Origin: Actinomycetota bacterium
Lineage (GTDB): Bacteria; Actinomycetota; Thermoleophilia; Solirubrobacterales; Solirubrobacteraceae
Assembly (NCBI GenBank): GCA_009699865.1
Contig: WLNJ01000006.1
Location: 1 to 64,000 of the forward strand
Length of the DNA stretch: 64,000 nt
Direction of reading: 5' to 3'
In this document: piece after piece, positions 1-64,000 of the stretch
Layout: each line of letters starts with the position of its first letter
How positions within the stretch are numbered: the first letter of the stretch is position 1
Notes under the pieces: generated by a model
The model's database searches: none
Told to the model about the DNA's origin: nothing
Seen by the model: the letters and a program-made list of their open reading frames with translations, nothing else
Position numbers and translations under genes: made by a program

Positions 1-330
1 GCAATGAGCATTGCCACACCAATGGTGTGGATGGAACGCAGGATTCACGGCGTCACTGAAGAGACCGCCAAGACAGACCTTGCGGCGCTCAAGGGCCTGC
101 TTGACCACGTTGACCTGCTGATCACTGAAGGCGTCATCGGTGGAGATTCCCCCAACGCCGCAGACCTTCAGATCCTCTCCTCAATCAAGCTGCTCGGAGC
201 AATCGGCGACTTTCATCAAGTTCTCCAGGGCCGTCCGAGCGTGGCGATCGCCGACCGTGTATTCCCTAAGTCTTCAGGCGATGTTCCCGCCGGCGTTCTG
301 CCGGCGGACGAACTCGCGCTGCTCTCCTAG
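1..330 (+). CDS. Glutathione S-transferase family protein, C-terminal part
   Basis: Only the last 109 codons are in the window; the frame is open from base 1, so the true start lies outside and the Met at position 4 is probably internal. The visible part resembles the all-helical C-terminal half of soluble GST-like proteins: a helix ending in LLDHVDLLI, then a GGDSPNAADLQI stretch that matches the N-capping box and hydrophobic staple region of GST C-domains. The tail contains RPSVAIADRVFP and a VPAGVLPADEL end. The thioredoxin-fold half that would bind the thiol is not visible, so substrate and activity cannot be judged. It converges on folK with a 6-bp gap. Confidence 0.65.
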   Translation, partial: AMSIATPMVWMERRIHGVTEETAKTDLAALKGLLDHVDLLITEGVIGGDSPNAADLQILSSIKLLGAIGDFHQVLQGRPSVAIADRVFPKSSGDVPAGVLPADELALLS

Positions 331-336
331 CTCCTC

Positions 337-849
337 TTAGAAGAGCGGCGGTCCGGCAACCCGGACGTCTTGGTTCTCCCTTGGGATTGCGAAGGCCTGA
401 GCGACGCTCTCCCCTTTGGCAGTAACCAGATCGGGGTCAAGCTCAAGCATCGGAGCCATCACAAAGCGTCGGCTCAACACCTCGCGGTGAGGGATGTCTA
501 GCCGCTCTGAGCTGAAGACAAGGTCGCCAAGGTGGAGGACATCTATGTCCAGTGGTCGCGGGCCGTGCCGTGGGCCATTGGGGTCCCGGCCAAGATCAAG
601 TTCGATCTGCTTGACAATGTCGAGCAGATCCTCAGGCTCAAGGGCCGTATTGACGGTCACGCAGGCGTTGAAGAAGTCAGGCTGGTCAAGGATCTCCCCA
701 ACTGGCTCGGTTTCCCAAACTGAGGATGAAGCCTCAACCTCAACACCGCGCTCCCTCAGAAGTCGGATGCCTTCCTCCATGTTCCCCCGACGGTCACCCA
801 TGTTGGAACCGAAGCCGAGGTAACCGACGCGGGTTGGCCTGTCGGTCAC
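337..849 (-). CDS. folK: 2-amino-4-hydroxy-6-hydroxymethyldihydropteridine diphosphokinase
   Basis: HPPK transfers pyrophosphate from ATP to 6-hydroxymethyl-7,8-dihydropterin, the step before dihydropteroate synthase in folate synthesis. The 170-aa protein is the usual size. It starts with the family opening GYLGFGSNMGDRRGN (residues 9-23) and holds the signature RHGPRPLDIDVL (about residues 95-106), which carries the catalytic Asp pair that binds Mg-ATP. The WETEPVG segment near residue 45 and the PHRE segment near residue 120 also fit. The start is GTG at 849, overlapping the folB stop as GTGA, so folP, folB and folK are translationally coupled. Confidence 0.95.
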   Translation of the reverse strand: MTDRPTRVGYLGFGSNMGDRRGNMEEGIRLLRERGVEVEASSSVWETEPVGEILDQPDFFNACVTVNTALEPEDLLDIVKQIELDLGRDPNGPRHGPRPLDIDVLHLGDLVFSSERLDIPHREVLSRRFVMAPMLELDPDLVTAKGESVAQAFAIPRENQDVRVAGPPLF

Positions 850-1217
850 TGTGCTTGGCGAACCAGTTCCACAGAGACGCCATCCATGGCGAGTGGAACC
901 GGTGGCTCCGGCTTTGTGGCACGGATCCAGATCAGGCTGATCGCAAACTCGGCGATCAGTGTGTCGGCAATCATCGAGATCAAGGCCTCAAGTGTCCGAT
1001 ACGACTTTGCGGTGGCAAGCTCAGCCACCCGCAGGCTGACTGCCCCGTAGTCGACGGTCTCAGCCACATCGTCGCTCTGGAGTGCCCCTACCGAAGGGGA
1101 TTCAATCCGAAGGTCAAGCACAAGTACTTGGCCAACCTCCTGCTCCGCATCGGACACCCCGTGGTGCGTGTAGACGGAGAGACCTGAGATCTCAATGGCA
1201 ACTTGGTCCCCGTTCAT
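846..1217 (-). CDS. folB: Dihydroneopterin aldolase
   Basis: DHNA cleaves 7,8-dihydroneopterin to the hydroxymethyl pterin used by FolK. The protein begins with the typical ISGLSVYTHHGVSD region, and the strands and helix around ETVDYGAVSLRV and RTLEALISMIADTL match the tunnel-fold family; the last strand has IRATKPEPP. I chose the Met at 1217 (123 aa) because it overlaps the folP stop as ATGA and places the conserved GL-x-HHGV motif at the usual distance from the N terminus. An in-frame Met seven codons upstream (1238) would give 130 aa. It sits between folP and folK in the same operon. Confidence 0.93.
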   Translation of the reverse strand: MNGDQVAIEISGLSVYTHHGVSDAEQEVGQVLVLDLRIESPSVGALQSDDVAETVDYGAVSLRVAELATAKSYRTLEALISMIADTLIAEFAISLIWIRATKPEPPVPLAMDGVSVELVRQAQ

Positions 1218-2065
1218 GTCGTCTGCTGCGATTCCCATGACTCGCCGAGCAAACTAGCAGCCGCGACCTCCAAAGCCTGAACGGATTGCGCAACATCATG
1301 CACCCGGAAGATCCTCGCTCCGCGCTCCAGAGCGATCACTATCGCCGCAAGGCTCCCCGGCAGGCGATCGCCGGTCTCTGCCCCAGACACCGTTCCGATA
1401 AACGCCTTGCGACTTGCGCCGACCAGCACGGGGTGCCCCAGCGCCACGATCTCATCAAGTCTGTTGAGCAGTTCTAGGTTGTGACCAGTGGTCTTCCCGA
1501 AGCCGATACCGGGGTCAAGCCAGACCTTGCCAGACTCAATCCCTGCAGCTACCAAACCCTCAACCTGAACTTGAAGGTAGTCGCGTATGTCGCTGACCAC
1601 ATCGCCGTAGGTGGGACTGGTCTGCATCGTGCGGGGCTCGCCCTGCATGTGCATCACACACACCTCGCAGCCCGCTGCGGCAACTACGCCCTTCATGTCC
1701 GGGTCCCCAGTCAGCCCAGTCACATCATTGACCATGTCAGCGCCGACCTCAAGCGCCCGTAAGGCCACTTGAGCCTTGGCAGTGTCAATCGAAATTCTTA
1801 TCCCCGCAGGCCGTGCGGCCACTAAGCCCTCGATTACGGGCAGAACACGCCGTAGCTCCTCAGCAGCATCAACTGGCTCAGCGCCTGGACGCGTTGATTC
1901 CCCACCAATGTCAAGGATCGCCGCTCCCTGCTCCGCAAGCTCTAGGCCGTGCGCTACTGCCTTCTCAGGGTCCAGCCACTGCCCACCATCCGAGAAGGAG
2001 TCGGGCGTGACGTTGACAATTCCCATTACCTCGAAGGCGCTCACACCGCCGATGCTACGGCTCAA
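1214..2065 (-). CDS. folP: Dihydropteroate synthase
   Basis: DHPS condenses 6-hydroxymethyl-dihydropterin pyrophosphate with p-aminobenzoate to dihydropteroate; it is the sulfonamide target. Both signatures are present: MGIVNVTPDSFSDGG (residues 14-28) and GGESTRPGAEPV (about residues 53-64). The TIM-barrel elements DPGIGFGKT and VGASRKAFIG follow in order. At 283 aa it has normal length. The only start that keeps a few residues before the first signature and fits the context is TTG at 2065, which overlaps the arfB stop as TTGA; a GTG at 2044 is an alternative. It is the second gene of the leftward arfB-folP-folB-folK group. Confidence 0.95.
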   Translation of the reverse strand: MSRSIGGVSAFEVMGIVNVTPDSFSDGGQWLDPEKAVAHGLELAEQGAAILDIGGESTRPGAEPVDAAEELRRVLPVIEGLVAARPAGIRISIDTAKAQVALRALEVGADMVNDVTGLTGDPDMKGVVAAAGCEVCVMHMQGEPRTMQTSPTYGDVVSDIRDYLQVQVEGLVAAGIESGKVWLDPGIGFGKTTGHNLELLNRLDEIVALGHPVLVGASRKAFIGTVSGAETGDRLPGSLAAIVIALERGARIFRVHDVAQSVQALEVAAASLLGESWESQQTT

Positions 2066-2487
2066 CCGTCAGGGTTGCCGCGAAGGCGCTTGGTCTCACC
2101 GCGCCGCTTCTTCGCAGTGATCCGCTTTTGGACCGAGGACCGCGATGGCTTTGTCTTACGCCGTGGAGCTGGTGGCGGGGCAAATGCCTTGGTGAGCGTC
2201 TCAACCAGGCGCTTCTCAGCCGCTTGACGGTTCTGCCTCTGGGAGCGGTGCTCTGAGGCCACAACCGTGAGCGTGCCGTCAACTAGCTTGCTACCAAGCC
2301 GCTGGATTGCCCTGTCGCGGAAGTGCTGACTAACCGATTGGGAGTGAACAAGATCGAACGTCAGCTCAACGCGAGAATCAGTGGTATTGACGCCTTGCCC
2401 GCCTGGACCCGAAGACCGCGAGAACCGAACGGAGAGTTCAGAGCGTGGGATTGACACCCACCCGTTGATTCTGATCGGCTCAGACAT
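2062..2487 (-). CDS. arfB: Alternative ribosome-rescue factor ArfB (YaeJ/ICT1 type)
   Basis: The 141-aa protein is a release-factor-like peptidyl-tRNA hydrolase without codon-recognition domains. The GGQ loop is embedded in SRSSGPGGQGVNTTDSRVE (residues 24-42), which catalyses ester hydrolysis in the ribosomal peptidyl-transferase centre. The C terminus is a Lys/Arg-rich tail (SSVQKRITAKKRRGETKRL), which in ArfB inserts into the empty mRNA channel of stalled ribosomes. It is separated by 32 bp from the ftsH stop and coupled to folP. There is no functional link between ribosome rescue and folate; the grouping seems to be one of convenience. Confidence 0.9.
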   Translation of the reverse strand: MSEPIRINGWVSIPRSELSVRFSRSSGPGGQGVNTTDSRVELTFDLVHSQSVSQHFRDRAIQRLGSKLVDGTLTVVASEHRSQRQNRQAAEKRLVETLTKAFAPPPAPRRKTKPSRSSVQKRITAKKRRGETKRLRGNPDG

Positions 2488-2519
2488 GAGAGAGCCGACT
2501 GGTGTGACTCATCCTGCCC

Positions 2520-4490
2520 TCAGACTGATGGAGGAGTCTCGTCAGGTCCGCGCATCTCAGTTGGTCCACCGGCGAGACCAGGCCGAGGGAACGGTGCGGT
2601 CCCGGGTGGGCGCTCAGGCTCAACGGCAGGAACACCCGGGGCCTCCGGAGGCTCTGTCTCTGCTGGCTCTGGTTCATCGTGGAAGACCTCGCTTGAAGGC
2701 TTGCCTTGCATGAGTGCCTCAAACTGCTCGCGCTCGATCGTCTCGCGCTCAAGCAGAATCAGGGAGATGCGCTCAAGGTCTTCCTTGCGGCCGCTCAAGA
2801 TGTCACGGGCGCGCTGGTGTGCGCTCTCGACAATGCGGTGGATCTCATCGTCGATCTCACGTGCGATCTCGTCGGAGTAGTCGGCCTGGGCGCTGAACTC
2901 GCGTCCAAGGAAAGGCTGTGACTGGTCGTGCCCAAATACCCGGGGGCCGAGCTTCTCGCTCATGCCAAAACGCATCACCATCTGCTTGGCAGTGCTTGTC
3001 ACCTTCTCAAGGTCGTTACTGGCGCCAGTGGTGATCTCGTCAAAGACGATTTCCTCTGCTGCACGACCACCGAGTGTCATCGCCATCGTGTCCAGAAGCT
3101 CGGCGCGGGTGGTGAGGAACTTGTCCTCGGTTGGCATCGAGATTGTGTAGCCGAGCGCCTGGCCGCGGCTAATAACCGAAATCTTGTGCACTGGATCAGC
3201 ATGCTCTAGGTCGTGGCCGACAATCGCATGGCCCATCTCGTGGTAGGCGGTTATCAGCCTCTCCTTCTCTCCCATCACCCGTGTCTTCTTCTCCGGGCCA
3301 GCAATCACTCGCATGATTCCTTCCTCGAGCTCAACCTGTGTGATCTCACGCTTGCCTGTCCGTGCGGCGAGAAGAGCGGCCTCATTTACGAGGTTTGCCA
3401 GATCGGCACCGGTGAAACCTGGTGTCTGCCCTGCGAGCACATCGACATCGATCTCGCGGGCTAGAGGCTTGCCACGCGTGTGAACTTCAAGGATTTTGGC
3501 GCGGCCCTTGCGATCTGGCCGGTCAACAACAATTTGACGATCGAAGCGACCCGGGCGCAGGAGCGCTGGGTCAAGAATGTCTGGGCGGTTTGTGGCTGCA
3601 ATCAGGATCACGTTGTCCTTCATCTCAAAGCCGTCCATCTCGACCAGAAGCTGGTTCAGCGTCTGCTCACGCTCATCGTGCCCGCCACCCATGCCTGCTC
3701 CGCGGTGACGACCGACGGCGTCGATCTCGTCCATGAAGATGATGCAGGGGTTGTGCTGCTTGGCCTGCTCGAAGAGATCCCTCACCCGGCTGGCGCCGAC
3801 ACCGACAAACATCTCAACAAAGTCAGAGCCTGAGATTGAGAAGAACGGAACCCCAGCCTCTCCGGCTACCGCACGAGCAAGGAGGGTCTTGCCAGTGCCG
3901 GGAGGGCCGTAGAGCAGCACTCCCTTGGGAATCCGTGCGCCAAGCGCTTGAAACTTCTTCGGGTTCTCCAAGAACTCCTTGATCTCATGAAGTTCCTCGA
4001 CTGCCTCATCAACGCCTGCTACATCACGGAATGTGATCTTCGGGGCATCTAGGCTCATCCGCTTGGCCTTGGACTTGCCAAATGACATGACCTTCGAACC
4101 GCCCCCCTGAACCTGGTTCATCAGGAAGATCCAGAACCCGATGAAGATCACGAAAGGCAGGACGTAGGTAAGCAGCGAGATCCAGCCGTTGGTCTTGCGG
4201 CCTTGGACGTCGAATGAGACCTTGGCGTTCTGGAGTTGGGTCTGAAGTTGCGGGTCAGCAGGGTTCCAACCTGTCTCGTGAGTCTTACCGTCAGTGAGTT
4301 TGACCGTGACCGTGCTGTCCTTGGTCTTGAGGTCCGCGCTCTTAACCTTGCCGCCTTGGATGTCGGTCTGAAGATTGGAGTACGTGTACTTAGGGGCCTT
4401 CGTCCCTGGGCTGATCAGCTTCTGGGCAAAGAACGCGAGAATGACGACCACGAGGATCGGAAACGCTGCTCCTTTGAAAAAACGGCTCAT
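2520..4490 (-). CDS. ftsH: ATP-dependent zinc metalloprotease FtsH
   Basis: Membrane-anchored AAA+ protease that degrades misfolded membrane proteins and regulatory substrates. From the chosen Met at 4490 (MSRFFKG, the usual FtsH opening) it has 656 aa: a TM helix near residues 7-25, an extracytoplasmic domain, a second TM near 105-125, Walker A GPPGTGKT near 194, Walker B IIFMDEID, the second region of homology [18 protein letters not shown], and a zinc site [11 protein letters not shown] near 416, which obeys HExxH although Met replaces the common Ala. The tail after about residue 600 is acidic and Pro-rich. A Met nine codons upstream (4517) is possible but less typical. Confidence 0.97.
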
Positions 4491-4587
4491 TCTGTTGATT
4501 TTCCCCTCAGGCCTCACCGGATGTCGGCGAATCGGCTGATAGTCGCCAGAGTAGCAGCGGAAAGCGCTTCTGGCTGCCTCTCATGCG

Positions 4588-4606
4588 TGCCGGGTTCTGC
4601 CCGGCA
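4588..4606 (-). terminator. GC-rich hairpin downstream of hpt
   Basis: A perfect 7-bp stem TGCCGGG/CCCGGCA with a 5-nt loop lies 10 nt after the hpt stop codon, in the 126-bp gap before ftsH. There is no run of U after it, so if it ends transcription it is of the T-tract-poor kind common in actinobacteria. It separates the tilS-hpt unit from ftsH. Confidence 0.4.
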
Positions 4607-4616
4607 GCAGCGTGAA

Positions 4617-5162
4617 TCAGGTGGCTTTCGGCTCGAGTGCCGCGACATAGGGCAGATTGCGGTGGCGTTCCTGATGGTCTAGGCCGAAACCAATAACAAA
4701 CCGGTCGGGAATCTCAAAGCCCACATACTTAACATCCGCCGCCTCAGGCCTGCGGATCGGCTTGGAGAGCAAGGTGCAGACCTCAAGGCTCTTTGGACTC
4801 CGGGCCCGCAGGTTCCGGATCAGATACTGGAGTGTCAAGCCCGAGTCGACGATGTCTTCGATGATCAAGACGTCGCGCCCTTCAAGCGGAGCGTCAAGGT
4901 CCTTGATGATCCTGACAACGCCAGAGGACTGCGTTGCCGACCCATATGAGGAGACGGCCATGAAGTCAACCTCACAAGGAACCTCAATTGCGCGCATCAA
5001 GTCAGCGATGAAGAAGAGGGCGCCCTTGAGGACCCCGATCAACAGCAGACCCTGATCTAGGTCGGCGTAGTCGCGGCTGATCTCAGCCGCCAGCTCCTTG
5101 ACACGATTATTGAGTTCGTCCGGTTGGACGAGGATCTCGCCGATCTGCTCTGGGTTGGACAT
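4617..5162 (-). CDS. hpt: Hypoxanthine phosphoribosyltransferase
   Basis: Purine salvage enzyme that makes IMP (and usually GMP) from hypoxanthine or guanine and PRPP. The PRPP-binding loop is VLIIEDIVDSGLTLQYL (13-residue type I PRTase motif), preceded by the LLIGVLKGALFF segment that holds the family's cis peptide, and followed by KYVGFEIPDRFVIGFGLD. The start is the Met at 5162 (MSNPEQIGEIL, 181 aa), 10 nt after the tilS stop; the open frame continues 37 codons further but would overlap tilS. The tilS-hpt-ftsH order is a well-known bacterial arrangement and supports all three calls. Confidence 0.95.
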   Translation of the reverse strand: MSNPEQIGEILVQPDELNNRVKELAAEISRDYADLDQGLLLIGVLKGALFFIADLMRAIEVPCEVDFMAVSSYGSATQSSGVVRIIKDLDAPLEGRDVLIIEDIVDSGLTLQYLIRNLRARSPKSLEVCTLLSKPIRRPEAADVKYVGFEIPDRFVIGFGLDHQERHRNLPYVAALEPKAT

Positions 5163-5172
5163 GGGCGGCAGC

Positions 5173-6138
5173 CTAACTGCCAAGGGGGGCGCGAGGGATG
5201 AACCGGAGGACTCCGCGCTCAACGACTGCCCTAACGCCACCTGGAACATCAAGCATTGCGACTCCCTGATCACTCAACTTGGCAATGTCATCTGCCCTGC
5301 GGGCCACGCCCGGGGCAAGCCGGCCGGCAGCTTCGTCAGCTAGGCGCTGGACTGTCAGCCGCCGGAGCGCTGGTGGCTGCTCGCGCAGCCTTGCCAGTGG
5401 AATTGATCTGTTGGGCGCGGTTCCATCGATGAGACCGTCTACTAGCTCATCAAGGACAGCCGCTTCGTCTCTAAGGATCTCGGCGGTTGCGACAACGTTG
5501 GCCTCGGCGGCCGGGTGAATCTCCTTGAGCGCCCCGACCAGTCCCGCTCGGACTCGGTTGCGCGCAAACGCGGGACTTGAGTTAGATGGGTCGTCAGCGG
5601 TGATGAACCCGCGCGAAAGGCAGTACTCGACCGTCGACGCGCGTTCCACCCCGAGCAAGGGCCTAACCAGTTTGCCTGAGCGTGGCGTCATTCCCAGTAG
5701 TGCTCGGCGACCAGGAGCGGCAGCCAGGCGGTAGAGCACCGTCTCAGCCTGGTCACTGGCTGTATGCCCTGCGGCAATGGTCGCCCCGAGCTCAGTTGCC
5801 ATCTCAGCGGCAATCGCATATCTGTTCTCGCGGGCCCAACCTTGAATGTTGCCCCGCGCCGAGTTGGCGTCCAGAGTCCGAACCTCAAGCTCAACTCCAA
5901 TCACTGCACAGACTTCCACGCAGATCGCAGTGTCAGCTTCCCCGGGCCGAAGACCATGGTCGATGTGAAGTGCCGTCACCGACCTGGCCCCCGCCAACCG
6001 TGCGGCTACATCCGTTAGGCAAACCGAGTCAGGTCCACCGGACAGGAGCACGACAACTGGGCCACCCGGGGGGAGTAGACCGCTACCCCTGGCCGCCTCA
6101 ACAACTCCGTGGCCACCTTCAGCCACGGCTGACCTCAC
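5173..6138 (-). CDS. tilS: tRNA(Ile)-lysidine synthase
   Basis: TilS modifies C34 of the AUA-reading tRNA-Ile to lysidine, which changes both its decoding and its charging identity. The PP-loop ATP pyrophosphatase motif LLSGGPDSVCL lies at residues 32-42, followed by HIDHGLR and, later, AAGHTASDQAETVLYRL, all diagnostic of TilS. With 321 aa it is of the shorter, actinobacterial type with a reduced C-terminal region. It starts with GTG at 6138, overlapping the stop of the preceding coiled-coil gene as GTGA. Its neighbours hpt and ftsH are the usual companions of tilS. Confidence 0.95.
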   Translation of the reverse strand: MRSAVAEGGHGVVEAARGSGLLPPGGPVVVLLSGGPDSVCLTDVAARLAGARSVTALHIDHGLRPGEADTAICVEVCAVIGVELEVRTLDANSARGNIQGWARENRYAIAAEMATELGATIAAGHTASDQAETVLYRLAAAPGRRALLGMTPRSGKLVRPLLGVERASTVEYCLSRGFITADDPSNSSPAFARNRVRAGLVGALKEIHPAAEANVVATAEILRDEAAVLDELVDGLIDGTAPNRSIPLARLREQPPALRRLTVQRLADEAAGRLAPGVARRADDIAKLSDQGVAMLDVPGGVRAVVERGVLRFIPRAPLGS

Positions 6139-6458
6139 TTCCCGCTCTTGCGGGGGGCGGCCTTTGACTTCTTGACGGCAGGCTTGGAAGCGGCCTTGGT
6201 GGCCGGCTTCTCCAAGGCAGTTAGCCGCTTCTCAATGTCGGAGAGACGTTCTTCAACTTCACGCACATCCTCCCGGGAGGCAACGCGGAGGTCATCAAGT
6301 GTGTCCCTCAGCTTGCCGGCTACTTGCGAGACCTCTTCTACAAGGTCCTGCGCGCGTTCGCGGGAGGCGCTCGCCTGACCAACAGTCGCTTGGACTGTTC
6401 GGTCAACTGCGGTGCGCAATGCATCTGCTGCTTCACGTGAGTTTTGTGGTCGTGCCAT
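6135..6458 (-). CDS. Small coiled-coil protein with Lys/Ala/Pro-rich tail
   Basis: I do not recognise a named family with certainty. From the Met at 6458 (MARPQNS) the product has 107 aa: a helical region of heptad character (about residues 8-80, with LVEEVSQVAGKL and VREVEERLSDIEKRLTALE) and a basic low-complexity tail (KAASKPAVKKSKAAPRKSGK). Coiled coils with such histone-H1-like tails occur in phasin-like granule proteins and in nucleoid-associated proteins; neither role can be assigned here. It is coupled to tilS by GTGA and has a similar gene at 7188-7628, on the other side of the phosphorylase-like gene. Confidence 0.6.
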   Translation of the reverse strand: MARPQNSREAADALRTAVDRTVQATVGQASASRERAQDLVEEVSQVAGKLRDTLDDLRVASREDVREVEERLSDIEKRLTALEKPATKAASKPAVKKSKAAPRKSGK

Positions 6459-6488
6459 AGGCGACAAGCGTACCCCTATCCTCGCCGT

Positions 6489-7178
6489 GTGGCCATTTTG
6501 CCTAGAATTCTCCGTCCGACCGCTCCGCCTTGCGAGCAGGCCATCCTCGTCGGCGATCCCGGAAGGGCCCTTCTCCTAGCCCAACAGCTACTTGTGGCGC
6601 CCGCCCCAATGTTCAACCACCACAGGGGCCTTTGGGGCTACAGCGGGCCCACGGCGTCAGGGAACGGAGATCTACTGATCCAGGGCACCGGGATGGGCGG
6701 TCCGAGCTTGGCCGCGGTCGTAACAGACCTGATCGAACTCGGCGTCAAATCATTCGTCCGGGTTGGCACGGCTGCTGCCGCGACCTCGTCCTGCCCCGCT
6801 CCAGGCGGAATCTTGATTGCCCGCGATGCTGTCGCTTCAGATGGCACCAGCAGATCCCTCACTGCTGGGGTACACGTCGTGGCTGCTGATCCGGGCCTTG
6901 TGGCGAGCGCCGTGGCTGACCTCAGCGACAGCGCGGCATTGGGGCGCGTCCTCTCATGCGACTTGCCGCAAACACCCCCAAGTTGGGCTGACGAACACGC
7001 CAGTGACGCGATCGACATGTCCACAGCCGCTCTCTACGCGCTCTGCGAGAGCGAGGGCATCCCCGCAGTCTCACTGCTGGTAATCACCGGCGGCGAGACG
7101 AACCCTCTGGCCGAGAATGACCTCAACGAGGCGGTCTGTGTCGCGGGGAGCACCGCGACACGCCTCCTCCAACCCTGA
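6489..7178 (+). CDS. Nucleoside phosphorylase family protein (uridine/purine type)
   Basis: Members of the PNP/UDP phosphorylase family split nucleosides with phosphate; some relatives are hydrolases. The N-terminal AILVGDPGRALLLAQQLL matches the phosphate-binding GDPxR opening of uridine phosphorylase-like proteins, followed by the central LLIQGTGMGGPSLAAVVTDLIELGVKSFVRVGTAAA block, and DAIDMSTAALYALCESEGIP corresponds to the region where the family has its ribose-binding Met-Glu. Here that position reads DMSTAAL rather than EMEAAAL, so catalysis or specificity may differ. The start is taken at GTG 6489 (229 aa); starts further upstream would overlap the divergent gene ending its 5' side at 6458. 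Confidence 0.75.
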   Translation: MAILPRILRPTAPPCEQAILVGDPGRALLLAQQLLVAPAPMFNHHRGLWGYSGPTASGNGDLLIQGTGMGGPSLAAVVTDLIELGVKSFVRVGTAAAATSSCPAPGGILIARDAVASDGTSRSLTAGVHVVAADPGLVASAVADLSDSAALGRVLSCDLPQTPPSWADEHASDAIDMSTAALYALCESEGIPAVSLLVITGGETNPLAENDLNEAVCVAGSTATRLLQP

Positions 7179-7187
7179 GGGACCTAC

Positions 7188-7628
7188 TCAGCGCTTCTTC
7201 GCAGCAGGCTTTGCCTTAGCGGCCGGCTTCTTGGCAGCTGTCTTCGGCTTAGTAGCAACCGCCTTTGTTGGCTGAAGGCCAGCAACAGCACCTTCGATCG
7301 ACGCGAGGCGATCCTCTATGCCCCCAAGGCCGTCAGTGCCCAGCAGCGACTCAAGGCGATCAAGGGCATCCTCAACCCCTTCCAAACGCTGTCCCACCGA
7401 GCGAACTCGGCGCGTCAGCCGGGAGAGATCTGCCGCCGAGGGCAAGTTCAGCGCCCCCATGGCTGCCTCCTGCGCCTGACTAGCCCTTTCACGGGCTTCA
7501 AAGGCTCTGCCTAGAGCGCCAGTGAAAACAGGGTTTTCGAGCAGGTCGCCTACGACCTTCCCAATTGCTTCCTCGCCGGAGCGCTGAATCCGCTCCCGAA
7601 TGCCTTCGTCAGTCGTCTCTTCGCTCAT
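7188..7628 (-). CDS. Coiled-coil protein with AKP-rich tail (phasin-like architecture)
   Basis: A 146-aa protein from the Met at 7628 (MSEETTDEGIRERI). The first 60 residues are helical with a GEEAIGKVVGDLLENPVF segment, the middle (VRSVGQRLEGVEDALDRLESLL) is a likely coiled coil, and the end is a repetitive basic tail (TKPKTAAKKPAAKAKPAAKK). The architecture is the same as that of the gene at 6135-6458, and the two look like paralogues in layout although not in detailed sequence. Possible roles are polyester-granule coating or DNA binding; no catalytic motif is present. It converges on the phosphorylase-like gene with a 9-bp gap. Confidence 0.6.
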   Translation of the reverse strand: MSEETTDEGIRERIQRSGEEAIGKVVGDLLENPVFTGALGRAFEARERASQAQEAAMGALNLPSAADLSRLTRRVRSVGQRLEGVEDALDRLESLLGTDGLGGIEDRLASIEGAVAGLQPTKAVATKPKTAAKKPAAKAKPAAKKR

Positions 7629-7796
7629 CTTTGATCTGGCTCCCACTCGATTTGTTCTGGCGCCCCGATTCGGGCACACCCGACGATAGCTCAGCCACGG
7701 GCAAGCCCGCTGCCGTGACCGAGGTTGTTAACGCCATGTTTCTTCCCGTCCCAACTGACGGCCTAAGCACTTCGGACTTGGTACCTTGCTCTATGT

Positions 7797-7819
7797 GGAC
7801 AATCCGACAGGGGTTGTCC
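7797..7819. promoter_or_regulatory. Inverted repeat just upstream of the cell-wall protein gene
   Basis: GGACAA and TTGTCC are separated by 11 nt, immediately before the purine-rich ribosome-binding stretch (about 7820-7827) of the gene starting at 7839. It could be an operator half-site pair or a leader hairpin; the arms are short, so this is tentative. I looked for a c-di-AMP riboswitch, which often precedes such genes in actinobacteria, and did not see its conserved elements. Confidence 0.25.
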
Positions 7820-7838
7820 GGGAGAAGTTGCACACCAA

Positions 7839-9989
7839 GTGAAGAACACCTCAAACAGGAAACTAAAAGCCGCCGCAGTGACCCTCGGGACCGTGATGAT
7901 GGTCACCTTGATGCTCGCGGTTCCGGCCGTCGCTGATCGCAACATCAAGATCATCCTCACGGGCACTTCAGGCGAGCAGATCACGCGCTTCGTGACCGTT
8001 AATGACACCGAGCCTATTGACGCTCTCTCACTTGCCACGAAATTCGCGATCACTGACGAGATCGTTTCAATCACCGATGTAACCCCTGCTCCAAAGCCCA
8101 AGCCGAAGCCTAAGCCCAAGCCCAAGCCACACAAGCCCGCGGCCAAGACCCCCAAGCCGAAGCCCAAGCACGCTAAACGGAAAGCACCGGCCGTCACAAT
8201 TGGCCTCCCTGGCCTCACCCCACTCGGAACCCCGGGAGAGTTGATCTCCCAGTTCAGCATCCCGCCCTTCCTCCTTCCGATCTACCAGGCAGCAGGGATC
8301 GAATACGGGATTCCATGGCAGGTCCTCGCTGCGATCAACTCCGTTGAGACCGATTACGGCCGCAACCTCTCGACCTCATCGGCTGGGGCCGTCGGCTGGA
8401 TGCAGTTCATGCCAGCAACATGGAAGACATACGGAGTCGACGCCAGCGGCGACGGTAAAGCCGACCCTTATAACCCTGCGGACGCAATCTTCGCGGCAGC
8501 AAAATACCTAAAGGCGTCTGGCGGCGCATCGGACATCAAGGCCTCAATCTTCGCCTACAACCACGCTGGCTGGTACGTCAATGACGTTATTCACCGCGCA
8601 CGGATGCTCGCCGGACTCCCCGACCAGCTCGTTGGTTCACTGACCGCACTCGCAGAGGCCATGTACCCGGTTGACGGCACTGTCAGCTCAAGGGCAACCA
8701 CCGCAAGCACTGGCCCAGCTACCTCCGTCCACATCACAGGCAACTCTGGCGCAGCCGTCGTGGCAGCCGCCGACGGGAAGATCATCAAGATCGGAACCTC
8801 CGCCAAGGTCGGCCGGTACATCATCTTGCGAGACGCATACGGCAACACATTCACCTACTCCGGGCTAGGAACCATCTCGCGCCGCTACGTAACGCGGAAA
8901 GAGATTGCCGTCACTCCTAGGCAGCTCTCCAAGGAGCTCCGTCTCAGCCTCCACGGTGAGCCAAGTGCGAGCGGAGAAGCAACAGCTGGGACAGCATCCA
9001 TCTTGGGAGCGGCGGATGACCGCAGGCGCCTCTTCGCCAATCCATCCCGTCCAAAGGCCTACAAGGCAGGCGGGGAACAGCAACTCGCTGAGGCAGCCGG
9101 CCCCGCCAACCTTGCCGATTGGTTCACAGTCCCGGTCAACATTCCCCGTCGAGAGGCCGCCATCAGATCCCTGAAGGTTGGGTCAACTGTCATTGGCGGC
9201 ACCATCATCGGTCGCGTCAGCACCCCAGCTGATTCAGACAGTGGCTCAATCAACTTCGGAATCCGCCCCGCAGGCAAGAACGCGCCTGAGATCGACCCAA
9301 CGCCGATCCTCGCCGGCTGGAAGCTTCTGGCCGCGAGCACAAACGGAGGCGCCGGACTCCACTTTGCCGCGCTTCGCTCAGGCTCCCCCACCATCGGACA
9401 GGTACTGCTGATGGGCAAGACTGCCCTCGGGCATAAGATCCTCTCCGATCCGCGCATCACGATCTACGACTGCGGTCGCGCCGACATTGAAGCTGGTGGT
9501 GTTGACCGCCGCGTCCTGGCCACACTTGAGTACCTCGCTGACAATGGGATGAACCCCACTGTTAGCTCACTCCACTGCGGCCATCCTTACCTAGCTAAGT
9601 CTGGACATGTTTCAGAGCACTCCGCTGGGGCGGCTGTTGATGTAGCTGCGATCAACGGGACGCCGATCCTCGGCCATCAAGGCAGCGGCTCGATCACTGA
9701 CCGTGCCGTCCGGCTCCTACTTGCCCTCCAAGGCGCCATGCACCCACACCAGATCATCACGCTGATGCAGTACTCCGGTACTGACAACACGCTTGCCCTC
9801 GCTGACCATGACGACCACATTCACATTGGCTTCCACCCCGATGGCAGCACCGGGTTGCTGACAACCTCTGGCAAGGAGATCAACTCACAGCAGTGGTCAA
9901 CACTGATTGGTCGACTTCGCAGCGTTGCAAACCCAAGCGTGACCAGCGGTACCTCAAGGTTCGCGACGCGGAGCAGCGGCCGCGGCTGA
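7839..9989 (+). CDS. Exported cell-wall protein: SLT transglycosylase, degenerate M23, M15-like domains
   Basis: A 716-aa secreted protein starting at GTG 7839. Residues 1-33 are a signal peptide (cleavage likely after AVPAVA). Residues 83-115 are a Lys-Pro repeat linker that may span the wall. Residues about 136-265 are a lytic transglycosylase domain with the catalytic Glu170 in NSVETDYGRN and AVGWMQFMPATWKTYG. Residues about 277-350 and 445-491 resemble a LytM/M23 beta fold split by an insertion; the zinc ligands are missing (YSGL where YAHL is usual, SINFGI where HLHFEI is usual). Residues 540-665 resemble a M15/VanY-type peptidase: SEHSAGAAVDV and DDHIHIGF supply the metal-ligand pattern. 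The protein probably remodels peptidoglycan; the M23-like part may only bind. Confidence 0.85.
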   Translation: MKNTSNRKLKAAAVTLGTVMMVTLMLAVPAVADRNIKIILTGTSGEQITRFVTVNDTEPIDALSLATKFAITDEIVSITDVTPAPKPKPKPKPKPKPHKPAAKTPKPKPKHAKRKAPAVTIGLPGLTPLGTPGELISQFSIPPFLLPIYQAAGIEYGIPWQVLAAINSVETDYGRNLSTSSAGAVGWMQFMPATWKTYGVDASGDGKADPYNPADAIFAAAKYLKASGGASDIKASIFAYNHAGWYVNDVIHRARMLAGLPDQLVGSLTALAEAMYPVDGTVSSRATTASTGPATSVHITGNSGAAVVAAADGKIIKIGTSAKVGRYIILRDAYGNTFTYSGLGTISRRYVTRKEIAVTPRQLSKELRLSLHGEPSASGEATAGTASILGAADDRRRLFANPSRPKAYKAGGEQQLAEAAGPANLADWFTVPVNIPRREAAIRSLKVGSTVIGGTIIGRVSTPADSDSGSINFGIRPAGKNAPEIDPTPILAGWKLLAASTNGGAGLHFAALRSGSPTIGQVLLMGKTALGHKILSDPRITIYDCGRADIEAGGVDRRVLATLEYLADNGMNPTVSSLHCGHPYLAKSGHVSEHSAGAAVDVAAINGTPILGHQGSGSITDRAVRLLLALQGAMHPHQIITLMQYSGTDNTLALADHDDHIHIGFHPDGSTGLLTTSGKEINSQQWSTLIGRLRSVANPSVTSGTSRFATRSSGRG

Positions 9990-10200
9990 TTCAAGCCCGC
10001 AGCGGAAGTTCGGATTCGTCCAGTTTGACTTCGCAGGTCCGCTTGGACTGCCGGAAGGGCGCTGGGTTGTTCGCGACGCCGACGCATCGATCCCGTCACA
10101 TGTCCTGATTGTTGATCAGCTTGCCGCTCCCGCAAAGCTGAGGCGCAAGAAGGTTGAGCAAGCTCCCGACCCGGCCGAGCTGCAGATCACCCGAGTCACA
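9943..10200 (+). other. In-frame coding-like extension upstream of the gene at 10201, without ATG/GTG/TTG
   Basis: The frame of the following gene is open back to a TGA at 9940-9942. None of its codons up to 10200 is ATG, GTG or TTG, yet from about 10006 the translation looks like real protein (KFGFVQFDFAGPLGLPEGRW, then VVRDADASIPSHVLIVDQL) with the codon bias of the neighbourhood. Either translation begins at an unusual codon, or a frameshift joins this frame to the end of the preceding gene, or a base is wrong in the sequence. Confidence 0.5.
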
Positions 10201-10782
10201 GTGATCGACACAGTGTCTGAGCTCTCTGACACACCCCCAACTGCTGTGGCGGGCGCCACCGCAGTTGTTCAGCGCGCCCTGACTCTCGCAGCACTTGCAT
10301 CCCCGTTGGCTCCAGGCGCGATTGAGCTGCCATCCCCCGTTGGGATCCGCACCGGCTTTGGATCTGGGGTTGAGGTCGCCGACAGCGGCTGGTCAGAGGT
10401 CCTTGAGGTGCCATTGAGCGCCCCTAGTCGCCGTAGACGCCGCGCCGCGCAACCCAATGAGGAGAGCTTCTCAGCCTTACTGGGCGGCCGCATAGCCATT
10501 CCCATCTCGTCCCTGATCACGCTTCGGGCAAGACGGGATCTCGACTCGGGGCGCATCCGAGAGGCTGCAATTCAACTTGAGGCGGCTATCAATACGGCGC
10601 GGACGGAACTGGTCGGGTCAATCCCACCGGAATCTCTTGAGTCTTTGGTCGCTCACGCTGTTGCTGTGGCCGCGGCAGCTGAGGCCGCCCGCGCAGGCGA
10701 TCTGGACCCAGAGGGCGAGGAAGTAGTTGCGACGGCCCTTGCGCGCTTAGAGACCGCTCAGCGGCAAGCGCTACGGGCCTGA
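10201..10782 (+). CDS. Uncharacterised protein, true N terminus probably further upstream
   Basis: I do not recognise a named family. The first ordinary start codon in frame is GTG at 10201, giving 193 aa, but coding-like sequence extends upstream to about 10000 (see the separate entry). No signal peptide is visible in the GTG-started form. The middle has a basic patch (SAPSRRRRRAAQP, about residues 72-84), and the C-terminal third is Ala/Glu-rich and helical (EAAIQLEAAINTARTELVG and VAAAAEAARAGDLDPEGEE). The end overlaps the convergent sirtuin gene by 12 nt. It follows the cell-wall protein on the same strand and may be co-transcribed with it. Confidence 0.55.
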   Translation: MIDTVSELSDTPPTAVAGATAVVQRALTLAALASPLAPGAIELPSPVGIRTGFGSGVEVADSGWSEVLEVPLSAPSRRRRRAAQPNEESFSALLGGRIAIPISSLITLRARRDLDSGRIREAAIQLEAAINTARTELVGSIPPESLESLVAHAVAVAAAAEAARAGDLDPEGEEVVATALARLETAQRQALRA

Positions 10783-11544
10783 GACGGGCGCAAGTCGGTC
10801 AACTTCCGCGAGCAGCCCTTCCAGCTCGCGAACCACATCCCCGCTCGACCGAAAGTCAGCATCCTCGTCGAGGGGAGTTTCACCTTGGGTGAGGATCGCG
10901 ATGCGCCCCCGTGTTGCCCTAGTCAGCTTCGGCAGACCGGCGGCAGGCTGCACCTCGAGCGAACTACCAATGCAGATGATCAGGTCCGCGCCAACAGCCA
11001 AGCCCGAGGCTTTAAGCATTGGCTCCTCAGGGAGCATCTCGCCGAATAGAACCACGCCCGGGCGAATCATCGAGCCGCAGAAGCAGCGAGGCACTCCGTC
11101 AACAGACATCGCTGCGAGCTGCCGCACTTCACCCAGACTGCTTGGCGCGCGACATTCCACGCAGTAAGAGGTCTCAATGGACCCGTGTAGTTCGATCAGT
11201 TCTTGTGTGCCCGCTGCTGCGTGGAGGCGGTCAACGTTCTGCGTGATCACTCCCTCCACATGCCCACGCGCTTCAAGCTCCACGAGGATCTGGTGTGCCC
11301 GATTGGGGCGGATTCCTTCAAGGCTCGCAAATCGCTCAGCGTAGAAACTCCAAAATGTCTCTGGCTGGTTCTGGAGCACATCAACATGAGCAACGGCCAT
11401 CGGGTCCACATTGGCCCACATCCCTGTCCCAGGTGTTCGGAAGTCCGGGATGCCCGATGGAGTCGAGATCCCGGCTCCGGTAAGGACGGCAACGGAGTCA
11501 GCGTCGACAATCCATTCGGCAAGCTCGGCCAGCGAGCTTGTCAC
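10771..11544 (-). CDS. NAD-dependent protein deacylase, Sir2 family
   Basis: Sirtuins remove acyl groups from lysine with NAD. All core motifs are visible: GAGIS-TPSGIPDFR (about residues 22-36), TQNVDRLH (about 100-107), the catalytic His in ELHGSIE, a zinc site made of two Cys pairs (CVEC and CFCG), GVVLFGEMLP, and GSSLEVQPAAGLP for NAD. The 257-aa length is normal. Residues after PDFR (TPGTGMW) do not clearly mark it as a SirT5-type desuccinylase. It starts with GTG at 11544, overlapping the stop of the PadR gene as GTGA, so the two are probably one transcript. Confidence 0.93.
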   Translation of the reverse strand: MTSSLAELAEWIVDADSVAVLTGAGISTPSGIPDFRTPGTGMWANVDPMAVAHVDVLQNQPETFWSFYAERFASLEGIRPNRAHQILVELEARGHVEGVITQNVDRLHAAAGTQELIELHGSIETSYCVECRAPSSLGEVRQLAAMSVDGVPRCFCGSMIRPGVVLFGEMLPEEPMLKASGLAVGADLIICIGSSLEVQPAAGLPKLTRATRGRIAILTQGETPLDEDADFRSSGDVVRELEGLLAEVDRLAPVSGP

Positions 11545-12005
11545 TGTCCGAGCACTTCCTTGCGGATCCGCTCGATCGCAACAGCTAATGAATCAAGTCT
11601 TGGGCTGAGCTCGGCCGCAAGGCGATCGCGCTCAATGCGACCTGTGTCAGTGATCGCATAGAACCGCCGTGAGCGCCGCTCCGGATGCTCCCACGACCCT
11701 TCCAGCAGTCCCCCGGCCTCAAGGCTGCGGAGCAGTGGGTACATCGTGTTGGGATTTGCGGCTACTACGCCGCCCGTTAGCTCACCCACGCGGTCAATCA
11801 GTTGGTTGCCATATGACGGACCGGCGGACACCTCGTGCAGGACGAGTAGAGAGAGCAGACCGGCGCGCCGAAGCTCACCCACCAACGGGTCCGAGCCTCC
11901 AGGCCCAGCCTTGGTCCCCTTGCCTCCGGCTCCGGTGTCGTCCACAGGAGTGGAGCCGACAGCGTCGGCTGCCGCGCGGCGGGCATCTGCTGGGCGTTGA
12001 GGCAC
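11541..12005 (-). CDS. PadR family transcriptional regulator
   Basis: A 154-aa protein with a winged helix-turn-helix of PadR type from about residue 45: LLSLLVLHEVSAGPSYGNQLIDRV, then the recognition and wing part NPNTMYPLLRSLEAGGLLEGSWE and RRFYAITDTGRIERDRL. A C-terminal helix (ELSPRLDSLAVAIERIRKEVL) should give dimerisation. The first 40 residues are Gly/Ala-rich and not typical, so the true start may be downstream of GTG 12005. PadR regulators often repress adjacent genes; here the coupled gene is the sirtuin. The ligand cannot be inferred. Confidence 0.88.
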   Translation of the reverse strand: MPQRPADARRAAADAVGSTPVDDTGAGGKGTKAGPGGSDPLVGELRRAGLLSLLVLHEVSAGPSYGNQLIDRVGELTGGVVAANPNTMYPLLRSLEAGGLLEGSWEHPERRSRRFYAITDTGRIERDRLAAELSPRLDSLAVAIERIRKEVLGQ

Positions 12006-12037
12006 GTGAAGATCATCGCACTCAGCCTGAACGCACG

Positions 12038-12065
12038 ACGGCCCCGGGTTCTCACCCGGGGCCGT
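12038..12065 (-). terminator. Strong GC-rich hairpin between acyl-CoA dehydrogenase and padR-like gene
   Basis: A perfect 12-bp stem (ACGGCCCCGGGT and ACCCGGGGCCGT) with a TCTC loop lies 29 nt beyond the stop of the acyl-CoA dehydrogenase. No U tract follows, as in many actinobacterial terminators. It separates the dehydrogenase from the PadR-sirtuin pair. Confidence 0.65.
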
Positions 12066-12094
12066 GAGCCCTACTGAATGTCTTGCTCGAGCCG

Positions 12095-13267
12095 CTAGGC
12101 CGTTGCAGGTGCTGCTTCCTCGGCACGCCGTGGGAGAAGAGTCTCCTTGGCGATAACGAGGCGCTGAATCTGGGATGTGCCTTCGTAGAGCTGCATGATC
12201 TTGGCGTCACGCATGATCTTCTCTACCGGGTACTCCTTGATGAAGCCGTAACCGCCGTAGACCTGAACCGCGTCCGTGGCGACTTCCATTGCCGTATCAG
12301 CGGCGAAGCGCTTGGCATGGGATGACTCGATCGTGTTGCGTGCTCCCTGGTCGAGGAGGACTGCTGACTGCCAAGTGCCCAAGCGCGCAAGGTGAACCTT
12401 GGTTGCCATGTCGGCGATCATGAACTGGATTGCCTGATGGGCTGCAATCGGCACGCCGAACTGGACGCGCTCCTTGGAGTACTCAATGGCGTGCTCCATT
12501 GCTGAACGTGCGATGCCAACGGCCATGGCTGCAACGCCTGGACGGGTGCGATCGAGCGTCATCATTGCCAGCTTGAAGCCGCCGTTCTCCTCACCGAGAA
12601 GATTCTCGGCTGGGATCTCAACCTCATTGAAGGAGACGGTTGCGGTGTTTGATGCCCGCTGACCCATCTTGTCTTCCTTCTTGTCAACAACCACACCTGC
12701 GTCGCGAGGGACAACGAATGCTGAAATGCCACGGTGGCCAGCGTCCTTGTCGGTCTTGGCGTAGACGGTGTACCAATCTGCGTACTCACCGTTGGTGATG
12801 AAGCACTTCTGACCGTTGATGACGTACTTGTCACCCTTCTTGGTGGCAGTAGTGCGCATGCTTGCCACGTCGGAGCCGGCTCCTGGCTCTGTCAGGCAGA
12901 ACGATGCAAGGAGTCCACCCTCACCGAGGCGGGTCAGGTACTCCTTCTTGGTTGCTTCGCTGCCGCCGAGCATTACCGGCGCTGCAGCAAGGCCGTTGCA
13001 GGAGAGTGATGTGCCGATGCCTGAGCAGCCCCAGCCCATCTCTTCCTCAATCAAAGTTCCTTCGAAGTAGGAAGCGCCTGGGCCGCCGTACTCCTCTGGG
13101 AGGTGGCTGTTCATCAGGCCAACTTCCCAAGCCTTCTTCAAGACTTCCTTGGGCCAGCTGCCGTCCTTGTCGTGAAGGTGTGCGACTGGGCGCATTTCCT
13201 TCTCGGCAAAATCATGAGCCATCTCGCGCAGTGCACGCTGCTCATCTGTAAGTGTGAAATCGACCAT
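12095..13267 (-). CDS. Acyl-CoA dehydrogenase
   Basis: Flavoenzyme introducing the alpha-beta double bond in acyl-CoA (beta-oxidation or branched-chain amino acid breakdown). The 390-aa protein shows the complete fold: N-terminal helical domain, CLTEPGAGSDVASM (FAD/substrate contact, about residues 129-142), GQKCFITNGEYADWY, the C-terminal helical domain with QVYGGYGFIKEYPVEKIMRDAK, and the catalytic base in YEGTSQIQRLVIAKE (Glu at about 365). The Glu in this helix is the position used by short- and medium-chain enzymes rather than by isovaleryl- or long-chain ones. It is transcribed alone, with a palindromic operator 55-70 bp upstream and a hairpin downstream. Confidence 0.95.
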   Translation of the reverse strand: MVDFTLTDEQRALREMAHDFAEKEMRPVAHLHDKDGSWPKEVLKKAWEVGLMNSHLPEEYGGPGASYFEGTLIEEEMGWGCSGIGTSLSCNGLAAAPVMLGGSEATKKEYLTRLGEGGLLASFCLTEPGAGSDVASMRTTATKKGDKYVINGQKCFITNGEYADWYTVYAKTDKDAGHRGISAFVVPRDAGVVVDKKEDKMGQRASNTATVSFNEVEIPAENLLGEENGGFKLAMMTLDRTRPGVAAMAVGIARSAMEHAIEYSKERVQFGVPIAAHQAIQFMIADMATKVHLARLGTWQSAVLLDQGARNTIESSHAKRFAADTAMEVATDAVQVYGGYGFIKEYPVEKIMRDAKIMQLYEGTSQIQRLVIAKETLLPRRAEEAAPATA

Positions 13268-13321
13268 TTTCCGTCTACCTCCGGGGTTGGGGCGACGGGA
13301 CCGGCCCGGGCGCCAAGAATA

Positions 13322-13337
13322 TTGACTCGTGAGTCAA
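13322..13337. promoter_or_regulatory. 16-bp palindromic operator upstream of the acyl-CoA dehydrogenase
   Basis: TTGACTC-GT-GAGTCAA: two perfect 7-bp arms with a 2-bp centre, 55 bp before the start codon at 13267. This symmetry and length are typical of TetR-family sites that control fatty-acid degradation genes in actinobacteria. A TetR gene of this kind occurs at 62287-62898, but nothing in the sequence ties it to this site. I found no second copy in other intergenic regions of the window. Confidence 0.6.
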
Positions 13338-13425
13338 CGAACTGAGCCCAAAGGTTAGCGGCTCAGGGCGGACGGCTCAATCCCCAACCAGCGCTCGGGC
13401 GCCAACCGTCACCAACCTACTTGCG

Positions 13426-14568
13426 TCAGGCGAACCAGAAGGTGACGCCGAACACGACGTAAAGCATCAACAGCTGCATCCCCTCAAACCAGGTTGAGCG
13501 GCCTCGGGCGGTCACGAATCCGGTCACGATCGCACCAAGCAGCAGGGCCGTGAGTTCATAGCCGTTGAAGACGAGGGCCATCGGGTGCGGCCCGATGACA
13601 ACTGACGCCAAGGCCACCACTGGGGCTACAAAGAGAGCGATCTGAGCAGCTGAGCCAACGGAGATGTTGATCGCAAGGCTCATCTTGTCCTTCGACGCGA
13701 CGGCGACAGCAACCCAGTGCTCAGCAGCATTACCGACGATCGCCACAACGACCACGCCGATGAAGAACTCGGATGCTCCAAGCGCGCGGGCAGCATCATC
13801 GACCGACCCGACGAGGATCTCGCTCATCCAAGCCACGAGTACTCCCGAAGCGGCCAGTAGCAGGATGGACTTCCCTAGCTTCCAGGTTCCGGTGACCTTT
13901 CCCTGCGCTGGGTTGAAGATGTCTTTGTGCGTTACCAGCGAGAAGACGAGGCCGGCAACGTAGGTGAGGATCAGCACGACGGCAATGACGATGCTGAGCT
14001 GTTCGACCTTCCCGCTGCCAAAGTTGACATCAGACTGCCCAACGATCGGCAACGGCTGTCCGTTCGGATGAACAAGCTCCCAAAGAGCAGGCATCGTCAG
14101 GGCCACAACGGCCAGCAGGAGCATTCCCGACTGGGCGCTAGCGCCTGTTCGGTTGAAGGTCTGCTCTCCGGCCCTGTTCTGCTTACGCAGCCCACCGGCA
14201 AGCATTGACGCACCGAGCACCAGAAGTACGTTTCCGAGCACCGAGCCAACCAGTGATGCCTTGACGAGCTCGTGGAGTCCACTATCGAGCGCAACCAGAG
14301 CAATGATCAGCTCTGGGCCGTTTCCAAAGGTCACATTCATCAGCCCACCAACACCTGGGCCTGAACGAGCGGCAAGGTGTTCCGTCGCACGGCCCATCAC
14401 GGCCGAACACGGAATGAGCGCCAGCGCCGCCGCCAGGAAGATCAGCAGCTGTGATCCGTTGATCTGATTCAAGACAACCGCTGTTGGTATCAGCAACACC
14501 AAGGGGACCAGCAGCTTCGGAAGCAGTCCCCCGGGCAGAACTTCGGTTGCGTCGTCATCCAGATTCAT
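13426..14568 (-). CDS. Calcium/proton antiporter of the CaCA (CAX) family
   Basis: A 380-aa membrane protein with about eleven hydrophobic helices in two related halves. Each half carries the alpha-repeat motif of cation exchangers: GVGGLMNVTFGNGPELIIAL (about residues 72-91) and FFIGVVVVAIVGNAAEHWVA (about 257-276); the Glu in each GN-x-x-E is the ion-coordinating residue. These features match the H+/Ca2+ antiporters that expel calcium using the proton gradient. The Met at 14568 overlaps the stop of the upstream anchored exported protein as ATGA, so the two are made together. Confidence 0.9.
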   Translation of the reverse strand: MNLDDDATEVLPGGLLPKLLVPLVLLIPTAVVLNQINGSQLLIFLAAALALIPCSAVMGRATEHLAARSGPGVGGLMNVTFGNGPELIIALVALDSGLHELVKASLVGSVLGNVLLVLGASMLAGGLRKQNRAGEQTFNRTGASAQSGMLLLAVVALTMPALWELVHPNGQPLPIVGQSDVNFGSGKVEQLSIVIAVVLILTYVAGLVFSLVTHKDIFNPAQGKVTGTWKLGKSILLLAASGVLVAWMSEILVGSVDDAARALGASEFFIGVVVVAIVGNAAEHWVAVAVASKDKMSLAINISVGSAAQIALFVAPVVALASVVIGPHPMALVFNGYELTALLLGAIVTGFVTARGRSTWFEGMQLLMLYVVFGVTFWFA

Positions 14569-15590
14569 TTAGTTAGCTCCTTGGAACACTTCTTGGCCTC
14601 ATCAAGATTCTTAGCTGCTGCAACACACGCCTCAAAGCGCTTAGCGGCATTCCCAACCCCTTTCGCCCCCTTGGTGACTACTCCTGTCACCGCCCCAATC
14701 AAAGCCGACAGTTCGTCAAAAGGCCTAGCTGTCTTTGGGGTCTCGATCGTCTGTGGCTGATTCAGCTCTGTGATGGTCGCCATGAAGCTAAGGGTGGTCG
14801 GGCGCTGCCCGTCCACGGCTGCAACCTCGACCGTCACCTCGATCTTGCGGAGGGCGTGATCCGCCTTGCCTGACCAGACGTTGATCTCCGCCTTCTTAAC
14901 CGCGTCGGTGATCTTCTTCTGCACCTCAGCGGTGATCGTCGGAACGTCGACTAGGCCACCACCGACGGCGCCTGCGGCACCGAGCAGCGAACCGAAGTCA
15001 CCAACCAGCTTGCCACCATCGACACCGGCGCGGACATGCACTGTCTGCGTCCCACCAATGTCTTCGTAGCCAATGGTCTCAGGATTCTTGAGCCAATCCT
15101 GAGGCCGAAAGCCCACACGGTCTAGCAGCGACGAGGATGCCTTTGAGCCATCCCCTAGGTAGGACTTGCTGAAGGACGACCAGATCGTGTCGGGAAGCTT
15201 GTAGTTGAGACCAGCCAGGCCAAGCCAACCAGCCTTCCCATCGCTGGTGAACTCAATCTTCACGCTCCGCGACCCAAGCCCAAGGCCCGTAGCCATCTTG
15301 AAAGTAGGCACCGTCCCCTTCCCATTGCTGGAGAACGGTCCTTGCAGGGTGATCGCCAGCTTCCCGCTGTCGCCTGTGAGGCCTGCCCCGTCAAGGTTGA
15401 TGGCGGCGTCCAGAACGCCAGAGGAATACTTGTGCGGCTCGTCAAATGTCTGGCGTAGGACGGTCGTTGGGTCCTCCGACGGCTTGTCAGAAGCGAAGAC
15501 AACCCATGCCGTGGCGCCAAGAATTACGCCTGTTAAAGCAAGCAGAGTCAGCCAACGGCCAATGGTCTTCTTCTGAGGGGGCTCCTGCAC
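14565..15590 (-). CDS. Membrane-anchored exported protein of unknown function
   Basis: A 341-aa protein with a short cytoplasmic start and one TM helix at about residues 13-33 (LTLLALTGVILGATAWVVFAS), followed by a large extracytoplasmic part. The pattern of alternating strands (VKIEFTSDGKAGWLGLAGLNY, then TQTVHVRAGVDGGKLVGDF) is reminiscent of LppX/LprG-type lipid-binding folds, but there is no lipobox and I cannot claim homology. Two Cys near the end (CVAAAKNLDEAKKC) could form a disulfide. It shares a transcript with the CAX antiporter, so a role at the same membrane is plausible but unproven. Confidence 0.7.
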   Translation of the reverse strand: MQEPPQKKTIGRWLTLLALTGVILGATAWVVFASDKPSEDPTTVLRQTFDEPHKYSSGVLDAAINLDGAGLTGDSGKLAITLQGPFSSNGKGTVPTFKMATGLGLGSRSVKIEFTSDGKAGWLGLAGLNYKLPDTIWSSFSKSYLGDGSKASSSLLDRVGFRPQDWLKNPETIGYEDIGGTQTVHVRAGVDGGKLVGDFGSLLGAAGAVGGGLVDVPTITAEVQKKITDAVKKAEINVWSGKADHALRKIEVTVEVAAVDGQRPTTLSFMATITELNQPQTIETPKTARPFDELSALIGAVTGVVTKGAKGVGNAAKRFEACVAAAKNLDEAKKCSKELTK

Positions 15591-15628
15591 CTGGCTCGAG
15601 GCTAGCAGCGACCCCCTAAGATTGAGCC

Positions 15629-17086
15629 ATGTTCCGCGGTGCCTTGACGGTACTTGCGGTTCCTCTGGCCCTGTTGGCGCTGATCACAGCATCTGGGGCC
15701 GAGGCGTCGCGACCACCACTCCTCCACACGGGAGTAGACGGCCGAATCACAGCCGTCAGCGACTCCCTGCCCGAAGACCTACCAACCTTCGAGGGACCGT
15801 CGAGGGCGACGGCAGCCAGCCGCGGGCAGGCTGCCAACTCAAGCGTTGTCGGCTACTCAATCCGCAGGATGTTGGCTGCCCACACAATCACCAGCCTCCT
15901 AGCGTCCGACGCGACAGCGACTTGGACGGCTGCTGTGAGAACCCGCCGCAGGCTGCACGGCACTCCAGGGGCTGAGCTTGAGAATGTGATCGCTGAGATC
16001 GCCGCCATCACAAACCGCAAGGCCCTAACACCCAGTCGACTGCCACTGCTGATGCTTACGGCTAAGCGGAACACTGAGTTCTTCTCTCACGGAAGGACCC
16101 CGTCCTACCACCAGCGAGTCACCTTCGGCACAAGCGACATTGTCTGGCAGTACTACCCCGGCCAGGGCTTACAACTCCAAGTTCTGGCCACATTTGGCGT
16201 GGCCAATGGTCTCTGGCGCGCCAACCTCCCCGGGCACTTGCGCACCCTGCTCGATGAAATGCTCGCCCTGAAGGCAAACCGCGCCGGCGGATCCGCTTGG
16301 GAATACGCCTTCAGCTGGGATGGTGGATCACCACCGTGGACGAGCTCAATGTCCCAGTCGACTGGGATCCAGGCGATGACACGCGGAGCCGAGCTTCTGA
16401 GTGACCGCAAGTACTTGAATGCAGCGAAGTCGGCTCTGGCGATCTTCAGGAAGCCCACCCCGAGCGGCGTGCGCGTGGCTACCGCAAGAGGCCCGTGGTA
16501 CGCGATGTATTCGTTTGACTCCTCGGGGAGAATCCTCAACGGGTTCCTCCAGACACTGGTTGGCCTCAATGAGATGGCAGTCCGGGGCAGCAACAGCAGC
16601 GCCAGCGAGCTGTTCAATGCCGCAGAGCCAGTAGCCCGGGCAGCCGTTCCGGGCTACTTAAGGAGCGGCTGGTCCTACTACAGCCCGGGAGTCTGGTCGA
16701 CAACTAGTTATCAGTCGCTCACCGCTGGTTTCCTTGATGAGCTCTGCCAGCGGACGCTCCAGTCCATCTACTGCAGATCGAAGGCCCGCCTCGATCGCTT
16801 CCCTGTCGCACCACCACGGATTGCTGTTCGAACCCACCGTGTCGCAACCGGCAAGCCATCGGACATGAGCATCTGGATCTCCAAGCCTGCGGCGGTGTCC
16901 ATCACTGTCAGTGTTGGTCACAGATTTCTGAAGTCGTTCAGCGCTGATTGGACTCCCGGCTACCACCGCTTGGAGAGCGTCCCGATCCCTCACGTCCCCG
17001 GCACGCTCAGAGTGCGTGTGCGTGCGGTCGATTATGCGGGGCACTCCGTCACCGTGACCGGCAGCGTCCAAGCAGTCCACCGCTAA
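15629..17086 (+). CDS. Exported protein with D-glucuronyl C5-epimerase C-terminal domain
   Basis: A 485-aa secreted protein: signal peptide at residues 1-27 (TVLAVPLALLALITASGAEA). Residues about 165-390 match the C-terminal catalytic domain of D-glucuronyl C5-epimerases: DIVWQYYPGQGLQLQVLATF, FSWDGGSPPWTSSMSQSTGI, RGPWYAMYSFDSSGRILNGF and GWSYYSPG. In animals this enzyme epimerises glucuronate in heparan sulfate; bacterial members act on uronate polymers or are uncharacterised. Aromatic residues of the active-site cleft (W, Y, YSFD) are kept. A last domain (about 400-485) looks like an Ig-like beta sandwich. It is divergent from the anchored protein at 14565, with a 38-bp gap. Confidence 0.8.
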   Translation: MFRGALTVLAVPLALLALITASGAEASRPPLLHTGVDGRITAVSDSLPEDLPTFEGPSRATAASRGQAANSSVVGYSIRRMLAAHTITSLLASDATATWTAAVRTRRRLHGTPGAELENVIAEIAAITNRKALTPSRLPLLMLTAKRNTEFFSHGRTPSYHQRVTFGTSDIVWQYYPGQGLQLQVLATFGVANGLWRANLPGHLRTLLDEMLALKANRAGGSAWEYAFSWDGGSPPWTSSMSQSTGIQAMTRGAELLSDRKYLNAAKSALAIFRKPTPSGVRVATARGPWYAMYSFDSSGRILNGFLQTLVGLNEMAVRGSNSSASELFNAAEPVARAAVPGYLRSGWSYYSPGVWSTTSYQSLTAGFLDELCQRTLQSIYCRSKARLDRFPVAPPRIAVRTHRVATGKPSDMSIWISKPAAVSITVSVGHRFLKSFSADWTPGYHRLESVPIPHVPGTLRVRVRAVDYAGHSVTVTGSVQAVHR

Positions 17087-17104
17087 CCGTTCTACCGTTC
17101 GACC

Positions 17105-17461
17105 ATGCCCGAACCCAGAGACTCCGAAGCCTTGGCAGCCCTGATGACGCTCGCAACCCGCCTGCGTGACACGGCCTCCGCAGTCGCATCACGGGCAGAC
17201 GCGGCCGCATCGGGCACGGTTGGGCGTCAGCAGCCCACAGACGAAGGTCCTGAAGACCCATGGGACAGCGCGGATTTCGGAGCGATGGCTGACTTCTTCA
17301 GGTTGCTCGGCGACACGGTGCCCCAAGAGCTGCGATCCCGTTTGGAAGGATCCACCCGCGAGGCGCTGATGGCCCTCCGGGCGCTGATTGACTGGTATTT
17401 GGAAAGGCCAGATACCGCCGTCGATGGCGAGTCGTTCGAAGACAGCGCCCCAGCGTCGTAG
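17105..17461 (+). CDS. Conserved small hypothetical protein
   Basis: A 118-aa acidic soluble protein. The first half is Ala-rich and helical (DSEALAALMTLATRLRDTA); after an acidic PWDSADFGAMADFF stretch comes an amphipathic helical region (RLLGDTVPQELRSRLEGSTR and EALMALRALIDWYLER) that looks well conserved in type. No catalytic motif, TM or signal is seen. It lies 18 bp after the epimerase-like gene and 13 bp before the EVE-domain gene, so it belongs to the rightward group. The function is unknown. Confidence 0.65.
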   Translation: MPEPRDSEALAALMTLATRLRDTASAVASRADAAASGTVGRQQPTDEGPEDPWDSADFGAMADFFRLLGDTVPQELRSRLEGSTREALMALRALIDWYLERPDTAVDGESFEDSAPAS

Positions 17462-17474
17462 ACTAAAAACCCAG

Positions 17475-17930
17475 ATGCCAAAAGCAACAACATGGGTCCT
17501 GACGTCCTCCCCGGACAACCACACCGCCACGCGGGAGACCGGGTTCACCGTCATCGGCCTCAAGGAGCGAAACCGCAAACGCGCAGAGCGGATAGAGCCG
17601 GGTGACAGGATTGTTCTCTACCTGACAAAAGAGATGACCTTCGGAGGGTCGATCACGGTCACAGGCGAGATGTACGAGGACAGAAAGAAGATCTGGCCTG
17701 GCAAGCCGGGAAACCCAGACCCATACCCGTGGCGCTTCCCGACCGAGCCAGAGGTTGAAATTGATCCCGAAAGCCATGTCCCTGCCGAGAAGCTGAAGGA
17801 CAAGATGCAGCACATCCTTAAATGGCCAGTAGACCACTGGAAGCTCGCCTTCCAAGGCCAAATCCGCGAAGTAAGCGACGCCGACGCCAAGCTGCTTCTC
17901 AAAGAGCTCCGCGCGGCCAGCCGTGGCTGA
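17475..17930 (+). CDS. EVE domain protein
   Basis: The 151-aa protein from the Met at 17475 is a single EVE domain, a PUA-like fold that binds modified bases in RNA or DNA. Seen are the opening TTWVLTSSPDNHTATRETGF, the GDRIVLYLTKEMTFGGSITVTG strand pair, a PWRFPTEPEVE segment, and the end VDHWKLAFQGQIREVSDADA. It resembles the small free-standing EVE proteins (about 145-150 aa) rather than EVE fused to McrB-like GTPases. The gene context (a small hypothetical protein and a membrane protein) does not suggest a restriction system. Confidence 0.8.
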   Translation: MPKATTWVLTSSPDNHTATRETGFTVIGLKERNRKRAERIEPGDRIVLYLTKEMTFGGSITVTGEMYEDRKKIWPGKPGNPDPYPWRFPTEPEVEIDPESHVPAEKLKDKMQHILKWPVDHWKLAFQGQIREVSDADAKLLLKELRAASRG

Positions 17931-18678
17931 GAGCGAACAAAAGGACCCTCTCCTCAACAGGGTCGGAGCATCAGTCATCAACGGCTTCCGCCGTGCAGGC
18001 AACTCGTGGGGAGGCCTGAGCTCAAATCAGCGGTTGGCCGGCGCTGCCTCCGCCCTACTCCTCGCCACGCTCCTACTCCCATGGTTCCAACAGACACAGT
18101 TTGACCGGGCAGGACAGCCCCAGACGCTCACGGTCAGCGGCTTGGCAGCGTTCACCTTCGTTGAAGCCTCAGTACTCCTCGTCTGCTGCGCGATCCTTGT
18201 GATGCTGTTCGCCCGAGGAGAACAGCGTGCCTTCCACCTCCCGGGCGGGGACGGCTCTATCATCGCGCTGGGCGGCGGGTGGTGCCTTCTGCTCCTCGTT
18301 ACACGAGTGCTGGTCTACCCACCAACGCACGTCGGTGCGGACACTGGAATCAAGTGGGGCGTTCTCGTGGCGATAGCAGCCGCAGTTGCCGTGCTTGGAG
18401 CTGGGCTCCGAATGCGCGCCCTGCATATCCCCGAGCCTCCGCAGCGCCGAAGGACAAGGGTCCCAACTGCCACGCCCCCTCCTGAAGCCACTGCCGTGGA
18501 CGATCAAGACAAGCGCAAAATCCACTTCGGAGGAATTGAGGCACCTGTCCGACCGGCTACTGCCGCAGCGGGCGCGAAGGCACCCAAGCCGGGCGATGAC
18601 CCCACCTTGGAGCAGCTTGCAATCCCACTCGACGACCAGCCTTCCCCTCGCCGACGGCGTCCTAAGCCCGATCGCTGA
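17923..18678 (+). CDS. Four-helix membrane protein with disordered cytoplasmic tail
   Basis: A 251-aa protein from GTG 17923, overlapping the EVE gene by 8 nt. Four hydrophobic segments are visible (about residues 38-55, 74-97, 112-128 and 144-162), including LAGAASALLLATLLLPWF and VEASVLLVCCAILVMLFA. The last 85 residues are Pro/Arg-rich, with a KIHFGGIEAP motif, and end in SPRRRRPKPDR; they should lie in the cytoplasm. I do not know this family. Its position directly before the MoxR/VWA pair could indicate a shared envelope task. Confidence 0.7.
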   Translation: MAESEQKDPLLNRVGASVINGFRRAGNSWGGLSSNQRLAGAASALLLATLLLPWFQQTQFDRAGQPQTLTVSGLAAFTFVEASVLLVCCAILVMLFARGEQRAFHLPGGDGSIIALGGGWCLLLLVTRVLVYPPTHVGADTGIKWGVLVAIAAAVAVLGAGLRMRALHIPEPPQRRRTRVPTATPPPEATAVDDQDKRKIHFGGIEAPVRPATAAAGAKAPKPGDDPTLEQLAIPLDDQPSPRRRRPKPDR

Positions 18679-18711
18679 TCTTCGCCGGGCCGGACCTGTC
18701 ATTCTGGCGCA

Positions 18712-19605
18712 GTGTCCGCAGGCCCAAAAACAGCAGAAGACCTCGCCGCACAGCTGACCGCTGACGGCTACCTGGCTGACACTCAGACAGCCCTCGTTGC
18801 ATGGCTTGCTATTGAGCTTGGCAAGCCAGTCCTTGTAGAAGGACCGGCTGGCGTAGGCAAGACCGAGCTTGCTAAGTCTCTCTCTCGCGTTCTTGACCGT
18901 GACCTGATTCGCCTCCAGTGTTATGAAGGACTCGACGAAGCAAAGGCCCTCTACGAATGGAACTACCGCAAACAGCTGCTGCGCATTCAGGCCGAGAGCG
19001 ACGGAGCCGGGTGGGACAAGGTCCAAGACGACATTTTTGGCGAGGAGTTCCTGCTCGAACGCCCACTGCTTGAGGCAATCACCTCCGAGGAGCCGGTCGT
19101 CCTGCTTGTCGATGAAATCGACAAGACCGACCAAGAGTTCGAGGCCATGCTGCTCGAGCTTCTCTCCGACTTCCAAGTCTCAGTCCCCGAGCTGGGCACG
19201 ATGACATCCAAGTCGCACCCGGTCGTGCTGCTGACCTCAAACAACTCGCGCGAGCTGACTGAAGCCCTTAAGCGTCGCTGTCTCTACCTCTGGATTGACT
19301 ACCCAGAGGCCGAGCATGAGCTTGCAATCATCCGCCTCAAGGCGCCTGAGCTCTCAGCGACCGTGTCGGCCAAGCTCGTAGAACTTGTGGGTGAGATCCG
19401 CGCACTCGATCTCAAGAAGCCACCCTCAATCGCTGAATCAATCGATTGGGCCCGCGCCCTGCTCCTCCTAGGCGCCGACAGCATTGACTCCAAGGTCTTC
19501 GCTGAGACTATGAGCGTGATCATCAAGCACCGCAGCGACCTCGAAACGGTCGCCGAGCGGGTTGGCATGAAGCTGGCCGGCGGCGATGCCGCAACCGCCA
19601 GCTGA
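18712..19605 (+). CDS. MoxR-type AAA+ ATPase (CoxD-like)
   Basis: A 297-aa ATPase of the MoxR/APE clade, which acts as a chaperone together with VWA-domain partners. Walker A is GPAGVGKTELAKSL (about residues 44-57), Walker B is PVVLLVDEIDKTD (about 129-141), sensor 1 LLTSNNSRELTEAL and the arginine finger region KRRCLYLWIDYP follow. The start is GTG 18712, 33 nt after the membrane-protein gene. The following VWA gene overlaps its end by 20 nt, so both are made in step. In CO-dehydrogenase operons such pairs (CoxD/CoxE) insert the metal cluster; no such dehydrogenase is nearby. Confidence 0.9.
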   Translation: MSAGPKTAEDLAAQLTADGYLADTQTALVAWLAIELGKPVLVEGPAGVGKTELAKSLSRVLDRDLIRLQCYEGLDEAKALYEWNYRKQLLRIQAESDGAGWDKVQDDIFGEEFLLERPLLEAITSEEPVVLLVDEIDKTDQEFEAMLLELLSDFQVSVPELGTMTSKSHPVVLLTSNNSRELTEALKRRCLYLWIDYPEAEHELAIIRLKAPELSATVSAKLVELVGEIRALDLKKPPSIAESIDWARALLLLGADSIDSKVFAETMSVIIKHRSDLETVAERVGMKLAGGDAATAS

Positions 19606-20995
19606 CAAGAACTCCAGCACTGGGTTCGATGCGAACCTGCTGGCCTTTACCCATCAGCTGAGGGGCGAAGGGATGGCGGTCGGTACTGCCGAACTGCTTG
19701 ACGCGACTGCTGCGATCGGGCATGTGGCATGGGCCGATCGGGACGCGGTTCACGGCGCTCTCTCCGCAACCCTCGCGAAGTCCCCGGAGGACAGGCGAAT
19801 CTTCGACATCGTTTTTGATCGCTTCTTCTTCCGGGCCGCCGAGCAGGCTGCGCTTGACCTTGGTGAGCCGATCGCTGGCTCCAAACCTGGGGATGAGGAC
19901 GCCGCTCGGATTGACATCGAGAAGCTCAAGCAGCAGATTGCTCAAGCGTTGCGTGACGGCTCCGACGGCAGCGTGCGCGACATGGCCAGGCTTGCAGTTG
20001 CAGCATTCGGGCAGACGCAGGGTGGTAGTGGAGTCGTTGGGGTTGACGTCCAGCGAATCCGCCGGGCCTTGGGGCTCCGCTCGGAACCTCAACCGGAACT
20101 GCCTGCTGAAGATCCGCGTGCTGCAGGCATTCCACGGGACAGGCTGCGGCTGTTTGAGCAGGAGGTTCGTCGTGAGCTGGAGCGGCAAACAATCGAACGC
20201 ACCCGAAGCCTTCCCCCAGCCCGACCCTTGGGAGACCTCGAACGAGGTTTGCCCACGGGGCCGGCCCAAGACCTCGCTGAAATCCACAAGGTGATTGCAC
20301 AGCTGCGCCGCAAGATGGCAACCAATGGCCAACTCCTTCGAGGTCAGAAGCGAAGCAACGTCATTGACGTCCGTAAGACAGTCCGCGCCTCACTCCAAAC
20401 CGGCGGGGTTCCTGTCGTACTCAAACAGCGGCCCAAGCGGCCAAAGCGCCCTGAGATCTTTGTGCTCTGTGATGTCTCGACCTCGGTGACGTCCTCGTCT
20501 GTCTTCTTCCTTTCCGTTCTGCATGCCCTGCATGACTCGTTCCGGAAGATGCGCTCCTTCGTCTTCATCGAGCGGATCAGCGAAGTGACCGAAGTGTTTG
20601 AGAAGGAGCGTGACTTCAAGAAGATCTCGCGCGCAATCACAACCGATGCGGGAGTGGCTGATGTCAGCGGCTACACCGACTACGGGCGAGTCTGGTCAGA
20701 GTTCCTCGCGCAGATTGAATCCGAGCTCCACCCGAGGGCCACAGTGATCGTCCTCGGCGATGCGCGAACGAATGGCCGTCCTGCCCGAGAGGACCTCTTT
20801 GCCCAGGTAGCCGCCCGGGCCGGCAGAACCTTCTGGCTCAACCCAGAGCCCAAGCTGTACTGGAACTACGGCGACTCAGTTATCAACGCCTACGCCGAGT
20901 ACTGCATCGCTTACGAATGCTGGACGGCTGCGCATCTGAGCGACTTTGTGGAGGCCCTCACGCGTCCAGGCACCCCACGAGCTTCCCAGCGTTAG
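19586..20995 (+). CDS. VWA-domain protein (CoxE-like), partner of the MoxR ATPase
   Basis: A 469-aa cytoplasmic protein. Residues about 1-270 are helical with a charged linker; residues about 280-460 form a von Willebrand A domain, with the metal-ion-dependent adhesion site DVSTSVTSS (DxSxS, near 293) followed by the conserved block around RSFVFIERISEVTEVF, DYGRVWSEF (the Thr-equivalent position) and VIVLGDARTNG (the Asp). CoxE-type proteins deliver substrate complexes to the MoxR partner encoded just upstream. What the pair acts on here is unknown; the next genes encode an ABC importer after a 10-nt gap. Confidence 0.88.
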   Translation: MPQPPADKNSSTGFDANLLAFTHQLRGEGMAVGTAELLDATAAIGHVAWADRDAVHGALSATLAKSPEDRRIFDIVFDRFFFRAAEQAALDLGEPIAGSKPGDEDAARIDIEKLKQQIAQALRDGSDGSVRDMARLAVAAFGQTQGGSGVVGVDVQRIRRALGLRSEPQPELPAEDPRAAGIPRDRLRLFEQEVRRELERQTIERTRSLPPARPLGDLERGLPTGPAQDLAEIHKVIAQLRRKMATNGQLLRGQKRSNVIDVRKTVRASLQTGGVPVVLKQRPKRPKRPEIFVLCDVSTSVTSSSVFFLSVLHALHDSFRKMRSFVFIERISEVTEVFEKERDFKKISRAITTDAGVADVSGYTDYGRVWSEFLAQIESELHPRATVIVLGDARTNGRPAREDLFAQVAARAGRTFWLNPEPKLYWNYGDSVINAYAEYCIAYECWTAAHLSDFVEALTRPGTPRASQR

Positions 20996-21005
20996 CTTGA
21001 CGGCC

Positions 21006-21734
21006 GTGGTCTCCACCCTTGAGCTGACCGATGTCAGCTTCACCCGCCAGCGACGGGGTGCGCAGCCACTGGCAGTGCTCGACCGGATCAGCCTGAAGCT
21101 CGAACCAGGAGAGACCCTCGCTCTAGTGGGCCCGAACGGGTGTGGCAAGAGCACTCTCCTGGAGTTGGCGTGTGGGCTACTCACCCCCACCTCAGGAACC
21201 GTCCAAGCGCCTCCAATCGCACTCATGCCACAGCGTGGACTGTTGATGCCGTGGGCCAATGCTGTGGACAATGCCGCCCTCGCTCTTCGCGCGGAGGGGG
21301 TCTCGAGGACGGCCGCTCGTGAGCGGGCCAGAGACTGGCTTGTGCGCCTCGGGATGTCCGAGTTTGAGGATGCTCGACCGCACGAGCTCTCCGGTGGGAT
21401 GAGGCAGCGACTGGCACTCGCCCGCACGCTCCTCGCAGGGCGCCCGATTGTGGCGCTTGACGAACCCTTCGCTGCGCTTGATGCAATCAGCAGAATCGAG
21501 GCTGCGCGCTGGCTCACCAGCGCGCTTGGCGAGAGCGACCGGTCCGTCCTGCTTGTCACGCACGATGTTGAGGAGGCGGCTGTTCTGGCTGACCGCGTCG
21601 TCGTACTCTCGCCCCGCCCCGCAACTCTGGTTGCCCAGGTCCGACTCGCTGGTTCGGTCCCCCGCCTGCGGACCTCCCCCGAGGTACTCGCAGCGCGCGA
21701 GGCGATCCTCTCAGCCCTAGGCGTATCAGGATGA
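21006..21734 (+). CDS. ABC transporter ATP-binding protein (NMT1/taurine/nitrate importer type)
   Basis: ATPase subunit of a type I importer. Walker A is GPNGCGKSTLLELACGLL, the Q-loop LMPQRGLLMPW, the signature LSGGMRQRLALARTL, Walker B PIVALDEPFAALD and the H-loop VLLVTHDVEEAAVLADRV, all typical of the SsuB/TauB/ThiZ class. The start is set at GTG 21006 (242 aa), 10 nt after the VWA stop; the open frame runs 20 codons further upstream but would overlap that gene. Its stop overlaps the permease start as ATGA. Together with the next two genes it forms a three-part importer. Confidence 0.93.
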   Translation: MVSTLELTDVSFTRQRRGAQPLAVLDRISLKLEPGETLALVGPNGCGKSTLLELACGLLTPTSGTVQAPPIALMPQRGLLMPWANAVDNAALALRAEGVSRTAARERARDWLVRLGMSEFEDARPHELSGGMRQRLALARTLLAGRPIVALDEPFAALDAISRIEAARWLTSALGESDRSVLLVTHDVEEAAVLADRVVVLSPRPATLVAQVRLAGSVPRLRTSPEVLAAREAILSALGVSG

Positions 21735-22477
21735 TCCGCGGCCTCCTTGTGATCGCAGCACTCCTCGGCCTCTGGGAGCTGTACTGCGTGCTCTCGGGCG
21801 TGGATCAACTCGTCCTACCCTCTCCTACCGATGTGGGACACGCTCTCTGGACCGACCGGGGAATCCTCTGGTCTGCCCTCCTAGTAACGGCTGGAGAGCT
21901 ACTCCTGGGCCTCAGCGTTGCTTTGGTAGTAGCCATCGCAGCGGCTATTGGCATCCACCTCTCCCGCTCGCTCCGCAACTCCGTCTACCCCGTGCTGGTC
22001 GCCTCCCAGACGGTCCCAATTCCTGTGATCGCGAGTCTTCTCGTTGTGTGGTTGGGATATGACACGGGGCCCAAGGTTGTAATCGTCGCCCTTGTGGCCT
22101 TCTTCCCGGTCGTTGTTGGAATCCTTGACGGCCTCGCAGGCATCGACCCAGAGCTTGATCTGGTGGCAAGATCTTTCGGGGCCCCACGGCTACGCAGATT
22201 CCGGCTTGTGGAAGCACCCGCAGCTCTTCCAGGCGCCCTCACTGGCCTCAGGATTGCGGTCGTGATCAGCGTGATCGGAGCAGTCTTCGCAGAGCAGGCT
22301 GGGGGTGACTCTGGACTGGGCTTCGTCATCCAACAGGCACTCCCACAACTACTTACGGCACGGGCCTATGCAGCGGTAGTTGTCCTGTCCGCGCTGGCGC
22401 TCGCGGCCTTCCTGCTGCTCACCGCGGTCCAAACAAGGTTGCTGCCGTGGACCCGCCTGCGACAATCAGAGCAGTGA
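21731..22477 (+). CDS. ABC transporter permease (SsuC/TauC/ThiX-like)
   Basis: A 248-aa inner-membrane protein with six predicted helices. The cytoplasmic EAA-type coupling loop is DGLAGIDPELDLVARSFGA followed by RFRLVEAPAALPGALTGLRI, the region that docks on the ATPase. The size and the N-terminal LWELYCVLSG match permeases for sulfonates, nitrate or thiamine precursors. Overlaps of 4 nt with both neighbours (ATGA before, GTGA after) show tight coupling. Confidence 0.92.
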   Translation: MIRGLLVIAALLGLWELYCVLSGVDQLVLPSPTDVGHALWTDRGILWSALLVTAGELLLGLSVALVVAIAAAIGIHLSRSLRNSVYPVLVASQTVPIPVIASLLVVWLGYDTGPKVVIVALVAFFPVVVGILDGLAGIDPELDLVARSFGAPRLRRFRLVEAPAALPGALTGLRIAVVISVIGAVFAEQAGGDSGLGFVIQQALPQLLTARAYAAVVVLSALALAAFLLLTAVQTRLLPWTRLRQSEQ

Positions 22478-23250
22478 CACGCATCGCGCCAACAGGCCTA
22501 GTTCTACTTGGGATTGCCTTCACGGTTGGCTGCGGAACGAAGTCCGATGTCACAACTCCCTCAACTCTGACCCCCGTGACGGTCTCCATGCCACCAATCC
22601 TTGCCCAGAAGACTCGTTGTCTAACCGCGGCCCAGACAACAGGAGCCTTCACCAAAGCCGGTCTGTACGTGAACCTCACGGCCGAGCCGATCCAGGCAGT
22701 ACCGATACAGATGCTCACAAGTGGACGGGCTGACCTAGCGGTCACGACACCAGATGAGCTAGTCAGGTCGCGCGATGGGGGCTCGCCGCTGATCTCAGTT
22801 GCTCAGCTGACCCGCATTCAACTCCAGCACGGCAGCGAAAAGTCAGCAGGGCCAAAGACGTCCACGGCCCAAACCCTTGGGTCGCCCACCATCCTTGTGG
22901 CAACGCGCGACACTGTGACGGGCCATGGCTCGACTCTTCGGCGGTTCCTCCAGGCTGTTGGCCGGTCTTGCACCAATGCTCTGCCGCCAAAGCCGTCGGC
23001 CGCAGAGCTGAAGAAGCTCAAGGCCAAAGGGGCAAAGGCAGCAAAGCGCCACAAGGGCAAGGTGGTCATAGCCGAGCCGGCAATCTTCGTTTATGCCAAC
23101 ACTGCGCGCAATGGGCACCCGTGGGGTTGGCAATCCCCCGCCGAGTGGGACGCGCTCGTACGCAACTTGGCCAAGGCAGGGAAGCTACGCGGAGCGGTTG
23201 CCCCCGACACTGTTTTCACCAACGAGTTCCTCGCCGGAGAGGGAAGCTGA
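22474..23250 (+). CDS. NMT1/THI5-like substrate-binding lipoprotein, shortened
   Basis: From GTG 22474 (GTGA overlap with the permease) the product has 258 aa: a lipoprotein signal with lipobox FTVGC, then a substrate-binding fold (ACLTA-like start PPILAQKTRCLTAAQ, GLYVNLTAEPIQAVPIQML, SGRADLAVTTPDELV). The end GWQSPAEWDALVRNL plus VFTNEFL matches the finish of NMT1-like pyrimidine-precursor binding proteins. Compared with about 320 aa in the family, a piece of the middle is missing and a Lys-rich stretch (ELKKLKAKGAKAAKRHKGK) lies near residues 180-200. The substrate may be a thiamine precursor, but no thiamine genes or TPP riboswitch are present to support it. Confidence 0.7.
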   Translation: MTRIAPTGLVLLGIAFTVGCGTKSDVTTPSTLTPVTVSMPPILAQKTRCLTAAQTTGAFTKAGLYVNLTAEPIQAVPIQMLTSGRADLAVTTPDELVRSRDGGSPLISVAQLTRIQLQHGSEKSAGPKTSTAQTLGSPTILVATRDTVTGHGSTLRRFLQAVGRSCTNALPPKPSAAELKKLKAKGAKAAKRHKGKVVIAEPAIFVYANTARNGHPWGWQSPAEWDALVRNLAKAGKLRGAVAPDTVFTNEFLAGEGS

Positions 23251-23277
23251 CCTGACGGCAGGGCGCCGCCGGAAGGC

Positions 23278-23574
23278 TCAGCGCTCAGCTAGGCGGTGAA
23301 TGTCAATCAGGATGCTCGTGGTCGATTCAATCGCCGGCATCCTCTCGCCACGGCGTCGTGACTGCAACCTGCGCTGTGGCTGTTGAGAAACCTTTGCGAC
23401 CACGACCGCGGTGACAGCACCAGCTGCCGCGCCAACCGTCGCTACCGCAGCAGCCTTTGCAACTGGGGCCAATGCCTGCGCCCGCTGGACAACCGCTGCC
23501 CTTCGAGTGAGGGTGTCAACCACCAGCTCGCCCTCAAAGAGTTCGTCGTCTCTGTTGGGAATCTCTGGCATCAA
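23278..23574 (-). CDS. Small hypothetical protein with one hydrophobic segment
   Basis: A 98-aa protein (Met at 23574 or 23571). An acidic start (PEIPNRDDELFEGELVVDTL) is followed by a basic helix and an Ala/Val-rich segment (AAAVATVGAAAGAVTAVVVA, about residues 42-61) that could cross the membrane, then a basic region (QPQRRLQSRRRGER). It lies downstream of the acyltransferase-like gene on the same strand, 35 bp away. I do not recognise the family. Confidence 0.5.
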   Translation of the reverse strand: MMPEIPNRDDELFEGELVVDTLTRRAAVVQRAQALAPVAKAAAVATVGAAAGAVTAVVVAKVSQQPQRRLQSRRRGERMPAIESTTSILIDIHRLAER

Positions 23575-23609
23575 GAGCGATGATGCCTACCGCCGCGGTC
23601 GGAGCCGGG

Positions 23610-24773
23610 TCAGCCCCCGAAAGGCTGGGGGTCCTGCGGCTGGGCGTCAGGCTCAAGAAGTTGCTCGTACATCCGATACTTGCGGATGATCTTCCCGCCC
23701 ATTCCCTCCATCGCCCTATTCATCGGGATGTTTGTTTCCAAGATCCAGCCGGTCTCGCCCCAGGACTGAGGTGTGCGCTCTGCCGCGTCGTAGTGAAGCG
23801 CGTACATCTTGGCCGCCACCCCCGCATGCTGGTATTCCTTGCGCACGCCGAGCGCAAAGACCCGGACTCGGTCGATCTTGCGCTGATACCAAAGGGCTTT
23901 GAGCCAACCGAATGGAAGGAGACGGCCATTCAAGTGGGCCAGCACCTGGTTGAAGTCCGGGAGCGTAAGCGAGGCACCGACCACTTCCCCATCCTTCTCG
24001 GCGATGTAAGCCCAGTTCTTGTCCATGATTGGCTTGAGGTTCTTGGCGTAGTGAACGGCTTCCTCTCGCTCCACGGGAACGAAGGCCCAGTTACGAGCCC
24101 AGGCCTCGTTGTAGACCTCAATGAACTTGGGAATCTCATCCTTCAGCTTCCTCTTGTTCATCGGGCGTACGTCAATTCCAAACTTGGTCTTGACCTCATC
24201 GGCCATCTGGAAGATCGCCGGATGAACGCTGTCGCGGTCATCGACATAGAGGCTCCACATGTAGGTGTCCATTACCTTCTTCAGGCCAGTGCCCTCAAGC
24301 AGGCCAGGGTAATAAGGCATTGTCCAGTCCGTGAGAATTGATGGGGGCAGGTCGAACCCATCGATCAAGATTCCGCACTCGTCGTTCGTCGTAAAGCTCA
24401 TTGGGCCCACCACCCGGTCACGGCCCCGCTCGCGCAACCAGTCAGCGGCAGCTGTGATCAGCGCTGTGGCGGCTTCCTGGTCGTCTTCACACTCAAAGAA
24501 TCCAAAGAGGCCCCAGCGGTTGTCCTGGAAGTCGTTCAGGTTGCGATCAATGTGAGCGCTCAGCCGGCCGACCACCTTGCCATTCCTGCGGGCAAGGAAG
24601 TACTCGGCCTCGGCGTGATGGAAGAACGGGTTCTTCTTCCTGTTCAGAACCTGCTTGCGCTCAAATCTGAGCGGAGGCACCCACATCGGCTCGTTACGAT
24701 AGAGGCGATACGGAAACTCCACGAACGCCCTCATGTCCCTTCGGGACGCTGTTGGGGTTATCTCGACCGACAC
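23610..24773 (-). CDS. YghO / bacterial ceramide synthase-like N-acyltransferase
   Basis: A 387-aa protein of the GNAT superfamily, of the YghO-like group that includes the bacterial ceramide synthase (bCerS) of Caulobacter; this family link is from memory. Characteristic blocks are FVEFPYRLYRNEPMWVPPLR near the start, NPFFHHAEAEYFLARRNGKV, VGPMSFTTNDECGILIDGF, MPYYPGLLEGTGLKKVMDTY, and a C-terminal acetyltransferase half with RVFALGVRKEYQHAGVAAKM and GWILETNIPMNRAMEGMGG. The start is chosen at GTG 24773 (VSVEITPTASRRDM); GTG 24782 is possible. It is divergent, 23 bp apart, from a serine-palmitoyltransferase-like gene, which supports a sphingoid-base acylation role as a hypothesis. Confidence 0.72.
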   Translation of the reverse strand: MSVEITPTASRRDMRAFVEFPYRLYRNEPMWVPPLRFERKQVLNRKKNPFFHHAEAEYFLARRNGKVVGRLSAHIDRNLNDFQDNRWGLFGFFECEDDQEAATALITAAADWLRERGRDRVVGPMSFTTNDECGILIDGFDLPPSILTDWTMPYYPGLLEGTGLKKVMDTYMWSLYVDDRDSVHPAIFQMADEVKTKFGIDVRPMNKRKLKDEIPKFIEVYNEAWARNWAFVPVEREEAVHYAKNLKPIMDKNWAYIAEKDGEVVGASLTLPDFNQVLAHLNGRLLPFGWLKALWYQRKIDRVRVFALGVRKEYQHAGVAAKMYALHYDAAERTPQSWGETGWILETNIPMNRAMEGMGGKIIRKYRMYEQLLEPDAQPQDPQPFGG

Positions 24774-24796
24774 AAAAGGCACCCTACATCCCCACC

Positions 24797-26041
24797 ATGC
24801 CGACTCCACCTGATGTCTTCTCGAAGGTCCGAGGCCACGAACGCGAAGAGCAGCTCAAGGCTGCCCGCGACGCGGACCTTCTCCCTTACTTCCGTTTGGT
24901 GGAATCGCCGGCTGCTCCGATCGTTGAAATGGAGGGCTCTGAGCGCGTCATGCTCGGCTCAAATAACTACCTCGGGCTGACAGGCGACCCACGGGTCATC
25001 GAAGGCGCCCGAGCTGCCCTAGACAAGTACGGAACCGGATTGACTGGGTCACGTCTCCTGAACGGCACCACCCCACTCCATGTGGAGCTAGAGGAGCACC
25101 TAGCTCTCTGGATGGGGACGGAGGACGTCATCGTGTTCACCACCGGCCATCAGGCCAACATGGGGGCACTTGGGACCCTTCTCGGCGTGGGTGACACCGT
25201 CGTTGTTGACTCGGCCGCGCACGCGTCAATCCTCGACGGGATCATGCTCTCCAAGGCCAAGCTTCGGCCCTTCAGGCACAACCGACTGGACAAGCTGGAA
25301 CGCCAACTTCAGCGTGCGTCCGAAGACGGGGGCGGAGTACTTGTGGTCGCTGAGGGCCTTTACTCAATGGAGGGTGATGTTGGCCCGTTGCCCGAGATCG
25401 CCGATCTCGCCAAGCAGTACGGGGCGAGGTTCATGGTTGACGAGGCTCATTCGGTTGGCGTCCTGGGAGCAACTGGAACCGGTGCGAGTGAGATGTTTGG
25501 CATCACCGACAAGGTTGACCTTCGGATGGGGACATTTTCGAAGTCATTTGCTTCCTGTGGAGGGTTCATCGCCGGCGATGCGGATGTCGTTGACTACCTG
25601 CGTGTATCTAGCCGCTCGTACATCTTCACCGCATCCGGAGTACCCGCAGCGCTTGGCGCCACCAATGCTGCCCTCAAGATCATCGACTCAGATGAGGGGA
25701 AGGAGCTTTTTGCCCGTCTGCTTCAGAACGCCCGCAGGCTTGCGGATGGGCTGGAGGCCATTGGCTTCAGTGTGATCCGAAGCGAGGGAGACCTAGTGAC
25801 ACCAGTCGTTCCTGTCTTGGTGGAGGACGACTGGAAAGCCATTCTCCTCTGGAAGGCGCTCTACGACGCTGGCGTCTTCGTCAATGTCGCGATCCACCCC
25901 GCTGTCCCTCCGGGTGGAGCCCTCTTGCGCACTAGCGTCATGGCGACCCATGACGACGCGGTCATTGATCGCGCACTTGGCGCTTTCGCGTCCGTCAAGA
26001 AGACATTCGAAGCCGAACACGGGCCTCTCCCTTCGGACTGA
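24797..26041 (+). CDS. Alpha-oxoamine synthase, serine palmitoyltransferase-like
   Basis: A 414-aa PLP enzyme of the group with Spt, BioF and Kbl, which condense an amino acid with an acyl-CoA. Seen are LGSNNYLGLTGDPRV, GTGLTGSRLLNGTTPLHVEL, TTGHQANMGALGTLL, AEGLYSMEGDVGPLPEI, DEAHSVGVLG and the PLP lysine in MGTFSKSFASCGGF (about residue 249). The TFSKS form with ASxGGF after it is typical of serine palmitoyltransferases, whereas BioF and Kbl usually have TLGKA. No biotin or threonine-degradation genes are close; the divergent neighbour is a ceramide-synthase-like acyltransferase. The Met at 24797 is the first that avoids overlap. Confidence 0.8.
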   Translation: MPTPPDVFSKVRGHEREEQLKAARDADLLPYFRLVESPAAPIVEMEGSERVMLGSNNYLGLTGDPRVIEGARAALDKYGTGLTGSRLLNGTTPLHVELEEHLALWMGTEDVIVFTTGHQANMGALGTLLGVGDTVVVDSAAHASILDGIMLSKAKLRPFRHNRLDKLERQLQRASEDGGGVLVVAEGLYSMEGDVGPLPEIADLAKQYGARFMVDEAHSVGVLGATGTGASEMFGITDKVDLRMGTFSKSFASCGGFIAGDADVVDYLRVSSRSYIFTASGVPAALGATNAALKIIDSDEGKELFARLLQNARRLADGLEAIGFSVIRSEGDLVTPVVPVLVEDDWKAILLWKALYDAGVFVNVAIHPAVPPGGALLRTSVMATHDDAVIDRALGAFASVKKTFEAEHGPLPSD

Positions 26042-26222
26042 CACGCCGTCAGGTTGGAAGAGTCCGTTCGGATGGGCTCAATCTCTCACGTAATACCAGC
26101 AAAGAGCGAATGTTCTGAGGCTCGGGGACTTGCGGGTGGCCGCCTTTCGTATAAGTTCCCTCCTGTCTCCGGTGGTCGTTGGAGGACGTCACTTGGAGAG
26201 GTCATTTTTGGATGAAAACGCA

Positions 26223-26240
26223 GGGCGGCCCCCGCCGCCC
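26223..26240. terminator. GC hairpin in the leader between the Spt-like gene and mihF
   Basis: A perfect 7-bp stem GGGCGGC/GCCGCCC with a CCCC loop in the 262-bp gap 26042-26303. It could end transcription of the Spt-like gene (about 180 bp after its stop) or be part of the mihF 5' leader. No U tract follows. The rest of the gap shows no further gene. Confidence 0.35.
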
Positions 26241-26303
26241 CGGGCGTAGCCTTCCCTACCGGGAGTGAGTGCTAACGCCCTACAACATGGGAGGAATTTC
26301 AAT

Positions 26304-26651
26304 ATGAGCGTCAAGTCACAGCCCCGAGCAAAAGCAGAGCCTCAGCACCTGGTGGCCCTCGCCAGAGCGAACCGCGTTCGCCTAGCCCGAGCGGCGCTCA
26401 AACGAAACATTGCCTCCGCGGACACCGAGGTCGCAGGAGTCCTTCTCAGCAACCCTTGGGAAGTCGAAAGCATGACTGTCGCCGACCTTCTGTCATGCCA
26501 GCGCCGCTGGGGAGTAACGCGCTGCCGACGCTTCCTGGCCAAGTCCCGAATTTCAGAGACCCGCACTGTTGGCACGCTCACGCAACGCCAGCGGACTGAA
26601 CTTGCCGACCGCCTTCAGACCGAACCGAACCTGAAGTCCGTCAGCTCCTAG
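26304..26651 (+). CDS. mihF: Integration host factor, actinobacterial type (mIHF)
   Basis: A 115-aa basic nucleoid protein of the mIHF family, which bends DNA through a helix-two-turn-helix unrelated to the HU-type IHF. The long first helix (LVALARANRVRLARAALKRN) is followed by the DNA-binding part VADLLSCQRRWGVTRCRRFL and the end RTVGTLTQRQRTELADRL, all in family order. The Met at 26304 is preceded by a strong ribosome-binding site GGGAGGAA at 26289-26296. In many actinobacteria mihF stands before gmk and rpoZ; here the downstream gene is convergent and unrelated, overlapping the mihF end by 4 nt. Confidence 0.85.
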   Translation: MSVKSQPRAKAEPQHLVALARANRVRLARAALKRNIASADTEVAGVLLSNPWEVESMTVADLLSCQRRWGVTRCRRFLAKSRISETRTVGTLTQRQRTELADRLQTEPNLKSVSS

Positions 26652-27133
26652 AGGTCCCTGTCGGCCTGCCTACGGCTGAAGTCAGACCGAAGGGGCAGGT
26701 AGCAGGCGATTAGCAACCCCACTGCGGCAGGTGGGATAACAACTCCTGGAGCGCCAACGAGCGCCAGCAGGCCAACGAGAACGGCGGCCGGCAGGCCAGC
26801 AAGAACCGCGGCGTGAGAACGGAACCCGGCGCGGTGCTCACGTAACGCCTGCTCAAAACCAGCAACCGATCCGAGCAGAAGGCCCACAATGAGAATCGCC
26901 GTGCCCGTGCGCCCTCCGGTCAGGAACCCTCCCACAGCCATCAAGAGGCCGACCCCGACAGCTATCTCAGTCAGGGGCAATGGAGCCCACGGTGGTGGGG
27001 GTGCACCATCATTGACGGCAGCGTCGAGCTCAGGGGGCTGGAGCGCGGAGCCAGAGCTAGCAGGCCTACCGCTGGATGGGAGCCTTGGAGGCTGAGTAGG
27101 AGCCCCTGAGCGACCGCGAGAACGCTTCCCCAT
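26648..27133 (-). CDS. Small membrane protein of unknown function
   Basis: A 161-aa protein: a basic, Pro/Ser-rich cytoplasmic start (residues 1-50) and four hydrophobic segments (ITEIAVGVGLLMAVGGFL-like near 56-72, AILIVGLLLGSVAGF, AVLAGLPAAVLVGLLALVGA and VIPPAAVGLLIACYLPL). The end is basic. It stands 11 bp downstream of the 168-aa gene at 27145 and on the same strand as the mce operon, so it may be its last gene. No family is recognised. Confidence 0.6.
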   Translation of the reverse strand: MGKRSRGRSGAPTQPPRLPSSGRPASSGSALQPPELDAAVNDGAPPPPWAPLPLTEIAVGVGLLMAVGGFLTGGRTGTAILIVGLLLGSVAGFEQALREHRAGFRSHAAVLAGLPAAVLVGLLALVGAPGVVIPPAAVGLLIACYLPLRSDFSRRQADRDL

Positions 27134-27144
27134 CTAGTGGGCCC

Positions 27145-27651
27145 TCACTGTCCGTCGAGAGCGCGGCGCTTGCCGCTGTCGCCGGATAAGGGACAACCGG
27201 ATGAGATCTTCACGTGCCACCAGCCGGCGAGCATGCCGATCAGTCCAAGCCGTGGGCGGACATGCCAGTGACCGCATCCAACTAAACCTGCATCCTCACG
27301 CGAGACCCGCAGCCACCGGTAGGCCTTTGGGTCAGCGAGCATCAGCTCCACTTGCCCCCTGGCGTCTGCCTCGCGCTGCCTCAACTGGGTCAGCGTCCGG
27401 CGAGCGTCCTCAAGTCGGTTTGCCATCAGGTCTCTGCGGCCTTCAAGCGCTGCGAGCGGTTGCAGCCTTGGGACCGTGCCCGGCACAGCGGGAAGCTCAA
27501 GCGCAACTGGGTGAGCCTGAGCAACAAGTAGCGCCGTTTGGGCTTCAAGCTTGGCTATCTGGGCCCGGAGCGCACTCCGCGCGCCGCGCTCAGCCTCGAG
27601 GGTCGAGGAGACCCTTGGGACAAGCTCGGGTGCTGGTGCAGTTACGCTCAC
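27145..27651 (-). CDS. Coiled-coil protein with a Cys/His/Trp-rich C-terminal motif
   Basis: A 168-aa protein. Residues about 15-115 are helical with heptads (ALRAQIAKLEAQTALLVAQA and LMANRLEDARRTLTQLRQRE). The C-terminal part is quite different and looks strongly constrained: AGLVGCGHWHVRPRLGLIGM, then LAGWWHVKISSGCPLS. The CGHWHV...WWHVKISSGC arrangement supplies two Cys and three His, which might bind a metal. I have an impression of similar endings in other Thermoleophilia proteins but cannot name a family. It lies 47 bp after the B3/B4-domain gene in the mce direction. Confidence 0.6.
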   Translation of the reverse strand: MSVTAPAPELVPRVSSTLEAERGARSALRAQIAKLEAQTALLVAQAHPVALELPAVPGTVPRLQPLAALEGRRDLMANRLEDARRTLTQLRQREADARGQVELMLADPKAYRWLRVSREDAGLVGCGHWHVRPRLGLIGMLAGWWHVKISSGCPLSGDSGKRRALDGQ

Positions 27652-27698
27652 GACACCTCGAGGGTACCAGCGGCAACCACGGACAGCGCCACCTCTTT

Positions 27699-28325
27699 TC
27701 AGGGCGATTGGCAGAGCTCAGCAGCCCGCTCAAGGGCAAGCGCGCAGACCTCTGCGAGAACCCCTGGAGCAACTAAGGCAACAACCACGTACGACCTGCA
27801 CTTCTTCGATACCACTGCCTCGGCTACCGGCTCACCGAACAGGACGCAAACGGGAAGTTCTCCGTTGAAGATCGAGACGGCTCCTGTTTGCTTGTCAACG
27901 TCTAAGGACAGGGCGGGGCCGGCGGCCAGCTCACCGGCTTCAGCCTCAACTGGTTCTAAGGCGAGGGCCCACAGCGGGACTCCTGTTTCCAGAGTGGCCA
28001 GCGCTAGGGCATCGCCTGGAATTCCCGCTGGCCGGAAGCCGCCCTCCAACAGACGCCTTCTGACGATCGATTCAAGAGTTCCGGAGCCAGAGTCCGGATC
28101 CATTCCCAGCTGGGCTCTGAGGGCCCTGTAATGGGCTGCAATGGGTTCTGTGGTTGCGAGAACTGCGGTCGCGCCTGTAATTCGGTCTGCGGCGTGGTCC
28201 AGTTCGAGCTGAAGTCCCAGCGAATCCGGGCGCGCAGCCCCCTCGACCGGAACCCAGAGGATCCCAATGCCGGGGAGTTCCGCAGCCAACTCCTCGGTGA
28301 CGCTGCCCCGGATTGCCTCCATCAC
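27699..28325 (-). CDS. B3/B4 (phenylalanyl-tRNA synthetase beta-like) domain protein
   Basis: A 208-aa soluble protein with the B3/B4 tRNA-binding-type fold as a stand-alone protein (the COG3382 group). The pattern is HYRALRAQLGMDPDSGSGTL with SIVRRRLLEGGF, where the family has YRxLGVDPxxxRPSxEAL, then LALATLETGVPLWALALE where it has NxxSLxxxxPxGxYD. Late residues (VVSKKCRSYVVVALVAPG) fit the closing strands. Such proteins are thought to edit or sense small molecules or mischarged tRNA; the function is not known. It overlaps the thioredoxin-fold gene by 4 nt and so is part of the mce transcript. Confidence 0.65.
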   Translation of the reverse strand: MMEAIRGSVTEELAAELPGIGILWVPVEGAARPDSLGLQLELDHAADRITGATAVLATTEPIAAHYRALRAQLGMDPDSGSGTLESIVRRRLLEGGFRPAGIPGDALALATLETGVPLWALALEPVEAEAGELAAGPALSLDVDKQTGAVSIFNGELPVCVLFGEPVAEAVVSKKCRSYVVVALVAPGVLAEVCALALERAAELCQSP

Positions 28326-28891
28326 TGAAGCAGCTCGGAGACCTTGTTGGCAAGCCAGGCAGGATTTGTTGTGTCAGACCCGATCAGAGTCCCACGGACC
28401 TCACCTCCGCGGGAAGCCACAACAACTGTCGGGCAGACAGCGATTCCGTAACGCGTAGACAGTGCCCCGTCCCGGTCCTGCACGACGGTCACACCGGGAG
28501 CCCGTAGCGCAAACTTGCGCAGCTGGCTCCGTGAGCCTTGCAGTCCGACCAGAACGGGAGTTGCCCCCGAATATTCGAGGTGGCGGAAGGAATCGGCTAG
28601 GCCGGCGCAGTCTTTGTCGGAGACCGTCACAAACCCAATAATCATTGGTCCCGCCTTGAGCGCGGAGCAGGATGTGAAAGCACCCTTCAGCTTGACCCCA
28701 CAGGCCGAATCAGAAATGTTGACATCTCCCACGAGGGTCGACAGGGCAAGCGGTGCTGCAAACACTGGCATCGAACTCCCCACAGCAGGCCCTCGAGCCC
28801 CACTCCCCTTGTGCTCGGAGGTTGCGACCAGGATCGAGACCCCGATGACTGCAAGGACGACAACCCCGACTAGCCTGGATTGCCTTTTCAC
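28322..28891 (-). CDS. Exported thioredoxin-fold protein without CxxC
   Basis: A 189-aa protein with an N-terminal membrane anchor or signal (LVGVVVLAVIGVSILVATS, residues 7-25). The remainder follows the TlpA/redoxin layout: a first strand region with PMIIGFVTVSDKDCAGLADS in place of the usual FWATWCxxC, a middle strand GATPVLVGLQG, and the cis-Pro loop in YGIAVCPTVVVASRGGEV. The CxxC pair is absent; single Cys remain in DKDC and AVCPT, so a mechanism with isolated Cys or only binding is possible. It starts with GTG at 28891, overlapping the MMPL stop by one base. Its partners may be the Cys-containing MCE proteins of the operon. Confidence 0.72.
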   Translation of the reverse strand: MKRQSRLVGVVVLAVIGVSILVATSEHKGSGARGPAVGSSMPVFAAPLALSTLVGDVNISDSACGVKLKGAFTSCSALKAGPMIIGFVTVSDKDCAGLADSFRHLEYSGATPVLVGLQGSRSQLRKFALRAPGVTVVQDRDGALSTRYGIAVCPTVVVASRGGEVRGTLIGSDTTNPAWLANKVSELLQ

Positions 28892-31494
28892 TAGGCCTGA
28901 TTCCCCCGCCGGTCAAGCACTCTGACCATTGCCGGAACGATGATCACCACTGCTGCCAGCGCCACAAGGAGATCAACAACCGTGGCCAATCCAAAGTCGC
29001 GCAGAACTCGGATATCGCTCAGGAGCAGAACTCCAAAACCAGTGATCACAGTTAGAGCTGAGACGCCGATAGCCCGACCCGTCGTCGCAAAGGCGTGCGT
29101 CAGCGCGTCCTCCACGCCTACTCCCTTCAGCTGTTCAGCCCGCGAACGCTCGGATAGCAACACCGCGAATTCAGTTCCGATGGCGATGACCAGAGCACCG
29201 AGCGCCGCTGACAGAGGATTGAGGTCAATCCCCAAGATCCACAGAGCGAGCGTGGCCCAACCAGTTGCGAGCGCAGTTGCCGCGATCGGAACCGCGATGC
29301 GTCGCGCTGACCGAAGGGCAACAAACAGAACTAGAGCCGCTCCGAGAAGAGCGACCAAGGTAATCAGCCTCCGGGACCCGGCATCTGAGAGACGCTCGTT
29401 TGCTGAAGCAGTTATCACCGGCAGGCCGCCCACCTGTGCCGTAATCCCAGCCGGGGCAGTCTTGGCCCGCTCGCGCAAGTCATCAAACACTGCCTGTTGG
29501 TCCGCCAGCGGCATCAGCCTCACGCCGAAGCTGGTCAGCACCGCATCACCGTTGGCAGTGATTACCGCCGACTTGAAGTATTCGGGGACCGCGTCAAGGG
29601 CCGCCTTGGTCTCGGCTGGCGACCCACTCCCACTGACAAGGTCAGTGAGTGAGACACCCGGGCATAGCGCAGCCCCACGGCAACCAGTCTTGGGCGAATA
29701 ACCCCAGCGCTGCAAGGCACCAGACTCAACACCGGCTAACCATTTCAGCGTCGCGGGATCAGTTACCCCTGTTCCCGTCAGAAGTAGATCCACCTCACCA
29801 GCAACACCTGTCTGGGCCTGGAGCGCTTCAAGGTTCCTCAGCGCTGGCGTCCCTGACGGAACAAGCCTCGTAATGTCGGACTCCACCGCCAGGTTCCCCT
29901 CCACGGCCCACCCGGCCAGCGATAGCGCCAGAGCTACAAGGAGGACTCGCCCGGGATTACGCACCAAGAGCCCCGCAACAGTCGAGCCGCGGTCCTTGCC
30001 CTTCAGGCGCTGACCGACCGGCGCGACCAGCCCCTTGATCCCAAGTCCCGCAGAGTCAATCCAGTCCGCTGCCCGTCCAGTGAGGTTGGGCGCAGCTAAC
30101 CCGCCGGCCAAGCCAGCTGACCCAACAGCGAACGCCGCTACGAGAGCAATTCCAACTCCTGCCACGAGAACAAGGCCAAAGCCTCTCACCATGGGCACAG
30201 GCGACAGCATCAGGGCTAGGAACCCGGCTGCGGTCGCCATCGCGGCAGCAACGATTGGAGGCCCGGCAACCCCAGTCGCCTGGACAACGCTTTCCTCCAC
30301 AGACGCCCCGACCGACTGCTCCAACTCAATTGCCCGGGCCTGAAGCTGCACCGCGTAGTCAACTGCCAAGCCGATCAGGACGGGAACGCCACCGACTGCC
30401 GCAACCGTGAAGGAAAGGCCGAGGATGGCCATTCCTCCGAAGACCAAAGACGTGGTCAGCAGGGCAAGCAGGAGCGGGAGAAGCCTTGCTCGGACTGGAA
30501 ACGCCAACCCAAGGGCAAGCGCCATCAGGAGTGCCGCCGCAAGGAGCAATGGAAGTGCACCTGCCGCAACCTCATCGGCGAGCGAGTCAGCCAACACGCT
30601 GGCGCCAGTAACGACGTACTGCCCGCTGCGGAGATGGAAGTCTGGCATCCGAGTTGCTGCCTCAACATTCTTAACGAGTTCCCGCTTGGCGGCATCGGTC
30701 AGACCCGTTCGTGGACGCACCTGAATCAAGGCGGCCTCAGCTGACGGGAACAATCCGGAGAATTGAGCTTTGGGCTGCCCTACCCCGCGACTGGCATCAA
30801 ACGCAACCAGCGAAACAAAGTCCTGGTTAGCGATGCTGGGAAGACCCTTAATCCCCGTCTGGACCTGAAGCCTCGCAAGTAATGCGGCTGACTTTCTCTG
30901 CTCAGCCTCACCGGCTGCTGCCGCGGCTGCCGCAGACTCCTGCTGAGTCTTTCCTGCTGCTAGAGCCTCACGGCGGGCCTTGGCCGATGCGGTCTCGACT
31001 CGGATCGCAGCTCCCTTCAGCTCCGTGCTCAGCGCAGCGGTTAGCTGGTTAGCGGCCTCGTTGATAAAGGTTGCTGGTCCGTAGACACGCTTGACCGACC
31101 CGCTCTTGGCGATCCTCGCGCAGGGACTAGCCGCGCCGCCATATGGCTGGGCGCCCTTGGGAACATGCCCCCCTAGACAGCCCTCTAGTTGCAGTAGCCG
31201 GCCGATGTCCGTCGTCAGCAGAAGCACGCGCAGGTTCTCCTGCGCCATCACAGCAATAGTGTCGTCGCCGAACCTTGCCCGAATCTGATCTGTCGACGCT
31301 GCCGCCGCGCTGGCCTTGGGGACTAGCGAATCCGTGCCCGCAGAAGGCTTCAAGCCGAAGAGCGCTGCGCCAGCAAAGCTCAGCCCCAGCAAAACCGCGA
31401 AGAGCGCAACAACCCGCCTGTTGGCTGCGCAGAAATGTGAGAGCGCAGTCAGTGCCGATGACAGACGGCCAGTCTGTTCTGGGGTTTGGGACAT
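28891..31494 (-). CDS. MMPL/RND family lipid transporter
   Basis: An 867-aa membrane protein in two similar halves, each with one TM helix, a periplasmic-type domain and a bundle of five more TM helices. TM1 is near residues 28-48; the first bundle contains PVLIGLAVDYAVQLQARA and the second LGALVIAIGTEFAVLLSERS, both the GxxxDY/GTEF type of motif in TM4 that carries charge for proton coupling in MmpL/HpnN proteins. The first extracytoplasmic domain has a coiled-coil stretch rich in Ala/Glu/Lys (about 170-205) and a Cys pair. It is encoded 34 bp after the last MCE gene, which suggests lipid handling together with the Mce complex. Confidence 0.88.
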   Translation of the reverse strand: MSQTPEQTGRLSSALTALSHFCAANRRVVALFAVLLGLSFAGAALFGLKPSAGTDSLVPKASAAAASTDQIRARFGDDTIAVMAQENLRVLLLTTDIGRLLQLEGCLGGHVPKGAQPYGGAASPCARIAKSGSVKRVYGPATFINEAANQLTAALSTELKGAAIRVETASAKARREALAAGKTQQESAAAAAAAGEAEQRKSAALLARLQVQTGIKGLPSIANQDFVSLVAFDASRGVGQPKAQFSGLFPSAEAALIQVRPRTGLTDAAKRELVKNVEAATRMPDFHLRSGQYVVTGASVLADSLADEVAAGALPLLLAAALLMALALGLAFPVRARLLPLLLALLTTSLVFGGMAILGLSFTVAAVGGVPVLIGLAVDYAVQLQARAIELEQSVGASVEESVVQATGVAGPPIVAAAMATAAGFLALMLSPVPMVRGFGLVLVAGVGIALVAAFAVGSAGLAGGLAAPNLTGRAADWIDSAGLGIKGLVAPVGQRLKGKDRGSTVAGLLVRNPGRVLLVALALSLAGWAVEGNLAVESDITRLVPSGTPALRNLEALQAQTGVAGEVDLLLTGTGVTDPATLKWLAGVESGALQRWGYSPKTGCRGAALCPGVSLTDLVSGSGSPAETKAALDAVPEYFKSAVITANGDAVLTSFGVRLMPLADQQAVFDDLRERAKTAPAGITAQVGGLPVITASANERLSDAGSRRLITLVALLGAALVLFVALRSARRIAVPIAATALATGWATLALWILGIDLNPLSAALGALVIAIGTEFAVLLSERSRAEQLKGVGVEDALTHAFATTGRAIGVSALTVITGFGVLLLSDIRVLRDFGLATVVDLLVALAAVVIIVPAMVRVLDRRGNQA

Positions 31495-31528
31495 AGCCGG
31501 CTGACCGCCTCAGACCCTCAGCGCGTGC

Positions 31529-33073
31529 TCAGGGAGCCGCTGCGATTTCTGGGAACAGCTGGGAGAAGCCACTGACGTTGTCCTGCAGTGTGCAGGCAGG
31601 AGCAAACGGAGCATTGGTTGTGCCCGAGAAAGCCATCGCCTTAATGGCCTGGGCGAGCGTGGCGTCCGCATCAAACGGTGGCGTGGCACCAACAGGATGG
31701 TCCGGGGCGTCCGCCGTAGCGGGGGCGTTAGGAACGACCGAACCGCTGCACTGACTGATTTGGTAGCCCTTCAGCTGGAAGCTGCTTGGAAGGACCCCAC
31801 CTGATGCGCTGAAGTAGGGGGTCGTTCGGTTAGTGCTCGGCCGGTCTGGGAATGCAACCAGCGAAAGGAGGTTGAGTGGGGCTGAGGCGCGCAGGTAATG
31901 AGCTCCAGTCGGAGCCCACGGAAGCGGAATCCCGTCAGTGGCCTGGGTTGTCCCGGCCGCGTTGCCAAGGAACGCAGGGATTGTCGTCTTGTAGACCCCC
32001 AAGAAGCTGAGCATTGGGTTGAGCTGCTGGAGGAATGGATCTAGCTGACCGAGCACGTCGCTCAGGCCCTTGTGGCTTACGTCGCCGTTAAGGAACAGTC
32101 CAAGCGCAGGGACTCCGGCAGCCGATGCGTCCTCTAGCCCACCAAGCTTGGTCGTGACCGTCTTCAACGACGGCGCAAGCTGGCCGGCAGAGACCAGGAT
32201 CGGGCTCAGCTGCTCAGCTGCAGGTTGAAGTTGCTGAATCAGGGGATCAGCATCTTGAGCGAATTCGCTCAGGCGGGTGAGTGTCTTGGTGCTCTCAGCT
32301 TCAAAGGTCGGCAGGACCTGGAATGTCTGAGCGAGCTGCTGGTTGCGCTGGGCAGTAGTGGTGAAGACCGCGTTGGAGTTTGTGATCAGCTGCTGGAACT
32401 GATTGCTGCGTTCGGTCAACGCTGTGAACACCGTTCCGGTGTCTCGTACAAGGCCCTTGACGGCTGCTGATTCGCTGTTGAGGACGCTCATCAGCTGATC
32501 CGCCGTATCCGTGAAGGCTGGCAAGTTGCCGAAGGCATCATTCATGTCTCCCCCGCGTCCAGCTAGCCCCGCGGCAGCGCCCTGCTGCCAATCCTGGAAG
32601 CCCTTACGGGTTGGGGCATCGAATGCCGCGAAGATCCTGTCGATGGTCACCTGTGGACGAACCTGCTTCTCAGGGAGAGTCGCGCCATCAGCCAGGGCGA
32701 CACCGTTGGCCCTGTTACCCGGAGTGAGCTCTACATAGGTCTCCCCCAGCAGTGTCTTTGTTCGAAGAATGGCTTTCGTGTCAGCTGGGATCGGAGAGTA
32801 ACGAGGGTCTATCTGAAGCTCAGCCCTGGTTGCATTGCCCTTCGCTAGCTGAACGGACGCGACCTTGCCGACGGGAACTCCGCTGATCCGAACATCAGCC
32901 TGACTGGCCAGCTGACCGGCAGCCTCAAAGTTGACGCTGACGCGGTAGCCCTTTGCTGCAAATGGGACTGGACCACCGAACGCAACCCAGAGGAACAGAA
33001 TCAGGCCGAAGCACGAGAGCGCAAACGTCGCCATGACAAGGAGCCTAGGAAGTGTGGGTGCTTGTTTTTGCAC
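31529..33073 (-). CDS. MCE family protein, sixth in the operon (MceF position)
   Basis: A 514-aa protein with a TM anchor near residues 11-32 (LVMATFALSCFGLILFLWVA) and an MCE domain at about 42-120 (YRVSVNFEAAGQLASQADVR, then ISGVPVGKVASVQL and TLLGETYVELTPG). A long helical part follows (about 130-330), which in related proteins builds the tunnel for lipids. The C-terminal part is Pro/Ala-rich with Cys in QCSGSV and ACTLQD. The gap to the preceding MCE gene is 3 nt. The Mce complex imports lipids or sterols across the cell envelope. Confidence 0.9.
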   Translation of the reverse strand: MQKQAPTLPRLLVMATFALSCFGLILFLWVAFGGPVPFAAKGYRVSVNFEAAGQLASQADVRISGVPVGKVASVQLAKGNATRAELQIDPRYSPIPADTKAILRTKTLLGETYVELTPGNRANGVALADGATLPEKQVRPQVTIDRIFAAFDAPTRKGFQDWQQGAAAGLAGRGGDMNDAFGNLPAFTDTADQLMSVLNSESAAVKGLVRDTGTVFTALTERSNQFQQLITNSNAVFTTTAQRNQQLAQTFQVLPTFEAESTKTLTRLSEFAQDADPLIQQLQPAAEQLSPILVSAGQLAPSLKTVTTKLGGLEDASAAGVPALGLFLNGDVSHKGLSDVLGQLDPFLQQLNPMLSFLGVYKTTIPAFLGNAAGTTQATDGIPLPWAPTGAHYLRASAPLNLLSLVAFPDRPSTNRTTPYFSASGGVLPSSFQLKGYQISQCSGSVVPNAPATADAPDHPVGATPPFDADATLAQAIKAMAFSGTTNAPFAPACTLQDNVSGFSQLFPEIAAAP

Positions 33074-33076
33074 TAG

Positions 33077-34459
33077 CTAGGAGCCTCTGCAGACTGGGGC
33101 TGGAACGGTTGATGGGCGTGGTGGGCGGAGGAGCTCGACCGTAGCCCATGCGCTGGGGCTGCCGACGCTGAAGTTACCTGCAGGAGCGCAGACCTCTCCC
33201 AGGATCGAGTAGATCGTGCTGAACGCATGCCTCGAGCCTAGAAACACACTCTGGCGCACTGGTCCCGCGGCATCTTGGTTGATCAGCTGGGCGCTCGTGT
33301 TGTGGCCAAGCCAGAACAGGTCAAACATGTAGGACGGGACATCACCGGCAGGGTCGTAGGCCAGCTCATTCAGGCCGTAGTTCAAGCTCTTGCCGGTCTT
33401 GACCAGCCCTGGGCCAGCACCAGCAAGATCCTTGGAAGCTGGGGCCAGGTCTCTCAGCGCAGGCTGCACTGAGCTTGGACCTGAAGCAGCTGCAAATGGC
33501 CGCAGCTGTGTCTGAATCGCAGTGATCGTCTGGGAGAAGAAATCCTGTGAAGCGACCTGGACCGCCGTCAATCCGCGAGCCGACGGACGGAGAGCCTCAA
33601 GTGTTGGGCCAGCAATCAGGGAGGACGTGTTCACATTCTTGACGGCCGAGTTGGTGGCCGCAAGCGCCCCTGGCAAGAGGCTGATGGTCTTCTTCAGGTT
33701 GGACTCTTGGGCCGCGAAGTCGCCGAGCACGGCATTGCTGCTGTCGACGAATGCCGCCAGCTGTGTGTCCTTCTTGCCCAGCTCATCGAGGAGCAGTCCA
33801 AGCGAAGTCGTCACGTGCTTCATGTTTGCCTGCCTGTACTGAAGCTGGCTAGTGATCTTTGCGATGTTTCGCTGAGTGGGGTCAAACCTCCTCAGTACTT
33901 GGGCAAGGGTGCGTCCGTTGTTGAGAAGTCCCTGTCCTCCGCCGTTCAGAAGAAGCACTAGGTAGTCACGCGTGTCAGCATCAAGCACGGAGAGGAACTC
34001 GTCGAAGTTGACGTCGGGCTGCGTGTGCGAGACAGGAAGAACGTCGCCTGCCCTCAAAGCAGGCCCACCTGCCGCGGTCCCTGGGTCCAGCGCGATGACC
34101 ATGTCCTTGAGCCCAGTCTTAGGCCGGAGCAGCATCGTTGCATCAGGATGGATCCGGTCACGGAACTTCGGCTTCAGCTCCATGCTCACGATCGCTCGGC
34201 CATTCTCAAGTTGGACATCCGTCACTTGGCCGATTGGCACGCCGGCGACATTGATGGTCTGTCCCTGACCCGGTGTCACTGCTTGGGCGGTGGAGAACTG
34301 CGCCTTGAAGGTGAACGTCTCCTTACCCAAGACGGGGACCCAGCTCGGGGCAACGATGTTCTGGTGCGCGAGGATGAACAGGGTGATGCCGCCGGCGATC
34401 ACAACCAGTGAGATCACGGCAACGAAGTCCTTCAGGTGCTTTCGGATTGCTGTTCCCAT
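33077..34459 (-). CDS. MCE family protein, fifth in the operon (MceE position)
   Basis: A 460-aa protein: TM near residues 10-30 (FVAVISLVVIAGGITLFILA), MCE domain about 47-130 with FKAQFSTAQAVTPGQGQTIN, VAGVPIGQVTDVQLENG and TGLKDMVIALDPG, then a helical region to about 350. Cys residues occur only near the end (EVCAPAGN and PVCRGS), a pattern also seen in its neighbours. It lacks a lipobox, unlike the MceE lipoprotein of mycobacteria. The start base overlaps the preceding gene's stop by 1 nt. Confidence 0.9.
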   Translation of the reverse strand: MGTAIRKHLKDFVAVISLVVIAGGITLFILAHQNIVAPSWVPVLGKETFTFKAQFSTAQAVTPGQGQTINVAGVPIGQVTDVQLENGRAIVSMELKPKFRDRIHPDATMLLRPKTGLKDMVIALDPGTAAGGPALRAGDVLPVSHTQPDVNFDEFLSVLDADTRDYLVLLLNGGGQGLLNNGRTLAQVLRRFDPTQRNIAKITSQLQYRQANMKHVTTSLGLLLDELGKKDTQLAAFVDSSNAVLGDFAAQESNLKKTISLLPGALAATNSAVKNVNTSSLIAGPTLEALRPSARGLTAVQVASQDFFSQTITAIQTQLRPFAAASGPSSVQPALRDLAPASKDLAGAGPGLVKTGKSLNYGLNELAYDPAGDVPSYMFDLFWLGHNTSAQLINQDAAGPVRQSVFLGSRHAFSTIYSILGEVCAPAGNFSVGSPSAWATVELLRPPRPSTVPAPVCRGS

Positions 34460-36045
34460 CAGCCTGGGGACCCGTTCTGGTCAGGCAAGCCCTTGCTCGC
34501 GTTGGCGTCGTTGAGGTTGAGCGGCTGGTTGGTCGGTGACGTCACGCACTTGTTCGCAGGCTTGTAGTCCGGTGCGTTGGCACGCCCGAAGTACTTGGGG
34601 CTTGTTCCGAGCGGCTTGTTGGGCATGTTTCCAAACAGCGGGGTCTGGAGCTGGGGGTTCCCGCTGTCGCTGTACTCGTTCATTGCAACCTTCAGGTTGC
34701 CATCGGTGGAACTGTTCTGTGTCTGTTGGGCGCCACCAGCCTGAGCGCGGATGAACTGGCCGTTGCCATCGTAGTTCTGGCTCTCGCCCGCGAGGCCAAC
34801 AAGAGCGAACCAGAAGTCCTTGTATGCGGCCTGTCCGGTTGAGAAGTCGTAGGTAGCGCCCTCATCAGTAATCGTCGTGTCACCGGTTGGGAGGAACTTG
34901 TAGTAGAAGCACTGGGCCATGTCAGTCGCTTGTGGCAGGAAGGCGATCTGCTGGCCAACGGTCGTAGCTGTGTCAGCAGTTATCGGGCCGAGGAGCTTCA
35001 TGACCGCTCCAAGGTTTGCGGGTGCCAAGAGGGCAGCGGTTTGCTCGGCCCAAGGCGTACCAACGGCAACAGTGGCCGGAGTCTCGCGCACGGATGGGAT
35101 GAGATCGAGGGAGAAGGCGCTGACTGAAGGCAGTGCCTTGTCAAGGCTTCCAAGCGCGTTATAGGTGTTGCTTATTGTTGGCCCCAGGAGCGCAGCTGAT
35201 TGCCTCAACGCGGTCGGATTGGAGCCCAGCCCGGACATGGTCTTACTGAAGTTAGTGACGAAGCTTGCGAGCGTGGCCTCGTTGTGACCCAGCTCAGTCA
35301 TCGAGGTGGCCAGGCCAGCGATCAACTTGGAGAGGTCCCCTGGCTTCTCGCCGAGGAACCCTTGATTCACGATCGCAGTGCCCTTGAATGCCTGAGGCGT
35401 CCACTTCAGTGACTTGTTGAGCGCCTCACCGCCAGTCGTGTTGCGCACCTCAGGATCCTGCTGCGCATTTTCAGCAGCGGTCGGCTTGGAATTGAGTCCA
35501 GTCCCAAGCCCAACCAGAAGATTCTGAAGATCCTGCCTCGATGCGTATTGCAAGCTCGTAAGTACCTGATCCAGCTGTACTGGCGTGGATGTCTGGGTAA
35601 CCGGGATCACTCCGCCATCTGAAACTTCAGGGGCAGCCGGGGTCCCCGGCTGAAGATCCACGAAGAAGTTGCCCTCAAGGAAGATCCGTGGCCGAATCTT
35701 CAGCTGTGCGTCCTTGTGGATTGGCAGACCGTTGTCATCAATCTCCATGGTCACTAGGGCAGATGACGTCTTGCCATAACGCTCTACATCCAACACCTTG
35801 CCCACGTTCACACCCGCGATACGGACAGGGGATGAAGGTCGAATTGAGTTAGCCGAGGTGAAGACTGCCTTCACCTGATAGCCACCTGTAAACGGTACGT
35901 CCTTCGTAAACCCAAGGTAGAGGCCAACGGCTGCAACGGCGAGGAACACCGTGGCAAGCCGCGGGTTGTTCTGCGGGCGCAGACGACGGGGGACCTTCTT
36001 GCCCTTGGCGCTCGAGCCGGTTGTGCTGTTTCCGTTGGTGCTCAT
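34459..36045 (-). CDS. MCE family protein, fourth in the operon (MceD position)
   Basis: A 528-aa protein with a basic cytoplasmic start, TM near residues 28-45 (LATVFLAVAAVGLYLGFT), MCE domain about 53-135 (YQVKAVFTSANSIRPSSPVR, then IAGVNVGKVLDVERYG and IFLEGNFFVDLQPG). The helical tunnel region follows to about 350, and the last 170 residues are Asn/Gln/Pro-rich with Cys in QCFYYKF and KCVTSP. The 4-nt overlap with the upstream MCE gene (36042-36045) shows coupling. Confidence 0.9.
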   Translation of the reverse strand: MSTNGNSTTGSSAKGKKVPRRLRPQNNPRLATVFLAVAAVGLYLGFTKDVPFTGGYQVKAVFTSANSIRPSSPVRIAGVNVGKVLDVERYGKTSSALVTMEIDDNGLPIHKDAQLKIRPRIFLEGNFFVDLQPGTPAAPEVSDGGVIPVTQTSTPVQLDQVLTSLQYASRQDLQNLLVGLGTGLNSKPTAAENAQQDPEVRNTTGGEALNKSLKWTPQAFKGTAIVNQGFLGEKPGDLSKLIAGLATSMTELGHNEATLASFVTNFSKTMSGLGSNPTALRQSAALLGPTISNTYNALGSLDKALPSVSAFSLDLIPSVRETPATVAVGTPWAEQTAALLAPANLGAVMKLLGPITADTATTVGQQIAFLPQATDMAQCFYYKFLPTGDTTITDEGATYDFSTGQAAYKDFWFALVGLAGESQNYDGNGQFIRAQAGGAQQTQNSSTDGNLKVAMNEYSDSGNPQLQTPLFGNMPNKPLGTSPKYFGRANAPDYKPANKCVTSPTNQPLNLNDANASKGLPDQNGSPG

Positions 36046-37598
36046 TTGCCAGGTGGTGTCGCTGGTGGGGTGGTCGCATCGTGGAGCGTTCCGGCATATG
36101 GATTAAGGCCAGTGGCAGCATCGAGCTGAGCGAACTGCCGGGTTGCCGTCCCGTCTACTGATGGGAATGACTCGTTCCCCGCATTGCAGGCCTTGACCGC
36201 TTGGCCCGGAGCTGCCGTGTACGGGAAGGAGTTGGAGTGGAGGAAATTGGTGCCGAACGAACCGTCGCCTGTTGGCCCATTCGCGTAGGTCTTGGTCGCT
36301 CCATCAGGATTGGTGAATGGGCTACCGGAAGCGCCGCCCTCAGAGTTTGATGACCATGCGCTCCATGGGGTTGGCCCGTTTGCGCCAACGATTGGGAGTG
36401 CGCGCTGGAGAGCACCGCCGCCCGCGTCGCCACCCGATGTGAATGTGAAGCCGTCGCTTGAGCTGCTGGCCACATTCCGAAGCAGAACGCTGAGGTAGTT
36501 GCAGGTTGTCTGTGCTGGAGCCACGAAGCTGATCGTTGGGTTGGCCGCCGTGGTGGTATCGGTCAACCTGCTGACACCGTTGGTCGTATCGGCATCGGTC
36601 AGGAAGGTCTGTAGTGACGTAAACAGGGTTGCGAGGCGCGTGTTGAGCTCAGGTGATCGGTCAACGCCGCCACCAGGCTGCGCTCCCGCCACGACTGCTT
36701 GAGAAAGCGTCGTTGCCGACGCACCAAGGGCCTTGGTTCCTGGTGTGAGCGTCTTGAAGAAGGTTGCTGAGTGAGCAAGGAACGGACGCTGCAGCGGGAG
36801 CTGTGTCGTCGCTGCATCCAGCGCGGCAGGCCCACCCTCGATCGACGCCTGAATCGAATCTGTGACCGTGGCCAGCGCGCCGAATGTTGTGTCCATTCCC
36901 ATGAACAGTGATGCCTGCTGCTCAGCCACCGGCGCTGTCTGGGATGCCGCGTTATTGAGGGCGGGGAACAACCGCACAAGGCCCGTGCTGGGATTGCTGA
37001 GGTTCTTCATCACAGGCTGCAGGTTGGCGAGCAGCGGCCCAAGGTTGCGGAGAGTCTGGTTGAGGTCAAGCCCACGACCGCCAATGGCGTTACCGAATTC
37101 GATCAGGTTGGCGCTGGAGGCGACTCTGGTCGGCTCATCAAACATGTTGAAGATGTCGTCAATCTGGACGGGCTTTGGAGTTGCGGCCGAGATCGGCATG
37201 GTCGTGCCCGTTGCGAACCCGGTCGTAGCCTTCCCGCGGTGGATATCCACATACTTCAGACCTAGAGGGGACACTGGGCGGACTTCGATTGTCGAGTCGC
37301 TTGGGATCGGCTCAACCTTCTTGTCCAACTGCATCTCAATCAGGGCAGTGGTCCGCCCATCCGCCCATGTCTTCGGGGTGATCGCGGTGACCATGCCGAC
37401 TCGTGACCCGCCAATCTTGACCTCGTTGCCCTTGACGAGACTGTTGGCATTTGGAACTTGGGCGGTGACCTTGTACTTAGGGACAAATGGCAGGCCTGTG
37501 TTGGCGTTGTACGCGAGGAACACGGCAACAACCGTGATCAGAATCGTGGCCCCGCCGATGAGGATTGGGTTGCCGGCGATGGAGTTACTGCGCCTCAT
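36042..37598 (-). CDS. MCE family protein, third in the operon (MceC position)
   Basis: A 518-aa protein: TM near residues 10-30 (NPILIGGATILITVVAVFLA), MCE domain about 39-125 (YKVTAQVPNANSLVKGNEVK, IGGSRVGMVTAITPKT and SPLGLKYVDIHRG). The helical region follows to about 340. A Cys is found in TTCNYLSVLL and another in KACNAGNESF. The last 25 residues are Thr/Pro-rich. It overlaps both flanking MCE genes by 4 nt (ATGA). Confidence 0.9.
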   Translation of the reverse strand: MRRSNSIAGNPILIGGATILITVVAVFLAYNANTGLPFVPKYKVTAQVPNANSLVKGNEVKIGGSRVGMVTAITPKTWADGRTTALIEMQLDKKVEPIPSDSTIEVRPVSPLGLKYVDIHRGKATTGFATGTTMPISAATPKPVQIDDIFNMFDEPTRVASSANLIEFGNAIGGRGLDLNQTLRNLGPLLANLQPVMKNLSNPSTGLVRLFPALNNAASQTAPVAEQQASLFMGMDTTFGALATVTDSIQASIEGGPAALDAATTQLPLQRPFLAHSATFFKTLTPGTKALGASATTLSQAVVAGAQPGGGVDRSPELNTRLATLFTSLQTFLTDADTTNGVSRLTDTTTAANPTISFVAPAQTTCNYLSVLLRNVASSSSDGFTFTSGGDAGGGALQRALPIVGANGPTPWSAWSSNSEGGASGSPFTNPDGATKTYANGPTGDGSFGTNFLHSNSFPYTAAPGQAVKACNAGNESFPSVDGTATRQFAQLDAATGLNPYAGTLHDATTPPATPPGK

Positions 37599-39136
37599 CG
37601 CTTCCCTCCCCCGAGCAGGTACTTGAGCATTGCCCCGTTCGCCTGAGCATTGGTGTCAGCTGGTGGTTGGGGAGTTGTTGTAGGTGTTGTCGTCGCCGGT
37701 GGGACACCCTTGGACTGCGGGGCTGAAGCTGATGGGGCCTTCGCTCTTGGCTGTGCGGCCCGGGCCGGCTTCAGCGGACGAGACCAGTTCTGCCAACCGA
37801 ATGGTCGGGAGATAACGCTTCCGCCGGCGTGCGCAATGCGGGAGACCATCGCAGCGGCAGCATTTACGGTGGGCTCTTCGCCGTGGTCGAAGTTTGCGCT
37901 GCATGCGCCGTATGTACTACCTCGGCCAACTTCCGTAGTGGCACAGGCGGCGATTGGGTAGACCAGAAGCTCGCCTCTTACATAGTGACCAAACTCGTTG
38001 AAACCGTTACCGACGCCGGTCTGGAAGTAGAGGGTCTGCATCAGGTACTCCCAGCCGCCCGTCTTCTGAACGCTCTCAAGCAGTCCGCCGAGACCAGTGG
38101 CGAATGGGTTGAGTCCCGCAGCCATCGTCTTCGTGTTGCCAAGGGCCGTCAACACGGCTGGGTTCGTGAGGACAGTGCTCGCGGTTGTTGCAACCGGGCT
38201 ACCCAGTGTCTGGAACGCATCAATCGAGTAATTGGCGAGGGCAGGCAGGTGGGCGACGGTGCTGTTGATCGCAGCCGTGTGGCCCTGAAGTGGCTTCAGT
38301 GCCCCGCCGAACGCGCTTGAGAACGCGCTGAGCTGGTTCATGGTCGGTGTCAGCTGTTGCAGGAAGGCTGGGAACTTCTCAAAGTTCTGCTGCAGCGCGG
38401 CACCCTTGGCGGCGCTCGCTCTTGAGACAACCTCGGAGTTGCGAACGAAGCCAGCCACAGAGGCGCGCTCGCGAGCTAGCGGTGCGAGTGACTGGTCAGA
38501 TTTCTCGGCGAGGTTGGCGAGCGTCGTGTTCTGGTCGGCAAGGATCTGCAAGACCTTGTCGGTCTCCTGGAGAGCTGGGTTGGCTCGGCGGATGACTGTG
38601 TTGAGCGTCTGTCCGTTGCCCGCAAGCGCAACCCCAAACTCATTCAAGATCACCGCGAAACGCTGCCGCTGCGGGATACGCATGATGTTGTTGATCAGGT
38701 CAATCCCGACGGGTGACGAGGTGTTCTCAACGGGAAGAAGATGATCCCCTTGTCCTGCCCCAGAAGCAATTGTCGAGAGGGACGGCGCCGGCTTTCCCCC
38801 TGGTGGGACTGGCCTCGTTGGGCTGCAGTCAACGTACTGCTCGCCGATCAGCGACTGTGGACGAATCACGCAGTGCGCGTCGGTCTTGAAGTCCTGATAG
38901 CCAGGGTTGTCAATCCGCAGGGTTACGGCTGCCTTGTTGTCATCGGTTACATCAAGCTGCTCAATCACGCCAACGGTGACTCCGGCGACACGGGCTTCCT
39001 CGCCCACAGTCACCTGATTTGCACTGTCGAAGATTGCCCTGACGCGATAGCTGCCTGAATCACCAGCGGCGACGCCAAAGACGAGGACGCCAGCGCCAAC
39101 GATTAGAACTCCACCTATGGCGAGAAGGCGCTTCAT
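37595..39136 (-). CDS. MCE family protein, second in the operon (MceB position)
   Basis: From the Met at 39136 (MKRLLAIGGVLIVGAG) the product has 513 aa; this start overlaps the upstream MCE stop as ATGA, while the open frame continues 33 codons without support. TM near residues 4-23, MCE domain about 30-115 (YRVRAIFDSANQVTVGEEAR, VAGVTVGVIEQLDVTDD and SLIGEQYVDCSPT, which includes a Cys). A helical region follows; later Cys occur in ACATTEVGRGSTYGACSANF. The tail (about 440-500) is Ala/Pro/Thr-rich and probably disordered. Confidence 0.9.
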   Translation of the reverse strand: MKRLLAIGGVLIVGAGVLVFGVAAGDSGSYRVRAIFDSANQVTVGEEARVAGVTVGVIEQLDVTDDNKAAVTLRIDNPGYQDFKTDAHCVIRPQSLIGEQYVDCSPTRPVPPGGKPAPSLSTIASGAGQGDHLLPVENTSSPVGIDLINNIMRIPQRQRFAVILNEFGVALAGNGQTLNTVIRRANPALQETDKVLQILADQNTTLANLAEKSDQSLAPLARERASVAGFVRNSEVVSRASAAKGAALQQNFEKFPAFLQQLTPTMNQLSAFSSAFGGALKPLQGHTAAINSTVAHLPALANYSIDAFQTLGSPVATTASTVLTNPAVLTALGNTKTMAAGLNPFATGLGGLLESVQKTGGWEYLMQTLYFQTGVGNGFNEFGHYVRGELLVYPIAACATTEVGRGSTYGACSANFDHGEEPTVNAAAAMVSRIAHAGGSVISRPFGWQNWSRPLKPARAAQPRAKAPSASAPQSKGVPPATTTPTTTPQPPADTNAQANGAMLKYLLGGGKR

Positions 39137-40509
39137 GAGCCTGGCAGCACCGCTGCTGCGTCGCATCCGGTGGCTCCGCCACTGAGGAAAGGCCAGGTCA
39201 TACCGCTTGGCGCTGCTGCTGCGGCACCTGGGCACCGGCGCATGTTCTGCTTACCAGTCCCCTTGCCCAAGAAGGCCGCGTCGCCGTAGATCGAAAGCCG
39301 CTGATCGGCGTCAAGCACTGAAAGGTTGTTGGTGCCGCTGTTGTAGGTGTAGGCGTTGAAGGCCGGGGAGACTCGGGCATAGTGCCCGTTCGCATCGTAG
39401 AAGGCTGTCGCTTGACCAAACTCACGGATCCAACCGACAAGGTCCACTGTGTACGGGCGGGCAAACTCGAGCACGCTCTGGCCGCTCTGGAGCGACTTGA
39501 TCGATTCAGGGAAAGCCTTGTTCGCGTCGCCGCTGGCAAGATTCTGCATGGTCGGCGCGTTGTGGAATGTGTCCGTCAAATCGTTGTTCGCGCCCGACTT
39601 GTAGATCATGCCTGCGAAGGTGTTGAACACTGGAACTGCCTCCGCTGCGGCCGGCCGAAGCGCTGTGAAGAAGGCCGGCAGACCAACCGTGTTCGGCTTG
39701 GACACATCAACAAGCTGTTGAATGTCGTCAAGCGATGACCGCAGGTTCACAAAGGTGGTGTTGGCCCGCTGGAGAGTGGCGGGCAGCTTGGCCAGTGCCT
39801 GCGAGAAGGACGCGTTCTCGGCGGCGATGGAACCGGCAAACTGGTTTGCGTTCTGGACGGCGGAAGAGAGGTCATCGCGGCGGGAGGCGATCGCCCCCAT
39901 CGCACCCGCAGTGGCTGTAACGGCTTGCCCCAGGGTCTTCTGGTCATCAGAGATCTGCGAGAAGACGTCGGCGGAGGTTGAGAGCGCTGGGTTGAAGTAG
40001 TAGGCGGAAAGGTTGGCCTGCTTCTCCTTGCCCTTAAACCAAGCACCGCTGCCTTGGAAGAAGCCCTGGAGTCCCTTCCGTGTGGGCGCGTCGAGTGTGT
40101 CGAAGATCTGGTCGAGGTCGACTACAGAGGTCGTGTGGTCCTGTGCGATGGTCCCGTTGTCGGGAATTGCCGGGTTACTGTTGGGCCCAAGGGTCATCTG
40201 GATGTAGCGGTTGGCCACTCCTGAGAGCGAGGTGAGACGCACAACCGCGTTGGTCCCCTGATGCAGGGGTGCGAACTCGTCGTCCACGATGATGTCAACC
40301 TGTGCTTGGTTGTCCTTGGTCAGGGAAATCGCCTGGACTGAACCGACGCCACGGCCGCCAACTTGGACCTCATCGCCCTTGACTAGCTGTCCGGCAGTCT
40401 TGAAGAACACCTTGTATTGATGGCCTCCGCCGCCGCCGAGAAGGACAAAACCGAGCACAAGGACCGCCGCGCCGAGCGCACCAACAGCTGCTCCGCGGGC
40501 GAGGTTCAC
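39133..40509 (-). CDS. MCE family protein, first in the operon (MceA position)
   Basis: A 458-aa protein: TM near residues 5-26 (GAAVGALGAAVLVLGFVLLG), MCE domain about 30-115 (YKVFFKTAGQLVKGDEVQVG, GRGVGSVQAISLTKD and SLSGVANRYIQMTLGP). The helical part runs to about 330. The end holds Cys in RRCPGAAAAA and TGCDAAAV. It starts 2 nt after the ATPase stop. Six different MCE proteins in a row is the canonical number for a hetero-hexameric Mce assembly. Confidence 0.9.
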   Translation of the reverse strand: MNLARGAAVGALGAAVLVLGFVLLGGGGGHQYKVFFKTAGQLVKGDEVQVGGRGVGSVQAISLTKDNQAQVDIIVDDEFAPLHQGTNAVVRLTSLSGVANRYIQMTLGPNSNPAIPDNGTIAQDHTTSVVDLDQIFDTLDAPTRKGLQGFFQGSGAWFKGKEKQANLSAYYFNPALSTSADVFSQISDDQKTLGQAVTATAGAMGAIASRRDDLSSAVQNANQFAGSIAAENASFSQALAKLPATLQRANTTFVNLRSSLDDIQQLVDVSKPNTVGLPAFFTALRPAAAEAVPVFNTFAGMIYKSGANNDLTDTFHNAPTMQNLASGDANKAFPESIKSLQSGQSVLEFARPYTVDLVGWIREFGQATAFYDANGHYARVSPAFNAYTYNSGTNNLSVLDADQRLSIYGDAAFLGKGTGKQNMRRCPGAAAAAPSGMTWPFLSGGATGCDAAAVLPGS

Positions 40510-40511
40510 GC

Positions 40512-41324
40512 TTACTCCATCCCCAACGGACCCTGTGACTCGCCCGACAGGAACTGACGAACGAAGGGATTCGAGGATTCAAATAGGTCGGTGGCCGCGC
40601 CGGATTCAACAATCTGGCCCTTCCAAAGCACGGCGATGTACTCGGCTACACGTCGAGCGGAGGCAATGTCGTGGGTGATGACCACATACGCCCCGCCGTT
40701 TTCGGCGTGGATCTCCTGGATCAGCTCACAGAGAAGCGCGGTCCGGACAGGGTCGAGGCCTGAGTCGGGCTCATCGAAGAGCACGATGTCTGGATCGAGG
40801 ACGAGCGCGCGGGCGAACCCTGCGCGCTTGCGCATACCGCCGGAGAGCTCGTTGGGCATCTTGTCGTTTGCGTCACCCAGGCCGACTTCGTCCAGGCGCT
40901 GGTTGACGATGTGGGCGATTTCGTCCTCGCCCTTATCCGTGTGCTGGCGGAGCGGGAAAGCAACGTTGTCGTAGAGGTTCATTGAGCCAAAGAGCGCGCC
41001 GTCCTGGAACAGAACGCCAAACTTCTTGCGCATTTCAAAGAGGTCGTCATCCGGCATGGCAGGCACTGACTGCCCGTGGATCAGGACGTCACCGTCATCC
41101 GGGTAAAGCAGGCCGACCATGTGCTTGATGCAGACGGATTTACCCGTACCTGACGGCCCCAGGATCATCGAAATCTGGTCCTCTGGCAGGGCCATGTCAA
41201 GCCCATTCAGGACTTGGTTGCGACCGAAAGCCTTCTTCACGCCGATGAACTCGATCGCCGCGTTCTCAACGGGAGTAGTGCGCCCCGTGTGCCATTGGTA
41301 GTCGTCTGTGGTTTCCATGCTCAT
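40512..41324 (-). CDS. Mce-associated ABC ATPase (MlaF/MceG-like)
   Basis: The 270-aa ATPase that powers the Mce lipid importer. Walker A is ILGPSGTGKSVCIKHMVGLL, the Q-loop GVLFQDGALFGSMNLYDNVA, the signature LSGGMRKRAGFARALVLDP, Walker B DIVLFDEPDSGLDPVR and the H-loop VVITHDIASARRVA; the DSGLDP form is typical of MlaF. The start is the Met at 41324 (MSMETTDDYQW), 2 nt after the permease stop; an open frame upstream of it has non-coding character. In mycobacteria the ATPase is encoded elsewhere and shared; here it sits inside the operon. Confidence 0.93.
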   Translation of the reverse strand: MSMETTDDYQWHTGRTTPVENAAIEFIGVKKAFGRNQVLNGLDMALPEDQISMILGPSGTGKSVCIKHMVGLLYPDDGDVLIHGQSVPAMPDDDLFEMRKKFGVLFQDGALFGSMNLYDNVAFPLRQHTDKGEDEIAHIVNQRLDEVGLGDANDKMPNELSGGMRKRAGFARALVLDPDIVLFDEPDSGLDPVRTALLCELIQEIHAENGGAYVVITHDIASARRVAEYIAVLWKGQIVESGAATDLFESSNPFVRQFLSGESQGPLGME

Positions 41325-41326
41325 AC

Positions 41327-42124
41327 CTATCCCCCGATCGGTGCCCTGGGATTCGCACCCCAAAAGAGTTGTGTGCCCAACATTCCAATCACGTGCACAA
41401 GCACGATATTCAGAACCATTGATTTTGCCGTTGCAGTACCCACACCTACAGGCCCTCCGCTCGCGTTGTAGCCGTAATAACAACCGACAAGCACAATGGT
41501 TGTGGCCATGGCCATTCCCTTGATCACGCTGTACAGAAGATCGGGTGGGTTCTGGAACATCCAGAAGATCAGCTGGTAGCCACCGGATGAGACCTCGCCA
41601 ATCTGTTGCACGACGGCGAGGTAACTGGCGAAGAACCCTGCGCCGACGCCGCTGAGGTAGACAAATGGCAGGACCATCCACGCTGCCAGGAGCTTGGTTG
41701 AGCAGAGGAAGGTCATGGATGGAACGCCCATCACTTCAAGGGCGTCGATCTCATCGCTGATCCGCATCGACCCAAGCTCGGCAACGATGCCCGTTCCCAC
41801 CTTGGCGGCCATCATGTATCCGAAGGAGTACGGCACAAGCTCTCTCAGGTCACACCATGCGGCGAACACGCCGGCGTAGGCGGGCGAGCCAACGGAGCGG
41901 TTGAAGTACGCCCCCTCAATGCCGCACTGCAGGCCGATGATGAAGATCAAGCTCCAGATCACGATCGTGGAGGACAGAATCAGAATCCCGCACTGGCGCA
42001 GTGCTTCCCCGAAGTAGCGGAAGACCTTGAGGCTGTAGACCTCGCCCATGATGCGCCCACAGAAGCGGAGTAGAACCCCAGTGGATTCGAGCCAGCCATT
42101 CCCCTTGGTGCTGATGGCACTCAT
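41327..42124 (-). CDS. MlaE/YrbE-type permease, second subunit
   Basis: A 265-aa integral membrane protein of the MlaE family with five hydrophobic helices, an amphipathic N-terminal helix (TGVLLRFCGRIMGEVYSL) and the conserved cytoplasmic coupling region AELGSMRISDEIDALEVMGV, which contacts the ATPase. The end ATAKSMVLNIVLVHVIGMLG is typical of YrbE B subunits. It overlaps the first permease gene by 4 nt. The two permeases should form the heterodimeric channel under the MCE hexamer. Confidence 0.93.
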   Translation of the reverse strand: MSAISTKGNGWLESTGVLLRFCGRIMGEVYSLKVFRYFGEALRQCGILILSSTIVIWSLIFIIGLQCGIEGAYFNRSVGSPAYAGVFAAWCDLRELVPYSFGYMMAAKVGTGIVAELGSMRISDEIDALEVMGVPSMTFLCSTKLLAAWMVLPFVYLSGVGAGFFASYLAVVQQIGEVSSGGYQLIFWMFQNPPDLLYSVIKGMAMATTIVLVGCYYGYNASGGPVGVGTATAKSMVLNIVLVHVIGMLGTQLFWGANPRAPIGG

Positions 42125-42954
42125 CGGATCACCTGGATCTCAGGGTGCGTTGCCAACAGGGTCTGGGTGAAGACGTAGTTGAAAGCGAAAATACCCAAGA
42201 AAGCAATAACGACGGCCTGGTTCACTGCTCGGCCCACGCCTTCCGCACCACCCGAGGCGGTCATGCCCTTGTAACAACAGACGATCGCGATGATCGCACC
42301 AAACAGAGTGCACTTGACTACGGAACCCCAAAGGTCAACTGTGGAAGCGTTAGTGAAGAAGGTGGCCCAGAATGGCCCGAGCGGCGCACCGTTGACGAGG
42401 GTGGCGATGATGCCGCCGAAGATTCCGAAGATCAGTGCGTAAACGTCGAACAGTCCCGTCACAAGCATCAGGGCGAGGAATCGTGGGACGACGAGGTTCT
42501 TGATCGGATCAACGCCGAGCACTTGGAGTGCGTCGAGCTCCTCCCGGATCTTGCGGGCACCAAGGTCAGCTGTGATCGCGGTGCCTGCGACGCCCGCCAA
42601 GACGATTGCGGTCACCGTCGGCGCGAACTCTCGGATAGAGGCAAGGACGAAGAAACCACCAAGGCGGTCAATCGCTCCGAACAGAACGAGAAAGTTGGAG
42701 GCTTGCAAACCGGGTGCTCCGTAGCCGAAGGCAACGGTCGAAATAAGCAGAGGGAACCAGCAGAGCTTGAGCGCGAAAAGGAACTGGCTGACGAACTCGC
42801 CACCGTACGGATAGGGCGGCTTGACCGCGCTGACCAGCGTTTTGCCGGTCAGAATCACCATGTCGCCAGCCTCCTCAAGGAGGTTTTTAGCCGGCATCAG
42901 TGCTCTCTCGCCTACGGTTGGCAACCTGTTGATCTCTCTCTTCCTCCCCATCAT
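42121..42954 (-). CDS. MlaE/YrbE-type permease, first subunit
   Basis: A 277-aa MlaE-family protein, the first gene of the mce operon. The coupling helix is ADLGARKIREELDALQVLGV, followed by DPIKNLVVPRFLALMLVTGL; five helices and the NEVA-like closing part GVGRAVNQAVVIAFLGIFAF match YrbE A subunits. The start may be at 42954 or at the Met of MPAKNLLEEAG 19 codons later (42897). The 183-bp upstream region is shared with the divergent lipoprotein gene and holds the presumed promoter. Confidence 0.93.
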   Translation of the reverse strand: MMGRKREINRLPTVGERALMPAKNLLEEAGDMVILTGKTLVSAVKPPYPYGGEFVSQFLFALKLCWFPLLISTVAFGYGAPGLQASNFLVLFGAIDRLGGFFVLASIREFAPTVTAIVLAGVAGTAITADLGARKIREELDALQVLGVDPIKNLVVPRFLALMLVTGLFDVYALIFGIFGGIIATLVNGAPLGPFWATFFTNASTVDLWGSVVKCTLFGAIIAIVCCYKGMTASGGAEGVGRAVNQAVVIAFLGIFAFNYVFTQTLLATHPEIQVIR

Positions 42955-43066
42955 GGGTACCCGGATGGATACCCCCCTTGGGGTTGGAACATTACGACAG
43001 CAGCATCTTCGCCGCTAAACCGGGATGTCCCTTCTTTCAATATGGCGCGAACGAGCGCCGAACCCG

Positions 43067-43081
43067 CCGGTTCAAAACCGG
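43067..43081. promoter_or_regulatory. Palindrome in the divergent region before the mce operon
   Basis: CCGGTT-CAA-AACCGG: two perfect 6-bp arms with a 3-bp centre, in the 183-bp gap between the mce operon start (42954) and the lipoprotein gene start (43138). A shorter pair GGCGC/GCGCC lies just before it (about 43044-43059). Either could be the operator of a mce regulator; no regulator gene is adjacent. Confidence 0.35.
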
Positions 43082-43137
43082 GCTCAACTACCCGACTGTG
43101 ATGCGCCCCGGTCCGACGGTGGTACGCTGCCGCGGCT

Positions 43138-43770
43138 GTGAGGAGGAGTCTTACAACCATCGCCGTGATCAGCGGCACGCTCGCCATTTCAGCCTGTGGC
43201 GGTTCGACCTCTGGGTCAAACCAGTCTCACGCGGATGGCAGCTTCACTGTCGCCACACCCGGAATCTCCTTCCCTATCTCTCAGCACATCAACAAGGGCG
43301 CAGTACTGAAGATCCCTGTTCGCAACCTTGGTAACCGGCCTATCCCGAATGTGACCATCACCCTGACCACAGGCGTCTCGGGGACAAGCGCACCCGCCTT
43401 CTCCAATGTGGACAGCCAACCGGGCCTCGCCGAACACTGGAAGCACGTTTGGTTTCTCGACCTCGGGCCAATCGATGGTGATACCGCGCTCTCAAACTCT
43501 TGGACTCTTGGCGAGCTAGCGCCGGGCGCGACAGCAACCTTCATCTGGCACGTCCACCCATCCATCCCTGGGCCTCATCTTCTCAACTGGAAGATCAGCC
43601 CCGCGATGCTTGGCGGCCAAGCCGTTCTTGCCAATGGCGCTCCAGCCGCAGGCTCCTTCCCAGTTGTTATCAAGAGCAAGGCGCCCTCCGCAACAGTCCG
43701 ATCAAACGGAACGGTCGCGAAGGACTACACGCCTGCTTCTACCTCCAAGACTTCACAGACCAAGCCTTAG
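43138..43770 (+). CDS. Lipoprotein with a beta-rich domain, divergent from mce
   Basis: A 210-aa lipoprotein from GTG 43138, preceded by no obvious strong ribosome-binding site. The signal sequence ends in the lipobox ISAC (Cys20), followed by a short Ser/Gly-rich linker. The mature part looks like an Ig-like or CARDB-like beta sandwich: KIPVRNLGNRPIPNVTITLT, and LGELAPGATATFIWHVHPSI, as seen in domains that describe surface adhesive or scaffold proteins. The last 35 residues are Ser/Thr/Lys-rich. The function is unknown; its divergence from the mce operon may mean shared control. Confidence 0.75.
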   Translation: MRRSLTTIAVISGTLAISACGGSTSGSNQSHADGSFTVATPGISFPISQHINKGAVLKIPVRNLGNRPIPNVTITLTTGVSGTSAPAFSNVDSQPGLAEHWKHVWFLDLGPIDGDTALSNSWTLGELAPGATATFIWHVHPSIPGPHLLNWKISPAMLGGQAVLANGAPAAGSFPVVIKSKAPSATVRSNGTVAKDYTPASTSKTSQTKP

Positions 43771-43787
43771 ATAGTTGCTGGAGCTGA

Positions 43788-43817
43788 GGGTGGCGGAACC
43801 CCCCGGCACCGCCACCC
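43788..43817. terminator. Bidirectional hairpin between the lipoprotein gene and glnB
   Basis: A perfect 9-bp stem GGGTGGCGG/CCGCCACCC with a 12-nt loop, 17 nt after the lipoprotein stop and 27 nt beyond the glnB stop on the other strand. It lies between two convergent genes, as expected for a shared terminator; no clear T tract. Confidence 0.6.
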
Positions 43818-43844
43818 CCGTCATCGCCCCAGCGTGAGCCGCTT

Positions 43845-44207
43845 CTAGGCCTCTCCGTCAGGGTGTGTCTGGAGGGTTTCCTCACCTGACTCGCCAGTTC
43901 GGATTCGATACGACTGCTCCACAGGGAGGATGAACACCTTCCCGTCCCCGACGTTGCCGGTCCTTGCGTGAGTGAGGACCGCATCAACGATGGTCTGCAC
44001 ATCCCCGTCAGAGACGACGCACTCCAGCTTGATCTTCGGCCGCAGGTAGTTGGTCACAGTGGCACCTCGGTAGTGCTCAGTGATGCCCTTCTGCCTGCCG
44101 GACCCCTTCACCTCACTAATCGAGAGTGATGGGAAGCCCAGCCGCAGCAGGTCCTCTCGGATTGGCTCGAATGATTCGTGCCTGATATATGCGACGACCA
44201 TCTTCAT
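43845..44207 (-). CDS. glnB: PII nitrogen regulatory protein lacking Tyr51
   Basis: A 120-aa PII protein that senses ATP/ADP and 2-oxoglutarate and gates the Amt channel. The family blocks are present: EVKGSGRQKGITEHYRGA (T-loop base), the B-loop HARTGNVGDGKVFILPVE and the C-loop RIRTGE, so nucleotide binding should be intact. Position 51, the Tyr that is uridylylated or adenylylated in most PII proteins, is Val in an ungapped alignment (YRGATVTNY where YRGAEYMVD is usual); Tyr46 remains, and the T-loop tip is unusual. It overlaps the amt stop by 4 nt (ATGA), the usual pairing. Confidence 0.93.
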   Translation of the reverse strand: MKMVVAYIRHESFEPIREDLLRLGFPSLSISEVKGSGRQKGITEHYRGATVTNYLRPKIKLECVVSDGDVQTIVDAVLTHARTGNVGDGKVFILPVEQSYRIRTGESGEETLQTHPDGEA

Positions 44208-45736
44208 GCCGTTACCTCCGGGTCAGAGACGGGCCCTGTACCAATACGGTCCAGGGCTGGGACAGCGCCATAGCCAACGAGCTCTGGCGCGGGGATGAAC
44301 TGCTCTGGGTAGCCATACATGCCGTGCTCTGAGATGTCCAGACCAGCGTTCTCTTCCGCTGGTGTTACGCGGAGGCCGTACGTCTTCTTGATCACCCAGA
44401 AGGTGACGAAGGACATTGCGAATACGAATGTAAAAGCAACTACCACCGTGACTGCCTGTGCGATCAGCTGCTTGAAGGACCCGCTGTATACAAGTCCACC
44501 AGCAGGGTCACCGAACGCGTTGTACTTGGCGAGCGCTGGGACTGTGAAGATGCCACAGGCCAACGTTCCCCAGATCCCGGCCAAGCCGTGTGCTGAGAGT
44601 GCACCAACCGGGTCGTCAATCTTCTTGTCAATGGCATAGACGCCGAGGACAACGATGATCCCGGCAACTCCGCCAATGATTGGCGCGGCCCAGAGGGCCA
44701 CATAGCCGGACCCTGCTGTGATCGCTACGAGAGCGGCGATCATGCCGTTGCCAGCCATGCCGATGTCGATGTTGCCTGTCTTCAGCTTGGCAACCAGGAG
44801 TGCCATCAGCACGCCTGCGCCCGCAGCGACCATGGTGATTGTCACTACCTCAGGGAACCGGCCGTCAATCGCATTCAGTGTGGAGCCGCCGTTGAAGCCA
44901 ATCCAACCGATCAGAAGGATGATCACGCCAAGCCCGAACAGAGGCATGTTGTGCCCTGGGATTGCCCGTGGCTTTCCGTCTGGGCCGTACTTGCCACGCC
45001 GTGGCCCAAGCAGCAGCAATGCTGCAAGTGCGCCCGTCGCGCCAATCAGATGCACCGCTGTGGAGCCAGCAAAGTCCTGTACCCCAACGATGCCGCCGAT
45101 CCAACCGCCGGACTGGAGGAACCCACCACCGAAGACCCAGTGGGCTCCGAGTGGGTAGATCAGCCCAGCAAAGACAACCGCGTAGATGATGTACGCGCCG
45201 AACTTGATCCGTTCAAGCGTCGTTCCCCAGACAATCGCCAACGAAACGGCGCAGAACGACATCTGAAACAGGAACTTCGACGACACGCTTGCGCTCGAGA
45301 AGGACATGACCCCGAAAACCGACTGGGCATATCCACCACCGGGTACACCGTCAGCGAGAGCCGGCATCTTGAATAGGAACCCACCCGAGTTGCCGACGTA
45401 CTTGCCATTGCCAAACGCGAGGGCGAATCCGCAGATCCACCACATCAGTGCAGCGATGGAGAAGTTCGTCAGGATCTTGGCGACGATCGTGCCCGCGTTC
45501 TTTCCACGCGAGAAACCGATCTCCAAGAGGGCGAACCCTGCCTGCATGAAGATGACGAGCGTTGCCGCAACAACAACCCACAGGGTGTTGATTGCAATGC
45601 CCGGCGAGAAATCCGACGGGACAGAACTGGCGTCATGGGACAGCGTTGCTGGCGTCACGGCGAGACCGACTGCCGGAACTGCCATCAGCGCACCGAAGGC
45701 CACAAGGGCCAAGAGTGCGATTTTCTTCCTATTCAT
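44204..45736 (-). CDS. amt: Ammonium transporter
   Basis: A 510-aa Amt/MEP/Rh channel with an N-terminal signal-like helix and eleven further TM helices. Markers are NTLWVVVAATLVIFMQAGFA, GFSRGKNAGTIVAKILTNF, the DFAGSTAVHLIGATGALAAL block (Amt signature, with the twin-His partner) and VGALSAHGLAGIWGTLACGI (second His of the pore). The C-terminal tail is cytoplasmic and long enough to interact with PII. A good ribosome-binding site (AAGGAGG at 45741-45747, minus strand) precedes the Met at 45736. Confidence 0.95.
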   Translation of the reverse strand: MNRKKIALLALVAFGALMAVPAVGLAVTPATLSHDASSVPSDFSPGIAINTLWVVVAATLVIFMQAGFALLEIGFSRGKNAGTIVAKILTNFSIAALMWWICGFALAFGNGKYVGNSGGFLFKMPALADGVPGGGYAQSVFGVMSFSSASVSSKFLFQMSFCAVSLAIVWGTTLERIKFGAYIIYAVVFAGLIYPLGAHWVFGGGFLQSGGWIGGIVGVQDFAGSTAVHLIGATGALAALLLLGPRRGKYGPDGKPRAIPGHNMPLFGLGVIILLIGWIGFNGGSTLNAIDGRFPEVVTITMVAAGAGVLMALLVAKLKTGNIDIGMAGNGMIAALVAITAGSGYVALWAAPIIGGVAGIIVVLGVYAIDKKIDDPVGALSAHGLAGIWGTLACGIFTVPALAKYNAFGDPAGGLVYSGSFKQLIAQAVTVVVAFTFVFAMSFVTFWVIKKTYGLRVTPAEENAGLDISEHGMYGYPEQFIPAPELVGYGAVPALDRIGTGPVSDPEVTA

Positions 45737-46041
45737 TGGTCCTCCTTAGGGAGAGGTGGTTGAGGGCGAACCTGTTGACTGCAGTGCTCATCTTCGTTGC
45801 CCCGGTTGGATAAGTCATTGGACATAGGGATGAACATTCGGACCGGGGCTTCGCCGATTGGGCGACGGTTGTAGGGTTGTGAAGCCGTCGTAGTGCCCGT
45901 GGGAGCAAGGAACCTCCGGTTGTTTGTCCACACGGATAGTGCGCGGGGAGCGCAGGACACCTAGGCTCCCGTCAAATACCGCTTTTCGGACCTTTAGCCA
46001 ACTGGCTAAAACCCCGACAGACACCAGGAGGAATCCCCAGA
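45737..46041. promoter_or_regulatory. Divergent regulatory region between amt-glnB and glutamine synthetase
   Basis: 305 bp without a gene. It holds both ribosome-binding sites (45741-45747 for amt, AGGAGG at 46026-46031 for the synthetase) and the palindrome at 45993-46010. I see no clear promoter hexamers and no recognisable GlnR or AmtR consensus. Shared control of both nitrogen transcripts from here is likely. Confidence 0.5.
45993..46010. promoter_or_regulatory. Perfect palindrome upstream of the type III glutamine synthetase gene
   Basis: TTTAGCCAACTGGCTAAA: 8-bp arms TTTAGCCA/TGGCTAAA with a 2-bp centre, 31 bp before the start codon at 46042. The position close to the ribosome-binding site suggests either a repressor site or a short hairpin in the mRNA leader. 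Confidence 0.5.
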
Positions 46042-48195
46042 ATGGCATCCCGTAACCGTGAGCAGAACGTCATCGCCGCCCGTTGGACAGCCGATGGCAC
46101 CGAACTTGGTCGCACTGACCTGACTGCCCCTGGAGCGGACATCTTCGGTGAGAACGTCTTCTCACCGGTTGTCCTCAAACAGCGTCTTCCCAAGACGATC
46201 CACCGCAAGCTTCTGCGCACCCTTGAAAACGGCGAAGCCCTCGACCCAACCCTCGCTGACGCAGTAGCCACGGCAATGAAGGACTGGGCCATGGAGCACG
46301 GCGCCACCCATTACACGCACTGGTTCCAGCCTCTTACCGGTTCAACCGCAGAGAAGCACGACTCCTTCTACGGCCCGGTTGGCGATGGCACAGCCCTCGC
46401 TGAGTTCTCCGGCAAGGAGCTGATCCAGGGTGAGCCCGACGCTTCCTCATTCCCAACCGGCGGTATTCGCGCAACCTTTGAGGCCCGCGGCTACACGGCC
46501 TGGGACCCAACCAGCCCTGCCTTCATTCTTGAGAACCCAAACGGATCACTGCTCTGCATTCCGACCGCGTTTGCGTCTTGGACCGGAGAGGCTCTTGACA
46601 CCAAGATCCCACTCCTGCGTTCAATGGATTCACTCTCACGGTCAGCCCTAAAGGCACTCAAGCTTCTGGGCGACAGTGAGACCGAGCGCGTCTTCACAAC
46701 CGTTGGACCAGAGCAGGAGTACTTCCTGATCGACGAGCAGTACTACTTCGAGCGCCCCGACCTGATCAACACAGGCCGCACGCTGTTTGGTGCCAAGCCA
46801 CCCAAGGGCCATGAGCTTGACGACCATTACTTCGGTTCCATCCCAGAGCGCGTTCTTGCCTGCATGATGGACACGGAGCTTGAGCTGGCGCGCCTTGGCG
46901 TTCCAATCAAGACCCGTCACAACGAGGTTGCCCCGGCGCAGTACGAAGTCGCGCCGATCTTTGAGAGCTCCAATGTCGGTGCTGACCACCAGCAGCTGAC
47001 AATGCAGATCCTCCAGAACGTGGCCCGTCGCTATGGCCTTGTCTGCCTTATTCACGAGAAGCCATTCGCTGGCGTCAACGGATCCGGCAAGCACAACAAC
47101 TGGTCAATGAGCACTGACGGAGGCGAGAACCTGCTTAATCCAGGTGCTACCCCGCACGAGAACCTCCAGTTCCTGTTCTTCTGCTCGGCAGTAATTCAGG
47201 CTGTCAACAAGCATCAGGGTCTGATCCGCGCGACTGTCGCATCAGTTGGCCAGGACCACCGTCTTGGTGCCAATGAGGCACCGCCGGCCATCATGTCCGT
47301 GTTCCTTGGTGGAGAGCTTGACCGCGTCTTTGACGCGATCGAAAAGGGCAAGACGACCCGCAGCAAGCCAGGATCATTCCTTGGCCTTGGCTCCGATGTC
47401 TTGCCACCGCTCGCGCTTGATGGTGGTGACCGAAACCGAACCAGCCCATTTGCATTCACGGGCAACAAGTTCGAGTTCCGCGCACCAGGCTCAAGCCAGT
47501 CGATCAGCTTTGTCAACACGGTGCTCAACACTGTTGTGGCCGAGGCAATCGATGACCTTTCAGCCAAGCTGAGCAAGGCACTCAAGACCCGCAAGTCGAT
47601 TGAAGCGGCACTGATGCCAGTCCTGAAGGCAAACCTGAAGGAGAACAAGCGCGTTCTCTTCAGTGGGGACGGCTACAGCGAGGAGTGGCACGCCGAGGCT
47701 GCAAAGCGCGGGCTTAAGAACCTCCGCACAACCCCGGATGCTCTTCCTGAGATGGTCGCACCAGCGACGATCAAGGCCTTCACCAAGTACAAGGTCCTCA
47801 ACAAGCGTGAGCTTGAAGCTCGCTACGAGGTAGCTGTCGAGCAGTACGTAACCGGCCTCAATATTGAGGGCGAGACCGCGGCATCAATGGCACGCACGAT
47901 GATCCTCCCAGCAGCAACTCGCCATCTGGCAGAGCTGCGCGCAGCCGAGGTCCCAGCCCTGGTGGACGAGACAGCAGCCCTTGTGGACGAACTGTTCGCA
48001 GCCATTGGCACCCTTGAGAAGGCCAACGCCGGCGAGCCAAGCCGTGGCGGAGTCCTCAACCATGCCAAGTACATGCGCGACCAGGTCATTCCAGCAATGG
48101 AAGCGACCCGTGAGGTTGCCGACAGGCTCGAAGGCATCGTTGCCGACGACCTCTGGCCACTCCCCAAGTACCAGGAAATGCTGTTCATCAAATAG
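46042..48195 (+). CDS. glnN: Glutamine synthetase, type III
   Basis: A 717-aa GSIII, the dodecameric large-subunit class that makes glutamine from glutamate, ammonia and ATP. GSIII-specific blocks are [16 protein letters not shown] at the start, [39 protein letters not shown], then catalytic motifs [13 protein letters not shown] (metal-binding Glu), [30 protein letters not shown] and [14 protein letters not shown]. The C-terminal third is helical, as expected. It has a strong ribosome-binding site AGGAGG. Its divergent neighbours are amt and glnB, so the block assimilates ammonium. Most actinobacteria rely on GSI; no GSI gene is in the window. Confidence 0.95.
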
Positions 48196-48224
48196 CGGTC
48201 GGTTTCAAGACCAGTGCAGTAATA

Positions 48225-48248
48225 AGGGCGGTCCGCAAGGGCCGCCCT
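48225..48248 (+). terminator. Hairpin terminator after glutamine synthetase
   Basis: A 10-bp stem (AGGGCGGTCC/GGGCCGCCCT, one G-U pair) with a GCAA tetraloop, 29 nt after the stop codon, followed by a weakly T-rich stretch (CATGTTTGTC). It is a good candidate for an intrinsic terminator. Confidence 0.7.
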
Positions 48249-48303
48249 CATGTTTGTCGCTAGTCGGTTGAGATCAGGCTGAAGGCCTGAACCCGACGTG
48301 CTG

Positions 48304-49764
48304 TCAGCGCGGGAACATCTTGTCCATGCCGGCAACCAACTGAGCCTTTGTGAGTTGCGCGGTCGTGACAGGAACCGCGCGGTAGGTTCTCGCGCCTCCA
48401 CCGAACTTCATACTGAATACGGAGGTATGCGCTGCGTTGTAGGCACGCACATAAGGCTGGTGGCACCAGGCAACAAGCCAGCTTCCATCCGTCAGTCTTC
48501 GTGCCCCGCCTGCAGCAAAAGAGCTCGCGATCAACGGGTCATCTAATTGCTCAACGAGGGACGCTGTGCGAGCGACTTTGTCCACCCTCCAACGCACAGC
48601 TCTTGGGGCGCGACCGGTATATCCAGAACCATTGTCATAGACGGTGATCGTCCCATCGGGCTGCATTCTCGCGTCATGCTGCCCTCCAAAAGTTGCCCCA
48701 ACATAGGCTGGATCCCCAAGCACAGACAGGCTCTGCGGTGTGTTGGTGCCGCCAAGCTTCCAGTCAATGGAGCCATCTGACTTGTTGATCCGGAAGACAG
48801 CGTCCAGATGCCGCACAGAGACAACCAGCCCCGTGCCGTCTTCCTCTATCGAGTTCATGTGCATCAGGTCCGGTCCAGAGCCTGCTGGGGTCAGAGCGAC
48901 CAACAGCGGACCCCAGCGCACCATCTCTGAGATGCCAACGTGATCCAAGGTACTCCAAGACCAGAGGACGGTCCCCTCGGGTGAGATCTCCTCGATGACG
49001 TTGTCTCTGACCGAGCGGTCAGATCCTCCGCCGATAGCCGACAGATCTATGTGGGGCCGATTGACGCCAGCAATCCGGTAGTAGGTGCCTCGGGCTGTCG
49101 GCAAGGTTTCGTGCGGATCACCTTCACCCGACACCGTCTGCACATCCCTCACCTTAGTTCCGTCTGGTCTGTAGACGGAGAACGGGCCACTCCCGGTGTC
49201 ACCAACCAAGTAGCCACCAAAGAAACCGATGTTTCCGCCGGGGACAACCTTGACGTCCATCGATGACTTGTTGGGAGTATGCATCCACCACACGGGAACG
49301 CCCTTGGGGTCAGTGATGACCACATACGGGAACTCAAACGAACCTACAGGAGCAACTGAGAAGGCCATCAGCGGCACAGTCTTCGGCAAGGTCCCAGAGG
49401 CCGCCCAGGTTGGGAAACCAGCTGGAAGACACCGAACAGAGTGGGTCACGGCAGTCGGTCCAGCTCCGCTAATCATTTTGAATCGCTGCCCGGCAGCCAA
49501 GCGGACCCGCGTGGTCGTAAGGCCTTTTTTGACCGCCTTGCCATCAACGCGGAACGCCGTTGAACTTGGAGCATTGGTAGTTACAGAGACCGTGCCTGCC
49601 ACGCAGGTTGTTGTGTAGTCCGTGATGCTCTTGGCAAATGTCGGCGTGAGGCTTGGGCTTGTCGTGACTGTCGTCGCTACAGACGCAACTGATGAAGCCG
49701 GCACAAGCAGGCAGACCGAAAGCGCCGTGAATATGGCAGTGGAATTGACGCGTCGGCGAGGCAT
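48304..49764 (-). CDS. Exported arylsulfotransferase (ASST) family protein
   Basis: A secreted 486-aa protein from the Met at 49764 (MPRRRVNSTA), with a signal peptide ending near SSVASVA. The body has a six-bladed beta-propeller look with repeated segments such as GVPVWWMHTPNKSSMDVKVV, GNIGFFGGYLVGD, VLWSWSTLDHVG and the ASST-type block DLMHMNSIEEDGTGLVVSVR, RHLDAVFRINKSDGSIDWKL, GGQHDARMQPDGTITVYDNG. The His in HMNS and the later QHDA fit the ASST active site region. In bacteria these enzymes transfer sulfate between phenols outside the cytoplasm; in actinobacteria the function is mostly unproven. Confidence 0.8.
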   Translation of the reverse strand: MPRRRVNSTAIFTALSVCLLVPASSVASVATTVTTSPSLTPTFAKSITDYTTTCVAGTVSVTTNAPSSTAFRVDGKAVKKGLTTTRVRLAAGQRFKMISGAGPTAVTHSVRCLPAGFPTWAASGTLPKTVPLMAFSVAPVGSFEFPYVVITDPKGVPVWWMHTPNKSSMDVKVVPGGNIGFFGGYLVGDTGSGPFSVYRPDGTKVRDVQTVSGEGDPHETLPTARGTYYRIAGVNRPHIDLSAIGGGSDRSVRDNVIEEISPEGTVLWSWSTLDHVGISEMVRWGPLLVALTPAGSGPDLMHMNSIEEDGTGLVVSVRHLDAVFRINKSDGSIDWKLGGTNTPQSLSVLGDPAYVGATFGGQHDARMQPDGTITVYDNGSGYTGRAPRAVRWRVDKVARTASLVEQLDDPLIASSFAAGGARRLTDGSWLVAWCHQPYVRAYNAAHTSVFSMKFGGGARTYRAVPVTTAQLTKAQLVAGMDKMFPR

Positions 49765-49809
49765 GGCGTGATGATCTGTACCACTGCGCGAAGAAATCTC
49801 CACTACGGG

Positions 49810-49827
49810 GTAAAGAAACAGTAAAGA
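49810..49827. promoter_or_regulatory. Tandem 7-bp direct repeats with 11-bp phase
   Basis: GTAAAGA at 49810-49816 is repeated at 49821-49827, an 11-bp spacing (one helical turn). OmpR/PhoB-type response regulators bind such repeats. The site is about 50 bp upstream of the arylsulfotransferase-like gene and about 140 bp upstream of metH. No response regulator gene is in the window. Confidence 0.3.
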
Positions 49828-49963
49828 TTCAGGCACGCACCATTCAACGAGCCCCAGGTTCCCAATCCGCTAACTACTCCAGCAAAGCTCCAACCGAGTC
49901 AAGTGCGCCATAAAACCCGCAATCCGCGTCACGCTTTGCCCCCATTGGTAATGTCAGCGATCG

Positions 49964-52900
49964 ATGCGCGACTTCCTTAAGACAGTCAACGAGCAGATCG
50001 TCGTCTTTGACGGCGGAATGGGTGCAACCTTGGAAGAGGTTGACCTCACTCAAGCCGACTACGGAGGACTGGCCGGCAAGTGCCACGAGGCTCTTGTCCT
50101 CAACCGTCCGGATGTCATCGAAGGCGTCCACAGGTCGATGGTCGAGGCCGGCGCGATCGTCGTTGAGACAGACACTTTCCAAGCCTCCCGGATCAAGCTT
50201 GACGAGTGGGGACTTGCCGAGCACACGCTTGAGATCAACATCAAGGCAGCAGAGATCGCACGCAAGGCAGTAGGCGAAGACCTCTTCGTTGCCGGCTCAA
50301 TCGGCCCGACAGGCTTCCTTCCAGCCTCCGACGACCCAACACTCGGTGGGATCTCATTCCGCGAACTTCAGGTCGTATTTGAGGAGCAGGCCAGGGGACT
50401 CGTGCAGGGCGGCGTTGACCTGATCATCATCGAGACCGCGCAAGACATCCTCGAAGTCAAGGCTGCGATCTTCGGCGCTCGTCAAGCCTTTGAGGCAACT
50501 GGCAAGAAGCTGCCCCTGATGGTCTCCGTCTCACTGCTGCCAAACGGCGGCAAGATGCTCCTTGGTACTGACATCTCGTCAGTCCTTACAACTCTCTCCG
50601 CGCTTGAAGTTGATGTGATCGGCCTCAACTGCTCAACCGGCCCAGAGGACATGCGCGACGCCGTCCGCTTCCTAGGCGAGTTCGCCCCAATGCCGGTTCA
50701 CTGCATCCCTAACGCCGGCCTCCCGCTCCAAGGTCCAGAAGGCGAGACCATCTTCCCTGACAAGCCTGAACCGCTCGCCGCTGCGCTTGCTGAGTTCGTG
50801 GACCGTTACGGCGTCAGCATTGTTGGCGGCTGCTGCGGAACCACACCTGAACACATTGCTGCCATTGCCAAGGCCGTTGAGGGTAAGAAGCCAGGACCAC
50901 GGCCCGCGGCCCGTCCAGCATTTGTGTCCTCGATGATCACCGCCTCGGCGCTGGTACAAGACCCCCGCCCCACCCTCGTTGGTGAGCGTGTCAACTCGCA
51001 GGGCTCCCGCAAGGCCAAGGAGATGCTTCTGGCCGACGACTACGACGGCCTTGTCCGGATCGCCGAAGATCAAGTTGAAGGCGGCGCCCACATTCTCGAT
51101 GTATGTGTTGCCCTGACCGAGCGTCAGGACGAGGACGAGCAGATGCGGGAGATCGTCAAACGAATCTCGCTGACCCAGACCTCCCCAATCCAGATTGACT
51201 CGACGGAACCCGATGTGATCGAAGCCGCCCTCGAGCAGATCCCAGGACGAGCAATTGTCAACTCGGTCAACCTTGAGGCTGGCCGCGACAAGATGGACCT
51301 GATCGTGCCGATGGCCCGCAAGCACGGAGCGGCGGTCATCGCCCTCACCATTGACGAGGTCGGCATGGCCAAGACCGGAGAGCGAAAGCTTGAGGTCGCA
51401 CGCCGCATCCACGACATTTGCTGCGGTGACCATGGGCTCCCATCGGAAGCACTGATCTTTGACGCCCTGACCTTCACCCTGACCACCGGTGACGAGGAGT
51501 GGCGGCCGTCAGCTGTCGCAACACTGGACGGAATCAGGGAGATCAAGGCCAACCTCCCTGGCGTAAAGACTTCACTTGGTGTCTCCAATGTCTCCTTCGG
51601 CGTAGGCGAACCTGCCCGCAAGGTCCTCAACTCAGTCTTCCTGCACCACGCCGTGGAGGCCGGGCTTGACCTCGCGATGGTCAACCCCAACCACATCACT
51701 CCTTATGGCGAGATCACCACCGAGGAGCGCGATCTTGCTGACAACCTTGTTTTCAACAAGGCTGAGGACGCCCTTGAGAAGTTCATCGAACACTTTGAGT
51801 CCAAGGGTGAAGAGGCCGAAGAGGAAGCCGCTAACCCAACTGAGGGCATGGAGCCCGAAGAGGCACTTCACTACCACATCCTCCGCCGCAAGAAGGAAGG
51901 CGTCGAGGAGTGGATCGACCTAAGCGTCGAGAAGATTGGCGCTGTTCCAACGCTGAACGAAGTGCTCCTCCCAGCAATGAAGGAGGTTGGCGATAAGTTC
52001 GGCGCCGGTGAGTTGATCCTGCCGTTCGTCCTTCAGTCAGCCGAGGTAATGAAGAAGGCTGTGTCAAGGCTTGAGAACTTCCTTGACCGGATTGAGGGCT
52101 ACACCAAGGGAACCGTTGTCCTCGCCACTGTCTTTGGCGATGTCCACGACATCGGCAAGTCACTTGTCAACACGATCCTGACCAACAACGGCTACACGGT
52201 CGTTGACCTCGGCAAGCAGGTTCCAATCCAGACAATCATTGAGGCGGCGAAAGAGCACAACGCGACTGCGATCGGCCTCTCGGCCTTGCTTGTCTCGACG
52301 TCAAAGCAGATGCCAGCCTGCATTGAAGAGCTCCACTCCCAGGGCCTCAACTTCCCAGTTCTGATCGGTGGCGCAGCCATCAACCGTGACTTTGGCCGGC
52401 GTGTCCTCTACCCCAAGGGCAAGACATCCGACGAAATCTACGAGCCGGGAGTGTTCTACTGCAAGGACGCATTTGCAGGTCTTGCCGTGATGGACCAGCT
52501 TGTTGATGACGAGCAACGCCCTGCTCTGATGAGCGGGATGCGTGAGGGTGCAGAGACTTTCCGCAACAAGCCTGTCGTCATTGACAACTCGCCACCTGTC
52601 ACAGACAGCTCGGTGCGGTCAGCCGTCGTGACAGACAACCCGATCCCAACGCCTCCGTTCTGGGGTGTTCAGGAAGTAGCTCCGACGCTCGACGCTCTCT
52701 TCCCCCACCTCGACCGCCACGTGCTCTTCAAGCTGCACTGGGGCGGCCGCGGCAAGAAGGGCGAGGAGTGGCGTGAGCTGATCGAGGAGAACTTCCAGCC
52801 GCGCCTTGAACGCATGTGGGCCGAGCAGGACTGGATCACACCGAAGGCCCTTGTGGGTTACTTCCCAGCGGTCTCAGAAGGCAACGAGGTTGTGGTCCTT

Positions 52901-53485
52901 GACCCCAACGATCACAGCAAGGAACTTGAGCGGCTTGTCTTCCCACGCCAGCCAAACCATGATCGGATTTGCCTGGCCGACTTCTTCCGCCCATCTGACT
53001 CGGGCGAGGTTGACGTTGTCGCACTTCAGGCGGTCACAGTTGGGGACTCAGTCAGCGAACTGCTCGCCAAGCTCGAGGCTGATGGCGAGTTCGCCGAGCA
53101 GCTCTACACCCACGGCCTTGGAGTCCAAGCCGCTGAGGGCACAGCCGAATGGCTCCACCAGAATGTGCGTGAGAGCCTTGGAATTGGCGAGGGCCAAGGC
53201 CGCCGTTACTCATGGGGTTACCCAGCCTGCCCAGATCAGTCTGAGCATGAGAAGGTCTTCCGCCTTCTTGGTGCCGAGAACATTGGCCTCTCCCTGTCTG
53301 AGGCCTACGCCGTATCACCAGAGCAGTCAACACTTGCCATCGTCACTCACCATCCTCAGGCCGTTTACTTCGGCATGAAGAGTGGGTTCGTTCCTAAGGA
53401 CCCTGTCTCTGATGAGGTCATCGCCCTTGGCGAGCGTGGCGGCGCACTTCCGGATGCTGATCCGGACGCAGTAGCCGCTGACTGA
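49964..53485 (+). CDS. metH: Cobalamin-dependent methionine synthase
   Basis: A 1173-aa four-module enzyme that moves a methyl group from methyltetrahydrofolate via cobalamin to homocysteine. Module 1 (to about 300) has the start VVFDGGMGATLEEV and the zinc Cys in GLNCSTGPEDM and VGGCCGTTPEHI. Module 2 (about 325-590) is the pterin-binding barrel with LVGERVNSQGSRK. Module 3 is the cap plus B12-binding domain with GDVHDIGKSLVNTI (axial His728) and IGLSALLVSTSKQM. Module 4 (about 850-1150) is the AdoMet-binding reactivation domain with RRYSWGYPACPDQSEH and GLSLSEAYAVSPEQS. The Met at 49964 gives the usual length. No cobalamin riboswitch is visible in the 199-bp upstream gap. Confidence 0.97.
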   Translation: MRDFLKTVNEQIVVFDGGMGATLEEVDLTQADYGGLAGKCHEALVLNRPDVIEGVHRSMVEAGAIVVETDTFQASRIKLDEWGLAEHTLEINIKAAEIARKAVGEDLFVAGSIGPTGFLPASDDPTLGGISFRELQVVFEEQARGLVQGGVDLIIIETAQDILEVKAAIFGARQAFEATGKKLPLMVSVSLLPNGGKMLLGTDISSVLTTLSALEVDVIGLNCSTGPEDMRDAVRFLGEFAPMPVHCIPNAGLPLQGPEGETIFPDKPEPLAAALAEFVDRYGVSIVGGCCGTTPEHIAAIAKAVEGKKPGPRPAARPAFVSSMITASALVQDPRPTLVGERVNSQGSRKAKEMLLADDYDGLVRIAEDQVEGGAHILDVCVALTERQDEDEQMREIVKRISLTQTSPIQIDSTEPDVIEAALEQIPGRAIVNSVNLEAGRDKMDLIVPMARKHGAAVIALTIDEVGMAKTGERKLEVARRIHDICCGDHGLPSEALIFDALTFTLTTGDEEWRPSAVATLDGIREIKANLPGVKTSLGVSNVSFGVGEPARKVLNSVFLHHAVEAGLDLAMVNPNHITPYGEITTEERDLADNLVFNKAEDALEKFIEHFESKGEEAEEEAANPTEGMEPEEALHYHILRRKKEGVEEWIDLSVEKIGAVPTLNEVLLPAMKEVGDKFGAGELILPFVLQSAEVMKKAVSRLENFLDRIEGYTKGTVVLATVFGDVHDIGKSLVNTILTNNGYTVVDLGKQVPIQTIIEAAKEHNATAIGLSALLVSTSKQMPACIEELHSQGLNFPVLIGGAAINRDFGRRVLYPKGKTSDEIYEPGVFYCKDAFAGLAVMDQLVDDEQRPALMSGMREGAETFRNKPVVIDNSPPVTDSSVRSAVVTDNPIPTPPFWGVQEVAPTLDALFPHLDRHVLFKLHWGGRGKKGEEWRELIEENFQPRLERMWAEQDWITPKALVGYFPAVSEGNEVVVLDPNDHSKELERLVFPRQPNHDRICLADFFRPSDSGEVDVVALQAVTVGDSVSELLAKLEADGEFAEQLYTHGLGVQAAEGTAEWLHQNVRESLGIGEGQGRRYSWGYPACPDQSEHEKVFRLLGAENIGLSLSEAYAVSPEQSTLAIVTHHPQAVYFGMKSGFVPKDPVSDEVIALGERGGALPDADPDAVAAD

Positions 53486-53494
53486 CCTTCAGGT

Positions 53495-55807
53495 TTAGGG
53501 CAGTTCAGGCTCGGCCGCTTGGTGATCGCGAACAGGCAGCTCAACTGGGCGGCTATGCATGGCCCGGAGGCGCACCTCACGCCAAGTGATGCCCTCTCCA
53601 ACGAGTGCGGGCATTCCCATCAGGAACGCGGTTGCCAGCTCAACCACTTGAAGGACGATGCCGTAGCCAAGCGCGTCCGCTGACGAGACTCCGTAGCCAC
53701 CAGCCAGCACTGCGACGCAGGCCGCTTGGAACACACCGAGGTTGGCCGGGGTCGCTGGGATCGCAGCGGTCACATTGACTGCGAAGAGGACGGCAGCTGC
53801 CGCACCCGGCCCAGCATCCCCCAAGCCCATTGCCTCAAGCAGAACCCAGCAGGAAAGCCACTGCAAGACCCACGCAGAGAACTGCATGGTCGCGGCAATA
53901 AAGGCTGGCTTGGGTTTCCGGAACACAGTCAGGCCCCGCCTGATGTCCACGAGCAAGGTGCGGGCTTTGATCGAAAGATCAGAGATGCGCTCAGACCTTG
54001 CGTTGTGGCCGCGCGCCAGCACGATCGGCGCGAGCAGCACGCAGAGGGCGATGATCATCGGAGCGATAGAGATCGCCACAAGCGCATCCGCGTGACCGTG
54101 GAAGAGGGGAACAGACCTGAACATCACAACGCCCAACACGGCAAGTGCCATCAGGTTCAGGAGTGTCTGGGAAACGATGGTTCCCAGCACGGCCGGGAAG
54201 GTCACCCTTGGATCGCCTGCTCGGCGGGCGACGATCACTGCTCGGGCTGGCTCACCGAGGCGGGCTGGCAGGGTCGCTGACATCAACACGCCAATGAATG
54301 TTCCCCTCATCGCATCCATCAACTTCAGGCCAGCGTCTGGAAGGGCGGCCTTCAGCGTGGCATCCCAGGCCACCGCCCTGAAGACCATTGAGGAACACAT
54401 CACCCCCAATCCAGCTAGGACAAGGGAGGGCTTCGAGTGGATCAGGGCTGACACGATGCTGTCCAGTCCGATGCGGCTGAGGGCAAACAGTGAGGCGGCA
54501 ACGGCCGTGCCTGACGCGACTGCGATTACGCCCCTGCGGACTCTTGCTCGGATACGCGCACGGCGCCGCTCTGGCGTGTCGTCCGGCGGCGGAGTCCGGC
54601 GCGGGGACACAACGGGGCCAAGGTCTGATGGCAGTGAGCCGATCGCGACACCCACACGCTCACGCAGGGTTACAGGCTCAGGGTGCTGCAGAGCAGTCGC
54701 ATAGACATCTGTGACTTGGCTGGCGACACGGTCCCATGAGAACCGCTGTGCGCTTTGCCATGCGGACTCACTCAGCCGGGCAATCTGTTCGGCGTCATCG
54801 CCAAGGTCCCTGAGCGCAAGTGCCAGCGCAACTGGGTCTCCTGGTGGGACAAGAATCGAGTCAACCCCGTCAGTCGCCACATCCCGGTAGCCAGCAATGT
54901 CGGAGGCAACCACTGGCGTTCCGGCTGCAAATGCCTCTGTCAGCACCATGCCAAAGCTCTCCCCTCCCAAGGATGGTGCGCAGAGTAGATCTGCTCTTGC
55001 CAGCTCGCTCAGCTTCCGCTCGTCGTCCACCTTGCCAAGCGCCCTGATCCCAGCATGGTTGTGGAGCAGCGGCTCGAGCTGTTCCCGCGTCACGCCGACA
55101 AGCGTCAGCTCCACATCCGAATGTCCTCTCAGTGCCTCGAAGGCCCGGAGCAGAACAGAAAGTCCTTTCCGCTCGACTGCCTGACCAATGAAGAGGACTT
55201 TCAGCGGTCCCTGCCGGTTGGTGACTGCCGGCGCTGTGTTCCCCACGAGCGTCCCGTTAGGAATGATCGTGTAACGACCACCATAGAAACGCTTTGCGGT
55301 CCATTCTGCGGCGTGAGACACCGCAATACGCGCATGTAGGTGGTTTAGGCGCGCCTTGCCGCCCAGAGCCACCGCAACGCCGTTAGAGAGGGAGTTCTCC
55401 GCATACGCGTGGAAGGTGCCGACCCGAGCGCCAGCAGGTGCGGTGCATGAGTCCCAGCCAACAACTGGGGCTATTGGCTCATGAATGTGGATTACGTCGA
55501 ACTTGCCCGCCTTGAGCTCCCTCCGCAGGACAACTAGCCCAGTTGGGTTGATCATCAGATTCGAGACGGCACCGTTGGCGGGCACCCCAGCTGTCCCTCC
55601 GACTGGAACAAGCCAGTCCGGAACATCACGAACTTGTGGCTCGGCTCCACGGTGGAAGAACTTCGACTTCCGCGTTGGAGGATCAAGTGGCGCAAATACC
55701 CTCACGTCATTCCCAGCTTGAGCAAGGGCACCAGCGAGGCCCTCGACATGGCTCATGACTCCCCCCGGATAGGTCCAGGAGTAGGGGGAAACGACTGCGA
55801 TCCGCAC
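53495..55807 (-). CDS. Fusion: GT4 glycosyltransferase (PimA-like) and LPG-synthase-type membrane domain
   Basis: A 770-aa two-part protein. Residues 1-385 are a GT-B glycosyltransferase of family 4: MRIAVVSPYSWTYPGGVMSH at the start (UDP/GDP-sugar site), VIHIHEPIAPVVGWDSC, then IGQAVERKGLSVLLRAFEAL, and the EX7E region in LGGESFGMVLTEAFAAGTPV, as in phosphatidylinositol mannosyltransferases. After a linker of charged residues (about 400-430) come about seven to eight TM helices of the lysylphosphatidylglycerol synthase TM (UPF0104) family: RLGEPARAVIVARRAGDPRV and AIPATPANLGVFQAACVAVL are its two signatures. The fusion suggests a lipid-linked sugar is made and then handled or flipped by the same protein. 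Convergent with metH, 9 bp apart. Confidence 0.85.
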   Translation of the reverse strand: MRIAVVSPYSWTYPGGVMSHVEGLAGALAQAGNDVRVFAPLDPPTRKSKFFHRGAEPQVRDVPDWLVPVGGTAGVPANGAVSNLMINPTGLVVLRRELKAGKFDVIHIHEPIAPVVGWDSCTAPAGARVGTFHAYAENSLSNGVAVALGGKARLNHLHARIAVSHAAEWTAKRFYGGRYTIIPNGTLVGNTAPAVTNRQGPLKVLFIGQAVERKGLSVLLRAFEALRGHSDVELTLVGVTREQLEPLLHNHAGIRALGKVDDERKLSELARADLLCAPSLGGESFGMVLTEAFAAGTPVVASDIAGYRDVATDGVDSILVPPGDPVALALALRDLGDDAEQIARLSESAWQSAQRFSWDRVASQVTDVYATALQHPEPVTLRERVGVAIGSLPSDLGPVVSPRRTPPPDDTPERRRARIRARVRRGVIAVASGTAVAASLFALSRIGLDSIVSALIHSKPSLVLAGLGVMCSSMVFRAVAWDATLKAALPDAGLKLMDAMRGTFIGVLMSATLPARLGEPARAVIVARRAGDPRVTFPAVLGTIVSQTLLNLMALAVLGVVMFRSVPLFHGHADALVAISIAPMIIALCVLLAPIVLARGHNARSERISDLSIKARTLLVDIRRGLTVFRKPKPAFIAATMQFSAWVLQWLSCWVLLEAMGLGDAGPGAAAAVLFAVNVTAAIPATPANLGVFQAACVAVLAGGYGVSSADALGYGIVLQVVELATAFLMGMPALVGEGITWREVRLRAMHSRPVELPVRDHQAAEPELP

Positions 55808-55900
55808 TCGCCGAGCCTACCAGCGCAGCCGGGCTGCCCCACCGCACAGGGCAGCGCGCCCGGTCCGAAAGAGGGGCTTGTCTATCATTCCCCTAACCCC

Positions 55901-56581
55901 ATGCCAAGCCGCCACGCCGTCAAATTCACATTCCTCAAGGTAGACCCCGCATGGCGGCGCCTGCCCGACGAGGAACGGGCCGAGCACAAGCTGGAGTTCA
56001 TGGCTGCCTGCGCTGACTTCGCCGATGGACACCTGCTCCGCGCCTACTCCACAGTTGGCCTGCGTGGTGATTGCGACGCGCTGATCATGACTCAGGCCGA
56101 GAACATGGAACGGATCCACGAGTTCCATGTTGTCCTTAACCAGAGCGGACTGATGAAGTGGTGTGAGATCCCGTACTCGTACCTAGCGATGACCAAAGAG
56201 TCGGAGTACTCAGACGAGGAGCGTCTAGAGCTACGCGAGGGACACTCCAAGTACCTCTTCGTCTATCCATTCGTCAAGACGCGCGAGTGGTACGCCCTGC
56301 CTGCTGACGAGCGCTGGAGAATCATGCAAGAGCACATCACAGTAGGCCGCGAGTTCCCCATGGTTGACCTCAACACCACCTACTCCTTCGGCCTTGATGA
56401 CCAAGAGTTTGTTGTTGCCTTCGAAGCCGATAACCCAGCCGACTTCCTTGACTTGGTTCAGAAGCTCAGGACCACCGAGTCAAGCCTCTACACCAAGCGC
56501 GACACGCCAACCTTCACCTGTGTCGCCGGCTCACTTGAGCGCGTGCTGGGAACACTTGATGGCGAAGTCGTAAGCAGCTAA
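55901..56581 (+). CDS. chdC: Coproheme decarboxylase (HemQ/ChdC)
   Basis: A 226-aa member of the chlorite dismutase fold family. ChdC turns Fe-coproporphyrin III into heme b with H2O2, the last step of the coproporphyrin-dependent route used by actinobacteria. Visible are the start HAVKFTFLKVDPAWRRLP, the core HSKYLFVYPFVKTREWYALP (with the catalytic Tyr in YPF and the KxxxWY strand), ERWRIMQEHITVGREFP (region of the proximal His) and TYSFGLDDQEFVVAFE. The Met at 55901 is chosen by homology; the open frame upstream overlaps the divergent GT4 fusion gene. A flavoprotein reductase follows 20 nt later. Confidence 0.9.
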   Translation: MPSRHAVKFTFLKVDPAWRRLPDEERAEHKLEFMAACADFADGHLLRAYSTVGLRGDCDALIMTQAENMERIHEFHVVLNQSGLMKWCEIPYSYLAMTKESEYSDEERLELREGHSKYLFVYPFVKTREWYALPADERWRIMQEHITVGREFPMVDLNTTYSFGLDDQEFVVAFEADNPADFLDLVQKLRTTESSLYTKRDTPTFTCVAGSLERVLGTLDGEVVSS

Positions 56582-56601
56582 CCCAAAACAGGACCTTCCA
56601 G

Positions 56602-57669
56602 ATGAGCAAGATCACAACTGACGCACCAGACCCCAACGAGATCCTCGACATCACCGTGATCGGGGCCGGTCCAGTCGGGCTCTCCGCCGCATTCTGGGCT
56701 GGGATGCGCGAGGCCTCCGTTCGTGTCATTGACTCGCTCCCTGAACTTGGTGGGCAGCTGACCACGCTCTACCCAGAGAAGTGGATCTTCGATGTTCCCG
56801 GCCACCCAAAGGTGCTTGCCAAGGACCTCGTGGAACAACTCCGAATCCAAGCCCTAGAGCAGTTCGATGTTCCAGTTCACCTTGAGACCACTGCCGAGCA
56901 GATCAGTTGGGAAGAGGACGCGGATGGCAAGATTGTGGTGCTCCACACCGACAAGGGTGAAGTTCGCTCGCGCGCACTTGTAATCGCCGGTGGCCATGGC
57001 GCTTTTGAGCCCAAGAAGCTCCCCGGCTTTGACATGGACCCATGGGAGGGACGTGGCGCCCATTACATCGTTGGCGAGAAGAAGGTCTTTGAAGGCAAGA
57101 AGGTCCTGATTGTCGGCGGTGGCGACAGCGCCTTTGACTGGGTCCTCAACCTGCTTGACACGGCCGACGAGGTCACCCTCGTTCACCGGCGCGAGGGCTA
57201 CCGGGCCCACGAGGCGACGATCGCCCAGGTCATGGCTCACGCCGAAGCGGGCCGAGTCAAGATGCGGATCCCCTATGAGATCTCACACATCGAAGGCGAG
57301 GACGGCGTGGAGAAGGTCCACCTGTCAGTCGTCGGTGACGAACCTGGCGACACGCTGATCGAGGAAGCAGACGCAGTTCTCCTTCAGCTCGGCTTCAAGA
57401 CTGCACTTGGACCACTCAAGGACTGGGGCTTTGAGGTCCAGAAGGGCGCAATCGTTGTTGATCCCCTGATGCACACCTCGCTGGACCATGTTTGGGCTTG
57501 CGGGGACATATCCACATTTGAGGGCAAGCTGAAGCTGATCGCCACAGGGTTTGCCGAGTCGGCCATTGCCGTTGCGCAAGCCGTCCACACAATCAGGCCT
57601 GACACGAAGATTCAGCCGAAGTACTCGACCAACACCGGAGTTCCGGGTGCGGTCGAAGGTCAGGCTTAA
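56602..57669 (+). CDS. Ferredoxin/flavodoxin-NADP reductase, TrxR-like type
   Basis: A 355-aa FAD/NADPH oxidoreductase of the thioredoxin-reductase fold but without a CxxC pair, as in the YumC/FNR group. The FAD site is TVIGAGPVGLSAAFWAG with GGQLTTLYPEKWIFDVPG after it, the NADPH site is LIVGGGDSAFDWVLNL with LVHRREGYRAHEA, and the FAD end motif is VWACGDISTFEGKLKLIATG. Such enzymes reduce ferredoxin or flavodoxin; a Fe-S or heme-related electron-donor role is suggested by chdC and the A-type carrier on either side. Confidence 0.92.
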   Translation: MSKITTDAPDPNEILDITVIGAGPVGLSAAFWAGMREASVRVIDSLPELGGQLTTLYPEKWIFDVPGHPKVLAKDLVEQLRIQALEQFDVPVHLETTAEQISWEEDADGKIVVLHTDKGEVRSRALVIAGGHGAFEPKKLPGFDMDPWEGRGAHYIVGEKKVFEGKKVLIVGGGDSAFDWVLNLLDTADEVTLVHRREGYRAHEATIAQVMAHAEAGRVKMRIPYEISHIEGEDGVEKVHLSVVGDEPGDTLIEEADAVLLQLGFKTALGPLKDWGFEVQKGAIVVDPLMHTSLDHVWACGDISTFEGKLKLIATGFAESAIAVAQAVHTIRPDTKIQPKYSTNTGVPGAVEGQA

Positions 57670-57688
57670 GAGCCCGACCGGACCAAGC

Positions 57689-58045
57689 TCAGACTGCTGA
57701 GACCTGTTCCTCTTCTTCCGCAACGCGGAAGGAGGAACCGCAGCCACAGGCTGCAACAACATTCGGGTTCTCAACCTTGAACCCGGCGCCTTGAAGGCCG
57801 TCTACGAAGTCGATCACAGAGCCGCGCACGAAGTCAAGGCTCTCGCCGTTGATCAGGAGCGTGATGCCCTGCTGCTCAACAACCTCATCACCGTCGCGCT
57901 TCTCGTCAAACGCAAGGACGTACTGGAAGCCAGAGCAGCCACCGCCCTTAACCCCAACGCGGAGGCCATCAACTGCTGAGTTGGCCTGCTGCTGGTCGAG
58001 GAACTCGCGGATCTTGCTTGCGCCTTGTTCGGTAACGGTGATCAT
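57689..58045 (-). CDS. erpA: A-type iron-sulfur cluster carrier (ErpA/IscA)
   Basis: A 118-aa HesB/IscA-like protein that accepts and transfers Fe-S clusters. The three ligand cysteines are in GVKGGGCSGFQYVL and VVAACGCGSSF, in the usual spacing (C, then C-x-C near the end). The start is MITVTEQGASKIREFL, a typical opening. It is convergent with the reductase gene (19-bp gap) and divergent from bolA, in a group dedicated to iron-sulfur and heme work. I use erpA rather than iscA on general resemblance only. Confidence 0.9.
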   Translation of the reverse strand: MITVTEQGASKIREFLDQQQANSAVDGLRVGVKGGGCSGFQYVLAFDEKRDGDEVVEQQGITLLINGESLDFVRGSVIDFVDGLQGAGFKVENPNVVAACGCGSSFRVAEEEEQVSAV

Positions 58046-58124
58046 TGGTTTGGATTGTATCGCCGATTGGCATGGATTCCCATTTCAGCTCCGATTCTCA
58101 TCATTGGTCGCTAATCTCACAGCC

Positions 58125-58388
58125 ATGGCCCTTGACCCACTTCCCGTACTTAACGACCCAAGTCCCGACGAACTGCGCGAGCGGATCGAAGCGGCAATCC
58201 CCGATTCTCGTGTAACTGAGGCCGACGGCGACGGGCATCACTTCCGGGTGACAGTGATCAGTGACAGTTTCGAAGGTGTGTCAAGAATCAACCGTCATCG
58301 CACAATCAATGAAATCTTCGAAGGCGAACTGGGTGGTCGCATCCACGCGCTTTCGATCAGCTGCCAAACATCCGAGGAGGCAAAGTGA
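58125..58388 (+). CDS. bolA: BolA family protein
   Basis: An 87-aa BolA-type protein from the Met at 58125. The fold signature is VTEADGDGHHFRVTVISDSF with FEGVSRINRHRTINEIF and the C-terminal HALSISCQTSEE; the His pair and the RHRxI motif match the family. BolA proteins form complexes with CGFS glutaredoxins through a shared [2Fe-2S] cluster; the next gene encodes just that partner. The end overlaps its GTG start by 4 nt. Confidence 0.9.
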   Translation: MALDPLPVLNDPSPDELRERIEAAIPDSRVTEADGDGHHFRVTVISDSFEGVSRINRHRTINEIFEGELGGRIHALSISCQTSEEAK

Positions 58389-58789
58389 GCGAAACAGAAG
58401 CAAACCCACTGCGTGAGGCGATCGCTGGAGCAATCGCTGAGAAGGAAGTGCTCCTGTTCATGAAGGGAACCCCCGAGGCCCCAATGTGCGGTTTCTCGGC
58501 TCGGACCGTTGCAACGCTCGAGGCTCACGAGGCAACCTTCTTCTCTGTTGATGTACTCCCAGACCCTCGCATCCGCGAGGAACTCTCAGCTATTTCCAAC
58601 TGGCCGACAATCCCTCAGCTGTTTGTGAAGGGTGAACTCGTTGGCGGCTGCGACATCATCACCGAGATGGCTGACACCGGCGAACTGGCAACAGTTCTTG
58701 GTGTCAAGGCCCCAGCCCAACCAGCAGCCAAGGCTCCTGAGACGGTTCAGGCACCACCACTGACCATCGGGGACGCAACCGCAGAGTAG
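58385..58789 (+). CDS. grxD: Monothiol glutaredoxin (CGFS, Grx4 type)
   Basis: A 134-aa protein: helix, FMKGTPEAPMCGFSARTVAT with the CGFS active site (about residue 36), WPTIPQLFVKGELVGGCDII (GSH and cis-Pro region) and a Pro/Ala-rich extension after residue 110 that is not typical. CGFS glutaredoxins carry [2Fe-2S] clusters with glutathione and deliver them to A-type carriers or BolA. Glutathione is rare in actinobacteria, so the low-molecular-weight thiol used here is unclear. It is coupled to bolA (GTG at 58385). Confidence 0.9.
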   Translation: MSETEANPLREAIAGAIAEKEVLLFMKGTPEAPMCGFSARTVATLEAHEATFFSVDVLPDPRIREELSAISNWPTIPQLFVKGELVGGCDIITEMADTGELATVLGVKAPAQPAAKAPETVQAPPLTIGDATAE

Positions 58790-58792
58790 GAC

Positions 58793-59053
58793 TCAGCTGG
58801 TCGACTTCTCGGCGTTGATCCATTCGAGGATCCGCCGGGAGTCACAGAGTGCTTGCCCGTTCATCTCAAGCACGGGTACGGCGCGCTGGCCGGTCAAGCG
58901 CAGGACATCATCGCGCTTGCCTTTGCTCAACGGTGCTCGTACTGTTTCAAACTCAATTCCCGCCTTGCGCAGTCCACGGGCGACCTTGCCGCAAGCGCAG
59001 AGATAGTCAGTCGGGACGGGACAGCGGTGAAGGACTGCTTTCGATTCGCTCAT
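58793..59053 (-). CDS. Small thioredoxin-fold protein (glutaredoxin/GST-N like)
   Basis: An 86-aa protein of thioredoxin fold length: RCPVPTDYLCACGKVARGLR holds Cys11 and a CAC pair in place of the CxxC motif, followed by GIEFETVRAPLSKGKRDD and the cis-Pro segment RAVPVLEMNGQALCDSRRIL, which matches GST N-terminal domains. It is convergent with the CGFS glutaredoxin gene with a 3-bp gap and upstream of the epimerase gene on the same strand (4-nt overlap). The function is unknown; it may be a glutaredoxin-like subunit or a truncated GST. Confidence 0.7.
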   Translation of the reverse strand: MSESKAVLHRCPVPTDYLCACGKVARGLRKAGIEFETVRAPLSKGKRDDVLRLTGQRAVPVLEMNGQALCDSRRILEWINAEKSTS

Positions 59054-60114
59054 GGTCGCACGACACTAACCGCTGACTCGGTTCGCCTTGCCACGCCGCC
59101 GAGCAGACGCAGTCCAATGTTCTGTCGAGACCCGGGTGCCGCAAGCGCGTCGCCCTCTCGCTCTCTCCACCACGCAACCGTGTTCTCGAGAGTTTCCTCA
59201 TGCGGGGTCTGAGTCCAACCCAGGTCTCGCTTGGCTCGGGTTGAGCGGTAGGCCCAACGCTGACTGGCTAGGAAGATCTCCGTGCTGGTGACAATCGGGC
59301 GTCCCGGGAGCCGTTCCGCAGCCGCCGCGAGCTGCTGGGCAACTGGGACAGGCAGCCTCAGGGAAGGCGGCTCAACCCCGCTGATACGGCCAAGGTCAGC
59401 GAAGAGTCGTGTGAGGGTGAAGTTGCGTCCGCCAAGGATGTAGCGCTCGCCAATGGCGCCCTTCTCAGCGGCGAGGATGTGGCCCTGGGCAACATCGCGA
59501 GCGTCAACAACGCAGAGCGTCCCGTCAACATAGGCGGGGATGTCACGCCTCAGGAACCGGCGCACCACATCGGTTGACGACCGGCGCCAGTCACCGCGAC
59601 CAAAGACTTGGCCTGGCATGACAATCACGAGTGGCAGGCCCTGAGCCGCAAGTCGCAGTGCTTGGACCTCCGCTTCCAGCTTGCTCTCCGGATACGCAAG
59701 GTTCATGCCCCGCAGGCCATCAATCTGAGTCTCATCGGCGGTAACGCCATCCGGCGCGGGCCCCAGCGCGGAAACCGAGGATGTGAGGACTGCCTTCTCC
59801 ACCCCAGCTCGCAGCGCTTCGCCCATCACCACGCGCGTGCCCTCAACGTTGACTCGGAAGTAGTCCTCCCTTGTGGCCCTCAGGGAGGTCACGCCGGCGA
59901 CATGGTAGACATGACTAACGCCCTTCATTGCACGGCGGATCGCGCGGCGGTCACCAACATCGGCGAGCACTGAGGAAACCTCTAGACCCTCAAGCGGTTC
60001 GTGCGGAGAGTCGGGCCTAAGAGTGACTCGTACCTCCTCGCCGCGCTCAACTAGAGCACGCACAAGGTGATGTCCGATGATGCCCGTTCCGCCGGTGACG
60101 AGGTGAATGCCCAT
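59050..60114 (-). CDS. NAD(P)-dependent epimerase/dehydratase (short-chain reductase, extended)
   Basis: A 354-aa extended SDR enzyme from the Met at 60114 (MGIHLVTGGTGIIGHHLV). The Rossmann motif GxxGxxG is in TGGTGIIGHHLV, the NNAG-like segment in VYHVAGVTSL, and the catalytic Tyr-Lys pair in LAYPESKLEAE (YxxxK); the C-terminal half has the DFR/HpnA-like layout with FLASQRWAYRSTRAKRDLGW. Candidate reactions are reduction of a keto lipid intermediate or sugar epimerisation. The bacterial ceramide reductase is of this superfamily; the Spt-like and acyltransferase-like genes are 34 kb away, so that link is only a guess. An upstream Met would overlap the divergent gene. Confidence 0.8.
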   Translation of the reverse strand: MGIHLVTGGTGIIGHHLVRALVERGEEVRVTLRPDSPHEPLEGLEVSSVLADVGDRRAIRRAMKGVSHVYHVAGVTSLRATREDYFRVNVEGTRVVMGEALRAGVEKAVLTSSVSALGPAPDGVTADETQIDGLRGMNLAYPESKLEAEVQALRLAAQGLPLVIVMPGQVFGRGDWRRSSTDVVRRFLRRDIPAYVDGTLCVVDARDVAQGHILAAEKGAIGERYILGGRNFTLTRLFADLGRISGVEPPSLRLPVPVAQQLAAAAERLPGRPIVTSTEIFLASQRWAYRSTRAKRDLGWTQTPHEETLENTVAWWREREGDALAAPGSRQNIGLRLLGGVARRTESAVSVVRP

Positions 60115-60150
60115 GTCGCGCAGGGTATCGCGGCTGGTAGGTTCTGGTGT

Positions 60151-61017
60151 ATGGCCAAAGTCACTGTTGTTGCCGATACATGTCACTACCTCCAACCCGC
60201 GCTGATTAAGCAGTACGGGATTGAGCAGGTCTCACTCCACGTTCTGCTCCCAGATGGCACGGAGCGCAAGGACTCTTCCTACAACGGGGACTACACGGAG
60301 TACTACGACATTCTCAGTTCGTCCCCAACCCTTCCGACGACCTCCCAGCCATCCCATCAGGACTTTCTCGATGTCTGGGAACCGATCCTTGACCGTGGTG
60401 AGGACATCCTTGCCATGCACCTCTCTGCTGACCTGTCGGGCACCTTTGCCGGCGCCCAAGCCGCGCGCGAGTCACTCGGCGACCGCGGCAGCAGAGTCAC
60501 CGTCGTCAACACCCGGTCAGTAGCTGGCGGAGAGGCCCTTGTTGTCCTTGCTGGCGCCGCGGCAGTCCGCGCCGGTATGAGCGCTTCAGCAGCAGCTGAG
60601 CACGCAACCGCAGCCCGGGCACAGATGAAGATCTGGTTCGCCGTTGACACGCTTGAGTACATGGAGAAGGGCGGGCGTATTGGGGCTGCCGCAGCATGGC
60701 TTGGCACTGCGCTCAAGATCAAGCCAATCCTCACATTTGAGGACCAAGTTGAACCAGTTGAACGGGTGCGGACATCAAAGCGCGCACTTGAGCGGATGTC
60801 TGAATACCTCCAGACACTCAAGGAGAGCGGCGCGGACACTTGGCTTGTGCAGCACATCACAGCTCACGAGCGAGCCGATGAGCTTGTTCAGCGTGGTATT
60901 GAGATCTTCGGCCATGAGCCAACAGTCCTCTCGGAAGTTGGGCCGGTCGCCGGGACCTACCTTGGTCCTGGCCTCTTAGGGGTCGGCGGCATGCCGTCCT
61001 CCTTCATGAACCCTTAG
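60151..61017 (+). CDS. DegV family fatty-acid-binding protein
   Basis: A 288-aa DegV protein (Met at 60151, preceded by a weak ribosome-binding site). The family starts with VTVVADTCHYLQPALIKQYG and shows the PTTSQPSHQDFLDVWE motif, HLSADLSGTFAGAQAA (fatty-acid carboxylate contact), a middle LVVLAGAAAVRAG helix and GYLGPGLLGVGG-like end GPVAGTYLGPGLLGVGG. DegV (FakB) proteins bind a fatty acid for phosphorylation by FakA; no fakA gene is in the window. It is divergent from the epimerase, 36 bp apart. Confidence 0.9.
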   Translation: MAKVTVVADTCHYLQPALIKQYGIEQVSLHVLLPDGTERKDSSYNGDYTEYYDILSSSPTLPTTSQPSHQDFLDVWEPILDRGEDILAMHLSADLSGTFAGAQAARESLGDRGSRVTVVNTRSVAGGEALVVLAGAAAVRAGMSASAAAEHATAARAQMKIWFAVDTLEYMEKGGRIGAAAAWLGTALKIKPILTFEDQVEPVERVRTSKRALERMSEYLQTLKESGADTWLVQHITAHERADELVQRGIEIFGHEPTVLSEVGPVAGTYLGPGLLGVGGMPSSFMNP

Positions 61018-61026
61018 CGGGAGCGT

Positions 61027-61269
61027 CTAGCCGCGGCGGCGACGGCGCCGACCGAACAGCGCGCTGCCAACAGCAGCGATTCCGCCACCGATCACAAACC
61101 CTGCAACGGCAGCAGCTGCGGCCGCTTCGGGGCGATGCTCGTTGAGATGCCCGCGCCAGTCGGCAAAACGGACAACCTCGCCGCGCAGCTTGACAATCGA
61201 GACCGCAAGCTCTTGCCGGCCTGCTTCGATCTGTGCGCGAATCTCTTCTGGTGAACGCCCGTTGCTCAT
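61027..61269 (-). CDS. DUF3618 family envelope protein
   Basis: An 80-aa protein with a charged helix (SPEEIRAQIEAGRQELAVSI) that matches the DUF3618 opening R-x-x-IE-x-x-R-x-x-L, and one TM segment near residues 50-68 (AAAVAGFVIGGGIAAVGSAL), then a basic tail RRRRRRG. These small proteins occur with holin-X-like and YtxH-like proteins in actinobacteria. The Met at 61269 overlaps the stop of the holin-X-like gene by 4 nt (ATGA). It is the last gene of a four-gene operon. Confidence 0.75.
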   Translation of the reverse strand: MSNGRSPEEIRAQIEAGRQELAVSIVKLRGEVVRFADWRGHLNEHRPEAAAAAAVAGFVIGGGIAAVGSALFGRRRRRRG

Positions 61270-61724
61270 GGCTTGTTCTCCCGCTGGGTTGGTGCGGGGG
61301 AAGCGACCGTCTCACCCTGGGAGGCCGTCGTGACCGTCTCGCGGATCAACCGTGCCTCATCGATTGCCATGCTCGGAGCAGGCTTGGACCCGGACTGGAG
61401 CCAACGGTAGGCCAGGTAGCCGGCAACACCGGCAAGGACGAAGAGCATGATCGCGACGAACAGGAACCCGCCCCAATAGTCATCGGAGCCAAACAGCAGC
61501 TGCCAGGCGGCCCATGCGATTGACTGAAGCAGGAAGAGCAGCCCGGTGAGTGCGAACACACCCGCTGCGATACCAACAACAAGGCCGCGTGAGAACTTCT
61601 CAACCTTGACGCGAATTTCAGCCTTAGCGAGTTCGATCTCCTCGCGGACTAGACCTACTGCGTGGTCAGAGACCTGCCCAATTGCTTTGGCAAGCCCTTC
61701 CTGTTCTGCTGGTGAGTCAGCCAC
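61266..61724 (-). CDS. Actinobacterial holin-X / DUF1469-like membrane protein
   Basis: A 152-aa protein of the putative holin superfamily seen in actinobacterial stress operons: an amphipathic start GLVREEIELAKAEIRVKVEK, then two TM helices at about residues 47-70 (VVGIAAGVFALTGLLFLLQS) and 86-106 (FVAIMLFVLAGVAGYLAYRW). The C-terminal part is Ser/Pro-rich. Such proteins are unlikely to be true holins; they probably act in membrane maintenance. Overlaps both neighbours by 4-8 nt. Confidence 0.8.
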   Translation of the reverse strand: MADSPAEQEGLAKAIGQVSDHAVGLVREEIELAKAEIRVKVEKFSRGLVVGIAAGVFALTGLLFLLQSIAWAAWQLLFGSDDYWGGFLFVAIMLFVLAGVAGYLAYRWLQSGSKPAPSMAIDEARLIRETVTTASQGETVASPAPTQRENKP

Positions 61725-62106
61725 GGAAGATCCTTCTCAGGATTCGAGCGGCAACAAAGCCACCGGCAAGGGACGCAAGGACAATGTGCTCAGGGTTTGG
61801 GTCAACAGCCGCAGCAGGGGCTGAGCTGGTGCTGGGTTCACCCTCGGGTGGAGTGGCTGGCGCAGGGTCTGGGACTGCGCGGATAGCTGGCTCAGGAGCA
61901 GGGGTTGGGGCGGCAGCTGGCTTGACAGGTGGGACATCCTGCGCCGGCGTTTGCCATGCCGGAGTCGCAGCAGCTGGATGGTCAGCAGTTGGCTGCTCGC
62001 CACCAACAGGAGTCCAGTCACCGGTGGCGTTGAACTGCCCTGCCGCGGTTGCTGGTGCCACTTCGGCAGCCTCAGTCTCGTCAGTCTTTTTGCGCTTCCA
62101 GGCCAT
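61717..62106 (-). CDS. Low-complexity Pro/Ala-rich protein with C-terminal hydrophobic helix
   Basis: A 129-aa protein with a basic start (MAWKRKKTDE), about 85 residues of Pro/Ala/Thr-rich low complexity, and a conserved-looking C-terminal segment (EHIVLASLAGGFVAARILRR) that may sit in the membrane. No known family is recognised. It overlaps the following holin-X-like gene by 8 nt and the preceding 47-aa peptide by one base (TAATG), so it is clearly part of the same transcript. Confidence 0.6.
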   Translation of the reverse strand: MAWKRKKTDETEAAEVAPATAAGQFNATGDWTPVGGEQPTADHPAAATPAWQTPAQDVPPVKPAAAPTPAPEPAIRAVPDPAPATPPEGEPSTSSAPAAAVDPNPEHIVLASLAGGFVAARILRRIFRG

Positions 62107-62249
62107 TAGTGGTTCTTGGGCGGCTCGCCGCCGATAAACCTGCGCCAGACAAATTCGGCCACGCGCTCAGTGACAATGCTGAACACAAAGCCAATGCCGG
62201 CAAGCAGGCCAGTCCACATAAGTCGTTGGGTGAGTTCGTTTTCTTTCAT
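62106..62249 (-). CDS. 47-aa single-TM peptide, first gene of the envelope operon
   Basis: A short gene: the Met at 62249 gives 47 aa with an N-terminal MKENELTQRLMWTGLLAGIG, one TM (MWTGLLAGIGFVFSIVTERV, about residues 11-30) and a basic end EFVWRRFIGGEPPKNH. Its TAA overlaps the ATG of the next gene (TAATG), the four genes sit in tight order, and it uses the same codon style. I do not know a family; its position suggests a small membrane partner of the holin-X and DUF3618 proteins. Confidence 0.75.
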   Translation of the reverse strand: MKENELTQRLMWTGLLAGIGFVFSIVTERVAEFVWRRFIGGEPPKNH

Positions 62250-62286
62250 CTGAGTCGATTACAGCAGAGTTAGCGGCTTCTGTGGA

Positions 62287-62898
62287 TCAATGTGCGGGCA
62301 TGCCCAGACCGCCACACACGGTCTCGACGATGAATGCGGCGGCTCGGTCGAAGTCCTCTTCCTGTGATGGCATCAGGTCAAAGATCCATCCGGTCAGTAC
62401 CTGCTCGGTTGCCCCGTAGAAAGCGAGGGCTGCGTAGTCAGCGGCGATCTCATCACGCAGCTCCCCAGCCTTCTGACCGCGACGCACGATCTCCGCGATC
62501 AGGTTGTAGGCCTCACGGATTTCCTCAAGGTGTGTTTTGCCAAAGGTGTTGACCGCACGGGTTACCTCGACAATGATGACCTTCATCAGATCAGGGCCGT
62601 AGTGGTAGGAGTCAACGATGAACTGGGCAACAAGAGCAAGCTTGTCGCGTGCTGGGATGTCCTCATCGGCAGTCTGAGCAATCATCGTTACAAGGAGCTC
62701 CCAGCGTTCGCTGAATAGCTCGTCGAGGATGGCCTCTTTGCTGTCGAAGTAGTGGTAGACCAGACCGTGGGCGACACCGGCTTGATCGGCGATGTCACTG
62801 ATACGCCCTGCGGTGAAACCTTGGCGCGCAAACACATGGATTGACGCCTCAAGAATCTTGAGCCGTTTTTCGGCAGCAGCATCAGCCCGCGAGCTCAT
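62287..62898 (-). CDS. TetR family transcriptional regulator (fatty-acid-type)
   Basis: A 203-aa repressor. The N-terminal helix-turn-helix is ILEASIHVFARQGFTAGRIS with DIADQAGVAHGLVYHYFDSK (about residues 15-55), and the rest is the all-helical ligand domain, with LMKVIIVEVTRAVNTFGKTH in the middle; layout resembles FadR-type TetR proteins that sense acyl-CoA. It overlaps the upstream nitrilase-family gene by 4 nt (ATGA), so it is controlled together with it. A likely target is its own promoter; another possibility is the palindrome before the acyl-CoA dehydrogenase at 13322, which is untested. Confidence 0.9.
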   Translation of the reverse strand: MSSRADAAAEKRLKILEASIHVFARQGFTAGRISDIADQAGVAHGLVYHYFDSKEAILDELFSERWELLVTMIAQTADEDIPARDKLALVAQFIVDSYHYGPDLMKVIIVEVTRAVNTFGKTHLEEIREAYNLIAEIVRRGQKAGELRDEIAADYAALAFYGATEQVLTGWIFDLMPSQEEDFDRAAAFIVETVCGGLGMPAH

Positions 62899-63731
62899 CC
62901 ATTCCCCCTCATCGCTTCAAAGGATGCCGCATTGCGGCGCAAATCGCTCATCGGCAATGCTTCTCTCGCCGCTGCTCGGTCCTCGGCCTCAAGCTCTGCA
63001 AGTGCCATTGAGTACCCGTGGGGTGCCCGGTCGAGCACCTTCCCCCATGGCGACACGATCATTGAGTTCCCGCCCGAGGGCCGGCCGATGCCGTCGCTGC
63101 CATTCTGGTTGGCGGCAACTATGTGGCATCCGTTCTCAATCGCACGGGCCCGCAGCAGTACTTCCCAGTGAGCATCAGTAGTCACCTTCGTGAACGCAGC
63201 TGGCAGCACGAAGACTTCAGCGCCAGCCCCCGCGAGGTTGGAGAACAGCTCCGGGAACCGAATGTCAAAGCAGATCGCCATGCCGATGATTGTGCCGTCA
63301 GCGGTCTCGCTCAACACCGGTTGGTCACCAGGAGCGAAGGCCGCGGATTCCAGATAGTCGCGCCCGCCAACGCTTGCGTCAAAAAGGTGGATCTTGCGGT
63401 AGACGGCCTTTGCTGCCCCATCGGGACCAAAGTGGATTGAGGTGTTGGACAGCAGGTCAGTCCCCGCTACCTGCTCGGCAAACGATCCTGCGATTAGGTC
63501 GATTTTTAGTTCCTCTGCCAGATCGGAAGCCATCGACATGGATGGCCCGTCGAGGAGTTCTGCGCCTTCGCGGGTCGCATCATCGTCTGTGAGTAGCGGC
63601 CACTTCTCTGGCAGGACAACAAGCTTGGCCCCATCCTTAGCAGCTGCGCGAACACCATCTTCGGCCGACGCGAGGTTGGCCGCATGGCTTGCGTTGGATT
63701 CCAGTTGGACGGCGGCGGCTCTCACGGTCAC
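62895..63731 (-). CDS. Carbon-nitrogen hydrolase (nitrilase/omega-amidase-like)
   Basis: A 278-aa member of the nitrilase superfamily. The Glu-Lys-Cys triad is visible: VVLPEKWPLL (Glu42), GAAKAVYRKIHLFDASV (Lys near 113) and GMAICFDIRFPELFSNLAG (Cys near 153). The sequence resembles omega-amidase/Nit2-type enzymes, which hydrolyse alpha-keto acid amides, more than true nitrilases. The start GTG or Met at 63731 overlaps no neighbour; a 49-bp gap separates it from the divergent DUF2804 gene. Coupled to the TetR regulator downstream. Confidence 0.88.
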   Translation of the reverse strand: MTVRAAAVQLESNASHAANLASAEDGVRAAAKDGAKLVVLPEKWPLLTDDDATREGAELLDGPSMSMASDLAEELKIDLIAGSFAEQVAGTDLLSNTSIHFGPDGAAKAVYRKIHLFDASVGGRDYLESAAFAPGDQPVLSETADGTIIGMAICFDIRFPELFSNLAGAGAEVFVLPAAFTKVTTDAHWEVLLRARAIENGCHIVAANQNGSDGIGRPSGGNSMIVSPWGKVLDRAPHGYSMALAELEAEDRAAAREALPMSDLRRNAASFEAMRGNG

Positions 63732-63780
63732 CGAGCCTACCTACGGGCGAGCCTCCCGGCTTGGGGCGTAGGCTGCACCT

Positions 63781-64000
63781 GTGGGCAGCGCACCAAACTT
63801 TGTCGCTTACCGTGGCACTTACGGCGCAGAGCGGCCAGAGGCGATCGCCAGCCTCAAGCTTCCACCAGCTAAGGCGCCACTACTTCGAGGAGCCCGACCC
63901 CGCAAGGTCTGGCGTTACGTGGCGATCCACGCCGAGTCCCTGCAGATCTGCGCGGCAAAAATCTCAATCGGACCCCTTGACCATGTCTTCTGGGCAATCT
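63781..64000 (+). CDS. DUF2804 family protein, 5' part
   Basis: The start of a gene cut by the window end (73 codons seen). GTG 63781 gives VGSAPNFVAYRGTYGAERPE, then ARPRKVWRYVAIHAESLQI with CAAKISIGPLDHVFWAI, which matches the DUF2804 opening RWRYVGVF...LCAARVRVGP...FWAV. DUF2804 proteins occur across actinobacteria and proteobacteria and have no assigned role; some have been proposed to act on lipids or be cell-envelope linked, which I cannot support here. Divergent from the nitrilase-like gene by 49 bp. Confidence 0.75.
   Translation, partial: MGSAPNFVAYRGTYGAERPEAIASLKLPPAKAPLLRGARPRKVWRYVAIHAESLQICAAKISIGPLDHVFWAI

What the first reader, a model, noticed from the sequence alone, without database searches (positions are those of the whole stretch)
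53495..55807. Glycosyltransferase fused to an LPG-synthase-type membrane protein
Seen: residues 1-385 are a GT4 enzyme with PimA-like motifs, and residues about 430-770 a polytopic UPF0104/LPG_synthase_TM unit, in one continuous frame with no internal start that looks used. Known: such membrane proteins are often partners of glycolipid pathways, sometimes as flippase or lipid-modifying components. Inference: the fusion may couple sugar transfer to movement of the glycolipid across the membrane.
Basis: partly seen in the sequence, partly recalled or inferred. Interest (0 to 1): 0.5.

Follow-up and report, generated by a model that had tools for sequence, protein, structure and literature searches.

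The report
Mannosyltransferase fused to lipid translocase
One bacterial protein appears to join an enzyme that adds a sugar to a membrane lipid with a membrane module of the kind that moves lipids across the membrane, and it may point to the unknown transporter of a glycolipid class important in tuberculosis bacteria.

Summary
Window 53495-55807 (-) is one 770-residue gene: a GT4 half whose best solved relative is PimA (phosphatidylinositol mannosyltransferase, E 1.5e-53) and a UPF0104/LPG_synthase_TM half whose predicted fold matches the MprF flippase domain (Z 19.4). It is not a frameshift or two genes: the linker shows 15 synonymous and 0 amino-acid changes against its nearest relative, and 74 of 101 genomes searched, own included, carry the fusion. 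In other orders of the class the halves are separate genes: GT directly followed by UPF0104 in 9 of 20 loci I chose, UPF0104 nearby on the same strand in 14 of 20. Elsewhere in Actinomycetota the GT relatives lie near the phosphatidylinositol-phosphate synthase gene (15 of 20 chosen loci). Best reading: a one-chain synthase-translocase that glycosylates phosphatidylinositol on the inner leaflet and passes the product to an MprF-type lipid translocase. Substrate and flipping are untested. Fusions of glycosyltransferases with this membrane domain are already known as a kind (archaeal AglD), so this is a new variant. It matters because the flippase of phosphatidylinositol mannosides is unknown.

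The parts
53495..55807 (-). Whole fused gene, 770 aa, GTG start
54683..55807 (-). GT4 (GT-B fold) half, residues 1-375, PimA type
54935..54961 (-). E-x7-E motif, residues 283-291 (PimA E274 and E282); H133 (PimA H118) and K214 (PimA K202) also kept; residue 209 is Q where PimA has R196
   Evidence: the roles of these residues are recalled
54533..54682 (-). Translated, conserved linker, residues 376-425, with a basic stretch before the first membrane helix
53615..54517 (-). UPF0104 / LPG_synthase_TM (PF03706) membrane half, residues 431-731, MprF flippase-domain fold

Best explanation
The gene makes a single-chain glycolipid synthase-translocase. The cytosolic PimA-type GT4 half transfers a hexose, most likely mannose from GDP-mannose, to phosphatidylinositol in the inner leaflet (inferred from homology, neighbours and pathway genes). 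The C-terminal MprF-type membrane half then moves the product to the outer leaflet, probably as a passive scramblase that gains preference for the product by being attached to the enzyme that makes it (inferred). Shown here: one continuous translated protein, PimA kinship, MprF flippase fold, one clade of fused rows for each half, and separate neighbouring genes in other orders of the class. Not shown: donor, acceptor, product, any lipid movement.
For: GT half: PimA best PDB sequence match and best fold match; PimA H118, K202, E274, E282 equivalents in 24 of 24 fused proteins aligned; in a tree rooted on 5 PimB' rows the fused GTs (13 of the 24 rows given) are one clade inside the PimA-type group. 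Pathway: PimA-type GTs lie in the same 12-16 kb stretch as a PI-phosphate synthase gene in 15 of 20 chosen actinobacterial loci outside the class, 3 of 3 Streptomyces loci, and as ino1-GT-PIPS in 3 of 3 Chloroflexota loci. Own genome: inositol-phosphate synthase and a PI-phosphate synthase relative close together on contig 3, and a nucleotidyltransferase whose best NCBIfam match is mannose-1-phosphate guanylyltransferase, 288 bits, below the 440 cut-off. Lipids: the results text of PMC10722151 lists PI and PI mannosides by TLC for Solirubrobacter deserti CPCC 204708 (passage; but see against). Membrane half: Pfam 103 bits; VIA-align Z 19.4, rmsd 4.7, 291 residues to MprF 6lvf 29-410, next unrelated fold Z 6.0; pN/pS 0.04. 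Topology: K+R in successive loops of the hydropathy map 12, 2, 8, 1, 10, 0, 5, which puts the GT half on the cytosolic side. Partnership: GT directly followed by UPF0104 in 9 of 20 chosen sister-order loci, UPF0104 on the same strand nearby in 14 of 20, and a PimA-like GT4 followed by UPF0104 in one Bacteriovoracaceae and one Deltaproteobacteria MAG.
Against: No direct evidence of transport or of the product. PimA R196, which binds the donor phosphate (recalled), is Q in 15 of 24 fused rows, the window among them, and R in 9, so the donor is uncertain. PI-synthesis genes are not beside the fused gene: 0 of 33 loci scanned, and 0 of 20 sister-order loci; the GT rows nearest the fused clade are those sister rows and the five actinobacterial rows without PIPS nearby. 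No PimB' relative at E 1e-20 in the own genome and in 47 of 48 high-quality relatives, no PatA-family acyltransferase in the own genome, so this would not be the full mycobacterial pathway. The species description of S. deserti in PMC10722151 omits PI and PIM, against its own results text. 16 of 101 genomes lack a close match; some are incomplete drafts. UPF0104 is near the GT gene in 0 of 20 actinobacterial loci outside the class (also 0 of 3 more). C. difficile cells that overproduced HexSD without HexF, its UPF0104 protein, made the glycolipid (PMC10128005, passages).
Confidence: 0.57

Rival explanations
1. Same two-step machine, different chemistry: the GT half uses another sugar nucleotide or another lipid acceptor (for example PG or diacylglycerol), and the membrane half moves that glycolipid.
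For: R196 to Q change in 15 of 24 fused rows; PI-synthesis genes beside the fused gene in 0 of 33 loci scanned; a GT4 acting on PG with a UPF0104 partner is known, GpgSDF (PMC12713373, passages).
Against: PimA-type relatives are tied to PI-synthesis genes in other lineages; PI-synthesis genes are present in the own genome; PimA is the best match by sequence and fold.
Confidence: 0.27
2. The membrane half is only an anchor or regulator that holds the GT at the membrane; it moves no lipid.
For: PimA is a peripheral membrane enzyme (PMC12041525, passage), so a fixed anchor could help; HexF was not needed for the product when HexSD was overproduced (PMC10128005, passages); the net charge of the PimA membrane-binding helix is lower in the fused rows (1.50 against 2.45 and 2.39).
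Against: The membrane half keeps the MprF flippase-domain fold and varies less than the enzyme half; the number of basic residues at the four PimA helix positions is like that of unfused relatives (2.25 of 4 against 2.40 and 2.48).
Confidence: 0.13
3. Two separate proteins, through an internal start at the linker or a sequencing frameshift.
For: One relative, G040, has its two halves in different frames, in a 72%-complete MAG.
Against: 15 synonymous and 0 nonsynonymous changes in the linker, no SD-like stretch at the two possible starts, conserved linker residues in orthologues, one frame in 74 of 101 genomes, one of them with an in-frame TGA.
Confidence: 0.02

Closest known systems
PimA (phosphatidylinositol mannosyltransferase, mycobacteria)
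   Same: GT half: 36-37% identity in the best Foldseek alignments, E-x7-E, H118 and K202 equivalents.
   Different: PimA is a peripheral protein (PMC12041525, passage) without this membrane domain; R196 is Q in the window protein.
AglD of Haloferax volcanii (N-terminal glycosyltransferase plus C-terminal UPF0104)
   Same: Same order of parts: cytosolic GT then UPF0104; flippase role of the C-terminal domain predicted (PMC5898192, passages).
   Different: AglD acts in N-glycosylation; its GT belongs to another family (GT2, recalled); here the GT is GT4 of PimA type.
MprF (lysyl/alanyl-PG synthase and translocase)
   Same: Membrane half shares the flippase-domain fold; lipid-modifying enzyme and translocase in one chain.
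   Different: MprF has the membrane domain first and an aminoacyl transferase; here a glycosyltransferase comes first.
GpgSDF of Pseudomonas aeruginosa and HexSDF of C. difficile
   Same: Glycolipid-making GT with a UPF0104 partner in one operon; GpgS is GT4 acting on a phospholipid (PMC12713373 and PMC10128005, passages).
   Different: Separate genes, a deacetylase as third gene, PG or diradylglycerol glycolipids.
PplT-domain proteins (Hauser et al. preprint 2022, not read)
   Same: PMC11980842 cites it for this membrane domain being often fused to glycosyltransferases (discussion passage).
   Different: Whether a PimA-type fusion is among those listed could not be checked.

Membership tests
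PimA-type GT4 | Full-length homology to PimA above other GT4 enzymes | tested here: met
   PimA E 1.5e-53 against next molecule E 6.8e-17; tree (quick method, 13 of 24 fused rows); fold
PimA-type GT4 | Catalytic and donor-binding residues H118, R196, K202, E274 (roles recalled) | tested here: inconclusive
   H118, K202, E274 in 24 of 24 fused; R196 is Q in 15, R in 9; the window has Q
PimA-type GT4 | Linked to PI-phosphate synthesis genes | tested here: inconclusive
   Relatives: 15 of 20 actinobacterial loci, 3 of 3 Streptomyces, 3 of 3 Chloroflexota, 0 of 20 sister-order loci. The fused gene itself: 0 of 33 loci, though the genes are elsewhere in the genome
PimA-type GT4 | Transfers mannose from GDP-mannose to phosphatidylinositol | not testable with these tools
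   needs an enzyme assay
UPF0104 / LPG_synthase_TM (PF03706) | Pfam score over the curated cut-off along the domain | tested here: met
   103.2 bits against 33.4, profile 4-302 of 302
UPF0104 / LPG_synthase_TM (PF03706) | MprF flippase-domain fold | tested here: met
   Z 19.4, 291 residues, 6lvf 29-410; next unrelated Z 6.0; model pLDDT 72.7 from 6 sequences. Foldseek alone gave MprF only weak E (best 0.039, rank 2)
UPF0104 / LPG_synthase_TM (PF03706) | Lipid translocation | not testable with these tools
   needs a liposome assay
MprF | C-terminal aminoacyl-PG synthase domain | tested here: not met
   No such domain in the Pfam scan; so not an MprF, though it may work like one
AglD | GT of the AglD family (GT2, recalled) before UPF0104 | tested here: not met
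   The six Pfam matches are GT4-type models and LPG_synthase_TM

The most novel reading that the evidence does not exclude
UPF0104/PplT proteins are the missing flippase (scramblase) of phosphatidylinositol mannosides in Actinomycetota: separate neighbours of pimA in some orders of this class, fused to PimA in one order, and unlinked elsewhere. The fused protein would be a one-chain PI-mannoside synthase and scramblase that makes and exports the first PIM without PimB'.
Probability: 0.33. Interest if true: 0.75.

Novelty: new variant of a known kind. Interest (0 to 1): 0.5.

Why it matters
In mycobacteria the step that moves phosphatidylinositol mannosides to the outer leaflet is put down to an unknown flippase (PMC12041525, passages). 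A bacterial order in which PimA is widely joined to an MprF-fold lipid translocase, with the same two parts as neighbouring genes in other orders of the class, names a concrete protein family to test for that step. It would also give a single protein on which synthesis and translocation can be measured together.

Tried and rejected
Frameshift or internal start: rejected. Apparent splits in relatives: 11 of the 101 genomes have only pieces. In G008 and G021 the pieces break at contig ends (with contig lengths). In G052, G097, G100, G026, G086, G012 and G002 at least one piece lies within 100 bases of position 1 of its contig, but I did not read these; G094 was not looked into; G040 is a frame change in one MAG. 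I saw no intact two-gene form inside the order.

Fusion outside the order: not seen among the listed rows (249 genomes drawn from the class; 396 drawn from the phylum). Both lists are cut, best rows first, so a very divergent fusion could be missed. The three rows whose match ran furthest past the GT half through stops (G310, G326, G478) were read: no UPF0104 gene beside the GT; PIPS nearby in two of the three. Two rows read with them gave one adjacent UPF0104 gene (G123) and none (G118).

Loss of the membrane-binding basic helix after fusion: the count of basic residues does not differ (2.25, 2.40, 2.48 of 4); the net charge of the helix is lower in the fused rows, 1.50 against 2.45 and 2.39. 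Solved structure of the membrane half by sequence profile: no hit up to E 10; Foldseek gave MprF at E 0.039 and weaker, under an unrelated row; the VIA-align second look decided it. The full-length model has pLDDT 71.1, the other four models 48.7-54.3. Upstream partner (cluster 7): 1 of 5 proteins gave a weak Pfam match (E 0.02, below cut-off) and another two chance-level ones; no useful PDB match.

The tree that should show the fused membrane half descending from the sister-order neighbour gene is not decisive: the fused clade is supported (96/94, 24 of 24 rows), its join to the sister clade is weak, and its nearest rows are standalone UPF0104 genes of the same order (mean identity to the window 41% against 25%). 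Left out of that tree: the UPF0104 part of L112, and own paralogue L003, which the home-made profile did not pick up. In the GT tree 11 of 24 fused rows were left out to save time, and the program warned that long branches meet at the outgroup.

Full report
Identity of the genome. The window's nearest named record is a Solirubrobacterales MAG (L005, 95% identical over the whole protein). The window lies in a 1.7-Mb draft genome. Order and class below are the kinship labels of the genome search; that they equal Solirubrobacterales and Thermoleophilia is inferred from the named records and from recall.

Observation. The ORF is open and has two parts by Pfam: GT4 models within residues 14-349 and LPG_synthase_TM over 431-731, each above its cut-off. 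Between the window and L005 the GT half has pN/pS 0.08, the linker 376-430 has 15 synonymous and 0 nonsynonymous changes, and the membrane half has pN/pS 0.04. The linker keeps recognisable residues across relatives of about 55% identity. So it is one translated protein, and the membrane half is more constrained than the GT half.

Distribution. In the 101 genomes (own included), by my count of the rows, 74 have the fusion in one frame (G043 counted through; G096 with an in-frame TGA), 11 have only pieces, and 16 have no close match. Outside the order the listed rows match only the GT half (lists cut). The fused membrane halves form one clade of 24 rows with 96/94 support in a tree of 51, and the fused GT halves one clade of the 13 rows given (quick method): one origin is the simplest reading.

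What the GT half is. PimA is the best PDB match by sequence and by fold. In a tree rooted on PimB' the fused rows lie inside the PimA-type group; their nearest rows are the 20 sister-order GTs and five actinobacterial rows (L166, L167, L168, L172, L173), while M. smegmatis PimA lies in another subgroup with Streptomyces. A PI-phosphate synthase gene lies in the same 12-16 kb stretch as the GT in 15 of 20 chosen actinobacterial loci outside the class (the five without are those same five rows), 3 of 3 Streptomyces loci, and as ino1-GT-PIPS in 3 of 3 Chloroflexota loci; in none of the 20 sister-order loci and in none of 33 loci around the fused gene. So the PI link holds for the wider group and is carried over to the fused protein by descent. 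The own genome has an inositol-phosphate synthase (TIGR03450, 548 bits, below its 638 cut-off), a PI-phosphate or archaetidylinositol-phosphate synthase relative (125 and 132 bits, below cut-offs; PDB matches to PI-phosphate synthases at E about 1e-19) and a PAP2-type protein in one cluster. Ino1 is found in 94 of 101 genomes. At E 1e-20 a PimB' relative is found in 4 of 61 genomes, 1 of 48 of high quality, not in the own genome; PatA's family is absent from the own genome. PMC10722151 lists PI and PI mannosides (TLC) for Solirubrobacter deserti CPCC 204708 in its results, but its species description of the same species names neither (passages), so the lipid evidence is weak.

What the membrane half is. 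A model of residues 415-770 (pLDDT 72.7, six sequences) aligns with the flippase domain of MprF at Z 19.4, with six MprF entries at Z 16.7 or more and the next fold at 6.0. The basic residues of successive loops (12, 2, 8, 1, 10, 0, 5) put the linker and GT half in the cytosol. MprF of P. aeruginosa was shown to move many lipids without an energy source (PMC11980842, abstract and passages). That paper proposes that the fused enzyme gives preference by local concentration; the present protein would be an instance.

Gene pairs. In 9 of 20 chosen sister-order loci the GT gene is directly followed by a separate UPF0104 gene, in the order of the fused domains, the ORFs abutting or overlapping (L113, L115, L122, L124-L129). 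In L120 the two are adjacent in the other order. L112, L116, L119 and L123 have PimB' - UPF0104 - PlsY-like acyltransferase - GT; L110 and L111 have PimB' - PlsY-like - GT. So UPF0104 lies on the same strand near the GT in 14 of 20. One Bacteriovoracaceae and one Deltaproteobacteria MAG have a PimA-like GT4 with UPF0104 next to it, gaps of -4 and +28 bases. Three genomes of one genus in the own family have another GT4 next to a standalone UPF0104 gene (L136-L138). Such repeated pairing argues for joint work of the two parts.

Against. Nothing here shows transport, donor or product. Q stands at the place of PimA R196 in 15 of 24 fused rows and R in 9. In C. difficile HexSD without HexF still gave the glycolipid; a P. 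aeruginosa gpgF mutant had GlcN-PG, at a level that seemed several-fold lower (PMC10128005, PMC12713373, passages): as expected of a translocase, but also of a bystander. In actinobacterial loci outside the class UPF0104 is not near the GT gene (0 of 20; 0 of 3 more).

Known or new. GT-UPF0104 fusions are known: AglD (PMC5898192, passages) and the general statement in the discussion of PMC11980842 (passage), which rests on a preprint I could not read. My ten paper searches (open-licence PMC only) listed no paper that, from title and start of abstract, is about a PimA-type fusion. I therefore file it as a new variant of a known kind. Its value is the link to the unassigned PIM flippase (PMC12041525, passages).

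Change on checking: confidence went from 0.60 to 0.57, and the novel case from 0.35 to 0.33, because the lipid report proved to contradict itself and because no PI-synthesis gene lies near the fused gene.

Noticed in passing
L099:4882-6990, L077:9496-11592, L007:1883-3835 and others; not found in four genomes of the window's genus: A 640-710 aa membrane protein without a Pfam family over cut-off (signal segment, about 270 aa that look by eye like a degenerate alkaline-phosphatase-type domain, then about ten membrane helices) lies directly upstream of the fusion, same strand, in 19 of 61 genomes; 31 of 61 have it at E 1e-10 (against the places; my count). Family f4 genomes lack the fusion but keep this gene beside the hemQ-like gene (name recalled) that flanks the fusion in the window; two loci of another family (L173, L206) have a distant relative convergent to standalone pimA.
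   Followed up: partly
window residue 209 (55181-55183, -): PimA R196 equivalent is Q in 15 of 24 fused proteins and R in 9; by genome labels the Q rows are of the own family and the R rows of the two other families of the order: a lineage-level change at a donor-binding position (role recalled).
   Followed up: partly
L116:3772-8063, L119:4304-8375, L123:7587-11700: Apparent operon PimB' - UPF0104 - PlsY-like acyltransferase - PimA in other orders of the class; a PlsY-type enzyme may take the place of PatA in acylating PI mannosides.
   Followed up: partly
L144:4838-10998 (G000 contig 3): Own-genome cluster: PI-phosphate synthase relative, PAP2-type protein, inositol-phosphate synthase, a GT4-PHP fusion protein and a polytopic protein without Pfam match; the PAP2 protein is a candidate for the PI-phosphate phosphatase.
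   Followed up: partly
L136:4749-7102, L137:6784-9146, L138:6006-8473: A second GT4 next to a standalone UPF0104 gene in one genus of the same family.
   Followed up: no
L088:1297-3423 and 4740-7103: Genome G095 seems to have two tandem copies of the fusion start on one short contig; the first reads into unknown bases (X) and its membrane half was not found there.
   Followed up: no
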